This document shows, one piece after another, positions 1-64,000 of a DNA stretch of 64,000 bases (positions within the stretch are counted from its first letter, which is position 1; every line of letters starts with the position of its first letter). The stretch comes from Ichthyophthirius multifiliis. Lineage: Eukaryota; Ciliophora; Oligohymenophorea; Hymenostomatida. The stretch spans positions 1 through 64,000 of the forward strand of contig NW_004085940.1 in NCBI RefSeq assembly GCF_000220395.1, given 5' to 3'. The position numbers were made by a program, and so were the translations under genes. Below the pieces are notes generated by a model. It saw nothing but the letters and a program-made list of their open reading frames with translations. It did not search any database and was not told where the DNA came from.

Positions 1-201
1 TTTTTTTTAAATTATTTATAATGTGTATAAAATAGATATAAATATAAATATAAATATAAATATAAATATAAATATAAATATAAAAATATATTTATATATA
101 TATATATATATATTTATAAATGTATAATAAAATATATATTTATAAATATAATAAAAAATTTATTTATAAATATAATAATAATATACAATAATAATAATAT
201 T

Positions 202-244
<43 letters not shown>

Positions 245-650
245 GTAATTTCTATAATATTAATATATATAATAATTAATATTATTTATTTTTTTATTAA
301 TATATTTAGAATGAAAATATATATTATTTTTTTAATACTAAATATGAAGATTTTTGTTAAAACAAATTTTTTTAAAAAATATAAATAAATTATAAGAATA
401 TTTAAAATATAATTTTTATTTATTTTTTTAAATAATTATAATATTATTTGATTTGTACATATAAAAATAAAAATAAAATATTTTTTTATTAATTATTATT
501 TTTGCTTAAATAATATTTATATATTTAATTAATATATTTTCTAATATTTTTACAAAAAAATATGTATTCATACCTTTAATTATTTTTTTTTTTTATTATT
601 TTAGATTTTATTTAAGCAATTAAAAATAAATTTATAATAAAGCTACTATA
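1..650. repeat. AT-rich non-coding DNA with microsatellites
   Basis: This stretch holds no supported gene. It starts with a run of an AAATAT hexamer around 40-85. A short TA run follows near 95-112, and an AAT trinucleotide run lies at about 200-243. The remainder is A/T homopolymer-rich sequence with almost no G or C, typical of ciliate intergenic DNA. Confidence 0.8.
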
Positions 651-658
651 CTTTAAAA

Positions 659-874
659 ATGAATATTACTAATTAATAAAATAAATACTTTGAATAATAT
701 GACTATGATGAAGATAGTGATGATAATTAATATAGTGATGATATAGAATCTTTAATTACTTTAAAAGATTAAATTTATATACTTTGGAAAAGTAAAGATT
801 ATAGAAATAATTTCTATAATTTAGATAAAAATAATTTTTACCTAGCATCTGCTAAATAAAAAAAAAAAATATGA
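659..874 (+). CDS. Small acidic hypothetical ORF (71 aa)
   Basis: Read with TAA/TAG as Gln, an ATG at 659 opens a 71-codon frame that stops at TGA 872-874. The product is hydrophilic. Its first 30 residues are rich in Asp, Asn, Gln and Tyr, with clusters such as YDYDEDSDD, and the tail is lysine-rich. I recognise no family. Codon choice (GAT, GAA, AGT, GCA) is more protein-like than the flanking DNA, which supports an expressed exon. It could instead be the first exon of a longer gene whose other exons I cannot see. The downstream 570 bases to the cysteine synthase gene show no clear continuation. Confidence 0.3.
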
Positions 875-1453
875 AATAAGCATATATATTTTTTTTTATA
901 ATATTTATGATGTATTCCTTTAACAAGAATGTTTTTATAAATTTTAATAATTTATTTATTTTATCATATTATTTGCTTTGTAAAGCAACTTATTAATATA
1001 TAGGTTTTTTTATTTATTTCATTTTATTTTATTTTTATATTTTGTTTTGCTCTTTTTTTGTTTTATTTTTTGGAACAAATTTATGATTTTAATATTTATA
1101 CTCAAAAATAAAATTTCGATAAAAAAAATAATTCTTATAAAAATAAATAAATATATTTTTTTTAGACATAATATTATATAATTTTATATATTATTATAAG
1201 TTTTATATATATACTTTACTTTTTTATATTTAATTATATTTTGAATATTTTTAAGTAAAAACTTCGTAATTAATGTTTATTAAAAAACTAAAATAAATAA
1301 TAATTTTTTTATAAATAAATATATAGAAAAATTTCATACTGATATACATAAATATTTTTTTTTTAAATAAAAAAAAAATTATTAAAATATAAATAGAATA
1401 ACAAAACCATAAACAAAAATTATTTTCATACCTGCAAAAATAATAATAAAAAA
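875..1453. other. AT-rich intergenic stretch
   Basis: I see no supported coding exon on either strand. The sequence is A/T-rich with T-runs and a little more G/C around 960-1080 than in other gaps. It should contain the upstream region of the cysteine synthase-like gene that starts at 1454. Confidence 0.6.
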
Positions 1454-2775
1454 ATGAATAAAATTTAAAAAATAGGATTTTTATTTACTTTTTCATTTAC
1501 CATTTATAGATTTATAAAATACATAAAAAAATAATTATAAAAACAACATATTTAAAAAAGACGTTTTATTGATTTAGTTAGCAATACTCCCTTAATTTAT
1601 TTAGAATCTTTATCAAAATTAACAGGCTGTGAAATATATGTAAATAAAAATGTTAATTTATTAAATAATATTAATAAAAAAACAGGGAAAATGTGAATTT
1701 ATGAATCCAGGTGGTAGTATAAAAGATAGAACATGCAAATAAATAATTATCGATGCTATAAAGTTTATATAAATAAATAAAAGGACATATTTTATTAAAA
1801 AAATAAAAAAGATCAAATAAATTAAATTAGAAAAATAAATACATATACGAAGGTACATCAGGTAGTACAGGAATTAGTCTAAGTTAAATAGCAAACAGTT
1901 TAGGTTTTAAGACAAAAATATATATACCTGATGATACTTCATAAGATAAAGTAAAATAAAATTATAATTAATAAATATAAATTTACAAAAAAACAGATAG
2001 AAATGTTAAAAATAATGAAAGCAGAAATTTAAAAAGTAAAACCTTGTTCAATAGTAGATTCTTAACATTATTGCAAATTGGCGGAATCTTATGCTAAAAA
2101 AGAAGGTGGATTTTATTCTGATTAATTTGAAAATTTATCTAATTTTAAAATTCATTTTAATGAAACTGGGCCTGAAATATATAAATAAACAAATAAAAAA
2201 GTATTTTATATAAAAAATAAAATATTTATATAAATAATAAAAAGATAAATATTTTTATTTCTGGATCAGGAACAGGAGGAACTATAGCAGGAGTTTCCTA
2301 ATATTTAAAAAAATTAAATAAAAATATAAAAATAATATTAGCAGATGTATAAGGATCATCTTTAAATAATAAAGTTAACTATGGTGTATGCTATACAAAT
2401 TAAGAAGCTGAAGGACATCGTTTAAAACATCCTTTTGATACTATAACTGAAGGTATTGGTTTAAACAGGCTTACAACAAATTTTTTAAGATCTAAAATTG
2501 ATAAAAGTTATTTAATTAGTGATTTGGAAGCTTTACATATGTCACATTTTTTAATTAAGAATGAAGGATTATTTTTAGGAAGCTCAAGTGCTGTTAATTT
2601 ATGTGCAGCAGTTAAAGCTACGAGAGAATATGGAAAAGGAAAAGTCATTGTATGTGTTTTATGCGATAGTGGAATGAGATATGTTAGAAAATATTATAAT
2701 TAAGAATATTTAGATTAAAATAATATAGAGTTTCGTGAATAAAAAGATTATTAAGATGTTTCTTTTGTAAAATGA
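1454..2775 (+). CDS. Membrane-anchored cysteine synthase / CBS-like PLP enzyme
   Basis: This is a PLP-dependent enzyme of the cysteine synthase/cystathionine beta-synthase fold, about 378 aa, which makes cysteine or cystathionine by beta-replacement. Five exons join in frame: 1454-1639, 1686-1762, 1812-1950, 1997-2200 and 2245-2775. The four introns are 44-49 bp and GT-AG. Visible motifs are NTPLIYL, the PLP-lysine motif NPGGSIKDR (Lys in KDR), the substrate loop EGTSGSTGISL, the phosphate-binding loop SGSGTGGTIAG, and a C-terminal FLGSSSAVN with the PLP-nitrogen Ser region. A hydrophobic N-terminal segment (GFLFTFSFTIYRFI, residues about 8-21) looks like a membrane anchor, as in fungal Mcy1/CYS12-type enzymes. 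There is no heme motif and no CBS-pair domain, so a cysteine synthase 2-like role fits better than classical CBS. The ATG at 1454 is the only start in frame with exon 1. Confidence 0.9.
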
Positions 2776-2933
2776 TTTTTTTTTAATATAATTTTTTTTA
2801 ATATTGTGATTATAATTTTACTTGTTTAATTATTATATATGTAAATATATTATTTAAAATTTATATTTTATAGTCTTTTATTTAAAAACACATTAATTTA
2901 AATATAAAAAAAAAAATTTTTACTAAATTAAAA

Positions 2934-3860
2934 ATGTGTGAAAATTATAGTATTAAACCAAAATAAAAAAAAGTCATTTATAAATAAAAGAAATAAAGGT
3001 AAACATAAAAACATCAACTATTAAAAAAGAAATAAAACAAAATTCTAAAATATTGATTGAATCTCACATTCTAAAGAAATTTCAAATAATAAATAGATTA
3101 GGAAAATGTGCATATAGTATAGTATTTAAAATCCAAGACAAGAAAACCTTAAAAGCATTCGCTTTAACAAATATATATTTAATGCTTTCACAAATTCTAC
3201 AGTTCTACAGATGCCCAACGCACATTTCGTGAACTAATGTTTTTATAAGAATTAAATCAACCATATATAATAAAAGTAAAGCAAATAATCCGAGTAAAAA
3301 TCGATAAAGATATATATTTATTATTTGATTATATAGGTACGAATTTAAATATAGTAATTCATTCTGGAATCTGGAATATTGGAAGAAATAAATAAACAGT
3401 AATTATATATTAAATTTTTAAAGCTGGTCATATATTCAGTAAGAATAGGCTAAGTAATTTTTGAATAAGAAGCTACAGACTTCACAAGTCCAAAGTCAGT
3501 AACATTTACGACACAATCAGAATTAATGAGAATATTAGAAGCTTTTAAAATTTCTAAGTATTAATTACGCAAAATAAATATATTTACTGCCAGATAGTAT
3601 AGAGCTCCTGAGATTCTTTTAACTTTTCAAAATTACATATAAAAAATATTTATGTGGAGTATAGGTTACATTATGGCTTAGATTTTATTAGAAAAACCTT
3701 TTTTTGATGAAACTAGTGGATTAAATTAACTAGAACAAATAAGTATTTAATACAAATTAAAACTAGTAATGATAAAAATCGGAATAGATATTAAATCATT
3801 GTTTTCTAAAAAATAAAGTAATTTCTAAAAAAAAGGATTGAGATAAACGATTAAAAAAAT
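2934..3860 (+). pseudogene. Decayed MAPK15/ERK7-like protein kinase
   Basis: Segments of an atypical MAP kinase of the ERK7/8 (MAPK15) group are present but scattered over different frames. They are a glycine-loop region (KFQIINRLGKCAYSIVFK), the DAQRTFRELMFLQEL alphaC segment, the hinge region DKDIYLLFDYIGTNL, and after a gap a YRAPEILLTFQNYIQ segment followed by MWSIGYIMAQILLEKPFF and LNQLEQI. The catalytic HRD loop and the DFG motif are not recognisable. The glycine loop has lost the Tyr-Gly step (CAYSIVF for GAYGIVW). Between about 3420 and 3570 the frame breaks repeatedly without matching homopolymer runs. This looks like true pseudogenisation rather than an uncertain splice model. It lies directly downstream of the cysteine synthase gene in the same orientation. 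Confidence 0.65.
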
Positions 3861-4189
3861 TTAAATAATGATATAAAAATATTATAAAAAAAAGATATAT
3901 TATTATATACAAGAAAAAAAAAAAGTATAAAAACTTTAAAGAAAAATATAATTATTCATAAAATAATAAAAATGAAAAGTATTAGAGTAAATAAAAATAA
4001 ATCTGCTTAAATATAAAAAATAAAAGTAATAAAAAAAAATTTGTATAATCTTAAAAATAAAAAATTTATTTAATTTATAAAAAGATATTTTTACGAATAA
4101 AAATATTTAAGAATGAAAAAGAAAAGACAAATAATAATAAAAAATGAATATCAAAATAATAATAATAATAGTAATAATAATTATAATAA

Positions 4190-4224
<35 letters not shown>

Positions 4225-4968
4225 TAATAATAATATCATAATTTTTTTAAAAAAAATAATTATATTTTATACTTAAAATTCTATTAATATTAATTACATA
4301 GTAAATTTTTATTATTCTTTAGATATTTTTCTTTATTAATTTGAATATTAATAATATAAAATATAATTATTTTTATATTATTGACTTAAGCAATTTCTTG
4401 TATTTTTTAAAAAAATATTAAATCATATAATATTTTTATGATTATTTAAAGATTATAAAAAGTTTGTATTTATTGTCTGATAAGAAAATAAAGTATACAG
4501 CACATTATTTATGTTTTTAAAGTATTTTTAATTATTTAATGACTTAAATTAATTTAAAAAACTTAAATACTAATAGTCTAGATAGTTAATAGAATGATAT
4601 CTATTAAATTATTAACTGAATTAAATATATATTAATAATACATTTTTCCTTATAAATATAAATTTTTGTTATTTAACTTTTAAAAATTTCTCAATAAAAA
4701 TTAATGGATTTAATATATATTTAATTGAACTTTTTATTTATTTTTAAAATAATTATTAATTATATGAAATCATTATAAATATTTATATAATACAAAAAAA
4801 TTATTATAATTATTATATTTTTTTTTTTCAATTTTTTTTTTTTTAAAAAAAAAATATTAATTTTAAAATAATTTATTTTTTTCAAAAATAAAAAAAAATT
4901 TTAAACTACAAATTTATTTAATAATATATCAAAAAATAAAAAATACCTATATAATAATATATATTTAA
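3861..4968. other. AT-rich intergenic region with AAT repeats
   Basis: No gene is supported. At 3861-4140 lie A-rich codon-like fragments that may be the decayed 3' end of the kinase. An AAT run occupies about 4143-4225. The rest is AT-rich sequence with poly-T and poly-A runs near 4820-4900, leading into the CCDC77-like gene. Confidence 0.6.
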
Positions 4969-6199
4969 ATGGAATTTTAATATAATAATAACTCAGAAGA
5001 ATACGAAAATCAAGAATAGGATAATTTCTCAAGAACTGAAAATTTCGATATAAAACGCCCTCAGATACAATCTATAGCTAAAGATTTCTAAAATCAAGAA
5101 AAAGTTTTAAATTAAAAAACTTCAATTATAGATTAAAACGAATTTAATAAATTATTATGCTATTACAGAGAACGTATAGATGCTTATGAACGAGAAAGAA
5201 TTCAATGGCTTTAAAAATCTGATTAGATAAAATATTAGTTAAATGAAAAGCATTAACTTGAAAATGAATTGTAGAACTAAAAATAAAAAATTGATGATAT
5301 TTTACAATCTGTAACTGAATAAAAAATATCTATTTTTAATGAAAAAGTTATGCGTTTGAACCTTTTGAGATTAAATGCAGATTTAAAAATAGTTGATTTA
5401 TAAAATAGAAAAAAAATAGCTGAATTAATTGCAATAACTGAACCTAAAAATCATAGTTATATTACATAAAAAAATTTAATTCCTTGTAAAAAAATAAATA
5501 AATTAAATATTTGTTTAAAAAATAAAAAAAATTAATTATATATTTATATATATAAAGAAAATGGCAGAGGAAAAGATTTAGAAAATGATTTAAATATTTA
5601 TAATTAATCAAAAATTAAAAGGTAATTTAATTTATTTTTTTAATTATTTATTTTAATTAAAAAGAAATATTTATGGATCTTTATAAGAAAAATGTCAACT
5701 TACAACATTATATATGCCAAATGAAAACTTAAATAATATTTAATTAGAATTCGAAACTTTAAAAGCATAATATATATAAGAAAAACAAACTTTTGAGAAT
5801 TAATTAAAATGCTTATAAGAAGAACTAAATATAAAAGAAGAAGAAATGTAATTAAAAGAATAAAATGAGAATGATTATATTCAATAATTATAGAAAAAAA
5901 TTAAATCTAAAGAAGATGGAAACTACAAATTCAATAAAAGTTATTTCAATACAAGAAGAATATGTAATGATAATATATAAAAACTTATCGACGAATAAAA
6001 ACGATTAAATTTAACTAACTCTTAATTGAAAAATAAACTTGAATATACAGAAAAATATAAAACTTTAGAAAATGAAGCAGCGAGGGAATTAGAAAATAAG
6101 AAAATAAATGAATATACTAATAAATTCTAAAATTAAATTAGAAACAAAACTGAAAAGATTGAAGTTATGAAGGTATGTATATTATTTTAAAATAAATTA

Positions 6200-6233
<34 letters not shown>

Positions 6234-6740
6234 TAGGAGCAATATTAATAAATTCAAATTATTTATTAAAATAAAATTAATGATCTTTAAAGTCTTTTTA
6301 ATGAACTTACAGACAAGTAATTTTTTAAAAAATAAATAATAATAAATATTTAATATAAAAAGATATAATTAATCAATGTAATAAATGAAAAGTCAAAAAT
6401 AATAATATGAAAGTTAAGTTTAAGAATTAAAAGATTAACTTTAATAATTTTAAGAAAGATTCCCTTAATTCTTTTAAGAAAAAGAAGTTAAATAAAAGCC
6501 AAGTGAAATAAAATTAATTAAGGAATAATAAAAAATATTAGAAGAAGTCAAATAATTTAAATAAACATTATAAAAATAAAAATAAAAAATTTATGAAAGC
6601 GCAATGTAAAAGAAAAGCAAATGTAAATTTGCTTAAACTAAAAAAAAGGAGCTCCTAAATATTAAGAATAATCTTTAAAATATGAACAAATGTAGAATAA
6701 ATTGGATGATTTATTAGAATAATAACATAATTTAAAATGA
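4969..6740 (+). CDS. CCDC77: CCDC77-like coiled-coil (centriolar/ciliary) protein
   Basis: This is a long coiled-coil protein matching animal CCDC77, a centrosome/basal-body component. Residues about 55-160 align with the conserved N-terminal region: LLCYYRERIDAYERERI, then LENELQ, then RLNLLRLNADLKIVDLQNR followed by KKIAELIAITEP, which corresponds to the human DKKKIQNLLAL stretch. Four GT-AG introns are inferred at 5486-5557, 5622-5664, 6173-6236 and 6317-6362, and all restore the frame. The remainder is Gln/Glu/Lys-rich heptad sequence. Near 6641 an A8 run seems to carry a one-base error: the better continuation (KGAPKYQEQSLKYEQM) ends at TGA 6738-6740, whereas the uncorrected frame drifts into AT-rich sequence. 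The ATG at 4969 follows an AT-only leader. The family assignment is from remembered motifs; the ciliary role is inferred from homologues. Confidence 0.75.
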
Positions 6741-7545
6741 GTTTTTCTTAATAAATATTAAGATTGAAAAAATAAAATTATATATGAATAATATTAATTT
6801 AGTAAAACATTAATAATTATATTTTTAAAAAAATGACTATTTATTTATAAAATATATGTTTAAAATTAAAAACTTTATTATTAGATATTTATTAAATAAA
6901 AATAATATATAAATTAAATTGTATTAAATATAATTAAAATTAAAATAAAATAAAAAAAATTAATAATTTAAAATATATATTAAATAAAAAACAAAATATA
7001 AATAAAATTAAAAACAATATTTATTATAAATGATATTATATATAATTATATATTTTTATATAATATATACTAATTTTTAAATAATTTAATATTTTTATTA
7101 TTATAGTTTTATATTATATTGTAAAATTGATTTCCAATTATATTATTTTTATAAAATTTTCTTATTTATATTATAAATTCAAAAAAAATAATATTAATAA
7201 AATATAAGCCAATATATTATAATTTTAAATTTTATAAATTTTTCTAATATTTTATTCTCATTATTTTTTTGTAAAAAAAATCAATCTATTTTTTTTATTT
7301 TTTCTCTAAAAAGACTTAATAATCTAACAAATAATTATACTACATCCAAATAAATAAGCATTGATCCCAAAATATATTCATCAATAGTAATCTATCTTCT
7401 TTTTCCACCCACAATTAATTAAACATCATAAATTAGATAGAAACAATAAATCAAAACAACAAGTAATTAAATCAAAAAGTAAATAATTTCATTTCTAAAA
7501 ATTAAAAAGTTCATAATTGATAGTACCAAAACAGAAAAACCACAA
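6741..7545. other. AT-rich intergenic region
   Basis: The first 600 bases are almost pure A/T with no supported gene. From about 7370 the base composition rises and a frame in phase with the next gene (PPTINQTSQIRQ and onward) is open but has no ATG. It may be an upstream exon of the gene that I start at 7546. Confidence 0.5.
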
Positions 7546-8025
7546 ATGAAAATTCCTCCTCCAAAAGTAGTAAAATCATTTTTACATAATAATGTATAAG
7601 CGATTAATCCTAAAGATGATATTGTAGTCAGATATAATGTCTAATTTATGAATTCTAATTCAAAATAAGTACAATAACTTGATATTTAATAACTCATGAA
7701 AAGTGTAAATAGTCCTAACATTATATAATTGTATGGAACTCTTTAAGATAAATTTTTAATTGAAAGAAATAATATAGGAATTAATATTATGAAGATAAAT
7801 GACTATATATATAAGAAATAATCTTCTTTTAAAAATTTATTAAAAGCTAAATTTTTATTTGAGTAATAAATTATTAAGGATGTTAAAAGTAATTAAACAA
7901 ATAATATTGAAAATACTTTTCTTATAAATCCTAATCTTGAGTTGTAATATAAGCTAGTATTTCCTAATTCTTATTCTTCATCTTATTTATAAAGATTTTC
8001 TTAATGCGATTCATTTGAAGTATGA
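7546..8025 (+). CDS. Hypothetical soluble protein (159 aa)
   Basis: An intron-free frame runs from ATG 7546 to TGA 8023-8025 under the ciliate code. It begins MKIPPPKVVKSF. The product has no membrane segment and is moderately polar, with a Ser-rich tail ending SSSYLQRFSQCDSFEV. The frame stays open upstream to about 7370 without an ATG, so the true start may lie in an upstream exon and the protein may be longer by 50 or so residues. I do not recognise a family. It lies in the same orientation as CCDC77-like and is followed by a long AT-rich gap. Confidence 0.45.
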
Positions 8026-8239
8026 TTATATTACATTTTTTTATTTAAAATAATATATTTTTTTATATCTATTATAATTTTTTGTTTTAAAATTTATTTC
8101 TTTATAAAAAATTTATATTATTTTAATTTTTTAATTACGTTTTTTATTTTATATTATTATTTTAAAAAATAAGTATATTTGAGAAGATACGAAGAAATGA
8201 AAAAATTAAATTATAAATGAGAAAAATCAAATAAAAAAG

Positions 8240-8784
8240 CTTAAATGTTAATAAAAAAAAAAATTATAAAGTTATTATATAAATTATAATAATTTCGAAA
8301 TTTCTATGTTTATTATTAAAGTAATTGCATATTTTTTATAGTCTATTAATTTTTTATTAAAAATTTTCTACTTCTTCTTTTAATAATTATTAAACTTGAA
8401 GACAATATTATTCTTTTTTTTGTTATTTAATTTATTAATTATTTAAGTTTTTTTATGAAAGATTTTAATCTTATCTTCTATAAAAATTATTAATTATGTT
8501 TATAAAAGCTCTCATTTGTTTTTTCAAGTTTTAATTTTAAAAAGAATTTTATTCACAATTTTATTTTATTTAAATAATAAAATTCAACTTTTTCTTATTA
8601 TTAATTTTTATATTCTAATCGTTGTATTTAATTTAATAATTTTTCTTGATTTTCAATATTTTTTTATTAGGAAATCGAAAGTTGTACTTTTATTTATAAT
8701 TTTATATTTTAATTCTTAATTCGAATATATTTCTTTTTGCTTTTCGTTATATTAAGTTATATTATTATCAAAAATGCTTTTCAT
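8240..8784 (-). CDS. Fragmentary coiled-coil ORF on the minus strand
   Basis: On the minus strand an ATG at 8784 starts MKSIFDNNITQYNEKQ. A 43-bp GT-AG intron joins this in frame to a coil with NQIQRLEYKNQQQEKVEF. Further protein-like coil continues in another frame (QVQQLLKEEVENFQQKINRL) until about 8250, where it dissolves into AT-rich sequence. Frame breaks between these pieces could be unrecognised introns, homopolymer errors or decay. The composition (Gln, Asn, Lys, Glu, Leu heptads) is unlike random antisense and shows that the minus strand is the coding strand here. I do not recognise a family. Confidence 0.35.
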
Positions 8785-9879
8785 AATTAAATGATTCTAT
8801 CTAAAATAACTATTTTTATAAAATTAATATATTTATATAATTTAAATAATATAATAATTATTCTAATTATTGTTATAATATTTTTATAAAATAAATTATG
8901 ACTTTAATTATTGTTATCTTTTTATTATATATTATTTTTTAAAAATAAAAATTTATTTATATTATTTAATTATCATTAATACTTATATACATTATTATAA
9001 TTTTATTTTTTTATTGATTTTTGATTATTATTTATTATATTAAATACATGATGGTTTTATATTTTAACCTTCAATTATCATTTATAAAGCATATTTAAAT
9101 TTATATTTAAAAATTATTATTTATTTAATTTATTTAGATTTTAAAGTTATTATTTTTGAATAATTATTTAAACCAATATATTAATAATATTCAGAAATAT
9201 TTAGCTTGTTTTGAATAAATGTTTATACTTCTCATCATTAATACAAGTTTATATTAATAATAAAATAAAATTTAGTTGTTATTTTTTTTTTTTCATATTA
9301 TTAAAAAATAATATGAAATTATTAAAATATACATAATAAATTATTTAATGTGAAGAATTTATAATTCAATAATATATTTTTAAATTTAAATTTAATAAGA
9401 ATATTTTTTATTATATAATATATCATTTATTATTTTTATATGTTTTTTTTTATTAATTATTTCATTTAATTTTTGATGAATAAATAATTTTTTAAAACAT
9501 TATTAAATGTATTATAATTATATTTTTTATAAAACTGACAAAAAAAAAATAAATAAAAACTTTTATTATTATTAATAATAAAAAAATTAAGAGGTTTATA
9601 TTTAATGGAGAATTAAAAAAAAAAAAAAATATGTACTTTTACTAATTATTAAAGGTTTAATTTATATTTTATTTATTAATTTTGTGAAAAAATGATAAAT
9701 ATCTTATATATATATATTAAAAATATAAAATAAAATATTAACTTTTATTAAATTTTTAAATCTCTTCTTAATAAATAAATATTATTTAAAAAATAAAAGA
9801 TAATTAATTTTGAGTATAACATAAGTCTTTAAAAATTGATAAAAGATTAAAATACATTAAATAAAAAAAAAATTAAAAA

Positions 9880-9925
<46 letters not shown>

Positions 9926-10548
9926 ATATATATTTAATATATTTATTATATTAGAAAATATTTTTTTTCTATAGAAATAATATACAATTACAAATATATA
10001 GTATTACTTTAATAATCATTATTTTAATTTTCTTTTTTAATATATTTTTATTTTATTTTTTATTTTCATTTAATTTAAATAAATTTTTATGTTATTTAAC
10101 ATTTTTTTTTATATTTATTATAATAAATATTTTTATTTTACTTTTATAATATTTTTTTTTTAATTATTATAAGTAATTTTGATTTTTTTATTTAAGTTTT
10201 TTAGATTATATTAATATTTTTTAATAAAATATAATTTAATAATTAATAATTTTATATATATAAATATTAAAATTTATTTAAAAATTTGACATTAAATAAA
10301 TTTATAAATGTAAAATAAAATATAATAATAAAGAAAAAAAAAAAAATATAACATAAATAAATATATATTTATAAATAATAAGTTTTTTAAATAAATAAAT
10401 ATATAAAGTTAATTAATATTAAATGATATAACTACAAAATAATAAATATATAGTTAATATAAATTAATTTATAAAAAAAATAAAAAAATATAATTTTTAA
10501 TAACAAAAAAAATTTTAAATAAAATACAAAATATATAAGAATTAAAAT
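8785..10548. repeat. 1.7 kb AT-rich gap with TA microsatellite
   Basis: No supported coding sequence was found on either strand. The only structure seen is a near-perfect TA dinucleotide run at about 9884-9933 and several poly-A or poly-T tracts. The large coiled-coil gene starts at the right end. Confidence 0.65.
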
Positions 10549-12965
10549 ATGAGCAAAATGGTTAATTTTTTAGATTTTCATAAATCTGAAGATTAGTAAT
10601 TAAAAGAAGCACTAAAAAAAAAGAAGATTAATTAAATTAAAAACGAAATTTATTAAAAACTGAATTTACAAAAAAAGATGATTTTTTTTAAATTAAATGC
10701 CAATAAACATTTTAAAATAAAAATGAAATAGGGTTTAAGTAATTACTAGATTCAAAAATATAATAAAATTAACATAAAAATGAACAAATTTAATAATTAA
10801 AAGGTTATTTGCAATAATTAGGTTAATGTGAAAAATATGTTAGCAATTTAACAATGAGTAATTCAAATAATATCTAATTTTATACAAATTCTTCTTTTGG
10901 AAATCAATTTTCGGCTATATTTACAAAAAGTTATTATAAAGCTTTCAATCCAGAACCAATTTCAGATGTTTATAATATTTAAAAATAGAAGAACATATTT
11001 AAAATGTAAAAATGAAATTATAGTTACTTAAGATAATATTTAAGGAGAAGTAGATTTGACATAAGTAATTCAAAATTAGTTGAAAGAACTTTTCAAGAGT
11101 AAATAATAGTTTTAGCAAAAAATAACTGAAATCGAGGGTTTATTATCTATATCTAATAAAAGATTTCCTAATTTGCTTAAAATTTCTTATTTAGCTAAAG
11201 AAAAAAAAACTTAAACTATCAAAGCGCTTTAAACTTTGAGATAAGTATTTTTTTTAAAAAAAAAATTATATTTTTTTTTTTTAGGAAATAGATTAATAAG
11301 ATTAACTTAGATAGAATTTTATTTAAATGTAGAGTGAATTTAAATAAAAGGAATTTCAGAAAATGCATGAAAATTAAACTTTTATTGGTAATATTATGAT
11401 TTAATTAGATGAAAAGGAAAACGAATTAAAAAATTAGGAAAAAAATATTGAAAAGTTAACATTGTAAGAATAATAAATAAATGATAAAAGAATTTAATCA
11501 AAATATACAATATAATATATTGAGTTTTTTAATAAATTTAACTAACTATTTTTAAATGATAAAGTAATTATTTTCTTTATTTTTATATATTTAAAAGAAA
11601 TAACAATTAATAATTTTAATAAAAAAATTAAATTAAAATTTTTAAAAAAGATAGATTAATAATAAATAAGTTAATTTTATGATGAACTATAAAAATATGG
11701 AAAAAATTAAATTGAGAAAAATACTTATTTAAATGTAAAATAAAAATTTACTTCAAATTAAAATGAAGGTGAAAATTAATAAAATATTCATTTTTCTGAA
11801 TTACCAAAAATTATTAATGAGTTTATGTAAATGACAGATTTAAACTCTTGTGTGGAATAAATAATTAATTTTTTTTAAGAACAAACTTATGAATAAGAAA
11901 CAAACAATTAACGATATAAGTATATTTTGGAAGAAAAAAATCATAAAATATGCATATTAGACCATTTAGAGTAAGAAATAAATCAATATTTAAAGTCATA
12001 AATAAAAACAGATGATAAAGTAGATAAAAAAATAAAACTATTATAAGAAGAAGAAATAGCATTAGATTCAGGGTATATTAAAGAGGACTAGAAATATACA
12101 ACAATAAACATACTAAAGCATAAAGAGAATTTTAATTTTAATGAACTAATAAAAGAAATATAATATTAAAATAATTTTTTTTTAATTTTTTTATGAATGT
12201 AGGAGATTATTTATTAAGATTATGCAAAATTATAAAAACAATATACAAATAAATATTACAAACAAATCCATCTATTGCAATGGAAAATATTGTTTAGAAA
12301 ACGTATTTTAATGTAAAATAAATATGGAAAGAAAGCGAATGTAATATGCTGAGTTTAGGAAATTAAAATAATAGCAATTTATTAAATGAAAATAATATAT
12401 GGGCAGAGAGTAAGACTGAATTATAGGAAGAAAATGATGATTATGTGCTATCAAGTAATTTCGTAGGAAATATTATTGGGAATAGTTAAAAAAAAAAAAA
12501 TGGAATTTAAAAAATTATATGCGAAAAATTTAAAGAGGAAGATGTTGTTGATGTATTTAAAAATTATTTTTAAAATAAAAATTTATTTATTGAAGATGAT
12601 ATATTGATGGATTAAATTGAAAACATAAGTAAAAATTTCTTTTATTTTATAAAAAATGATAGATTGGTGTGGTTCTTTATTAATTAAGAATAAATTAAAT
12701 AATATATAGATTTAAATGTATAGAAAATTTAAAATAAAAATGATTTTATTTAATAATTTTAATAAAATATAATGGAAAACTTTAAAGAATTATAAAATTA
12801 TTCTTTTATTTAATTTAATGAAAAATTAGAAGAATTACAAGAAATTTTTGTAAATTTAATTAATTAAATTAAAGATGAAAAATATCAATTCAAAGAAAAT
12901 ATAATTAATTTAAAAAATAATAAAAATAATAATAATGATAATATGATTAATGATAAAGATGATTT

Positions 12966-13012
<47 letters not shown>

Positions 13013-14346
13013 CATTTTATTGATAAAACTAGTTTTTAAAACACTTCTAATAATTATAATTTTAATAAAGAAAAATCTAAATGTTCTCCTTTTATTTCTC
13101 AATCTATTTAAAAAATTATAAATAAAAAAGAAGAATATAAAAATTTTGATAAAGAAGATTTTATAGTTAATTCAGAAAAAAGCTAATTTTAAACAAACTT
13201 TACATAAAATATTAATGAAGATGGTTTAGATAGTAGAGAAAAATACAATACTATTGTAAATTTGATAAAAAGTATACCTGAAAAAAATTAAAATTCTATA
13301 TAAAAAATAAAAAAAATATTCTCTAAACCAAACATTTCATTAACAATTCCTAAAGATACTAATTTAATGAATATAGATAATAAGACATAAATAAAATCTC
13401 CTAAAAATACTATGGATTTAAATTTTATGAGTGTTAATACAAACAATGGTAACAATTCAAATATTTAGCCTATAAAAATAATTTAAGTATAGTACCCATG
13501 ACTTCGATTTTAAAACGAAAATAATAACAAAGATTCTTTGATATTAAAGGTGTTTAAGATTTAAACGAAGATAAGTTTATTTAAGAAGAGGTTATTAAAT
13601 TAAAAGAGTAAGAATAAAATAACATAATCTTTATTTGGCAGAAGAAAAAGCTAAAAATAAAAAAATTATTAAAAATTTAAGAAAATGAATAAAATTGTAA
13701 TTCGTCATAAGGAAAAATCGTATAATAATTAAATTAAAAATTATAAAATAATTCAAATCAAACTTTGAAATCTTAAGTTTTAAAATAATTTATAGAAAAT
13801 TAAAGGATTTTGTCTAAAATAGAAAGATTAGAGGACAATAATAATGACAAAAAAATCGAAGGAATAATAAATTTATTCAAGGAAGAGAAAAAAAATATTT
13901 ATAAAAAAGTGCAAGTTTTTCATGCAGATAATATTATACATAATAATAAATAAAAGCCAAAAAATTAATAAAATTTACATTTAGAAAAAATTAAATAAAA
14001 TTCTTTTAATAATTTGTAATAATAAAATAATACAGATAAAAATTTACAAAATAAAGCTATAATTTCAAGATAAACTAAATATTCTTATAATACTAATGTT
14101 ACTACAGCTGCTGAAAAAATAAAAAAATAAAAAAATAATACTTAATTTTTAAAATAACCTTTAATGGCTTACTTTTCATAATAATAATAAGATAATAGAG
14201 TTTCAGATTTTATTGATTTTCCGTTTTTTACTCTTCCAAGTAATCATTTTTTAGATACTTATTTAATTAATACTTCTTAGTCTAATATTAATTTATATAC
14301 TCCAGTTGGTATTTTTTAAGATCAACCTAATTTCAAGTACGATTGA
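10549..14346 (+). CDS. Large Gln/Asn-rich coiled-coil protein
   Basis: A long multi-exon gene of roughly 1,200 residues begins at ATG 10549 (MSKMVNFLDFHKSEDQQ) and ends at TGA 14344-14346. It is hydrophilic with coils such as NQLKELFKSKQQFQQKITE. A GT-AG intron lies at about 11245-11284 and another at about 11563-11653. A third near 12165-12203 is likely. The C-terminal third is more globular, with a proline/phenylalanine-containing end (FIDFPFFTLPSNHFL). An AAT/TAA run at 12967-13011 codes Gln or Asn depending on frame. Single-base breaks occur at an A9 run (10614-10622), around 11000, at a T5 run just before the repeat, and near 13500. Each is resolved by one base, so I read this as one gene with assembly errors. 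No known domain was recognised. It might be a cytoskeletal or basal-body protein, but that is a guess. Confidence 0.6.
12967..13011 (+). repeat. AAT/TAA trinucleotide tract inside coding sequence
   Basis: Fifteen or so trinucleotide units lie inside the large coiled-coil gene. The frame entering from the left reads them as Gln (TAA) and soon hits TGA. A one-base change in the preceding T run reads them as Asn (AAT) and continues for several hundred codons. The Asn frame is therefore the more likely one. Confidence 0.8.
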
Positions 14347-14622
14347 TTTTCTTTCTTATTTTTTTTTATATTAAATAATTATTATATTACTTTATAACAT
14401 ATTTTTAAGTTTTCTTTTAAATTTTTTTTTATATTTATTTAAATTATAAAAATCATTAATTTTCTACATAATCTTTATGCGAAAAAAAAATATATATACA
14501 TATTAAGAATGTAAAATAATATTAAATTTACAGAATTTAACAAACAATTTACGTTCGACAAATAAAAAAACAAATTAAATATCTGAATCTGATTTATAAT
14601 CAGAAAATGAAAAAATTGTTTT

Positions 14623-15723
14623 ATGATTTGCACAAAAAACTTACAACAAGATAATACAATATAATAAAGATAATATACAGATAATTCAAAATATGAAGGC
14701 CATTTAAAAAATAATATCCGAGAAGGCTTAGGGATATATTATTTTGGAAACGGGGATATATATTTAGGTTAATGGGAAAATGATTAATTTAATGGATAGG
14801 GTACTTTTATATTTGAAAATAATGAAAGATTTTAAGGTATTTTCAAAGATGGATAAAAAAATGGTGAAGGTAAATATTTTTACAAAAACCGAGATACATT
14901 TGAAGAAAAGTATTATATGGATAAAAAGCATGGATTTGGAATTTATAAATATAATTCAAGCAAAGAAAAATATGAAGGATATTGGGAAAATGGATAAAAA
15001 TAAGGAAATGGAACTTATTTTTATATAAATGGGGATAAATATGAGGGATAATGGAAAAATAATTAAAAACAAGGAAAAGGAACCCTTTATTATTCAGAAA
15101 AGGATAGTTTTTATGAAGGATAATGGTTAAACGATAGAGCTTGTGGTTTTGGTATTATTTAGACAAATGATTATAAATATGAAGGATATTTAAAAGACTT
15201 GTAAAAACATGAAAGATGGGTTTATTTATTTTCTGATGGGTCAAAATACGAAAAAAATTTTTGAATAATTGTTTTAATGGAAATGGAGTTTTAGTATATT
15301 CAAATAAATATATTTATTAAGAGGTTTCATTAATGACGAAAGAAATGGAATTGGAGTTTATTAGTATTAAAATGGAGATGTTTATGAAGGAGGTTGGATA
15401 AAAAATAAAAATAGGGAATGGGTAAACTTTAAATGATTAAAGAGAATATATATAATGGAAATTGGTAAAAAATAATTTTATAAAATATTTTTTATAGTTT
15501 ATTTTATTTTATTTTAGGAATGATGGTAAAAAAAATGGATAAGGATAATATTTTTTTGCTAATGGAGATTTATATGAAGGATACTTTGATAATGGATTTA
15601 GATAAGGGAAAGGTATTTATAAATGGTCGGATAAATCTTATTATTATGGAGATTGGGAAAAAGTATTTTTTATTTAAACTAAATATTAAATAATTTGTTT
15701 ATATAATTATATATGATTATATC

Positions 15724-15776
<53 letters not shown>

Positions 15777-15970
15777 TTATTTATTTATGTTACAATTTTT
15801 TTTTTTTTTTTTTATTTTATTTTTACAAAAGGATTAAATGCATGGAAATTGTTTTTTTGTAGTTCTTATGTGATTTAATTTCAAGGATATTTTCAAAATG
15901 ATTTTTATATTGGTATTATTTCATATTTTTATAATATTAACTTAAATAATTTTTTAGATTACTTATATGA
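14623..15970 (+). CDS. MORN-repeat protein
   Basis: The protein is a string of MORN repeats (about 23 aa, YEGxWxxGxxxGxGxY pattern), which form extended beta-hairpin rods and often tether membranes or cytoskeleton in protists. Clear units include KYEGHLKNNIREGLGIYYF, YLGQWENDQFNGQGTF, KYEGYWENGQKQGNGTYFY, KYEGQWKNNQKQGKGTLYY, VYEGGW and LYEGYFDNGFRQGKGIYKW, more than ten in all. The ATG at 14623 (MICTKNLQQ) is preceded by an in-frame TGA, which fixes the start. Introns are inferred at about 15470-15518 and 15664-15831, the latter containing a TA microsatellite. Three one-base breaks around 15255, 15320 and 15416 are each repaired by one base in or next to an A or G run and restore perfect MORN spacing. 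The exact 3' end is uncertain, with a probable stop at 15968-15970. Confidence 0.85.
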
Positions 15971-16419
15971 AATTTTATTTTTAAATTAGAAATACATGTA
16001 AAAATATATTAAAAATTAAATTATTTATATAAATAAAAATTAAATATTTATTTATGTATTAATTAAATAATTTTATACAAAATAAAATGAACTAAAAATA
16101 AAGATTATATTTATAATTAATTAATTTATTAAATAAAAATTTATACAAAATACAAAAAAAAATCAATAATAATTATATATTATTAAGATAATATAACATA
16201 TTAAATAAAAAATAATTAATATAAAATACAAACTATTAATATATTAATAATAATAGATTTATAAAGATATGATAAGAAAAAATGATATAAAAGTATATAA
16301 ATAAATATTAATAAATTATTATACAAATTATAAATATAAATATTGAAAAAAATTATAAGCAAAAATGATATTAACAATAACAATAATAATGGTAATAATA
16401 ATAATATTTATTATTTATT
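15971..16419. other. AT-rich intergenic stretch
   Basis: I see no gene here. The sequence is A-rich with AAT-type repeats near 16370-16410. The frame of the preceding MORN gene stays open for some distance, so a longer C-terminus cannot be excluded. Confidence 0.5.
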
Positions 16420-16880
16420 ACCTTTTTAAAAATAAAATATTTATTTTTCACTAATAAAGAAAACTTATATATTTTCCTTTTTAAAAATTAAAAGCAGATA
16501 TTCCTATAAACATTTATAAAAAATTTCATTCTTCTTCATTTATAAAATCTTATTTTTTTTCTTTGTTTGTTTTTAATATATTTTATTTTTATGGTTTACT
16601 TCATAATATACTATATATGAATGTATTTCTTTTTAAAACTATCTGATTAATATATTTTTTTAGCTCCATAAATAATATTCTTATTCTTTTATGATTTTCT
16701 TCATTTATTCGAATTCTTAATATTTTGCTATAAGTTTTATTGCAAACACTAAATAATAAGAATTTTTTAATAAATTTAGTAATTTTTTACTTATAATAAT
16801 ATAAATTAAGTGTATATTTGTAAAATAATTTAATTATTGTTATAAATCTTTATATTTGCTTTTGGTCTAATAAAAATATT
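16420..16880 (-). CDS. Hypothetical minus-strand gene or fragment
   Basis: Reading the minus strand with the ciliate code gives a protein-like frame containing FAIKLIAKYQEFEQMKKI and KEQEYYLWSQKNILIRQF, followed by Lys/Gln-rich sequence to about 16420. It begins just after a plausible 42-bp GT-AG intron whose acceptor is at about 16749. The upstream exon (about 16790-16880) is open but AT-rich. No start codon is certain: an ATG could be formed across the intron. I do not recognise a family. The unusual density of G/C compared with flanking DNA supports a real exon. Confidence 0.3.
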
Positions 16881-17872
16881 TATATTTATATGAAAAAAAA
16901 TGTATTCTTAAATATGAAATTGTAATTTGATATTGTTTAAAATAAAAATAACAATTAAAAAAATAAATATTTTATTTATATTATCGTAATATTATTATTA
17001 TTTGACATTGATATTAATATTAATATTAATATAATAATAGTAATAATAATAATAATATTAATATTAATAATAATAATAATATAAATAAAATATAAATATA
17101 AATATAAATATAAATATAAAATAATATAATATAATATTAATGAAAATTTTTATTTTTATTATTTTAACAATAATTCAAATTTATATATATATTATTATGA
17201 TTTTTATTTTTATTTTAAGATAAAATTAAACTAAATACAATATAATTTATTAATTTATTAATTTTATATAAAAAAATTTATTAATAAAGATATAATTTTT
17301 TTTTTAAATTTTAATTTAAAAAACTTTATGTAATGTCAAAAAGATATAATTTATTTTATTTTATTTTTAATATATATATATATTGTTTTATTCTTAATAA
17401 TTATAATTTTATATTTTATCTTTTAATTTTTTTTATTTAAATAATTAGTAACTAAAAAAATATTTTTAACAGTATTTAATTTTTTTTTATATAAGTTTTT
17501 ATTATAATAGTTTTCTGCTTTAGACAATTAACCTATTTAAAAAATTTTTAATGCTAGTTAATATTATAATAATATTTTTTATTTTTAATATTTTTGTATT
17601 TATTGTTTATAATATAAATAAAATTGTTGTTATTTAGCTAATATTTAATTAAGGTTTTAAATTTTTTGATTATTTATTCATATTTTTTTAAAAAAAATAT
17701 ATTCCAAAAATACTAATTACTTTCTATATTTTTAATTTTTAGTCTTTTTTCTTAATTACATCAAATTTTATAGGTTTTATTTTCACCTATTTTGTAAATC
17801 ATAATAAAAAGCAGCAAAGAAAAAAAAATAAGACTATTTAATAATATTTATAAAAAAAAATACCAATATAAA
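16881..17872. repeat. AT-rich intergenic region with trinucleotide repeats
   Basis: No coding sequence is supported. Imperfect ATT/AAT and TATAAA-type repeats occupy about 16990-17135. Long T runs and A runs fill the rest up to the CRAL-TRIO gene. Confidence 0.6.
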
Positions 17873-18972
17873 ATGTAACTTTATAAGATTTAAGAATATG
17901 AACTTAACGAAAAAGAGTATAATAATTATTGTATATTTAAGTAACTTGTAATTGATGATTCTTAAAAAAATCCAATTCTTATTGATACTAATAATAGATT
18001 ATAATTTTTATAAGATTAAAAATGTATAGATTTGTAATAAAATAATATTTAATAAATTTTAAATCATAAAATCTCATTATATTAAATATTATACAACGAC
18101 GATAATAAGTTGATAAGATTTTTTAAAGGTTGCGAAAATTAAATATAAAATTCATTTAAATAATGGAAAAATTGGATGCAATGGTATATAAATGAAGAAA
18201 TATTTAATTTAAATATAGAATAATTATAAGAAACATTTAAAGAAAAAAAGATTTATTTTCATGAAACGGATAAAGATGGAAATGCGTGTTTAATTTTAAA
18301 AATGTAGAATTTTTTAATATAAGATAATGACATATAATAAAATTTATAACTTTTTATTTATATGTTGGAAAATATCAAAAGTAGTAAAAATATAAAAATA
18401 CATTTTTTTAAAAAATAATTAAACAAGACTCTAATAAATTAACTATAATTGTAGATGCGAAAAATTTCGGAAGTCATCAATTAACTAATGGCTTAATATA
18501 ATTAATGAAACAAAATACTAAAATTTTTGCTGAATATTATCCTGAGAAACTTGCTGCATCTTATATTGTTTATTCTAATTGGATTTTCAAGTTTGGATTT
18601 AATATTGTAAAACCGTTTTTTAATCATAATTTAACTAGTAAAATAAAATTTTTAAATGTTAAAGATCTTGAATTATATTTTGAATAAAATTCCCTTCTTC
18701 AAGAATATGGGGGTTGTAGTGTTTTAGAAAATTTCGAAAAATATATTAATGAATAAAAGATAATTTAATAATAAAAATAAAATATTAATTATATTAAAAA
18801 TTAATAAATAGATAGTAATAGTAGTGTTTATTTTACTATAGAATCTGAAAATCAACTTTTTTAAGAATAAGAGATTAAGTAAAATAAAAATAAAAGTATG
18901 ATAATAATTGAAGAAAATGACAATTTAAACTAAGGAGGATGTTGCAGAAATAGTAGTTGTTAGATTTATTGA
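17873..18972 (+). CDS. CRAL-TRIO (Sec14-like) lipid-binding protein
   Basis: This is a lipid-transfer protein of the CRAL-TRIO/Sec14 family, about 365 aa. The N-terminal part has a short helical region with SFKQWKNWMQWYINEE. The CRAL-TRIO core is recognisable: KIYFHETDKDGNACLIL, TIIVDAKNFG, FAEYYPEKLAASYIVYSNW followed by IFKFGFNIVKPFF (compare YPERLAKAYIINAPWIF in Sec14), TSKIKFL, and the end motif LLQEYGG. The C-terminus is polar and ends in a Cys-rich GGCCRNSSCQIY, a possible lipidation or membrane-association site. The ATG at 17873 is the first in frame; the stop is TGA 18970-18972. One frame break at the T/A run near 18408-18420 is repaired by one added A and restores the conserved core, so it is probably a sequence error. 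It likely binds phosphoinositides or similar lipids. Confidence 0.82.
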
Positions 18973-19263
18973 ATTATTTTAATTTTTGTATATTTTATTC
19001 TATTTAAAATTAATTTTTTATTTAAAAAATAAAAATTATAATAATTTAATAATGTTTAACTTAAAAATATAGATTTTTGATAATAACTAAAAAAATATAT
19101 ATATAAATTACTGATTATTTTTAAGAATAAATATATATATGTAAATATATTTAAATAAATATTTTTTTTATAAAAAAATTCAAACATATAATGCTTAATA
19201 ATCATATAAATATATATATATAAATATAATCTTTTTTTTTTATAACAAGAAAAAACTAATATA

Positions 19264-21438
19264 ATGTAAAAAGTTGATCATCAAATAAAAAAACATACTC
19301 AATATCAAATATAGATAAACTAATATTCCAAAGTAGCAAATATACATTAGCAAGGAAAATTTTTTTCCGGTAATAATCTAAAGAAGATATTTAAGAAAAC
19401 AAGAAAAAATATTTTTTAAATACAGAAAACAATAATAATATAGAATAAAAAAATATTCATAAAAAAACTCAATCTGAATATTTTTCATAAAAAAATTAAT
19501 TAGAAAAAATTAAATTTTCATTCACATATGTAAAAAAATAAGCCTAAGTAATTCCATAGACTTTATTTTTTAATAATTAGTCTATATAAATAGTTGATTT
19601 ACAAAATAATAAATTTTAAGAAATTCCACAAATAATACTAACTTTTGAAAATTTAAAAGCCTTGAAATTAGATAATAATTAAATTCGAAAAATAGACGAA
19701 AAAATTTTCAATTCAATAAAATTAGAATACTTGTCTCTTAAAAATAATATTCTTTTCGAAATTCCTACATAAATATCCTCATTTTAAACTTCTTTGAAAT
19801 ATTTAGACATTTCATATAATCGAATTGATAATTTATAACCAATTTGTACCCTTTATAATTTATAATCTTTACATATAAATAATAATGACTTCCGAAAAAT
19901 ACCCACTGATTTCCATTTGTTACAATAACTTAAAGAATTATCCCTAGACTGGTTTTTTTATTTATAGCCTTCAATGGAAGTTCTCCAAAACGGCGTTTAA
20001 GGCGAAAAAAACATAAAAAATCTCCAAAAAATGCTCTAAGAATTAGAAAGAAAATAAGAAATAACTTTCATATAATTTGTTTAAAACATAAACTCAAAAA
20101 ACTTTAACATTAATTATTAATACAAAGATTAAAAATTCTAATATATAACACATTAAGCTGCTTTAAGGGAGGAAATAGGCATTTTAATATCTATTTTAGA
20201 AGAAAAAATAAGCCTAATAGATGTTTTAGACTAGGAAAATCACACGCCATTATCCTTATGTATTGAAGTTATAGGAGAAGCTTTTAAGTTGCAAAGTTTT
20301 GGTTTGTAATGGAGCTAATGTTAATTTGGGAGGAGGAAAAATGGGAAATTGTATAATTTTAAGTATTTTGAAAAAATAATATTTTCTATTAAAGGATATA
20401 CTTAAGAATGGTGGAAATGTTAATTTTTAACATTTTTAGGGAAATACACCTATTCATTATGTAATGGAGAATTATGAGAACTAGAATTGGAGATGCTGGA
20501 ATTCTATATTAGAAGTTTTAATGTAATTTGGGGCCGATCCGAATAAAATTAATCACGAAGGGCTGGCGCCGGTACATATTTTGGCAAAAAGAGGACTCTA
20601 TTAATGCTTGAGATTCGTTTTAGAGTATAATAAAGGACTTTTTTTGGAAAAAAATATTTAAAAATAAGGCGGATTTTTATTCAATTTGGATAAAAAAAGT
20701 AAACATAAAGAAAGTGCGTTGTTTTTGGCTTGTAAATTGAATTTACTTGATATAGCAGAAGGGTTAATTGAGGGAGGTTGTAATGTATTTTTAGAAAATT
20801 TTTGGGGAAAAATCCCTAGTTAGGTGTGTTTAAAAAATGGTTTTTTATATAAATTATTAAAGAAAAAATAATTAGAAGCTTTTTAGGGTTTTTTCTTTTT
20901 TGAATAAAAAAAATAATTTTAATTATAATAGGTTTTTTTGGATATTAATAAAAGTAGTTTTTTTTTTTTTTTTTTTTTAATATGTAATAAAAAAGATGAT
21001 GTTTTTTTATATATAGAGGATTAAATTTAAGGAAATACTTAAGAAAATACAGGGAATACATAAGAAAATACAGGAAATAATAATAAATTTTAAGAAAATT
21101 ATATATTATAAGATAATTTAGAAGAATGTGATATTTTTAGTGATAATGAAAGTATCTAAAAAGCGTAAAATTTCACTAAAAGTTTAAAAGCGAAGTAAAA
21201 TAGTAGAAATTTAAGCTTCTTGGTTGATTATGAGAAAAATAAAATTTTAGTTAATGCTTAATCTTCAAAAAAAGATATTTTTAAAGAAGAAGAAGAAAAA
21301 AATATTTTAGAATAAAGTTACAAAGAAAAATATGATAACAACATTTATAAATAATAATTATATAAACCTAATAATATTTAATAATTAAATATTATATCTG
21401 AAATAAATAAAAAGAAAAGTAAATAATTTTTTTGTTGA
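19264..21438 (+). CDS. Leucine-rich repeat plus ankyrin repeat protein
   Basis: This is a scaffold-type protein of about 725 aa. Residues about 110-230 are leucine-rich repeats (LKALKLDNNQIRKIDEKIF, LEYLSLKNNILFEIP, LKYLDISYNRIDNL, LQSLHINNNDFRKIP). A coiled linker follows, then ankyrin repeats (ALREEIGILISILEEK, NHTPLSLCIEV, NGANVNLGGG, GNTPIHYVMEN, FGADPNKINHEGLAPVHILA, SALFLACKLNLLDIAEGLI). The tail is Gln/Asn/Lys-rich with a short tandem repeat (NTQENTG). Start ATG 19264 gives MQKVDHQIKKHTQY; the stop is TGA 21436-21438. Two one-base frame breaks are seen, at a T7 run near 19360 and near 20290. Repair of each joins the LRR and ankyrin parts into one protein. The combination suggests a protein-interaction adaptor, possibly ciliary or signalling; no catalytic domain is present. 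Confidence 0.8.
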
Positions 21439-21526
21439 TCATTAATATTTTAATTATATTATATATATTAAAGAATAATTTAATATTATAACTCCTTAGT
21501 TTGTAAGTTTTATAAATTTTTAATAG

Positions 21527-22427
21527 GAAAAACATAGAAAATTTATAAAAAGAGTTTAAAAATTAAATATAAAATTTAAAGAGAAGAATATTGAACTAAA
21601 ATATTAGCTTTAATGAAAAATTTAATTATGTAAGTTAAATAATTAAATATTATTTAGATTCTAAAGAATATATATCGTTTCTTAAATAAATATTTGCTTA
21701 AAATAAAGAGTTATTAAAAGTAAATATTGAGAATATTAAGAATAATGGAGTCTTTATTGAAAAAAATTACATAAATTAAATTTTAGAAATTTTAGATCAA
21801 ATTAACGGAGAAAATTATTTTGGTTAAATTTAGCTTTTATAGAATAATAAATTAATCGAATTTTTAAAAAACGTCTAGTTAATATACGAAAGTATTCAAA
21901 AACAAGATGATTGCTCAGAAATATTTAAAAATAGTGTTTCTTATCATTAGATTATACCAGCTGTACATACAAATTAAAGTATAAAGGAAATTCTAATTAA
22001 TTAATAGGTTTTAAAGGAAAATAGAGAAGATGTGTAAAAAATATTAAAAAAATAAATTGTTTGTGAAAAAAATAATGTTGTTTTATAATTTGAATATTTT
22101 TAAAATGTTTGCCAAAATTAATTTTTTTAAAATAATATAGAAAGGGAAAATTTGATAAAGGAAAAATTTAAAGCATATAAAAAACATAATTATAACTTAT
22201 AATAATATGGAATAATACAAAATTCAAATAATAAATAAAAAAGATAATAAATTAATTAAAAAAACTTATTTAGTTAAAAAGAAATTGAGTTAAAATAAAT
22301 CAAAAGTAAAGCCAATTTATAAAGCTATACTATTTATTCAAATGAAAATTCGATAGAATAATCTAAAAATATTAATGGATAAAACGAATTAATTTAAACA
22401 TATATTCAAAATAAAATAATTATTTGA
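21527..22427 (+). CDS. Coiled-coil hypothetical, possibly 3' exon(s) of the LRR-ankyrin gene
   Basis: A frame without TGA runs from about 21615 to TGA 22425-22427, with protein-like codon use and segments such as NYVSQIIKYYLDSKEYISF, INQILEILDQINGENYF and NQSIKEILINQQVLKENRE. An exon-like stretch in another frame (KHRKFIKRVQKLNIKFKEK) precedes it after a plausible acceptor at 21526. No convincing ATG opens it. Either it is a separate gene with an unseen first exon, or it is spliced from the preceding LRR-ankyrin gene, whose last codons contain a GTAAAT donor at 21419. That joining did not give an unbroken frame, so I keep them apart. The product is Asn/Gln/Lys-rich and largely helical. Confidence 0.45.
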
Positions 22428-23214
22428 ATAATTATTTTTTTGGTTAATTTTTTAGAACTATCTATTCAATTTTTATTTTATATATTATTATATTTTATGT
22501 GTATATATTATTTTCAAATTTTCGATATATATATAAAAGAATTATTAAAATGTTCTCACAAGTATTTATATTTTTCGAATTTTAAGCATTTTTATATTAT
22601 GTAAACAATTGTTTTATCATATAATAAAAAAAATAGTTTTAATTCATATAATATTTATTTTAATACGAAAATTTTTTTTTTTTTTTTTTAAATGAATAAA
22701 AATAAAAGTTCAAAATTTATCATTATCATTTTTTAACCATAATATTTAAATTTTCGATTAATTCGAAAAATGTAAAAAAATAAAATAGACTAATATTATA
22801 AATGTAAAAATATGATTCAAAAAATATAAAAATAAATTTTAGTTGTTAATACAATGTGATTATATATATATAATTATAAATGGAAAAAATAATATAAATT
22901 TTGTTAATATTTATATACGTCAGAAGCTTTAATAACTATAAATAAGAACATAATATATTTATAAATGTTTCTAATAATTTTTTATACTTAAGTTTCATAG
23001 AAAGATTATAAATAATATATATTATAATTTTTTGTTTCCTTTTAAATAATAAAGTATCCTATTTATTTTTCTTCTTTTTTTATATATATAAAATATTTAA
23101 CTATAAATATTTATAATAAAATATTTGATAATATAAAAGAGAGAAAAAAAAAAATATAAAATTAATAAAAAAGAAAAAAAAAAAAGAACAAAAAAAAATT
23201 AAATAAAAAACAAA
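22428..23214. other. AT-rich intergenic region upstream of the HECT ligase
   Basis: No gene is supported. The stretch holds T-rich then A-rich sequence, with a poly-A-rich leader immediately upstream of the ATG at 23215. Confidence 0.6.
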
Positions 23215-26200
23215 ATGAAAATCCCTCAAAATTTAATAGAGGATTTAAAGAAAGTTTCATTTTCATTTGTAAAACCTTAAAAAAATGCTAAAAATACGAT
23301 TTATATATATATATATATATATAATTAAAGGAAAAAGACGAACATATATTCGAAAAAATAAAAGCCTATACAATTGATGAAACAATATAAAATTTAGATT
23401 ACTTAAAAAATGAAGAAGCGTTAATACGTACGTTAGATTCTAAATGCATATCAATAATATTAGATAAACTAGATTTTTTATTAGAAAATCAAATAGAAAT
23501 ATTAAAACATTATTAAAGAAATAATAACTAATTCATAAAAGAAGATTATATATAAAAAATAAACTCAAATTTAAAATAAATACTTCTATTAGAATAAAAA
23601 TTGCTCAAATAATATTATTATAGATGTCTATTTTAATAAATAGATAGAATGATTGATTTATTAAAGTTTTGTGATGATTTGGAGGTAAAGAAGGAGACTT
23701 TAAATGTTAGTTTATTGATTTTTAGTGATGAAAATTTTACAAAAGAAGAGTTTCCATATTTAAAATAGGAAGAAATTTGCTAATTTGGATATTATTTGCG
23801 ATTTTATATTTTACATTTTAATTCTTTTAATAATTAGAAAGTGGAATTAGTGATATATTTGATAAAAAAATATTGGAAATAAGCGAAAAATTTAATTTTT
23901 ATAACCAAAATGAGGTCATATGTTCTTATGAGTAGATTTTTGTGAAAAATTTTATCTAGAAAAGTTAGAATAGGGAATATTTTTCAATATAAATATAAGA
24001 AAATAATGAAAAAAATAGTACTTTTTAGTCCCTATAGAATTTGTTTTCGCCATTAAAAATTTAGGAAAATAGTGTAGTTTTTGACGGTTTAAAAGAAAGG
24101 TTTATTTTTTGGAAAAACTTAAAGGAAAATTTTAAAAAGGGAAGAACTTTAATTTGCCAACTTTTTCTTTTGGCAATATAAAACTATATATATTTGATAT
24201 AAATAATTAAAAATCCCATATATAAAATTATAATGGAAGAATAAGAAGTTTTTGAGGAAATCTTATAAAGCCTATAAGGATAAATAAAGGAAATTTTATA
24301 TTTTTAGAAAAGTGAAGATTTTGAAGTTTAATTAGATGTAGAAATAATTAAATTCATGTAATTTATGTTTAATTAATTGACTTAGATTTTAAATAAAGAA
24401 AGCAGTTAACTTTTTGTAAAAATACTAGGTGATTGTATGTATTTTTAATAAAATAATGAGGAAAACTCATTTATTTATTAAGGAAAAACACTTTCTTAAA
24501 AAACTGTTTTAGGATCTTTATTTTAAGTTCATTGTACTGAATTTGTAAATGAAATTTTATAAGAAAATATAATCGAAGTTAATTTTATTGGGGAGATTAA
24601 GTAGGTTTTAGGGGGTGATTTATACAATAAAATGAAAAATTTTCAGTTTTTTAATTTGGAGGTTTTTAAGAATGTTTTTAAAGCATTTTCTTTTTTAGTT
24701 TTTTATTAATCAGAAGAGGTCTAGCCTTAGTTTTTGGAAAATAATTTACTTTAAAAAATTGCTATTTTTTTGTAAAATGATTGCCTAAAATAATATGATT
24801 TTATTAAATAGGAAGAAATTTAAGTGAATAGGAATTCCTATTTAAATTTTGTTAGTGAACTTCTGGAAATCTTAAACTCACTTTTTGAAAGGAACACAAA
24901 AAGGTCGGAAAGACGAGTAGCGACTTAAATTGCTAAAAGTGTAATTAATTTGAAGGAATTTCGAACTGCATTGGCTTTTTAAATTAATAAAATCGAAAAA
25001 AAAGATGAGTAAAAAGACAAAGAAAAGGAAAAAGACGAGGAGGGTGAAAAACAGACTTTTTTTTTGACTTAAAGTGCATTTTTGATAAGTAATATTTGCA
25101 GAGAAAATCCAAATTTAATTGAGAAATTTTTAGAAGAAGATGAGGGGTTAATTTAACTTATTTTAAAGAAACTAAAGGTAATTGAAGTTTCAAAAAATAT
25201 GAAGGAAAATAGTTCCATAATGTGGTTTTTATATCATATTTGTTTGAAGGAAATTCATAGAGAAGAAGTATTTAAAAGTGGTGTTTTCGAGTATTTTTTT
25301 GATGAGATTTTTTTAAATCAAAAAAATGCGGAGAAAACTTACATGAATGATTTGGTGGAATTTTTTGATATTTTGGGTATTTTTTATTCTAATATTAAAG
25401 AATTTTAGAATTTTTTTGTTAATTAAATGCCTTTTTTATTAAAAAAATATAACAAGGAGTATAAAATAATGAAGAAATTTTAGAAAAAATAATTTTTGAA
25501 GAAACAAATATAAAAAAAGAAGAAAATGAGGAAAATTTAAAATAAAATATAAAAATTTTAAGTTTCTAATGCTTTAATGTAGTGAGACTATATGAAAGAT
25601 TTATTGAATTGACATTAGGAATATACGAAAAAGAATGCATATTTGATTATTTAAATATTATGTAATATTGCTGTTTATTTTTTCTTGGTTAATAAAAATA
25701 AAACCATAAGTCTTTATTTTTCGGTTTTAAAGGAATCATAAAAAGTTGTTATTAGAATTTTAATAAAGATTAATAAAATTAATTAAAGAAAGAAATTTTT
25801 TTTAGTGTTGATAAATTAGAAAATTTAATAAAGGCACTAATTTAATATGAAAAGCAAGAAATGTAAATTGAAGAATTAGAAAAAAATAATAATTAAAAAA
25901 AACATACTTTTAATATAAAACATTTAGAAAAGAACAGTTCTTTTTAAATTGTATCTTCTGAAAACATACTTTAATAAGAAAATATTTAATTGAAATTAAT
26001 AAAATAAAAAGATAAAAAATATTTCCTTTAATTAAAATTATATTCATAAATGTAATATATTGACGTACTTTTTGACTCTTTTAGAGCTTTGAAATAAATA
26101 CATAGAATTTTGGAAGAAAATACATCTTTTTTTGAAAGAATAAGTCATTTTTTTACTTTTGTTTGTAATTTGAGATTTTTTGAATAATCTTCTTTTTCTT

Positions 26201-28706
26201 AAAAAATGATTTCCTAATTAGAACAAAAAATACAAGAATTATAAAAAAAAGAAGACGATAATTCTTCAAACAAATACCTCTTATTATAATAAAGTAATAT
26301 CTATAAGGATATTAGATAGCATTTTGTATAAGAGTTGATAAATTTTAAGAATTAGAAAGATCATTTTTGTTACACTAATGCACTTTTTTTCCCTTTAATG
26401 AAAATTTTTTAATAACCTTTCGGCTTTTTAATTGAAAAACATTTCTCTTTTAATGTTTATGTCAATTTTTTTTATTTAATTAATTGTTTAGTGGAAGAAA
26501 TTATTATTTATTAGGAATTTTTTAACGATGAATTTTATTATAATGGTGAAAATATAAATTAGAAAATGGAAATATACTCTAAAGTAGCTTTTTTAATGAG
26601 TACTTTAGTTAATTTAATATAAATATTTACCAAAAATTAAAATTAAGGACATCTTTAGAGCAATTTTGTGTTTTATTATTTATTAAAAGAGTAAAAAACG
26701 TTACAAAAAATATACTGTTTTGGTTAAAAAATAGGTAAAAATTGGCAAAAAATTGAGCTTGTGAGTCTTTTGAAGAAAAATGACGAAAAAACAAATAAAA
26801 AAAAAAAAGAAATTGAAAAATATTAAAAAATAAAATTAATTTTAATAGATGAAAGTTTGGAAATTATAAATGGAAAAATGGAAGAATTAATAAAATTTTT
26901 ATTTTTTTCAATTTAAATTTATTATCCTTTTTAAAATTAAGAAGAAAAAAATTAAAAGGAGGAATTTTTTAAAGAACTTTTTTCAGAATTTTATTTAGAA
27001 GAATTTTCATAAATATTGCAAATTGTCTAAGTTTAAGATTTTTAGAATAAAAATCTTTTTGTAAATAAATTTTTTGAGTTTATTTTGACATTCCTTGAGT
27101 ATTCCTGCTTACCGGGAAAGTTCTTGTAATAAAATAAACTTTTCTACTTCTATATATTGGATAATGAAGAGAAACTACTGGAAAAAAATAAATAGATTTT
27201 AGCTGAATTATAAGAAATATTACCTTAAATAGATTCTAAAGTACTTATATTGGCTATTAAATTATGCATATCGAGAAAAAAATCGGTTCTTTTTGAATTC
27301 ATTAATGATAATTTAGAGTTTTTAGAAAAAAAAGTAAATGAAAAAGAAGTTATAGTTTTCAATTATGGTTAATAGTTAAAAAAAGAATAAAATTTCGACA
27401 TATAAAAAAAAACTGAAGAAATAACTTAATATTTACTTCAAAATATTTTCTATTTAAAAAATCATTCGGCTTAAATTTTAGCATTTTTTTAACGAAAACT
27501 AATCGAAGATATAAAAATTCAAAATAAATTAAAAAACAATAATGAATAAATAGAAGAAGAAAAAGAATATTCTTAAGAAGAAAACAATACTAATTAAAAA
27601 ATATTAAATGAATTTTTAAAAAAACAATACGTTATTTTTGCTTCTATATCTTTCTTAATGAATAAAATAGTTAAAACCTTCCGAATGAAACATCCATTTA
27701 AAGGTACTAAATAAGTTATATAGGATCTTAAAGACAATTAGTTATTAAAAATTCCTTTTTAGAATCTTGAAAAGGGAGAGTTTAAAATATTTAATTAAAT
27801 AGAATTTATTAATACTTTATTACCTTTTGCAGAAATATATGGCTTTTAAGAACTTATTAATAGTAATAAAAAATATGTACTTAAATGGAAAGATGGGAAA
27901 GATAATTATAGTCTTTGTATGGAATTTTTTAAATTTGGTTTAGAATTATTTAGTAAGAATATCTTTTAGAATTAAAGTATTATTAGAAAAGATAGAAACT
28001 ATGTATTTTTGGTCTGTAGGTAGTTTATAGATAATTTAGTTAGGTTGGTATTATTTTTAAATTCGAAAAGTTAACCTTTTTTAAATAAATATGAAGATTT
28101 TGAAATTTAGAAATAATAGAATAACGATAATAATAATAATAATGATTTTTAAGTTTATTAATAATTTTAATAATTAGTCATAGATTTTTTTGTTTAAATT
28201 CTTAAATTTAATAATGAACTTTATGATGTTTTTGTTTAATAAAATGTTATTTCTAAATCTGCTTTGAATTATATTTTGGATTCTGTTTTTAATTTCTCGT
28301 TTTTAAACAAATAGTATTTACATTAATTTATTAATGAAAAAGGACTTGCAGAGCTTTTTAAAATAAAAATAGATAAAGAAAATGAAGAAGAATAGAAAAT
28401 TCAAGAAAAAACAATATAAAAATTACATAATTTATTCTCTGTTTTATTATTTGATGATATTCTTATTAAAGCTAATTTTGAGGCTAAAATTAAAGATTTT
28501 TTTTACCAAAAACAAACATAGGAAGAATAATAATAAAATTAAGAAAATAAATAATAATAATAGAAACATAATTCTCCTCAAAAGAAAAACTTAAATAATA
28601 ATTTTTAATAAGTGAAAATTCCTATAAAGGAATTTGATGAAAGATTTAAAAAATTCGAAAAAAGTGAAATTTTTAAAGATTTAAAAGAAAAAATTTGCAT
28701 AAAAAA

Positions 28707-28739
<33 letters not shown>

Positions 28740-31679
28740 TAATTTTTTTATTATTTAAAAGAAGATGTTTCTTTAGATAAATTTCAATATATCTCTAATG
28801 AATATTTTATTATTTCTTAATAAATTTAAAATAATTCTAATAAAAAAAATTTGCAAAAAAGTTCTAATAATGCAGCTTCTACTACTTCAATTAAAAAAAT
28901 TTAAGAAATTTAATAATAAAATAATAATTAAATGATTAATTTTTAACCTCCTTCAATTATTTATGAAACCATAACTAATTTATTAGATAGTATAGTTTAT
29001 TAATTTGTCAAAAAAATAAATGAGAAACACAATTTAATAAATGACAATAATAAAAGTGAAAAAGAAGAAAATTACTTATTTGATTTTTACTCTTTACTTA
29101 AAATAGTATAAACTATATGCAGGACATCCCCTGCTTTAGTGCCTATAATAATAAGACATAGATGTTCAAAAACTGTAAAAAAGACACTATAAGGTAACCC
29201 TTAATTAGAAGATCATATATATAAACAAATAGGTGGATAACATTTTCATTTTTTGAAGTTTTTAATAAAATGTATGAATGAATTTACAATTTGTAGTATA
29301 AAAGAATTTATTTTTGAGTTATGTTTAGACAAATTTATTTTATATGAAAATTCGAATAATAAAATAATTCCTTTTGGTTAAGAAATCCGAAAAAAAGTAT
29401 TAAATGAAATCTATTAAATTTTAGAAGTAGAATTTTTAAAATAAGAAATATCAGTAGAATTTTGTCCGTAAAAAATTCATATTTTAATCTGCTATGTAAA
29501 TTTACATATTTTCCTTATGAATATAAAAGATATTACTAGAATTTCAATTGAAGAAGGGATTAATTTTATTAAATTATATATGAATATTTTAAAATAATGT
29601 GATATTTAGAAATGGAATTAATTTTAGACTGTTTTTTAATTTTTAAGCACATAGATTGAAGTGTTATATTATTTTAATTATAATTTAATACTTAATGGCG
29701 GCAAAAAAAGGAGAGTTTAAAAAAATTAATATTTTTTAGAAAAATACATTAATGAGTAAATTATTTCAAGTAAACTTTAAAAAAGTGTTTTGAAAAAATA
29801 TAAAGACTTCTTAAATTTTCCGCTTTAGAATCAAATACTAGAAAATAATTAATAAAGTAGCAATCTCATGAGAAATAATAGGAGAAGAAGAAATATTTTA
29901 CATAATAACAGAAATAATAATTTATTAGATAATAATAATTAATAATAGTCATGTTTTTCTTTCCAATATTAAAATAATTATAATAGCTATTCATAAAGTT
30001 ATAATAATGTGAGTGATAATTCGTCTTCTTTATCATCTTTTGCTCCAAATACTAACGGAATGAATGATTCTAGAGTACTAAATAGGCATAGAAATTAATT
30101 TAATTATGGAGAAGATGAAAATTACGATATTTATCATGATGATGATGGTTTAGATGAAGATTTCGAAGACGAATTCGAGTAATCAGATGGTACCTTTATT
30201 GAAGAAGGTCCTGGAGGTAATTAAATATTTTACAGTTTAGGTGAATATGATGATGATAATGATGATGATGATGAAGATGATGATGATGACGATGATGATG
30301 ATGATAATGATGATGATGATGATGATAATGATGATGATGATCATGAAGATTAAAATGAAGACAGCAATGAGTAAAATGAAGATAATAATAATGAAGATTC
30401 AGCTAATAATATAAATTAATAAAATATTTAATAAAATAATGAAAATAATTAAATTTTAGAAGAAGAAGAAAATTATATAAGTGAAAATACAAGTAATTAA
30501 CAAAATAATTATAATTTTAAAATAATTTTTATTTAAAATAATAATAATAAATATATATATTTGTTTATATTTTAATTTTTTTTTAATAAAAAAAGTTACT
30601 GAAATGTAATCTGATGATTATAATTCATCTAATGATGATTCGGAAGATTAATATGAAGATGAAGATTTTTCCTCATTAGATAATTATGAAGAATAAGATG
30701 ATGATTATGAAAACGAAGGAGAAGAATGTTCATATTCATACGAAGAAGATAATTTCAGTTAAGAAGAAGAAGATTACGATGAATACGATGACGAAGAAAG
30801 TTTTTCTTAATGGCATGATAATTAATAAGTAAGAGAGGAAGAAGAAGAATAATAAAATGAAGAATAGAATTGGATAAACGAAATATAATAAGGAAATTGT
30901 GGATAGAATATTATTATTAATAATGAAATAAATCAAGTAGAAGAAGAAGATGAGAATAATTAAAATATAACTTGTATATACTAACCTTATAATAGTGAAA
31001 TGAGTTACAGTTCATATAGTTTAGAATAAAATAATTATTTAAAATTTATAAAAAATAATAAGAATTAAGATTCAGATAATAAAAAAATAAAATCTGTGAA
31101 ATATGTAGTAAATTTAAATGGAATTAATTTATGTAGTTATATTTAAAATTTAGTAATGAAAAATAAAAGATAAATTGAAGCTCTTTTTTTAATTGGAGAT
31201 AATAATAAAAAAGATGAACAATTTTTTTAAGTACTTTTTTAAAAATAAAATCTATAAGAAAATCAATTTATAGCAGTTTCTATTTATATATATAATTTCT
31301 TATAAAAAATTAAGAATTTGAAAAATAATTCTAAAAAATAAAAATAGAATAATTAAAATATTAATAACTAAGTACATTAATATTCTCCTTATTGTAGATA
31401 AATATAAAATGGTAGAAACGGAGATATTATAGTAGATGATGATATTTAAGGAAGTCTTTTAAATTAATTATTAACATAAGAGGAAATTTTAAATTAAAGA
31501 AGAAGAAATATAGGTGATTAAAGAAGAAATAGAAATATTATTTTATAAAATAATAGTGAAAGTGAAAGTTTTCATTAGAATTTTTTTAATAGCAGTTGGG
31601 AATATGATTCAAACTTTTAATAAAATTAAATTAATAATAATTTATAAAATAATGATATTATTATAGAAGAAAATGATAT

Positions 31680-31725
<46 letters not shown>

Positions 31726-34700
31726 GTAATAGTAATTTTAAATCCAAGAATAAATAAACTAAAATTAAATATTGCATTAATAAAATTAAACCAATTTATA
31801 ATTTGAAAATTAAATCTAATAATGCGAAATCGAATAAAACATATAAAAAAATTTAGATAATGAATAATAATTAATATAAGAAATGCAATAGTAATAATAA
31901 GCAAACGAATTATAATAGACACAAGGAAATACATAATAAAAGAGAAGCCCTTAATAAAATTAATAAAATTTACAAGAAGAAAGTAAAAACGACGAAAATT
32001 AATCAAATAATCTTATAATGAGATAAATCTAATAAATAAGCAATACTTTAAGCCCGTTTATTAATTAATAAACGATAAATAATTACTTTTCTAATAATAT
32101 TGAAAATAACTAAAATATAAATGATTTATAATTTTAACTTAATTAATATATAAATTAATCTTAAAACTCATTTATGAATATTTCTCCTGTATATAATGAA
32201 AATACCAATTAAAATACTTAGTTTACTTATGATAATAGCAATATTAATAATAGTTTGTAAGGTTTTTAGTTGTCTTAATAATCTTTAAATCAATTATCTT
32301 AATTTAATCTTAATATTGACTTTTTAAAACATAATAAAATTGATTTGTAATTTTTTGATTCTTTACCTGATTATTTAAGAGAAGAATTAATTTTGCAGTT
32401 TTTAACAGGATATAATGCTTAATAAAATAATTAAAAGGATAATAATAAATAAAACTCATCTAATTAATAATAAGAATAGTAGTAATAAAATATGAATAGT
32501 ATAAATTCTCAAATTATTGAATAAACCGATGAAAATACAAGAAAAGATATCCTTTCTTAATCTGATTAATAATTTATTTAAACACTTTCATAAAATTTCT
32601 AAAAAGAAGCAGAAAATCTTAAAAAAAACAAAAAAAATGATATTCTAAAATAAACATCTTAATAATAAGAAAAGGAAGATGTAAAAAAATATAAATATAT
32701 ATAATATCTATTTTTTTTTAAGTAAATGCAAGAGAATTTTAGTTAAAATGTACTTTAAAAAATAATACAAACAGACGATTATTTTATTTAATATTTACTA
32801 AAAATAATATATTAAGAAAGCTATAGTATAAAGAATTTCCCTATAATATTATTAGAATTAATATGTATAAATCCAGAAATCGAATACAAAGTATATGATG
32901 CTTTTATGTTTATTTTGAATAACAAAAATATTAATAAACTAAACATTTAAGAATATTCAAAAAATTAGTAATTCCCTTAATTTATATTATATTTGAAAAA
33001 CTCAATAGAGAGAGATTATAAAAAGGTCTATTTCAATGTAACATTGAAAATTCTTAAAATAATTAATAAATTGACTTTAAATAAATATAAATATTTCATA
33101 TAAAGTAATGTTAAAAATTATTAATCTTTAAAATCTATTGAATATCTTAAGGAATAATTTAATTATAATAATGATTATTTACCTTATTTATAATTAATGT
33201 ATTTATTAACATAAGAGCCATTTATCAATAATTAAAATCATTTATAATATTTGTTGTTTTCAATAAATAATGTAATATAAAGATAGTTCTAATAATAAAC
33301 TACACAAGAACAAGATATTATAAAAGAAAGCTCTTAAAATATATAATAAGAATAATAAAAAAATTAATCTAAATAATAATCTTTACATCCATTAGCGATA
33401 TAATGGATTTGTTAATGTTTTTCAAGTTAATGTTTAAACGAATTTATAATATAAAAGCTTTCTTTAATTTTGAATTAATTATGTTATGATTAGAATAATT
33501 TAGAGATTTTTTCTTCTGAATTAAGAAATATTATAATGATATTTAGTAATTAATTAAATACTCAAATATAATAAACCCTATAAAGTATAAAAAATATAGA
33601 AATTAATAACGAAACATAAATGAAATAATTTAAAGAAAGAATGAATTAATTGGAATAATAAATATAAGGAGAATAAAAAATATAGAATTTATTTTAAATT
33701 ATGTATGAGTTATTTAAAAAATCATTTAATTAATTGGATTAGAAAAATGAGGAAAATCTAGAAAATGATGAAAATGTTAAAGATAAAAAAAAAAACAATA
33801 AAAAGAAAAGTTAGATACTATAAAAAATTAAATTAGAAATAAATTCTCTGAAATTATTAAAAATGAAACTGTTAATTAACTTTGGATTAATACTATTGAA
33901 TTGTTATCTATTGTAGGAAAAATAGACGTTTATAATACCATTATATAAAAACTTTAGCCAGTTGTCGAAAGTTATTTAATCTTCTTTAGTATTATGCATG
34001 ATGATGATTTTGAGTTTGTATAAAAAAATGATAATCATTAGAAAAAAATTACATAAAAAAAATAAATATCTTAATTAATTGATGAAGTTACTAATTAATA
34101 AAATCTTAATTCACACTTAAATTATGATGTTTTTTTTATAAAAATAAGAATATATAATTAAATATAAATATAATATATATATATTATATATTTATATATA
34201 TATTATATATTATATATTATATATTAATAGGTTCTGAAATAAAGTTTCAATGATATAGATAATCATGAAATATTTAAATTTTTATGTGAAAAAAGTAAGT
34301 TGGTAATAAATTAAATGGTAAAATAGAATTTGATAAAGAAAAGAAGAAAATTAAAAAGTAATAGAAAAACACTATAAAGAGATCCTTTTTAAATTATTTT
34401 TCAATAATTACCTTTTATTATTGAATTCGAAAATAAAAAAAATTATTTTAAATACTAAATATAAAATATTAGATAATAATGCAAAAGCTAATATAAGAAA
34501 ATTGCTATTACAGTAAGAAGAAATCAAATTTTTGAAGATTCTTTTAACTAAATAAATAATTTAAAACAAGAATAATTAAAATGTAAATTTGTTATTGAAT
34601 TCCAAGATGAAGAAGGTGTCGATGCCGGTGGTTTACTAAGAGAATGGTTTCTTTAATTATCAAAAGCTATGCTTAACCCAGATTATTTACTTTTCAAACC

Positions 34701-35843
34701 TTCTAATACTGGAAATACATATTAACCCAATTAAAATTCTTATTTTAATGAAAACCATTTAGATTATTTTAAATTTATAGGAAGAATAGTTGGAAAAGTA
34801 ATTATTATTTAAAAAAAAAATTAATATAATTAATATAAATTTTTATTTTTTCTAAAAAAGGCTCTATTTGAAGGATAAATGCTCGAAGCTTATTTTACAA
34901 GATCTTTTTATAAACATATATTAGGATAACCTTTAACATATCATGATATATAAGATTAAGATTATGATTTTTATAAAAGTTTAAAATGGTTAATAGAGAC
35001 TGATATAACTAATTTTACTGATTTAGCTTTTAGGTTTTTTTTTTTTTTTTTTTTTAAGAAATATATTTATATTTTTAATAGTTTTGAGGAAAATTAATTT
35101 GGTAAATATGAATAAATAGAACTCATTCCTAATGGAAAGAATATAACTGTTACAGAAGAAAATAAATATTAATATGTAAAATTGATTTGTTATGCTAAAA
35201 TGGCTAAAAATATAAAAGTGTAAATTGAAAAATTCCTTGAAGGTTTTCATGAACTTATTCCTCATGATTTAATTGAAATATTTAATTCTTAAGAATTAGA
35301 GTTAATTATTTCTGGTTTACCAGAAATTGATAGTAAATATTTTTTTTATCTTTATCTTATTTTTTTTAAATAAAGTATAAGATCTTAAAGAAAATACTGA
35401 ATATTAAAATTATACCAAAAATAGTAAAGTTATTGCTTGGTTCTGGGAAGTATTAGAAAATTACGATGAAGCATAAAAAGCATCTTTTCTATAATTTGTT
35501 ACAGGTTTATATTAATATAATTTTTTATTTTTTTTAAATATAAGAATTTTTTTTAATATAGGAACATCTAAAGTACCGCTTGAAGGATTCAAATAATTAA
35601 GAGGTATTTCAGGATTATAAAAATTCTAAATTCATAAAAGTTATGATATATCTAAACTTCCAACAGCTCATACATGGCAAAAAACGAATATTATATATTT
35701 TTTATTATTATTTATTTATTATTATTTATAAAAATAATAGCTTTAATTAACTTGATTTGCCTGAATATCCTACAAAAGAAATACTAAAAAATAAATTATT
35801 AATTGCAATATCAGAAGGAAAGGAAGGATTTGGATTTGTATGA
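23215..35843 (+). CDS. Giant HECT E3 ubiquitin ligase, HUWE1/TOM1 class
   Basis: A 12.6-kb gene encodes roughly 4,000 residues ending in a complete HECT domain that transfers ubiquitin through a thioester cysteine. The start is ATG 23215 (MKIPQNLIEDLKKVSFSF), followed by a 62-bp intron (23269-23330). The N-terminal half is an alpha-helical solenoid, as in the DUF908/DUF913 armadillo region of this class. A very acidic Asp/Glu tract lies at about 30240-30350 with a second at 30600-30960, then a Gln/Asn-rich region. The segment FFDSLPDYLREELI (about 32350-32390) resembles the ubiquitin-binding motif of HUWE1. In the HECT domain I see DEEGVDAGGLLREWF, FIGRIVGKALFEG, LIPNGKNITVTEENKYQYV, WFWEVLENYDEAQKASFLQF, FVTGTSKVPLEGF and LPTAHTCFNQLDLP. 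The catalytic Cys codon is split by an intron (35677-35740). The last residues EGKEGFGFV match the class. Some internal frame breaks lie at homopolymers. Confidence 0.86.
30240..30350 (+). repeat. GAT-rich acidic repeat in the HECT ligase
   Basis: A run of mostly GAT codons encodes more than thirty Asp residues with few Asn, Glu and His interruptions. Acidic tracts of this kind are characteristic of the central part of HUWE1/TOM1-class ligases, where they are thought to bind basic proteins such as histones. The low-complexity DNA is a likely source of length variation. Confidence 0.85.
31675..31725 (+). repeat. TAA/ATA/AAT tract inside the HECT ligase (polyGln in the favoured frame)
   Basis: About 17 trinucleotide units plus short extensions. 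Read as TAA (Gln) the downstream frame stays open for hundreds of codons and leads to the ubiquitin-binding-like motif. Read as ATA or AAT it reaches TGA by about 32010-32015. PolyGln is therefore the best reading, although the incoming frame gives Ile and needs a one-base correction. Confidence 0.7.
35677..35740 (+). other. GC-AG intron splitting the HECT catalytic cysteine codon
   Basis: The exon ends CATACATG and the next begins CTTTAATTAACTTG. Removing the 64 bases between them gives HTCFNQLDLP, the invariant HECT active-site sequence, with TG|C forming the cysteine codon. The intron starts GCAAAA and ends AATAG, so the donor is GC instead of GT. No GT donor nearby gives the conserved peptide. 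Confidence 0.8.
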
Positions 35844-37540
35844 AAATTAATTTAAAAATATTTAAACAATTATATTTAAAGTTATAAATTATAAATATAT
35901 TAAATTAATGTTGTTAATAATAAACATCAATTTTGATTTTAATTTTTTTTTATAAAATATTATAAAAATTATATTTATAAATAAACTTAAAAATTATTAA
36001 TCGAATAAAAAAAATTAAATATTAATTATAAAAAATGAATTAAATATAATTAAAGAATTTTATTAAATATAAAAGAATATTAAAAAGAAATTTTGTAAAT
36101 AAATAATAAAATATATAATATTTTATTAAAAATTTATATTATAATAATTAATATAAAAAAATTATATGAATTAATAGTATAAATAAGATTAGATTATTAA
36201 TTACAAAATATTATTATTTTATAATTATTTTTTATAAAAATAATAAGCAAAATAAAATCTATAGAGAATAAAAAAAAAACATAGAAAAATAAAAAAAAAA
36301 ACAAAATTAAATATTAAAATTAATAGAAGGATAAAAAAAAAAAATTAATTTTATAATAGACATAATTTTTATTAATAAAATATATATATAGTATATATTA
36401 TAAAAATAAAAAAATATAAATATATATAAATATATTAATATATATATTTATATATTTATATATATATATATTTAATTAATATAAATTTTCGTTAATTTAT
36501 CTTTATCTGATCATAAAAATATTTATTTTATATAATTAATTTTAATTGTAAAAATATAAGATTTTTTTTTTTTTTTTAAATATAATATTTTTTTTTTTTT
36601 AATAAAAGCAGGAAATTAATATATTAATGTTAATAATATTAAATTTTTTGTATTAAAAAAAAATGAATTTTTTTCAAATTTATTTATACTTTGTAAAATA
36701 AATATAAATTACAAAAGTTTCTCTTATTTACCTATAAAGGAACAATAACTAATTTTTTTTTTTATTTAAAATCAACTACATTTTTTATTTTTTCTTTAAG
36801 TTAAAATATTTTTATTTTTTATAAAAAATATAGTAATATTTTATTAAACTTTACAAGTTATTAGAAGAAAATCTATATAATAAAAAATATTTCTTTATTT
36901 TTTTCTGAAGGAATCTTTATAACAAAATAAAAATTACATTTATTTATTTATAAATTAGAAATCATTTTATTTTATAATTTAATTATTATAAATAAATATA
37001 AATTACAAAAAATTAAATTTTTAAACTATATAACAAAGAAGTGATTATTTAATATTTATAAAAATAATAATATAATTTTTAAATATTAGATAGTATGTAT
37101 TTCTTATATTTAATGACTATTTTAAAGAAAATGAAATATAAACTAAATTGATATAAATAAATGTACATTAAAATTATAATATTTTTTCTTAATGAAATAA
37201 CTAGAGAAAAATATGATACTATAATAGCTTTATAAAAATAATTATTTTAAAATGAATAAAATAAACTTTATTAAATGATAAAAAATAAAATACTTATTCT
37301 GATTATAAAAAAGCTGTATTTTTATATAATATTTTAATTAAAAAAGAATTATTAATTATTAATTTTTATCTTTTAGATTATATATTTTTAAATTTTTTTA
37401 AAAAAATAAGTAATACTTTGTTAAAAAAAAATACATATGGAATTAAATTTTTAAATATTTTTTATTAATATTATTGATAAAATTAAGTAAATATAATAAA
37501 ATATATACTTACAATGCTTTTGTTTTAATAAATTTAATAA
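35844..37540. other. 1.7 kb AT-rich convergent intergenic region
   Basis: The region lies between the 3' ends of the + strand HECT ligase and the - strand GYF gene. I see no supported coding exon, only A/T runs and short TA repeats (about 36360-36480). It should contain both genes' polyadenylation regions. Confidence 0.65.
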
Positions 37541-40038
37541 TCATAATGTTGGAAAGTCTTAATCTGTTAGATTATATTTCTAGCTTTTATTTAAATTTTA
37601 TTTAGATAAATAATCAGTTTATTAAGGCTTATTATTGATAACTTATTAAATGTTTTATTATTATATATTTTATAATAAATTTGATTAATATTGTTATTTT
37701 TATTACGATTATTATATTTATTATTATTGTTTCATTTAATATTATTATGTACTTTAATAATATATAGTATCTTACTATTATTAAATATTTTATATTTTAT
37801 ATTAATCATTTTAAAAATTAAAATTTGGTATATTTTTGTTTTAAGCTTGCTATGTCAAATTAAAGTTTGGTGGTGGCATATTAAATTATTACTATTATTA
37901 CGGGAAAGTACATTAATTTTTATAAATATTTTAAGGGATTTAATTAGGTTTTTAAAGATTACTCTAGAAATTTAGATTCTAAGGTTATTATTACATAAAC
38001 TCTTAACTTTTATTAGCATAAATGAATTATAATTATTTTTTACGATTATTTTACATATTAAAATTTTTATGATTGTTTTAATTTTTTTAGTTGATATAAT
38101 TATATTATTAAGTTTATTATTATGCTTATTATTAATATAAATGTTAACTATTTTAATTATTTTAATAGTAATTATTATTCTAATATTAGTTATTAATATT
38201 AATATTTTAGTTAACATTATAACATTAATTCATAATTAAATTATAAAAATATTATTAATTTTATTATGGTACTTATTAAATAGTAGTCTAATTTGTAGTT
38301 TATTAACCTTATTATTAAACTACTTAAGTTTAATTCATTTAATATGTATTTTTTAATTCATTAATTTAATTAATTTAATTCACAAACCTATCATTAAAAA
38401 TCTTCAAATCAGAATACTTTATCCAGTATTAAATTTTTTCTAAAGCGACTACTATATCATTAAAATGGTCTTTCCAAAGATCCATTTATACAGAACTATA
38501 AGGTCCTTATATTTATCCATTATCGTCTTTATAAATCCATATTTTTTCGTGAGTATTTACTTGGAGCATATAGGCTACATATTGGAAATAGTTTCCTTCT
38601 TTTTCTTATTATTCGGCTATAAGTTTTGCTATTTATAAGTCTTTTTCTTTTTATTTTTATTTTCTTCTTTCTTCTATTTCCTTTCTCTAGTTTTCTGTAA
38701 GAGTAGTTTTCCCGAAAATTTGCTCATCGATCTATTCGTTTAAGAGTTCTTTTTCTTCGTCTTCTTCTTCTTTATTTACAATTAAATTTTCGAGTAAATT
38801 TTGTTCTTTTTCTCCATTTTTTTCTTTTTCTTTTATTTTATTTTATTATTAAATATCTTCATCTTCTTAATCATAAATATAATTTTGAATGAAATTTTTT
38901 TCGTTTAAATCATAATCAAAAACTTTATATTATTATTGTAATTATTAGGTTTTATCAGAATTAAGAATCAAGTTTAAATCTTAAATAAAGTTATTATTTT
39001 AAATTTATTCAATATTTTTATTTTTTTCATCCTCTTTTTTATTTTCAATTATAATTTCTTCTTCTTCTTCTTCGTCATCATTATCTTATTCTAATGCTTC
39101 ATTTTTTCCAATCTATTATTCATTTTTATCTTCTATTTCATATTTTTAAAATTAATATTATTTTTTTTATATTTCATCGTAAGAAATACTTTCGCTATTT
39201 TTTTATTTTTTATCAGATTTTAATATTTCCTCATCATTACTTTATAAACTATTTTCTTCTTCTTCTGCACTATCACCGCTAACCCATTGTAAGGATTTAT
39301 TGCTTTCTTCATCTTATTATTTTTATTATTAATATTATTTTGCTATTTTTTCATCAATATCACCATATTCTTCTTCTAATTATTTATCTAGAATTTATTA
39401 TTAATTTTATTCATTTTCTTTTTTTTCTTCAACAGTTATTTATTAAAACTATTATAAGAATTAATCAAGAATTTTTTATTTTTCATTAAGATTAACCTAA
39501 GGAACTTTTTTTTCTTCTTTTTTATTTTTAAATCTTTCTTAATTAAATAAACTTTTATCAATTGTTTTAAACTCAAAATCTACGCAGGGTTCTAAATTAT
39601 TATCTTCAGCCCAATCGGGATCACTTTCGCTTGATTCATATTACATTTCTTTAATGTTTTTTTAATTATTCATTGTATTTCGGTTCTATTATTTATTATT
39701 GCATGCATTTGAATGTTGTTTTGGAATATTTTCGAAGGCATTTTCGACTACAAAATCTTCTGAATATCTATAATTCATAAATACTGGTTATTATTATTCT
39801 TTGAAAAACATTTATGGAAATAAATTTAATAGTCTTTCTAACCATTATTATTGTGCATTTTAATATTCACCTTTATTATAAGGTCTTTTATTTATTATTC
39901 CAAAATATATTTATTTAAATTTTTATTTTCCAACACCTTTTTGCTTTATAGGACCTCCTTTTTTTTCATCTTTTTAAGTATTTAAATGCATTGATATAGA
40001 ACTTGTATATTTTTTTTCTGGTTTATCACCAGGTTTAA

Positions 40039-40098
<60 letters not shown>

Positions 40099-40479
40099 AT
40101 TTATTATCTCTAGATTTTTCTCCTTCTTAATTATAATTTTTATTTCTTTGGCTATTTTAATTTTAATTATTACTATTATTATTTTAATAATTTTTATTTT
40201 TTTATTAGTTATTATATTCTTATTATTCGTATAATGAATTTCTATGCCTTGTTTAGTTGTAATTTAGTTTTCTATTTTGACAGATGCTTTCTATTTTACT
40301 TGTTTTAGATTCATCTTCTAATTAATTATTATCTTTTTTTGTATATATTTCCATATTTTGTTCCGTTGATTTTTTTTTTTAGTATATTTAATTAGACCAT
40401 CTTCTTTTCCTTTATCTCTATTTTATTAATGAGGATTTATTCTTTATTAATCTTTTTAATTATTTTACTGGGTATTCAT
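37541..40479 (-). CDS. GYF-domain protein with Q/N-rich tail (GIGYF-like)
   Basis: This - strand gene encodes about 970 aa. A GYF domain near 38400-38570 reads IWIYKDDNGQIQGPYSSV followed by QMDLWKDHF, matching the W-x-Y...GPF...M-x2-W signature that binds proline-rich peptides. Known GYF proteins (GIGYF/Smy2) act in translational repression and mRNA decay. The N-terminal half is polar and acidic with a polyGln or polyAsn tract at 40037-40096, a stretch ISMHLNTQKDEKK, and acidic coils just before the GYF domain (KEIEERRKQKQKEKD). After GYF comes about 280 residues of Gln/Asn-rich, prion-like sequence containing MPPPNFNL, ending LTDQDFPTL and TGA at 37541-37543. The preferred start is ATG 40479 (MNTQQNNQKDQQ). 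An upstream ATG at about 40660 is possible. A one-base break in an A11 run near 40380 is needed to join the first residues to the rest. From the GYF domain to the stop the frame is unbroken. Confidence 0.82.
40037..40096 (-). repeat. ATT trinucleotide tract (polyGln/polyAsn in the GYF gene)
   Basis: About twenty ATT units on the + strand read on the coding strand as TAA (Gln) in the frame that continues into FKPGDKPEKKYTSSIS. This makes it a polyGln tract in an otherwise polar region. Confidence 0.85.
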
Positions 40480-40892
40480 TGCTTTTGTTGAAACTATTTA
40501 TATATATATATATATATTTTTTTTTATTTCTAAAATTCTATTTTTTTTTTTTTTTTTATGTTCTAAATAATCTTTATTATTATTTTTTATATAAATAATG
40601 TGTATTTTCTCCCCTTTAATATATATTTATTTTTATTTTTTTCCTCTTGATAAAATCATTTTATATTTAAAAAAAGTAAAATTATATATTTAATATTTAT
40701 TAATTCAATAGAAATAAAAATTGCTTAATGTTCTTACTATAATAATAAAATTTAAAAAAAAATTAAAATAAAAATATATAATAAATAAAATATTTATATT
40801 TTTATCTAACAAAATATTTAAATTATACAACTATATATTTTTATATTTATTTATATAAAATTTTAATTATAAAATTTAAATAAACTTGATAT
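40480..40892. other. AT-rich promoter-side gap of the GYF gene
   Basis: The sequence contains a TA run at about 40499-40517 and T-rich stretches. A short open piece around 40600-40660 on the - strand could be a first exon of the GYF gene, but no splice gives a convincing peptide. The 3' end of the next - strand gene is at 40893. Confidence 0.5.
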
Positions 40893-43034
40893 TCATTATT
40901 TATTGTTCCTTCCTAATTAATTTGTTTGTACCAAAAAAAAATTATTTTTTTTCAACTATAAAAAAAATAAAGTTATAAAATAAAATTATTTAAAATAATT
41001 AATAAAAAAAATATAAATAATTTTATTAAAATTATATAATTATAATATTTAAATAATTATAAGAATAAAAATATATATTTGTTTATAAAAAAAGTCTTAA
41101 TATTATTACTCAATGCACATATAATAATTGGCTTTATTGTTTTATTTTTATAAAGTTTCTAAACTACATTTTTCATATGTACCCTATTAATTGGTATTAA
41201 TATCACTATAAGTATTATAATATTAAATAATTTCTTATGATTAATATTAATTTTCTTCATACAATTTATTTATGGCTTCTAAATTATATTTATGGTTTTG
41301 TTAACAATAAAATGATTAAGTATAATATTTTTGAAAAAATTTTTTATTTCTACATATTATATCACCAATTTAATAATACATATTACTCATTTATTTTTAT
41401 TAAGATTTAATATAATCTATTAGGCTATTTCTATGATTTTCGGCAATTTTATCTGGGTTAAATTCAAGGATTTAATTAAATGATTTATTTTATTATTTAA
41501 TTTTTTTAACTTTTTTCAGAAAACATTTTTTATTTGTTTCATAGTTCAATATTTAAAAAAATTTCGAATATATTTCATTTAAATCTACTTTGAAAATATT
41601 TAAGTTATTTGAAAATAAGCTAAAATTATGATCTACAAATGAAAGTGCAACTTCGAAAAGATTTTTTTAATTAACTGTTTGATTTTATTTAACCTTAAAA
41701 AATACAAATTTAATTTTTTTATAATATTATATTTATAAATGAGGAATTATTTCGTAAAACTAATCAAAATATAATTCATTTTAAAATTTAAGAGTTTACA
41801 ATGTATTATTTTTATTACAAATTTCGTTATCACATCTGATTATAAACTAATTATAATTAATTTGAAAATTTATTGAATTCAAAACGATAATTTTATTAGG
41901 TTATATAATATTAAAATCATTAAAAATACTTTGAAAATTAATAAATTTATTGAAGGTATTTTAATTATTAAAAACATTATAAATTCCATCTATACAAAAA
42001 CCTTATTTAATCACAGTATTTGCAAACTCAACATTTTTTTTATTATTATTATTCAGTATAATAAATATAATATAAAACTTATTTAATATTTTCAAATATT
42101 TTTTTATTTCATTCATTCTTCCTATTTATTATTCTTAAAAAATATTTTTATCCCAAAATTTTTGCACTAATAGATTCCCAAAAATTAAGTTTTCTCCTTT
42201 TATTATTAATATATTACTTTTAATATTTTGCCTTTACAAAACTTTATAGTTTAAATAAATAGGCTTTATTTGAGGGCAAGAAGATAATGAAATCTTACTT
42301 TTACTATTATTTAATTCTACAGAAAATGATAATTAAGATTCATCATCTGAAGACGACCAATTTGGAATATTGTTTATTTTGCATATTTTCTATGGTTTAT
42401 TAGAGAAATTTGAAGATCTATAACTATTGTTTTGCCTTTTTTTAGACACATGGGTTGATTTTATGCCTATAAAAGAATTCTTATAATCCTTTTTATGTTA
42501 ATTTTTTATTCTAAAAGCATTATTTCTTAAATTCATGTTAGAATTTATTTCTGTTTCATTTTTATTTAACTATTAGCCTATTATGTTCAATTATTCTTAA
42601 GAAAAATTTAAGATTATTTAATTTTATGAAATATATTTAAGATTTACATTTTAATTTAATAAAAATAAATATTACTTTGATCTTTTAAGAACTTATTTAA
42701 ATTTATTTTCTTTATCTTTTATTTTTTCTTTTGCTTGTTTTAAATTTATATTAATAGCTTTTTTATTAGATGATTTATAATTTTCATATTTATCTTAAAA
42801 TAAAGTGTTTTTAATATTTTTAAAATTATTATTATATTTAATCGATATTTTATCTAATGTCCCTTAATTCAAAGAGTTTGTATCTTATATATTTTATTTA
42901 TTTGCATATAATTCACTTTTTAATAATTCTCTTATGTTTCCACCACATTATTATATTTATTAATATATTGAAAACTTATTTGTATTTTATTTTTAAATTG
43001 CTAAGCTTTTTGGTCGTTTAATGTTTAATGACAT
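40893..43034 (-). CDS. Hypothetical protein, 713 aa, uninterrupted ORF
   Basis: An intron-free frame of 714 codons runs from ATG 43034 (MSLNIKRPKSLAIQKQN) to TGA 40893-40895, with dozens of internal TAA and TAG codons read as Gln. The first 250 residues are basic and Ser/Asn-rich, with a short acidic patch (WSSSDDESQLSF). The middle is more globular (IYLNYKVLQRQNIKSNILII, KYLKILNKFYIIFIIL). The latter part contains QILEFNPDKIAENHRN, YIKSQQKQMSNMYYQIGDII and a Cys/Tyr-containing YYTQSFYCQQNHKYNL. The last 70 residues are hydrophobic and AT-driven. I do not recognise a family. The clean long frame makes it a confident gene of unknown function. Its stop lies 413 bases from the start of the next - strand gene. 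Confidence 0.78.
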
Positions 43035-43890
43035 AAAGTATAAAAATATCAACTTTTTTAATTTAATGTAGATAAATAAAATTAAATATTATTTTTTTAA
43101 AAAAAAAATGATTTACAAAAAAAAGGATTTTTTCAAATTTAAATAAATTAATTATTAGATAGATATATTATTTTTTTGGATTATATAAAACAAAGCGATA
43201 TAAATATGTTAGAATTTTAAAAACTTTTTTTTTTTAAAAAAAACTAGCAATTATATATTTAATATTTATTAAGTTTTCCTGATAAATCGAATATTATTTA
43301 TATATTTAAATTATTATTAATATTTTTTTTATTATTATAATTATTTTCAAATTAGATATTGAAGTAAAACTTATATTAAAAATATGGAAAAAATTATTTT
43401 CAAAGGAAAAATATAAATAAGTTTTACTTTGTATAGTATATATTTATATAAGCATATAATTTTTTTTATATTTTTAAGTTAAATATATGTTTAATTTATA
43501 ATTATTAATTTATTATTATTATTATATATTATAAATCGAATTATTATATAAATTTAATAAAATTATAAATAGAGGTTTTTGTATTTTTTAAAAATTAATA
43601 GAAATTTTACAAGTTTAAAATTTTCTGTAATAATAAGTTTTTATTTAATACTTTTAAATATTGAGTTAATATTTTTAACATATAAAAATAAAAAGTTTGT
43701 AAATTATATATATTTTAATATTATATAAGGTTTTATATAAATATAATTAATTTTTCAAAAATTTGAATTTTAAAAATAATAATAAAACAAGCTTAAATAA
43801 TCTAATAATTAAAAAATATATTATAAATATTTTAAAATATAAAAAAAGATTTTATTATTTTTAATTCAAAGTAATGAATTTTAATATTAT
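43035..43890. other. AT-rich intergenic region
   Basis: About 850 bases hold no supported exon on either strand. Composition is almost pure A/T with short T-runs and TA motifs. It contains the upstream region of the 713-aa gene and the 3' side of the RING gene. Confidence 0.6.
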
Positions 43891-44562
43891 TCAAATATAA
43901 AGTTTACTAAATTTTGGAGTTTTAATATTTTAACAATTATTATCAACTACATTTTATGAATTAAATTTCCTTGCTTTTTGATTTAGCATATTTTAAGAAT
44001 TAAATAAATACATTTATTCTTTAAAAACATATTTTTAATCACTATTAAACTATTCTTATATTTATTCATAATATTTATTTGTAGGATAAATATTAGATTT
44101 AGTATCTGTATTTAAATATTTATATGTAATGGATTTATTTTCAAAATTTATTGTTTATTCACCTTTAAATATTTCCATTTTCGTTTCAAAATCTTAATCT
44201 AAATATTTATCAAAATTTTATTTTTAATTTTCATAATAACAAGAGTTTAAATCATCTTTTAAGATTTTAAGCTTTTATATAATCTTATTATAATTATCAA
44301 CTATTTCTTATTCATATTATTCAAGTCTTTTGCATATTCCATTACTAACTTATATTACTTATATTTAATTAATTACAAAATTTATTATGAACTTTTATTA
44401 ACATTATTAGCAACCATATTTTTTATTTAACTACCTAAAACAGTTTTCATGTATAACATGTCCGCACTAATTTATTATTATGCATTCTTATATTATTTTA
44501 ACATTTTAATTGCATTAACTACATTTACATTTCTAATTTATTATATCTTAAATTAAATTCAT
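43891..44562 (-). CDS. RING-H2 zinc-finger protein (223 aa)
   Basis: An intron-free - strand frame runs from ATG 44562 to TGA 43891-43893. The first 55 residues carry a compact RING-H2 pattern: CSQC, then C-G-H-V-I-H-E-N-C (Cys-x-His-x2-His-x2-Cys), then C-x2-C in GCQQC. That gives eight ligands in C3H2C3 order, as in E3 ubiquitin ligases that recruit E2 enzymes. The rest is coiled and polar (KRLEQYEQEIVDNYNKI, KLKILKDDLNSCYY) without membrane segments. The spacing between the first pair and the third ligand is short for RING-H2 and Ile-rich, so it may be a degenerate or related zinc ribbon. Probable role: ubiquitin ligase or scaffold. Confidence 0.75.
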
Positions 44563-44934
44563 CTTTTGATTATATTATTAATAAATATATATATTTTTTT
44601 TTCAATATTAAATTAAAAATATTTTTGTAAAAAAATAAATAAAAAAAACCAATAAATCATTAAATTTATTATTTAAAACAAAAATGCCTAAATATTATAA
44701 TCATAATTATATATAATAAATAATTTTTTTGCCTAAACTAAGTAGAAATATAAAAATATTTTTAGATAAAAAAACAAAAATTAGTTTAATTTATATTAAA
44801 ATAAAAATTAATTTTTTAAAATAACCAAATTAATTTATAAAAGAATTTTTAATAATTATATTATTAAATCTGAAAAAAACATTAAAACATTATTTTTTTA
44901 AAAAAATACATGTATATAATAAAAATATTTTAAT
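44563..44934. other. AT-rich intergenic stretch
   Basis: No gene is seen. The stretch is A/T-rich and separates the RING gene promoter side from a small - strand ORF. Confidence 0.55.
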
Positions 44935-45126
44935 TCATTAATGATATATGTATAAAAATATATTATATAATTAATAATTTTTATATTTATTAATGAAAAA
45001 TCTATATATTTTAATAAGTTCTAGATCTATTTCTTTTAAATTTAATTTACTGTCCTTATCAAGTTTATAAAATGTCGTTAGAAAGTATTTTAAAGTTATA
45101 ATATCGTTTATATTTTTGTTTTCCAT
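44935..45126 (-). CDS. Small ORF with an EF-hand-like segment (63 aa)
   Basis: On the - strand ATG 45126 opens MENKNINDIITLKYFLTTF and continues YKLDKDSKLNLKEI, which resembles half of an EF-hand (hydrophobic-x-x-D-x-D...-L-x-x-x-E) but is one residue short of a full loop. TGA is at 44935-44937. It lies just 3' of the NYN nuclease gene, whose stop is at 45221, so it is either a tiny independent gene or a relic of a calcium-binding protein. Codon use is more varied than in neighbouring intergenic DNA. Confidence 0.3.
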
Positions 45127-45220
45127 TAATAAATTATTACTAAAAATAACAAATTTTGTAGCTTTATAAAAAATAATATTTAATAAGCTATTATTAGTTA
45201 ATATTTAAATAATCAAATAG

Positions 45221-47727
45221 TCACTTCTATTAGTTCATATTTAATTTAATATTTGTTCTCTTTTCCATAAAATCAGGGTCTGGCTATAATTCGTCTTTAA
45301 CAAAAGTAAAACTAATACAGTTATTTCTAATCCACTGCTTAACTAATTCTCTTTTCTTAGGGTCATTATTATAATAATTAATATGGTCATTATATCTATC
45401 ATTTGTTAAAATAAAAGCATCTTTTTTTCTTGCATAATCAATCATATAAGAATCATCATAATTCCAATTAGGTATTCCTATTGCTAATCCCTATTTTTTG
45501 TTTTAAATAAAATATTTTATATAATTTCTTTTTTTGATATAAATTTTTAATTAACTTTTTCTTTTAACTTAATTAAAGTATCTATTTCATCAGGTATTAT
45601 TTTAATATTCAATTCTTGCTATTTTTATTTTTTTTAATTAATATTTGAAAATATAAAAAATGGAAAATATTATTTACTTTATCTTTATTTCTCTTTTTTT
45701 CTATTTAATCTTAACTAAAACAAAAATCAGGTAAGAAAACATGAACATCAGCATTATGTTTAATCCAAAAATCGACAGCAATTTAGATACCTTTGGAACT
45801 AAATTAAGACTAACCAAATCTAATAGCTACATTCATACCATCTATGATAATAAGCAATTTTTTTTAAGGAATAATCTATTTTTTAATAAAAATAAATAAA
45901 TATATTTTTTTTTACTTTATTTTTATTCATAAAAAACAATTATTAAAAATCGTCCTCTAATTCTTCTTCATTTTAAATATTTTATCCTTCTTCTTGCTTT
46001 ACAAAAGATTTTATTTTTTCCATTTAAGTTTTGATAATAAAAAGCTTTACAGGAAACATCAAATTTATATCTCCTAAAACAAGCTTTTTTTTCTTATACT
46101 TTTCAAAATAAGAATATAAAGGTTTATATCCAATAATATCCATTTCTAAATCATTCAAATAATTAGAAGCCAATTCTTCAAAATCAATTTCTTCTGTTTA
46201 AAAATTTTGAATAATTTAATCAAATTTTTTTTAAGTTTTTTATAGAATTATATTAAAAAGGGACATTTACCCTGGATATTTACTAAATAGATATTCTGCA
46301 ATTACTTGATTTTCAATAAAGTAATAAAGAATGGGCAAAACAAGATTTATTGAATATTTATTAGGGTCAACAGTGTATAATTCGAAAATATGATTAAGTA
46401 ACCCATATGTGAATTTTAAACATTCACTCGCAATTTAATTTTATTCTAAAATTTTTACGGATAAATCATTAATTTCTTATATGTGTTCTTGGAATTTATT
46501 TAATGTAAAAATTATTATATTAACAATAAATTATAGAAGAATGCATTCTTTTTCTAGTTTCTCTTAACTTATTTAAGTTAGTAAATATTATATATGATTT
46601 TGCAAATATTTAAACATTATACAGTGAGATTTTATACTTTCTATACTTATTTTTGTTAATACTATGTTTGTGTAACTGTAAAAGTGCAAAACGAACATTT
46701 TAAAATAATTCTCAACTTAAATAAATCCGTAGTTATTGTTTTCTTTCTCAAATTAAATGCATTTTAATCTTGTTTATTCTAAAAATTCTTATAACTTCTC
46801 TTTACATTAAAAACCTTGTACACTGTAAAGAGCTCTTATGCAATAATAAATGGCAGAAAAATCATCCTCATTTAATTTATTTAAAGCTTTTTTATTTTGT
46901 TATTTGAATATTATTTTATTTTATAATATTCATTATTTTTTTACTTGCTAATACAAAATAAAACTTTCCATTAAAAGGATATAATTTTAATGCGTTGTAA
47001 TATTATTAGGCAGCAATTAATTGATTGTTTTTATTAGAATTTTCACAATAGTTTTTTTAAATTTTATCCCTTTTTTTTATATTATTAAAATAATTAAGTT
47101 AATTTTATTTAATGTATTTAAAATTATAAAAAATAATTTTATTTTTTTTACTTTAATTCTATGATTTCTCCAAAATAACAAAATTCATTTGCAATAATTC
47201 TTCTACTTTAATTATCAATAATAATTTCTGTCTCAAAAACATTTTTATAATTCTTTTTTAATAAAAATTGTTATAAAAAAAGATAATTTAATTTAAAAAA
47301 ATACTGCTTTGACTTCTGTTAATATTTATCTTAAATATTTAATTTTAAAATCAAAAATCCATAAATATTCTTATTAGTCTTTCATTGCAAATGTATATCT
47401 TTTTTATTATTCAACTCTTTTTTTGTAAATATCCCAAACTCTTTAATCAATTTTTTTTAACTAGCAAATTCCAAGTCTTTTAATATTAACAACCTACTAA
47501 TTTATTAAAGTATTTACAAAAATAAGCAATCCATATCACTTTTATCAATAATTACTTTTTTTTCATCTTTTTGCTAAAAAGTAATTTTATTTATTTTTTA
47601 ATAATCATAAATAATTAAATTTAAAATAAAAATTAAAAAAAAAAGTTATAAATATAATTGATTTTTTTTTTCCCATATAAAGGAAAAAAAAAAAAAAAAA
47701 AATATATTTATATAATATATATATAAA

Positions 47728-47775
<48 letters not shown>

Positions 47776-48508
47776 TATACATATTGGAAATTGCAGATTT
47801 TTTCAACTTTTTTAAAGCAATTATAAAGTTAATTAAATTCAAAATTATTTTAAATATTTGATATCAGTATATCTTAATGAGAAATTGGTAAATTAGCTTA
47901 TTCGATAATCTGTTCTTAATTATTTTATTATTAATCATGGAATTCGTATGTTTACCTTTGCCCATTACAATAATCTCTATTCTATATTTAATTTTAGTTA
48001 TAAAATGCTTTATCTGTTCTAAATTTAATATCATTTTTGTTATAATAGTGGTCACCTTTAGATCTATCAAATTATTAATCAAATACTACATGATTATTGT
48101 TATGCCCATTTGAGTCTATTCTATGTTGCATTTTTTTATTATAATTATCATTTTTATTTTGCCTGCATCCTTTATAATCATCAGCATAGTTATCTTCATC
48201 TGATGTTTAGCAGTTATTATGGTGATGAGGATTGTATTAGTTTCTTTTATTATTATGACTATGTTATTAAGATGCATGATATGAGTGCTTGTTATAGCTA
48301 TTTTTATTTTGATAATTTGCATATTCTTGTCTTGGTTAATATTTTCTGGTATTTTAAGAAGAATTCATACTTTGATCATCATCTTATTCGTAATTCTTGT
48401 CTTTTTTAGGTTTTTTTTAATTTTTTTGTTTAAATTTTTTAGTTTTATTTTAATTTTACTACTTTGTCTGTAATCTCCTCTGTAATTATTTTTATATTTT
48501 AAATCCAT
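45221..48508 (-). CDS. SMG/EST1-like TPR protein fused to a Regnase-type NYN nuclease
   Basis: The gene encodes an RNA-decay factor of about 900 aa. Exon 1 starts at ATG 48508 (MDLKYKNNYRGDYRQ). A 65-bp intron leads to a His/Asn/Gln-rich disordered region, and a long intron of about 190 bp containing a TA run (47731-47770) leads to the folded part. That part resembles the 14-3-3/TPR domain of SMG5/6/7 and Est1: RVWDIYKKRVEQQKRYTFA, FKIKYLRQILTEVKA, AAQQYYNALKLYPFNGKFYF, DDFSAIYYCIRAL and KYSINLVLPILYYF. After an acidic linker the C-terminus is an NYN/PIN-like RNase as in Zc3h12a/Regnase: KKLLIIIDGMNVAIRFGQSQ, SSKGIQIAVDFW, VHVFLPDF, then MIDYARKKDAFILTNDRY and ISFTFVKDELQPDPDF. The metal-binding Asp of IDGMN and DAFILTND are present. 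TGA is at 45221-45223. A one-base break in an A8 run (about 47450) is assumed. It would cleave target RNAs. Confidence 0.8.
47731..47770. repeat. TA dinucleotide run
   Basis: A perfect TA run of about 20 units lies inside a long intron of the SMG-like/NYN gene. Such runs recur in introns and gaps across the window. Confidence 0.9.
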
Positions 48509-48941
48509 ATTTTAATTTTTTTTTTTTTAATATAAATTATTTATATTTTTTTTACTTTTTTAATTATTTTTGTTTATTTTTAATTTTTTCTGCTTTGTTT
48601 TATATATATATATTTTTTTCTTTTGAATTTTTTTTTTTCTTATTAATATCACTATTTTATAGAATTTCTTTATTTTTTGAATTAATAAATAAATTTATAT
48701 ATAAAAATAAATTATATTATTATCTTAAAATAAGTATTATTTATACTAAAATAATTTTTAATTTTTTTTCTGGAAAAAATAAAAAATTTATTTTACTTAT
48801 TTTAAATCATAAAAAAGTGAAAACAAAAAAAATAATAAAAAGTAAAAATATATTTATAAATATAAAGAAAAAATATATATATTAAAATAAATTAGAATTC
48901 TTATATCTTATAAAAATATAATAAAAAAAGAAAAAAAAATT
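48509..48941. other. Divergent promoter region
   Basis: This AT-rich gap separates the divergent starts of the NYN-nuclease gene (- strand, 48508) and the riboflavin kinase gene (+ strand, 48942). I see no gene in it. T-rich sequence on the left and A-rich on the right fit two divergent promoters with A-rich leaders. Confidence 0.6.
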
Positions 48942-49344
48942 ATGAGTTAAATCAATTAAAAATTCTAAAAATAAATTTATATAAACTTTAATTAAATATT
49001 TGATTATAATTCATTAATTTTTTGTGTATTACGTTCTTATTTATTAATGTAGGGAATAAATATTCCAAATTAATCAAGAATTTTATTTGAATAAAAACTT
49101 CCAATAGAAACATTTTCAGCTATTCCTGCAGAATATATTAATTAAAAATGCAAAGAGTAAGAATTCATAGATTTATTAGAAAAACATTTTGATATAATAA
49201 AACCTATAATAGGAGCACCTGATACAAGTATATTATCTATATGTTTGTTAAAAAAATATTAAAATAAAAGACATATTTATATACAAATATATGTATATAT
49301 ATATATATATTAATAGAAATATATATATATATATATATATAATT

Positions 49345-49375
<31 letters not shown>

Positions 49376-50683
49376 TTTTTAACATGTTAATATATAAAAT
49401 TTTTTTATTGTATTTATAAATTACAAATAGTTTAGTTTTTATAATAAAATCAATATTAAATTGTTTTATTCACAAATTTAGATGAAAAATTAATTTAAAA
49501 TATATCATATATACACAAAGGTATAATTTTTTTATAATTTATTTTAATTAAACTTATTAATTTATTATCATTTTATTTTATATTATAATTTTTTATTTTT
49601 ATAATTTTTTTTTTTAGATTGGCTTTATAATACTTAAATTATTCATTTTTAAAATTTATAAGAAATATTTGAAAAAGCTTTTATTATAATAGAAGGTGAT
49701 AATTAAGTTATGGAAATGCTATCCTAGCTAAATTAAGAAAATAATAAAGATAAGATTTTAATATATTTAAAAAATAGTGATTTTCATAATAAAACTAAGT
49801 TTAAAGAGATATAAGGAGTATAATATTATACAAAATGGGAAGATATTAATTGGAAAAAAAGTTTAAATAATGATTCTATTTAACTAAATGTATAATTTCC
49901 TTAAGAAGAAAATAAATTAAGTTTACATAAAGAACCAATAAATATGTCTTTTAAAGGATTTAATAAAGACATAAAATTAGATTAAGAAATAATTATAGAA
50001 AGTTAAGTAGTAAGAGGAAATGGTAACATATTTTTTTTTTTATAATAAATTATTTGAAAAATAAAAAGGAAGGGCAAATCAAGATTTAGGAATTCCAACA
50101 GCAAATTTATTAGTAAAAAGGGAAATTTCTGTTAAATTAAATAACTTATTGACAGGAGTATATTCAGGAAAAGCTATTGTTGAAGGTAAAAAATATAATG
50201 CTTTAATTTTCATAGGATCAAGTTAATATTTTGAAGATTCAAAGAAACAACTAGTATAAAAAATAAAAAATAATATAAATATATTTATAATTATAAAATA
50301 ATTTATTATCATATATTTATATATACATAATTTTTTATTTATTCATATATTAATATTTTCATATATTCATATATTTTATTTTCATATTTTCATATATTCA
50401 TATATGCATATATTAATATATTCATATATATATATATTGATAGATTTATTTATTTTTTTTTAAAAAAAATTAGGAATGTTATATATATAATGAATTCTAA
50501 AATAATTTTTATGATTAACAAATCAAAATTTATATTTAAAGCTATTAGAGACCTGAATCAGATTTTAAGTGTTTTGGTATATTTATTTTTTTATATTAAA
50601 TTATATTTATTTTTTCAGATCATTTGATTAAATATATTCATAACGATTATTATTAATGTAAAAATATTCTTTAATAATAATGA
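48942..50683 (+). CDS. HAD-like domain fused to riboflavin kinase
   Basis: This protein is predicted to phosphorylate riboflavin to FMN. The C-terminal flavokinase domain is clear: VVRGNGRANQDLGIPTANL (the ATP-binding PTAN motif), LLTGVYSGKAIVEGKKYNAL, IFIGSSQYFEDSKKQLECYI and YNEFQNNFYDQQIKIYIQSY followed by RPESDF. The N-terminal part resembles a HAD hydrolase as in plant FMN hydrolase/riboflavin kinase: QIFDYNSLIFCVLRSYLLMQ in the place of motif I (usually DxDG), an ETFSAIPAEYI cap segment, and QFLQQNQYQIVLFTN in the place of motif II. The second motif-I Asp reads Asn, so phosphatase activity may be lost. Start ATG 48942 (MSQINQKFQKQ); stop TGA 50681-50683. Introns are inferred near 49270-49430 (TA-rich), 49520-49618, 50020-50067, 50253-50472 and 50578-50619; all but the first are supported by joined conserved peptide. 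Confidence 0.8.
49275..49375. repeat. Imperfect TA-rich intronic repeat
   Basis: Two or three TA dinucleotide blocks separated by short A/T interruptions lie within an inferred intron of the riboflavin kinase gene. Confidence 0.8.
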
Positions 50684-50954
50684 TTATTTTAATATGATAA
50701 TTTTTAGTATTAATTGTTTTTTATTTTAAAATTATAAATTATTAATAAATTTAGTTTATTAAACTAAATATTATTATGTTATTAAATTAATAGATATATC
50801 TATTTAAAAAAAAAGATATTTTTATATATTATTTTTATATTATATTAAATAAAATATTAATTATTTATTAATAAATATATATCTTTTTTATTTTAAATGT
50901 AAAATATTTATTTTTTATATTATTTAATAAATAATAATATAATATTTGATTATA

Positions 50955-51819
50955 TTTTTTTATTTTTTCTGTAATATAAACTTTTTATACTTTAATAATT
51001 TTGTAATTATTAATCATTTTTTTTATTACTATAAGCTTTTTTATATTCTTTAGTATAATATCTAGTATTATTTTTTGCATTATAAGTAACTATATTAGGT
51101 CCTTAATTAAAATTTATAATTGGAAACTTGTTATCACTAAGATATTTACTTTATTATTACAAATATATTTATAATTATAATTTTTATTTTTAATTAAAAA
51201 TAATCTCATTTTTTGTTAAAAATTATATTTTTTGGTTATAAATTACATTTTTTTACTATTAGAATCTTTTTTATTATTTCTAATTTTTATTTAATTCTAC
51301 TTAATATAATTAAATACTTATTTATTATTATTTTCTCAATAAACTTTCCTATTATTTTAATTATCTTTCAAAACCCCAATTAGGACAAACCACTCTTCTT
51401 TTATTTTTTACAAAATCTAAACTTTCTTAAAATCCCAAATTTTTTTTTAAATTATAGAATATACCACAAATGTTGCACTTCTACTAATCCTGCTGCACAA
51501 TGAACTATAACATTTCCTTTTTTAATCCTTAATCAATATCATTATATATCTAATTAAAAAATTAAGATAAATTTTGACTTTAATGATCTAAAATATTATA
51601 TTTTTTATGATTTATTTATTCTTTAAGATTATATTATATCCCTAAACCAATTGATATTGTTATAACAGTATTTATCTATTTTTCTTTTAAAGTTTAAGTA
51701 TCTAAAGCTGATGTAAAATCTCCTAAAAATAATGCTCATTGACCATTTTGGGTATTTTCTTCTAAAATTTTGTTCATAGATTTGTAATATTATGTAAAAC
51801 AGTTAATATCAAAAAACAT
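50955..51819 (-). pseudogene. Dual-specificity phosphatase with disrupted frame
   Basis: The - strand carries a dual-specificity phosphatase: ALFLGDFTSALDTQTLKEKQ, INTVITISIGLG, then the P-loop region NVIVHCAAGLSRSATF (HCxxGxSR, catalytic Cys) and ESLDFVKNKRRVVCPNWGF. ATG 51819 (MFFDINCFTQYYKSMNK) starts a frame with a TGA at about 51756, just before the phosphatase core. Three further one-base shifts are needed: in an A6 run before NVIVHC, inside the P-loop (GL-SR), and in a T4 run after it. All are deletions relative to the conserved protein, two of them in homopolymers. It is therefore either a recent pseudogene or a gene in a poorly sequenced patch. The C-terminal 150 residues are Gln/Asn/Lys-rich; the stop position is not certain. 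It would dephosphorylate MAP kinases or similar substrates if intact. Confidence 0.6.
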
Positions 51820-51885
51820 ATTTTTTTGTTTATATAGTTAAAATATATCATACACATATTTAATTTAATATAAAAAAATAAAGAT

Positions 51886-51940
51886 ATAATATAATATAAT
51901 ATAATATAATATAATATAATATAATATAATATAATATAAT
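51886..51940. repeat. Pentanucleotide tandem repeat (ATAAT)n
   Basis: About eleven perfect copies of a 5-base unit lie in the gap between the phosphatase and the 3' end of the acidic coiled-coil gene. It is the only clear pentanucleotide array in the window. Confidence 0.92.
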
Positions 51941-51998
51941 TTTGTTGCATTTTTTTTTTTTATTTAAAAATATAATGAAGTTATAAAAAAAATATAAT

Positions 51999-53606
51999 TC
52001 ATTCAATATAATCTTATTAATTTTATTATTAATTTTAATTATCATTAAAATATTGATTTAATTATTGTTCATTTTGATTTAATTCTTCTTCATTCTGATT
52101 TAATTCTTCTTCGTTTTGATTTTATTCTTTTAATACTATTAATTATTATAATTCTTTATATATATATTAAAAAAAATTATAAATGAAATAATTATTTTTT
52201 TATTTTATTTTAAAAAAAAAAAAACTCTAATTTTAATCATAACTATTTTAAGAATTTAACTCATTAATATAATAATCATCATTTTTTATTTCCTCAAAAT
52301 CATCTTCTTCTTCATTTGAAGATAAACTACTTTCTTAATAAATTTACTATTATTGTTAAAGTTTTTTTAATTTTTTATCACTACTATCATTTTTATTTAC
52401 AAAAAAATCTTCATCTTCTTCACTACATAATTCTTCATCAGCATTCTATTTTTTTTTTTTACTAAAAATATTTTTTTATACATTTTATTCATCATTCCTA
52501 TATTTTTTTTCTAATTATTTTTATAAATATTACATTTCTTCGAATTTAAAACCTAAAATTTAATCTGTAATATCAAATTTGAAAATATTATTATCATCTT
52601 AAACAACTTCTTCTTAATTTTTTGGAATATGACTTTTTTCTATATCAACTAATTAGTTCTCCATCTAATTTAAAAACTTAAGTATTTTAATTAATTATTT
52701 ATTTTGACTTAATAAGGTTTTAATTTATTTTTTTATTGTGATTTGTAAATTCTTATATTCTTTAATACTTGGACCTTAAATACTTTCTAAATTCTCGTTT
52801 ACCTTTATTAATACTTGGAGTTTTCCTTACATTATTTTTTTCTAATATTACCCACATTTATTTGTAAAGCTTGAACTTAGTTTATATACAGAATCCACTT
52901 CTTTAAAATAATCTCTCATGCTTTTTTCTATTGAGGATATTATTATTTTCTAAAAGAAATTTTTATTTAATAAATTAAAATTATTAATCATATATTGCTT
53001 ATATTATTAAAAATGTTATTCACATTAAAAATCGGAAATTCCTTTTGACATTTTTTCATTTATTTTTTATTCTATTATATATTCCATATTATCTATTAAT
53101 CTTTTGCATTTATTCATTAATGGTTCCATATATTAATCAAATAAAATTTCAAGTAATTACAGAAAGTACTCTTTTTAGCAAAATATTTAGTTCTTTTCTA
53201 TATATGCTTTATTAAATTTATCAAAATCAAAATTTAGTTATTGTGGAATTATTTATTGTTCATCCTTTTGTAATTAATCTGTCTGTTCATTATTATTTAT
53301 AGTAAATTATATATTTTCGAATTTTTATTGTAAATTAAATAATTGTTATTCGATAGTTTTAGTTTCTTGCTTTTGATAAAAATCGTTATTGTTAGACATG
53401 TATAGTTAAATATAATCTTATTATGGTAGAAATTCTTAATTTTTTACTATTAATTTCTTCTTTTTTTTTAATATTGGAAGGTTTTATTAAACGATTTCTT
53501 CCAAATTTTGCTAATTTGTATTATCAATGGTTTTTTATATATGCTATTATTGATATTTTTATTGTAAAGACTCTCCTAAACAAGGAGGAATATCACTTTT
53601 ATTCAT
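51999..53606 (-). CDS. Acidic coiled-coil hypothetical protein (535 aa)
   Basis: A frame of 536 codons runs from ATG 53606 (MNKSDIPPCLGESLQQKY) to TGA 51999-52001 without interruption. The product is helical with coils (QQLFNLQQKFENIQFT, LESIQGPSIKEYKNL, NKQLIKILKFLNQMENQLVD) and an acidic stretch (ADEELCSEEDEDFF, SSNEEEDDFEEIKNDDYY). Near the end is a tandem heptad repeat, NQNEEEL-NQNEEEL-NQNEQQL (52050-52130). A segment of about 72 bases before it (about 52155-52230, starting GTTTTTT and ending AAAG) reads as Phe/Asn-rich noise and is probably an intron whose length keeps the frame. Another Met (53399, MSNNNDFYQKQ) lies downstream, but the upstream 69 codons are Gln/Pro/Lys-rich and protein-like, so I take the longer form. 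I recognise no family. The 5' end faces the 3' end of the kinesin gene, 269 bp away. Confidence 0.75.
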
Positions 53607-53874
53607 TTTTTATTAAAATTAAATTAAAAAGGATTAAAAATTATATAAATAATATATAAACATATTTTAATTATTCTATTTGATATATTTATATTTAATA
53701 TTTTAAAAGAAATTTATTATATTTAAAATTAAGTAAATATTTTTTTTTAAATAATAATAAATATTTAATACCTTTATATTAATAAATAAATAGAATTTAA
53801 TTATGAAATCAATAAAAGTTTTTAAATTAATTTATAAAACCTTAATTAATTTAATTTTTTAATTATCTATAAAA

Positions 53875-53964
53875 TCAAACTAGTAATCTTTAAGATTATA
53901 TAATTATTAATTATTAATAAAATTTATAATATTATTTTTTAAAAATATTTTCTGAATTTTTAAA

Positions 53965-54003
<39 letters not shown>

Positions 54004-57000
54004 AATTATTTAACTATTATTATTTTTATACTATTATTACTTTTATTAATTTCATTTATATTTGAATTATTATAGATATTAAATTTATAATCACTTATTC
54101 TACTAAAACTTTTTGAAATTTCTTAAAATGAAGATTAATTATTAAATTTATATTCTTATTCTTTTATATCAACTTAAGGCTATATATTTTAATCTTTAAC
54201 ATTATAATATTAATTATTTTTCATATAATTTTAAATATTTTAATTTTATAAAAAGTTTTCATTTTTATTTTACTTTTTATTATTTTCGTAATAATTATTT
54301 ATCATTTAATTACTTGTTTTATATATATTATATTTATTATTGTTTACGGTTTTTTAATTTTATTAATCTTTATTTTGTTAATTTTCCTTATCTTAATTTT
54401 TATTATCTGAAAATTTTATACTTAGAATATTTTATAATGGATTATTATTTTATGTTTTTTAAAAAGTATTTATACTTTCTTATACCTTATTTATATTTTC
54501 TAAATTAATTTATTATAAAGGTTAATTATTTTGTTATTTTTTAATATCAAAATCTTTGTTATTTTTTTCCTATAATTATTGCATAGATAATTAATTACAT
54601 GATTTAGATGCTTTAGTTTTATTTTAAATTTATTTTTAAGATATATTATCATTAAAATAATTTTAATTATTATTATTCATATATACTAAATCTTTAATTT
54701 ATTAATTAAAATTTTATTTATTTATTTTTAAAGACTATATTATTTCTTAGAAATAATCCTTTTATTATTTCATTTATAAAATATTAATTTTTTTTTATTC
54801 TTCCTTTATTAATTTTTCTATTTCGTTTTATTGTTTGGTAAGTTTTTATTTTATTTTGTTTTCAATTAAACTGTAATTTTTATTAAAAAAATTAGTTTTA
54901 TTATCATTTTTTTTTTTATCTGTCTTTTATTTTATCATTTATTTTAAATACCAACTGAATGTTTAATATTTCTCTTCAAAAATTTAGCTCCTTCTCCTTA
55001 TTTCTTGATTTTTTTAATTACTTGAGTTTTCAAGTTTTTCCTATATATTATTTATACTTATTTAAGATGGAGTTTTTCTCATTTTAATTTTTAATTTTTA
55101 ATTATTTTGCGCATCTTAATCACTTGTACTACTTTGAAGTTAATTTTAGGATTATATTTATTGCTTTTCTTTATACTATATGCTTTTTTATGTATTATTG
55201 CTATTATTTTCTTCACTTTATTATTAACTTTAATAAACTTACTTTAAAGAACGTATTTTATTAAAAAGCTCATGTGTATCTTCCTCTAATTTTTCTAAAT
55301 CTTTTAGATTTAAATTTGTGATATCTGAGTCTCTTATACTTTAGAATAAATTTATTTATTTAACAAGCAAGTTATTTTATGAGTTACTATTTTTTTATTG
55401 GCCCTATTTTTTATTTATATTAATTATTATTTGACTTCATTATAATAAAATTTTACATATTATTATTAATTTAAAATTTTTATACTAAGATTATTTTCTT
55501 TTTCATTATTTTACTAAACTACAAGTATTTTTAATATAAAATAATTTATATTTACAATAATTATTTTTTACTTAAATTCTATTAATTATTTTCATTTAGT
55601 TTTTAACTTAAATTAATTAAAGAGTTATTGTTTTATTTACTTTATTATTATTTATTAAATATCTATATTTTTTTTGTATAAAGAGAGAAAATTAATATTT
55701 TATAAAATACTTTTATTAATCCAACATTTTCAATACAAATGTAATCCTAATTTTTAAAGCTTATATTATCTTATTTGTTAGAAAATTCATCAATTTAAAC
55801 CTAATTTAATCCATCTTCATTTTTAAGTCTTTATTAGATATTATTTTTTTAATTGACTAAATTTTAAATAGTTTAAAGAAGTTTTTAAGAATCAGCTTTA
55901 CTTTAATCTTTTTCTTCCTCCAATTCCCTTATTCTTTTTTCATATTCTTTAATAATGTTTCTCAAATAATCATTATTTAATTCTTAAGCAATATTTTTTT
56001 ATACCAAATTTTATATTTTCTTTGCATTCAAACCAAACCTTAAAGTGCTTAGACTTTAATCAATTTAACTTAAACAAGGATTTATACATAAAATAATTGC
56101 AGTTCGACTATTTCCACCTAAAGAACTTTTAAGCAACTTTGTTAAAGGGCTGTTTCTATAAGGGATATGGACGTCATTTTTTCTCTAACTTTTAAGGTTT
56201 ATTACTTATGTTAAGAAAAATAGACTCTTATTTATTGTTTTACTTTCATTTTATTTATCTCTTACTATATTATTTAAAAGACTATTTCCTTCTAAAAAAT
56301 TTGATTTATTTTATTATAAAGTTTCTAATCTTTCACTACCTGCTAAATCAACAAAGTTCTTCTTTTTTATTTTTTATTTTTTTGGAAAAATAAAATAAAA
56401 TAAATTATTACTAAAATTGATTCTGTAATTTCAGTTTCGGCTTAAAAATTTTTAGGCATTTATCTTATATACTATATTTAAATAATAATTTTATATTTCT
56501 TTTTAAATAAATATTTTTTTTTACAAGCATGAATATAGCATGAGATCTGGAAGAAATATGATTCATTACAGTTTATGCATAATGCTTATTTTTTTCTCCT
56601 TTTATTAAAACTTCTTAAATATCTTAAAGAGAGTTTATTATTTATTCACATGCTCCTTTTACAAAAAATTCTTTCTTTTATTTTGTTTTTTTAGGTTTTT
56701 AATATTTTATATTTTTTAATTATATACATTTTAACTTTCTCCTATAAATAATTATTCTTAAAAATGTTATTAAATAGTTAATAAATCATATATTTAGTCA
56801 TTATAAATTTCTATATATGAACATTTTAACATAAAATGAGTATTAGTTTACTTTTATAATTAAAAAAATAAATATATTTAATTTATATTATTTTTTTAAA
56901 AAACCTCTTCTACTTAATTAAAGATATCTTACATTGACAAATTCAGTATTCCGAATTTATTACTTATAAGAGATAAATTATTCAAATTATTTTATACATA

Positions 57001-57640
57001 AGATATTTAATTAAATTATTTTTCTAGTTGTTAATTTTATTCTTAATTTTAATATTTTTAAAATAGTTTTTTATTCATTATATTAAAAGATTAACTTCTT
57101 TTTTAATTCAATGAATTATTCATAAGACTTCTTTACTCAAGTGAATATACATCTTATTATTTTGAAATATTTTAATAAAAACATTTATTATTAAAACTAT
57201 TATTTCTACAGTATTTTTACATTTAATTTTAATTCTCAAATTGTTATTCGAACTCATATCCCATCATAGTAAATGTTTTTCCACTTCCAGTTTATCCGTA
57301 CATAAATATAGTGCCATTAATACCTTATAAACTTGATAAAACAATATTCTTAACCGCCTTATTATAAATTTATTGATTACTATCATCTTAATCAAAGCAT
57401 TTATCTTTATTAAACAAAAAGTTATGTTAATACAAACAATATATATATTTATTTATTTTTACTATAAATAAATTATGATTTTTATTAAATTGACATTCTT
57501 TTTACACATGCTAAATCGTAATATTATTATATTAGTTATACTGAATCTTCATTTTGCTTTTCCCAAATTATTTTTTCGTTTTTGTCTGTTTCTTGCTTAT
57601 TAATAGGTCTGATTCTAATATAAACATTTATATTTTCCAT
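53875..57640 (-). CDS. N-terminal motor kinesin
   Basis: This is a plus-end-type kinesin of about 1,100 aa that uses ATP to move along microtubules. ATG 57640 starts directly in the motor ([16 protein letters not shown]). Motifs in order are the P-loop [20 protein letters not shown], switch [14 protein letters not shown], switch [29 protein letters not shown] and [14 protein letters not shown] at the neck. The NGTIFxYGQTxSGKTxTMMG form and short N-terminus are like kinesin-7 (CENP-E) and kinesin-12 (KIF15). The stalk begins with [19 protein letters not shown] and continues as Asn/Gln-rich coiled sequence to TGA 53875-53877. Several short introns interrupt the motor. The tail has an AAT tract at about 53968-54002 where a one-base change moves the frame from Ile to Asn; the Asn reading gives the stop used here. 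Spindle or ciliary transport are both possible. Confidence 0.85.
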
Positions 57641-58007
57641 TTTTTTTTTTTCTATAATTTTTATATAAGTATATTTGAATTTTAATTAAAAAATTGAAGT
57701 TAAAAAATATATAAATAAACGATATTTATAATTAATAAAAAAAAAATATATATTTATTTTAAAAATAATAATTAGATTTTTAATATATGTATTATTTTTT
57801 TCCTTAAAAAAATTATAAATATTAAATTAAAATTAAATAAAAATACATATTAAAAAATTTATAATTTATCTAATATCATCATATTTTATTATTTTATAAA
57901 TCAATAATAATAATTATATATATATATTTTTTATTAAAGCTAAAATAAATAAATATATAAAATTTTATAAAATTTATTTATTTAAATGTTATGTAATAAA
58001 ATATAAA
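57641..58007. other. AT-rich intergenic region between - strand genes
   Basis: The gap holds the upstream region of the kinesin and the 3' flank of the Asn-rich gene. No gene is seen. Confidence 0.6.
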
Positions 58008-58962
58008 TCAATTTATTTTTTCTTCTTCAGTTTTAAATTTATTTTAGATGCTTTTAAAAAAATGTTTTTTAATATTTTTAATTGTATCAAATTTATTTTA
58101 TTATAAATCAAATTCATTGTTATTATAAGCATTAATATTAGATGAAGAGTTACTATTTTTTTTCTAAACAGCTGAACATTAGTTATGTTTATGATATATC
58201 ATTTAATTGTTTTTAAGAATATTTAAGGGTGAATTGTATTTTTAATTAATAGAATAATTCAAAATATTTTTATAATTTATTTTTTATTAATAGTTTATAT
58301 ATTATTACTCTTATAAATTATTTATTTCAGTTTAATTTTTTCTTAAAAAATCAAGATTTTAAGTTTATATTCTTTATGTTTAATTTTTAAAATATTTAGG
58401 TGTGTAATTACTTTTACAAATAAAAGGCTCGAAAGTATTATTAGAATTACTAAAATTACTATTATTATTATCTTTCATAATTTAAGTACTTTTATTATTT
58501 TATATATAAAACTTATTGTTTGTGTCTGTTTTTGTATTTGACTTTAAATTATAAATTCTTTATTCGATTTTATCAAATGCATTAGGAATTTTTTTATTAT
58601 TTTCATTATTTTCGCATTTTATTTAGGTTTTTAATTAAAGTTTATTTAATTTACTTAAAGGGCTTAAACTTATGTATTTCTAATTTTATAAATAAGCATT
58701 TGAGTTATTTGTGTTATTAAAGTTTTTAAAATCATTTTGCTAAAAAATTTCTTATTCTGAAATTTCAAATTATTAGATTTCAGATTTGTATTTTTATATA
58801 TGAGTATTATTTTCTTCAGTTAAATTATTGTTACAATAATTAATAGAAACTGTTTAAACTGGATTAGAATTTGAATTTAGCGATAGTATAGTGTTTTTAA
58901 TATTTTTAATGTTCTATAATCCTGATGAATTAACTTATTATTAAATTTTATTATTATTATTA

Positions 58963-59014
<52 letters not shown>

Positions 59015-59453
59015 GTTTTCATATATATATTGTCCTATTTTAATCTTTTTTATATGCAATATTTTCTGTACTTTTATTATTTAACTAAAATTAATTAAGA
59101 TTTATGTCTTATATTTATTTTTTCAAGCTATAAACATTAGATACATGAAAGAAATTAAAATTATCTTTTCTTTAATAATATTATTTTATTAATTAATATT
59201 TTATTAAATTTATTATTAATTATCTTTTTGCTTTTGATTTTTTAAATCTTCTTTTTTTCTTAAAAAGAACATTTTTATATAAAATTTAAGCATTTTTCTG
59301 ACTTACTTTCTTTTAAAAATTCAAATGAGTCTATATTTAAATCATTACAGCTTTCTATAACAACTTCTTAATTATCTATAAAATCTAAAATATTATTATT
59401 GAAATTAATATTTTTATTATTTTATTTATTATTAATAATATGATTATTACAAC

Positions 59454-59516
<63 letters not shown>

Positions 59517-60990
59517 CTTTATTTATATTATCCTTATTTATATTATTATTATTTTTTTAATTTTTTTTATATATCTCTATTTTATTAATATTAGTATTAT
59601 TATTATCTTTATTTTTTGCTCTTTTATTTTAATTTATAACATTTTTTAACATTTATATTATTTGTTATTTTAATTCTAATTTATTTTTATTTATTTTTTC
59701 TTTTTCTAATAAAATATAGTATTATTTTATCCATATATCTTATGATTCTTTTTTTAATTTTAATTCTTTTTTATTTTTTTCTGTTTCTATATTTTTAATT
59801 GTTAATTCTTTTTCCATCTTTTATATTTTTACTTATTATTAATTTTATATTTATTCATAATTTTAGATAATTTTATTTTATTAAACAATATTTTTTTCTT
59901 TTTCATTTATTAATAATTATTTCTTTTCTAATTCTTCTTTTAAATTTTTTATTTCTAATTCTTATTAGCTTTTTTAATTTTTTAATAACTAATGCAAATT
60001 TAAATTTTCCTTTTATAAATTTTCAATTAAATTTTCAAATTTATCTATTTTTTAGTTTTAATATTATATTTATTTCTTCATTTAAAATCCATTTTCTTAT
60101 TCGCTTTTTAATAATTAATTTACTTACATATAATTATTTTCTAATTATATATTTCTCTATGTAATTTCTTCAATTTTAATATCATATTACTATATTTCTT
60201 ATTTACATTAACATTTTTTATTTTTTTTTATTTTTTTTTTATTATTTTTCCTCTCTTGACTATTAGGTATTATTACATTCATTTCTAATTATAGCCTGAG
60301 TTAATCTAAATATAATTCAGATGCTTTACTTACATTATTATTACTTTAATTAAAAATATTTTGAATTGTATTACTATTTCTAATGCAATTTTATTAAGAA
60401 TTATAATCTGAAAATGTATTTATTGTTTATTGATCTTATTCTGTTTTTAAACATGAATTGTTTTGATTTGATTCTTATTATTGAGAAATATTATTATTTT
60501 CATCATATGATTAGTTTTCTTATTAAGATGTTTAGTTATTATTACTGTCGTTACTTATTATGTTATTTTATTTAATTAATAATAAATTGATTTAGCTTAA
60601 ATTTTAAGTATTTATTAAATTAGATGTATGTGTATCTTAATTAAATTTATCTATATCTTTATTTAATTAAATTTATTATTACTATTAATTTAATTCAATT
60701 TCCGTTTCGATTAATTTATTATTATTATTATTTAATTAAAATATAGTTTTATTATCTTATTATTTTTATTATTATAAATTAAATGAATTCTTCACATAAT
60801 TTAATTATTAATCTTAATTATTTTCTAAAAATTCTAGTTTAGAAATTTAATTTTTATTTAGATTTTATTTTAATATTTATTAATTTAGTATTTAAGGATT
60901 ACTTTATAATTATATATAATTTTTTTAATCAGTATCTTTTATATTATTGCTTATTTAATTAATTTTTTAATATTAAAATTAACTTTCTTA
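58008..60990 (-). CDS. Asn/Gln-rich coiled-coil protein
   Basis: The - strand frame is open over about 950 codons. The N-terminal third is polar and Asn/Gln/Ser-rich (NQDQQLNYVKNSFNLQQQKQ, ISNDSNNNQTSQQENQSYDE). It is followed by a Cys pair (KKCQCKQ) and a long regular coil: NLHQLLKNQKSQQELEIKNL followed by KEELEKKQLLINEKEKN. AAT tracts at 59457-59516 and 58948-59014 encode polyAsn. Between them lies NILDFIDNQEVVIESCNDLN followed by IDSFEFLKESKSEK. The C-terminus is NKFDTIKNIKKHFFKSIQNK with TGA at 58008-58010. No convincing ATG is found at the 5' end. The first exon may be near 61060 (MFNKTIIRHNFIHYF) across a short intron. I do not recognise a family; a cytoskeletal or scaffold role would be a guess. 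Confidence 0.6.
58948..59014 (-). repeat. ATT tract (polyAsn on coding strand)
   Basis: About 22 trinucleotide units, one GTT among them, encode Asn or another residue depending on the frame inside the Asn-rich coiled-coil gene. Confidence 0.85.
59457..59516 (-). repeat. ATT tract (polyAsn on coding strand)
   Basis: About 20 perfect trinucleotide units read as AAT on the coding strand, in frame with the coil that precedes it (NKDNINKDNN). Confidence 0.88.
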
Positions 60991-61084
60991 TTTTTATAAT
61001 TCAAAAAATAATGAATAAAATTATGGCGAATTATAGTTTTGTTAAACATTTTATAAAATATTATCTTATAAAAAAGAAATATCC

Positions 61085-61154
61085 TCAAATTATATATTTT
61101 GATTATTTTAATTTTATTCTATTACTGATTATTATAAAAATTATGAATTTTGTA

Positions 61155-61202
<48 letters not shown>

Positions 61203-63531
61203 TTTCTATTTTCATTTTCATTTTCATTTTCATTTTCATTTTCATTTTCTTATTAATATATTTGAATTTATTTATTATTATATTATGATTCCTCACAAAA
61301 AGACTATTATATTTATTATTTATAAAATTCTAATGATTCTTATAATTCAGATAATGTTTAATATTTTTTTTATTAAAAGCTATATTATATATTTTAATTA
61401 TTGATTTAATATTTTTATTTATTTTAATCAATTTATTATTAATTATAAAATTATTATTTTATATATTAATTTTACTATTATATTTAATTTATTTTATCTT
61501 CTTTAATTTATTTTATAGATAATTATTCATTTTAACTTATTTCTTCATTTAAATTTTCCTATTAATTATATATTATATAAAAAATTAATTTTTTATTAAA
61601 TATTTACTTTTTATATTTATTTAATGTTTTAGTTTTTATTTTTATTTTCAGTTTATTCTTTTTCAGTTCTATTATTATTTAATTCATTACTTTCGAGTAT
61701 TTTTTAAAAATTTTAGATATCTTCATTTATGTTTTAACTGTCTAATTGCCACATTCTTATTTTTCCTTATATATCAGTTGTTAAAAAAAAACTATTTTAT
61801 AAATTTAGAATTTGATTGATTCTACATTAATGTTTACTTATATAAACTTAAAATTGATAATTTGTCAAATTAATAATAATGAAGTCTTTTATATTATTTA
61901 TAATAACCAATTCTTAATTTAAACTATCAATATTATTTATATTTTCATCCATAACTTTGATTTAATTAATTATTATTTCTTTTTTATAATCATATAATAT
62001 TAAATTTCCTTCGTTTAAACCTATAATTAATTAATTATTATCCTTCGGATTTAAAATAACAGTATTTATTTATAAATTTGTTTGAATTTATTTTTCAAGT
62101 GTAAATGTATTTATATTAAAAAATAAAATCTTTCCTAGAGAAGTACAAAATATTATTTATTAATTTTAATTTTTAATTTATTAAATGCATTTAATTATTT
62201 TTTCGTTTAGATTATCTAAAATAATAGAATTTACTTATTATAATATTTTAATTGTTTTTCCTAAAATTAAAATTAATAAATAAAACATTTATTTTTATCA
62301 TCGACTAAAAATAATTTTTAATTATCATATTTAAATACACTCACAAATAAAATATTTGATTAATGCGTTGATATATTTACCACTTTTTTTATTTTCCAAT
62401 TTATTATTATCATTATGTTAGCCTCTACACCTATTAAAAATTCACCTATTCCAAATAATATTCTACAAATGTTATTTGTTTTGAATATTTTTTTATCCTA
62501 CCTGTCCTCCAATTCCATATTTTTATTTATTTATCTTCGGAAGAACTTGCTACATAATAATTTTCTAGCTAAAATAATTGAATTACTTTTTCACTATGTG
62601 CTTAGTTTATTTTATTATCTTTTAATTCTTTGGATTTTAAGTAATTATTATTTATATCTAATGGAGTTTCTAATTTTAATTAATTCAATTAAAAAAAAAT
62701 GTTTTATTTTTTTAAAAAAAAAAAAAGTAATTTTATTTTAATAATTTAAGAAATATATATTTTTTTTAAAAAAATAATAATAATACCATATTCGGCTGTA
62801 AAACTTTAATTATTTCCATTTAACCAAGAATGTATATTATAAATATGTTCAATATTAAGTAATAAAGCTGAGAACTTATTTAGATTATTCTATTGTTAGT
62901 AAGCAAACCCTATAATACATATCCCACCTAATAAAGAATCTTCTTAAACAAATAAAGGAATTTAATTAAAAATTTTAATTTGATCATTATTATTTTTATC
63001 AAAAAAAAGAAAGTTTTTATTAATTTCATATTAATTAATTTTTGCCATACTTTTATTTTGTTTTATTTCCGTCGGAATTAAAATATTTTTTTCAACATTA
63101 TTTGCAAAAAACTCCTCAAAATTTTTTATATGAATAATTCCACATGGATTTATATTTGTTATTGGTTATTCTAAATACATTATAGAATATGTACAATATT
63201 AATTCTCTATTAAAGATTCTTCAGTCCAATCATCAAATATTAAGTAATTTTCTATAAATATCTATTTTATTCCTATATATTAACCATATGATGTTTAAAA
63301 CACAAATGAGTCTTTCTAACTTTATTGTTTTGTTTTTAATGATAAAATGTTTATTATTGGAGTAATTATATGTTAGTTTGATACTAAAACTGCTATACCT
63401 TCCTTTTTTTCGTTTTCTTGAAAATATAATAATCTTCCAATACATTCTTATATGTTTAGTTTTACTTATGATTATATTCCGCATATAAATCTGTTTTGTT
63501 AAACGCCTATAAATCGACTAGAATATAACAT
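61085..63531 (-). CDS. Degenerate trypsin-like domain plus WD40 repeats
   Basis: ATG 63531 (MLYSSRFIGVQQNRFICG) starts a frame whose first 250 residues follow the layout of a ciliate trypsin-fold domain: GIAVLVSNQHIITPIINIL in the place of the usual GTLIS..HVLTAAHN, SIMYLEQPI in the place of the Asp strand, and LLGGICIIGFAYQQQN ... ALLLNIEHIYNIHSWL at the C-terminal barrel. The catalytic His motif and the GDSG motif are not present, so it looks inactive. After an intron (about 62680-62795, starting GTATTATT) come WD40 blades: NYYVASSSEDKQIKIWNWRT, FVSVFKYDNQKLFLVDD, ILNPKDNNQLIIGLNEGNL followed by ILYDY, and SFFLTTDIQGKIRMWQLDSQ. A frame break at an A7 run near 62483 and one near 62250 are assumed. 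The tail has (GAAAAT)6, giving Glu-Asn repeats, and an AAT tract; the TGA at 61085-61087 is tentative. Confidence 0.65.
61155..61249 (-). repeat. ATT tract and TTTTCA hexamer repeat
   Basis: An ATT run at 61155-61202 lies next to six to seven copies of a TTTTCA hexamer at 61210-61249. On the - strand the hexamer reads GAAAAT, i.e. alternating Glu-Asn, at the end of the WD40 gene. Confidence 0.88.
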
Positions 63532-63735
63532 TTTTTATAATATTGTATTCTATGTATTTATTTTATTAAATTGAAATTACAGTTAAAAAAAATATTATAT
63601 TTTAAATTTAATAAAAAAAAAAAATATTAATTTTTAATTAATTAAGAAAAAAAAAAGTAAAAATATAATAAAACCAAATTAAAATAAAAAGAATATTTAT
63701 AACTATATAATAAAGAAATTATAATAATGTAAAAA

Positions 63736-63793
<58 letters not shown>

Positions 63794-63929
63794 TTTTTAG
63801 ACTAAATAATGATTATATATCTATATTCTTGAATATTTCATAATAAAATTATTTAAAATAATAATAATTTGTAATTATTTTTCTTTCTTTCTTTTTTTTT
63901 TTTTTTTTTTTTCTCAAACAAAAATTGAT
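63532..63929. repeat. AT-rich gap with long TA run
   Basis: The upstream side of the WD40 gene contains a perfect TA run of about 26 units at 63740-63791 and a poly-T block at 63892-63912. No gene is seen. Confidence 0.75.
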
Positions 63930-64000
63930 TCATTTATTATTTGTTTCATTTTAAATAGTAATTGACCCCGGATTATAAGTAAATTCAGGAAATAAACCCA
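63930..64000 (-). CDS. 3' end of a minus-strand gene cut by the window edge
   Basis: The last 71 bases read on the - strand as LFPEFTYNPGSITIQNETNN-Lys and TGA at 63930-63932. The peptide has a balanced composition with Pro, Gly and Thr, unlike the flanking low-complexity DNA, and the G/C content jumps at the edge. The gene continues beyond 64000. No family can be assigned from about 22 residues. Confidence 0.4.

What the first reader, a model, noticed from the sequence alone, without database searches (positions are those of the whole stretch)
45221..48508. EST1/SMG-like TPR domain fused to a Regnase-type NYN endonuclease
SMG6 joins a 14-3-3-like/TPR domain to a PIN nuclease, and Regnase-1 has an NYN/PIN nuclease with a CCCH finger. 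Here a SMG-like helical domain precedes a C-terminal domain whose motifs (IIIDGMNVA, SSKGIQIAVDFW, DAFILTNDRY, SFTFVKDELQPDPD) are those of Zc3h12a-type RNases, not the classical SMG6 PIN. I know of no described protein with this order. It could be the ciliate nonsense-mediated decay nuclease with a swapped catalytic module.
Basis: partly seen in the sequence, partly recalled or inferred. Interest (0 to 1): 0.78.

Follow-up and report, generated by a model that had tools for sequence, protein, structure and literature searches.

The report
Ciliate Smg6L-type mRNA surveillance nuclease
This gene of a fish-parasite ciliate encodes a protein that joins a known mRNA-surveillance adaptor domain to an RNA-cutting domain of a different family from the one animals use, a combination already described in the related ciliate Tetrahymena.

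Summary

The claim that no such protein is described is wrong. A 2018 review reports Tetrahymena SMG6L: an SMG5/6/7-family protein with a C-terminal NYN domain, acting with UPF1 in nonsense-mediated decay.

Added here: a corrected gene model; an apparent frame change in an A-run at 47451-47458; an N-terminal patch conserved with Tetrahymena; and Glu/Gln, in 6 of 6 proteins of this type, at the position of the SMG7 pocket arginine R163. That fits the reported absence of the SMG1 kinase from alveolates and suggests phosphorylation-independent recruitment (inference).

The parts
45221..48508 (-). whole gene, ATG at 48508 to TGA ending at 45221, read with genetic code 6; 862 aa in the hand-made model
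   Evidence: deposited as IMG5_190530
48460..48508 (-). exon 1 (start codon)
   Evidence: hand-made splice model; start not supported by transcript data
47781..48400 (-). exon 2, low-complexity N-terminal region
   Evidence: aligns to the T. malaccensis N-terminus, score 276, 0 of 500 shuffles reach it (shuffle maximum 178)
48000..48119 (-). conserved N-terminal patch (residues 111-150) shared with T. malaccensis
   Evidence: score 123 against a maximum of 62 in 1000 shuffles; absent from the two Paramecium proteins
47305..47573 (-). start of the EST1/14-3-3-like region, probably one exon with a frame change inside; modelled as two exons with a 77-nt intron 47441-47517, which I now reject
47451..47458 (-). 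run of 8 A in which the reading frame appears to change
47422..47424 (-). Lys248 codon, aligned with SMG7 Lys66
   Evidence: this part of the alignment is less certain
47152..47252 (-). exon, EST1 region; holds Glu319 (47157-47159), aligned with SMG7 Arg163
46945..47069 (-). exon, EST1 region
   Evidence: same splice in P0001
45916..46886 (-). long exon, most of the EST1 helical domain
46117..47008 (-). EST1_DNA_bind (PF10373) match, residues 342-619 (span includes the intron 46887-46944)
   Evidence: E 5.2e-6; coordinates from the exons
45876..45915 (-). 40-nt intron between the EST1 and NYN parts
   Evidence: same splice in P0001
45678..45875 (-). exon, first half of the NYN nuclease; Asp698 at 45840-45842
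45556..45618 (-). exon, middle of the NYN nuclease
45221..45490 (-). last exon, second half of the NYN nuclease: Asp785, Asp786 (45452-45457), Asp804 (45398-45400), Asp808 (45386-45388), stop
   Evidence: missing from the deposited model
45239..45857 (-). RNase_Zc3h12a (PF11977) match, residues 693-857 (span includes two introns)
   Evidence: E 1.2e-26; one search finds it directly in the genome

Best explanation
The gene encodes the Ichthyophthirius orthologue of Tetrahymena SMG6L, the endonuclease of ciliate nonsense-mediated mRNA decay. Shown here: the domain order in the window sequence, the presence of the Regnase-type acidic residues, and the SMG7/SMG6-like and Regnase-like folds of models of two relatives. 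[quoted passage not shown] Also inferred: docking does not depend on SMG1-made phosphoserines, because SMG1 is reported absent from alveolates and the SMG7 pocket arginine R163 is Glu or Gln in these proteins.
Against: No transcript, expression or activity data for this gene. The T. thermophila SMG6L sequence itself was not in hand; T. malaccensis stands in for it. The reading frame changes once in an A-run, so the assembled sequence is not open throughout. The EST1 match by Pfam is weak (26.6 bits against 22) and P0004 has none at E <= 1. UPF2 was not found, in a search that rang nowhere. The primary paper could not be read.
Confidence: 0.85

Rival explanations
1. Two adjacent genes, an EST1/SMG7-like gene and a separate NYN nuclease gene, were run together.
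For: No transcript data cross the junction; the two domains lie on different exons and in different frames.
Against: P0001 is spliced across the junction; T. malaccensis, Paramecium and two metagenome proteins have the fusion; only 40 nt of GT..AG intron separates them; the review describes it as one protein in Tetrahymena.
Confidence: 0.03
2. A Regnase-like regulatory RNase with an EST1 scaffold that controls selected transcripts or telomere/telomerase function rather than bulk NMD.
Against: The EST1 part matches SMG7 and SMG6 best; the Tetrahymena relative is reported to act with UPF1 in NMD; no CCCH zinc-finger or other Regnase partner domain was found by Pfam.
Confidence: 0.07
3. The gene is a decaying pseudogene in this parasite.
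For: One apparent frame change, inside an A-run at 47451-47458.
Against: The other exons are open and conserved, all five active-site aspartates are present, and homopolymer runs are a common place for assembly errors (general knowledge). It is the only PF11977 gene found in this genome.
Confidence: 0.04

Closest known systems
Tetrahymena thermophila SMG6L (Tian et al. 2017, recalled and cited in PMC6173133; review passages seen)
   Same: SMG5/6/7-family protein with a C-terminal NYN nuclease domain in a ciliate; reported to work with UPF1 in NMD and to be conserved in many other protozoa.
   Different: Another genus; I compared with T. malaccensis P0002 (52% over 97% of residues 230-862), not with the T. 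thermophila sequence. The Ichthyophthirius gene has no experimental data.
Animal SMG6 / EST1A
   Different: The nuclease here is Zc3h12a-type NYN, not the SMG6 PIN (recalled); R163-equivalent Arg of SMG6 is Glu here.
SMG7
   Different: Pocket R163 is Glu/Gln in 6 of 6 proteins of this type; SMG7 has no nuclease domain (recalled).
Regnase / ZC3H12A-C and KHNYN
   Same: Nuclease domain by sequence (best KHNYN E 2.1e-12, ZC3H12C 5.4e-11) and fold.
   Different: No CCCH zinc finger or KH domain was found; EST1 domain instead.
Arabidopsis DNE1 (MARF1 family)
   Same: An NYN endonuclease that interacts with UPF1 (PMC10226599, passages).
   Different: N-terminal NYN with two LOTUS domains, no EST1 domain described; about 21% of its targets rise in upf1 mutants, similar to background there.

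Membership tests
SMG6L (ciliate/protozoan SMG6-like) | SMG5/6/7-type EST1 domain followed by a C-terminal NYN nuclease in one protein | tested here: met
   one-transcript status rests on splice model and relatives
SMG6L (ciliate/protozoan SMG6-like) | Required for decay of NMD targets together with UPF1 | not testable with these tools
   Reported for T. thermophila (PMC6173133); no data for this gene
SMG5/6/7-EST1 family | 14-3-3-like/TPR helical fold | tested here: met
SMG5/6/7-EST1 family | Phosphoserine pocket residues (SMG7 K66 and R163) | tested here: not met
   R163 is E/E/Q/Q/E/E in 6 of 6; K66 aligns with K in 4 of 4 that reach it. SMG6 itself lacks K66, so this does not exclude family membership, only the phospho-binding mode
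Classical SMG6 | PIN nuclease domain of the SMG6 kind (PF13638, recalled) | tested here: not met
   The C-terminal domain is PF11977; no PF13638 match in the protein at E <= 10 or in the genome (control rang in 9 of 14)
Regnase/ZC3H12 | Zc3h12a-type NYN nuclease with its acidic residues | tested here: met
   PF11977 E 1.2e-26; aspartates present
Regnase/ZC3H12 | CCCH zinc finger after the nuclease | tested here: not met
   No such Pfam match at E <= 10; the protein ends 5 residues after the NYN match

The most novel reading that the evidence does not exclude
Ciliate SMG6L proteins keep the 14-3-3-like fold of SMG5/6/7 but have Glu or Gln in place of the phosphate-pocket arginine, so in a lineage without SMG1 the NMD endonuclease is recruited without phospho-UPF1; the conserved N-terminal patch (48000-48119) is then a candidate UPF1- or ribosome-docking motif in the Tetrahymena/Ichthyophthirius line.
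Probability: 0.4. Interest if true: 0.45.

Novelty: new member of a known kind. Interest (0 to 1): 0.25.

Why it matters
It supports the NYN-type NMD nuclease in a parasitic ciliate and corrects a public gene model that lacks half the active site. The altered phosphoserine pocket turns a question that the review leaves open (does SMG6L bind UPF1 directly, or through phosphorylation?) into a residue-level prediction that can be tested in Tetrahymena.

Tried and rejected
Wider survey: profile searches with A1 (only the 7996 candidates sharing most words were scored) and A3 (5901 candidates) returned 2 proteins each, all seen before, fewer than the first search. So I cannot say from my data whether the fusion exists outside ciliates. 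P0003 and P0004 come from sources that name no organism.

My first idea that SMG7 R163 corresponds to the Arg of the IYYCIRAL helix was wrong: the 1ya0 sequence puts R163 in GDIARYR, which aligns with GEIIELK.

The 77-nt intron 47441-47517 was rejected after alignment with T. malaccensis.

Paper searches for prior mention; the word SMG6L occurs in 1 held paper. The primary paper is not held.

Full report
What was checked. The finding lies on the minus strand of a very A+T-rich window (10-21% G+C per 2 kb). Translation with code 6 shows all four quoted motifs. Hand splicing with GT..AG introns yields 862 aa over 48508-45221 with nine introns of 40, 52, 58, 59, 59, 65, 77, 82 and 207 nt. A study of ciliate introns gives two length classes in Ichthyophthirius with means of about 48 and 69 nt (PMC5014332, passages); eight of the nine lie at 40-82 nt, the 207-nt one is long and TA-rich, and the 77-nt one I reject below. 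There is no transcript evidence here.

Identity. A search of about 5.8 billion proteins gave 6 hits at E <= 0.001 among 6736 candidates. One is the window's own gene, Ichthyophthirius multifiliis IMG5_190530 (100%, 514 aa, named hypothetical). The best relative is T. malaccensis ABPG74_004766 (985 aa, 52% over 97% of the queried residues 230-862). Two are Paramecium proteins (670 aa, 31-32%), and two come from unnamed sources (35-36%). Pfam finds the nuclease above cut-off in 6 of 6 and the EST1 domain in 5 of 6 (the precomputed list shows EST1 in only 3 of 6). The sixth, P0004, aligns along the EST1 region. The deposited Ichthyophthirius model lacks the N-terminus and, by reading into intron 45619-45677, the second half of the nuclease.

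The nuclease half. PF11977 matches the whole protein at E 1.2e-26. The nearest solved relatives by sequence are KHNYN and ZC3H12C, B and A. D698, D785, D786, D804 and D808 are present and align with aspartates of KHNYN; that these are the Regnase-type metal ligands is my recollection. That NYN domains typically use four aspartates, much as PIN domains do, is stated in PMC10226599.

Frame change. T. malaccensis ...LSDLETASEKKIDQRLWDIYKKK... matches one frame up to ASQKK and another frame from KKIDQRVWD on, with no gap. The change falls in an 8-A run at 47451-47458. I read it as an assembly error in a homopolymer, but a true frameshift cannot be excluded. It does not touch the TPR-NYN junction.

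N-terminus. The first 225 residues align to the T. malaccensis N-terminus with score 276 (0 of 500 shuffles reach it; maximum 178). A 40-residue patch scores 123 against a maximum of 62 in 1000 shuffles. The Paramecium proteins lack this extension. [quoted passage not shown] An analogous role here is inference.

Phosphoserine pocket. SMG7 K66 and R163 are called critical for binding S1096-phosphorylated UPF1 (PMC6739308, passages). With the 1ya0 letters, three MAFFT modes align R163 with E, E, Q, Q, E, E in Ichthyophthirius, T. malaccensis, P0003, P0004 and the two Paramecium proteins; it is R in human SMG7, human SMG6 and worm SMG-7. K66 aligns with K in the 4 sequences that reach it, but through a short gap in a region where the model is weak. 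SMG6 has Tyr at K66. So the pocket is altered rather than erased. SMG1 was missing from all alveolate genomes examined in one survey, which speaks of eight (PMC5709506, passages); this fits. Against a strong reading, SMG7 K66E knock-in cells keep robust NMD.

Genome context. In the same assembly (44.96 Mb, 937 contigs) UPF1 zinc-domain, UPF3 (partial) and Mago matches are found. PF11977 matches only this gene, and a search with P0002 finds only this locus. PIN_4 finds nothing although it rang in 9 of 14 control genomes; introns could still hide one. UPF2, SMG1 and EST1-family searches are uninformative.

Comparison with the literature. The review PMC6173133 (passages) states that the T. [quoted passage not shown] The primary paper (Tian et al. 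2017) is not held, so I cannot say whether it lists Ichthyophthirius or the pocket change.

Noticed in passing
47451-47458: Reading frame of the gene changes inside an 8-A run; the T. malaccensis relative aligns across without a gap, so an assembly error or a real frameshift.
   Followed up: partly
37541-40951 (-): Long glutamine-rich frame with a GYF domain (PF02213, E 1.6e-7, above its cut-off).
   Followed up: no
43891-44601 (-): RING-like frame just downstream of the gene (PF14634, 21.6 bits, below its cut-off of 27.9).
   Followed up: no
49486-50493 (+): Riboflavin kinase piece (PF01687, E 3.9e-8, above its cut-off), on the opposite strand upstream of the gene.
   Followed up: no
50638-51735 (-): Frame resembling the end of a dual-specificity phosphatase domain (PF00782, 23.7 bits, below its cut-off of 33.5).
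   Followed up: no
48000-48119 (-): Conserved patch of unknown role in the low-complexity N-terminus, shared with T. malaccensis and absent from the Paramecium proteins.
   Followed up: partly
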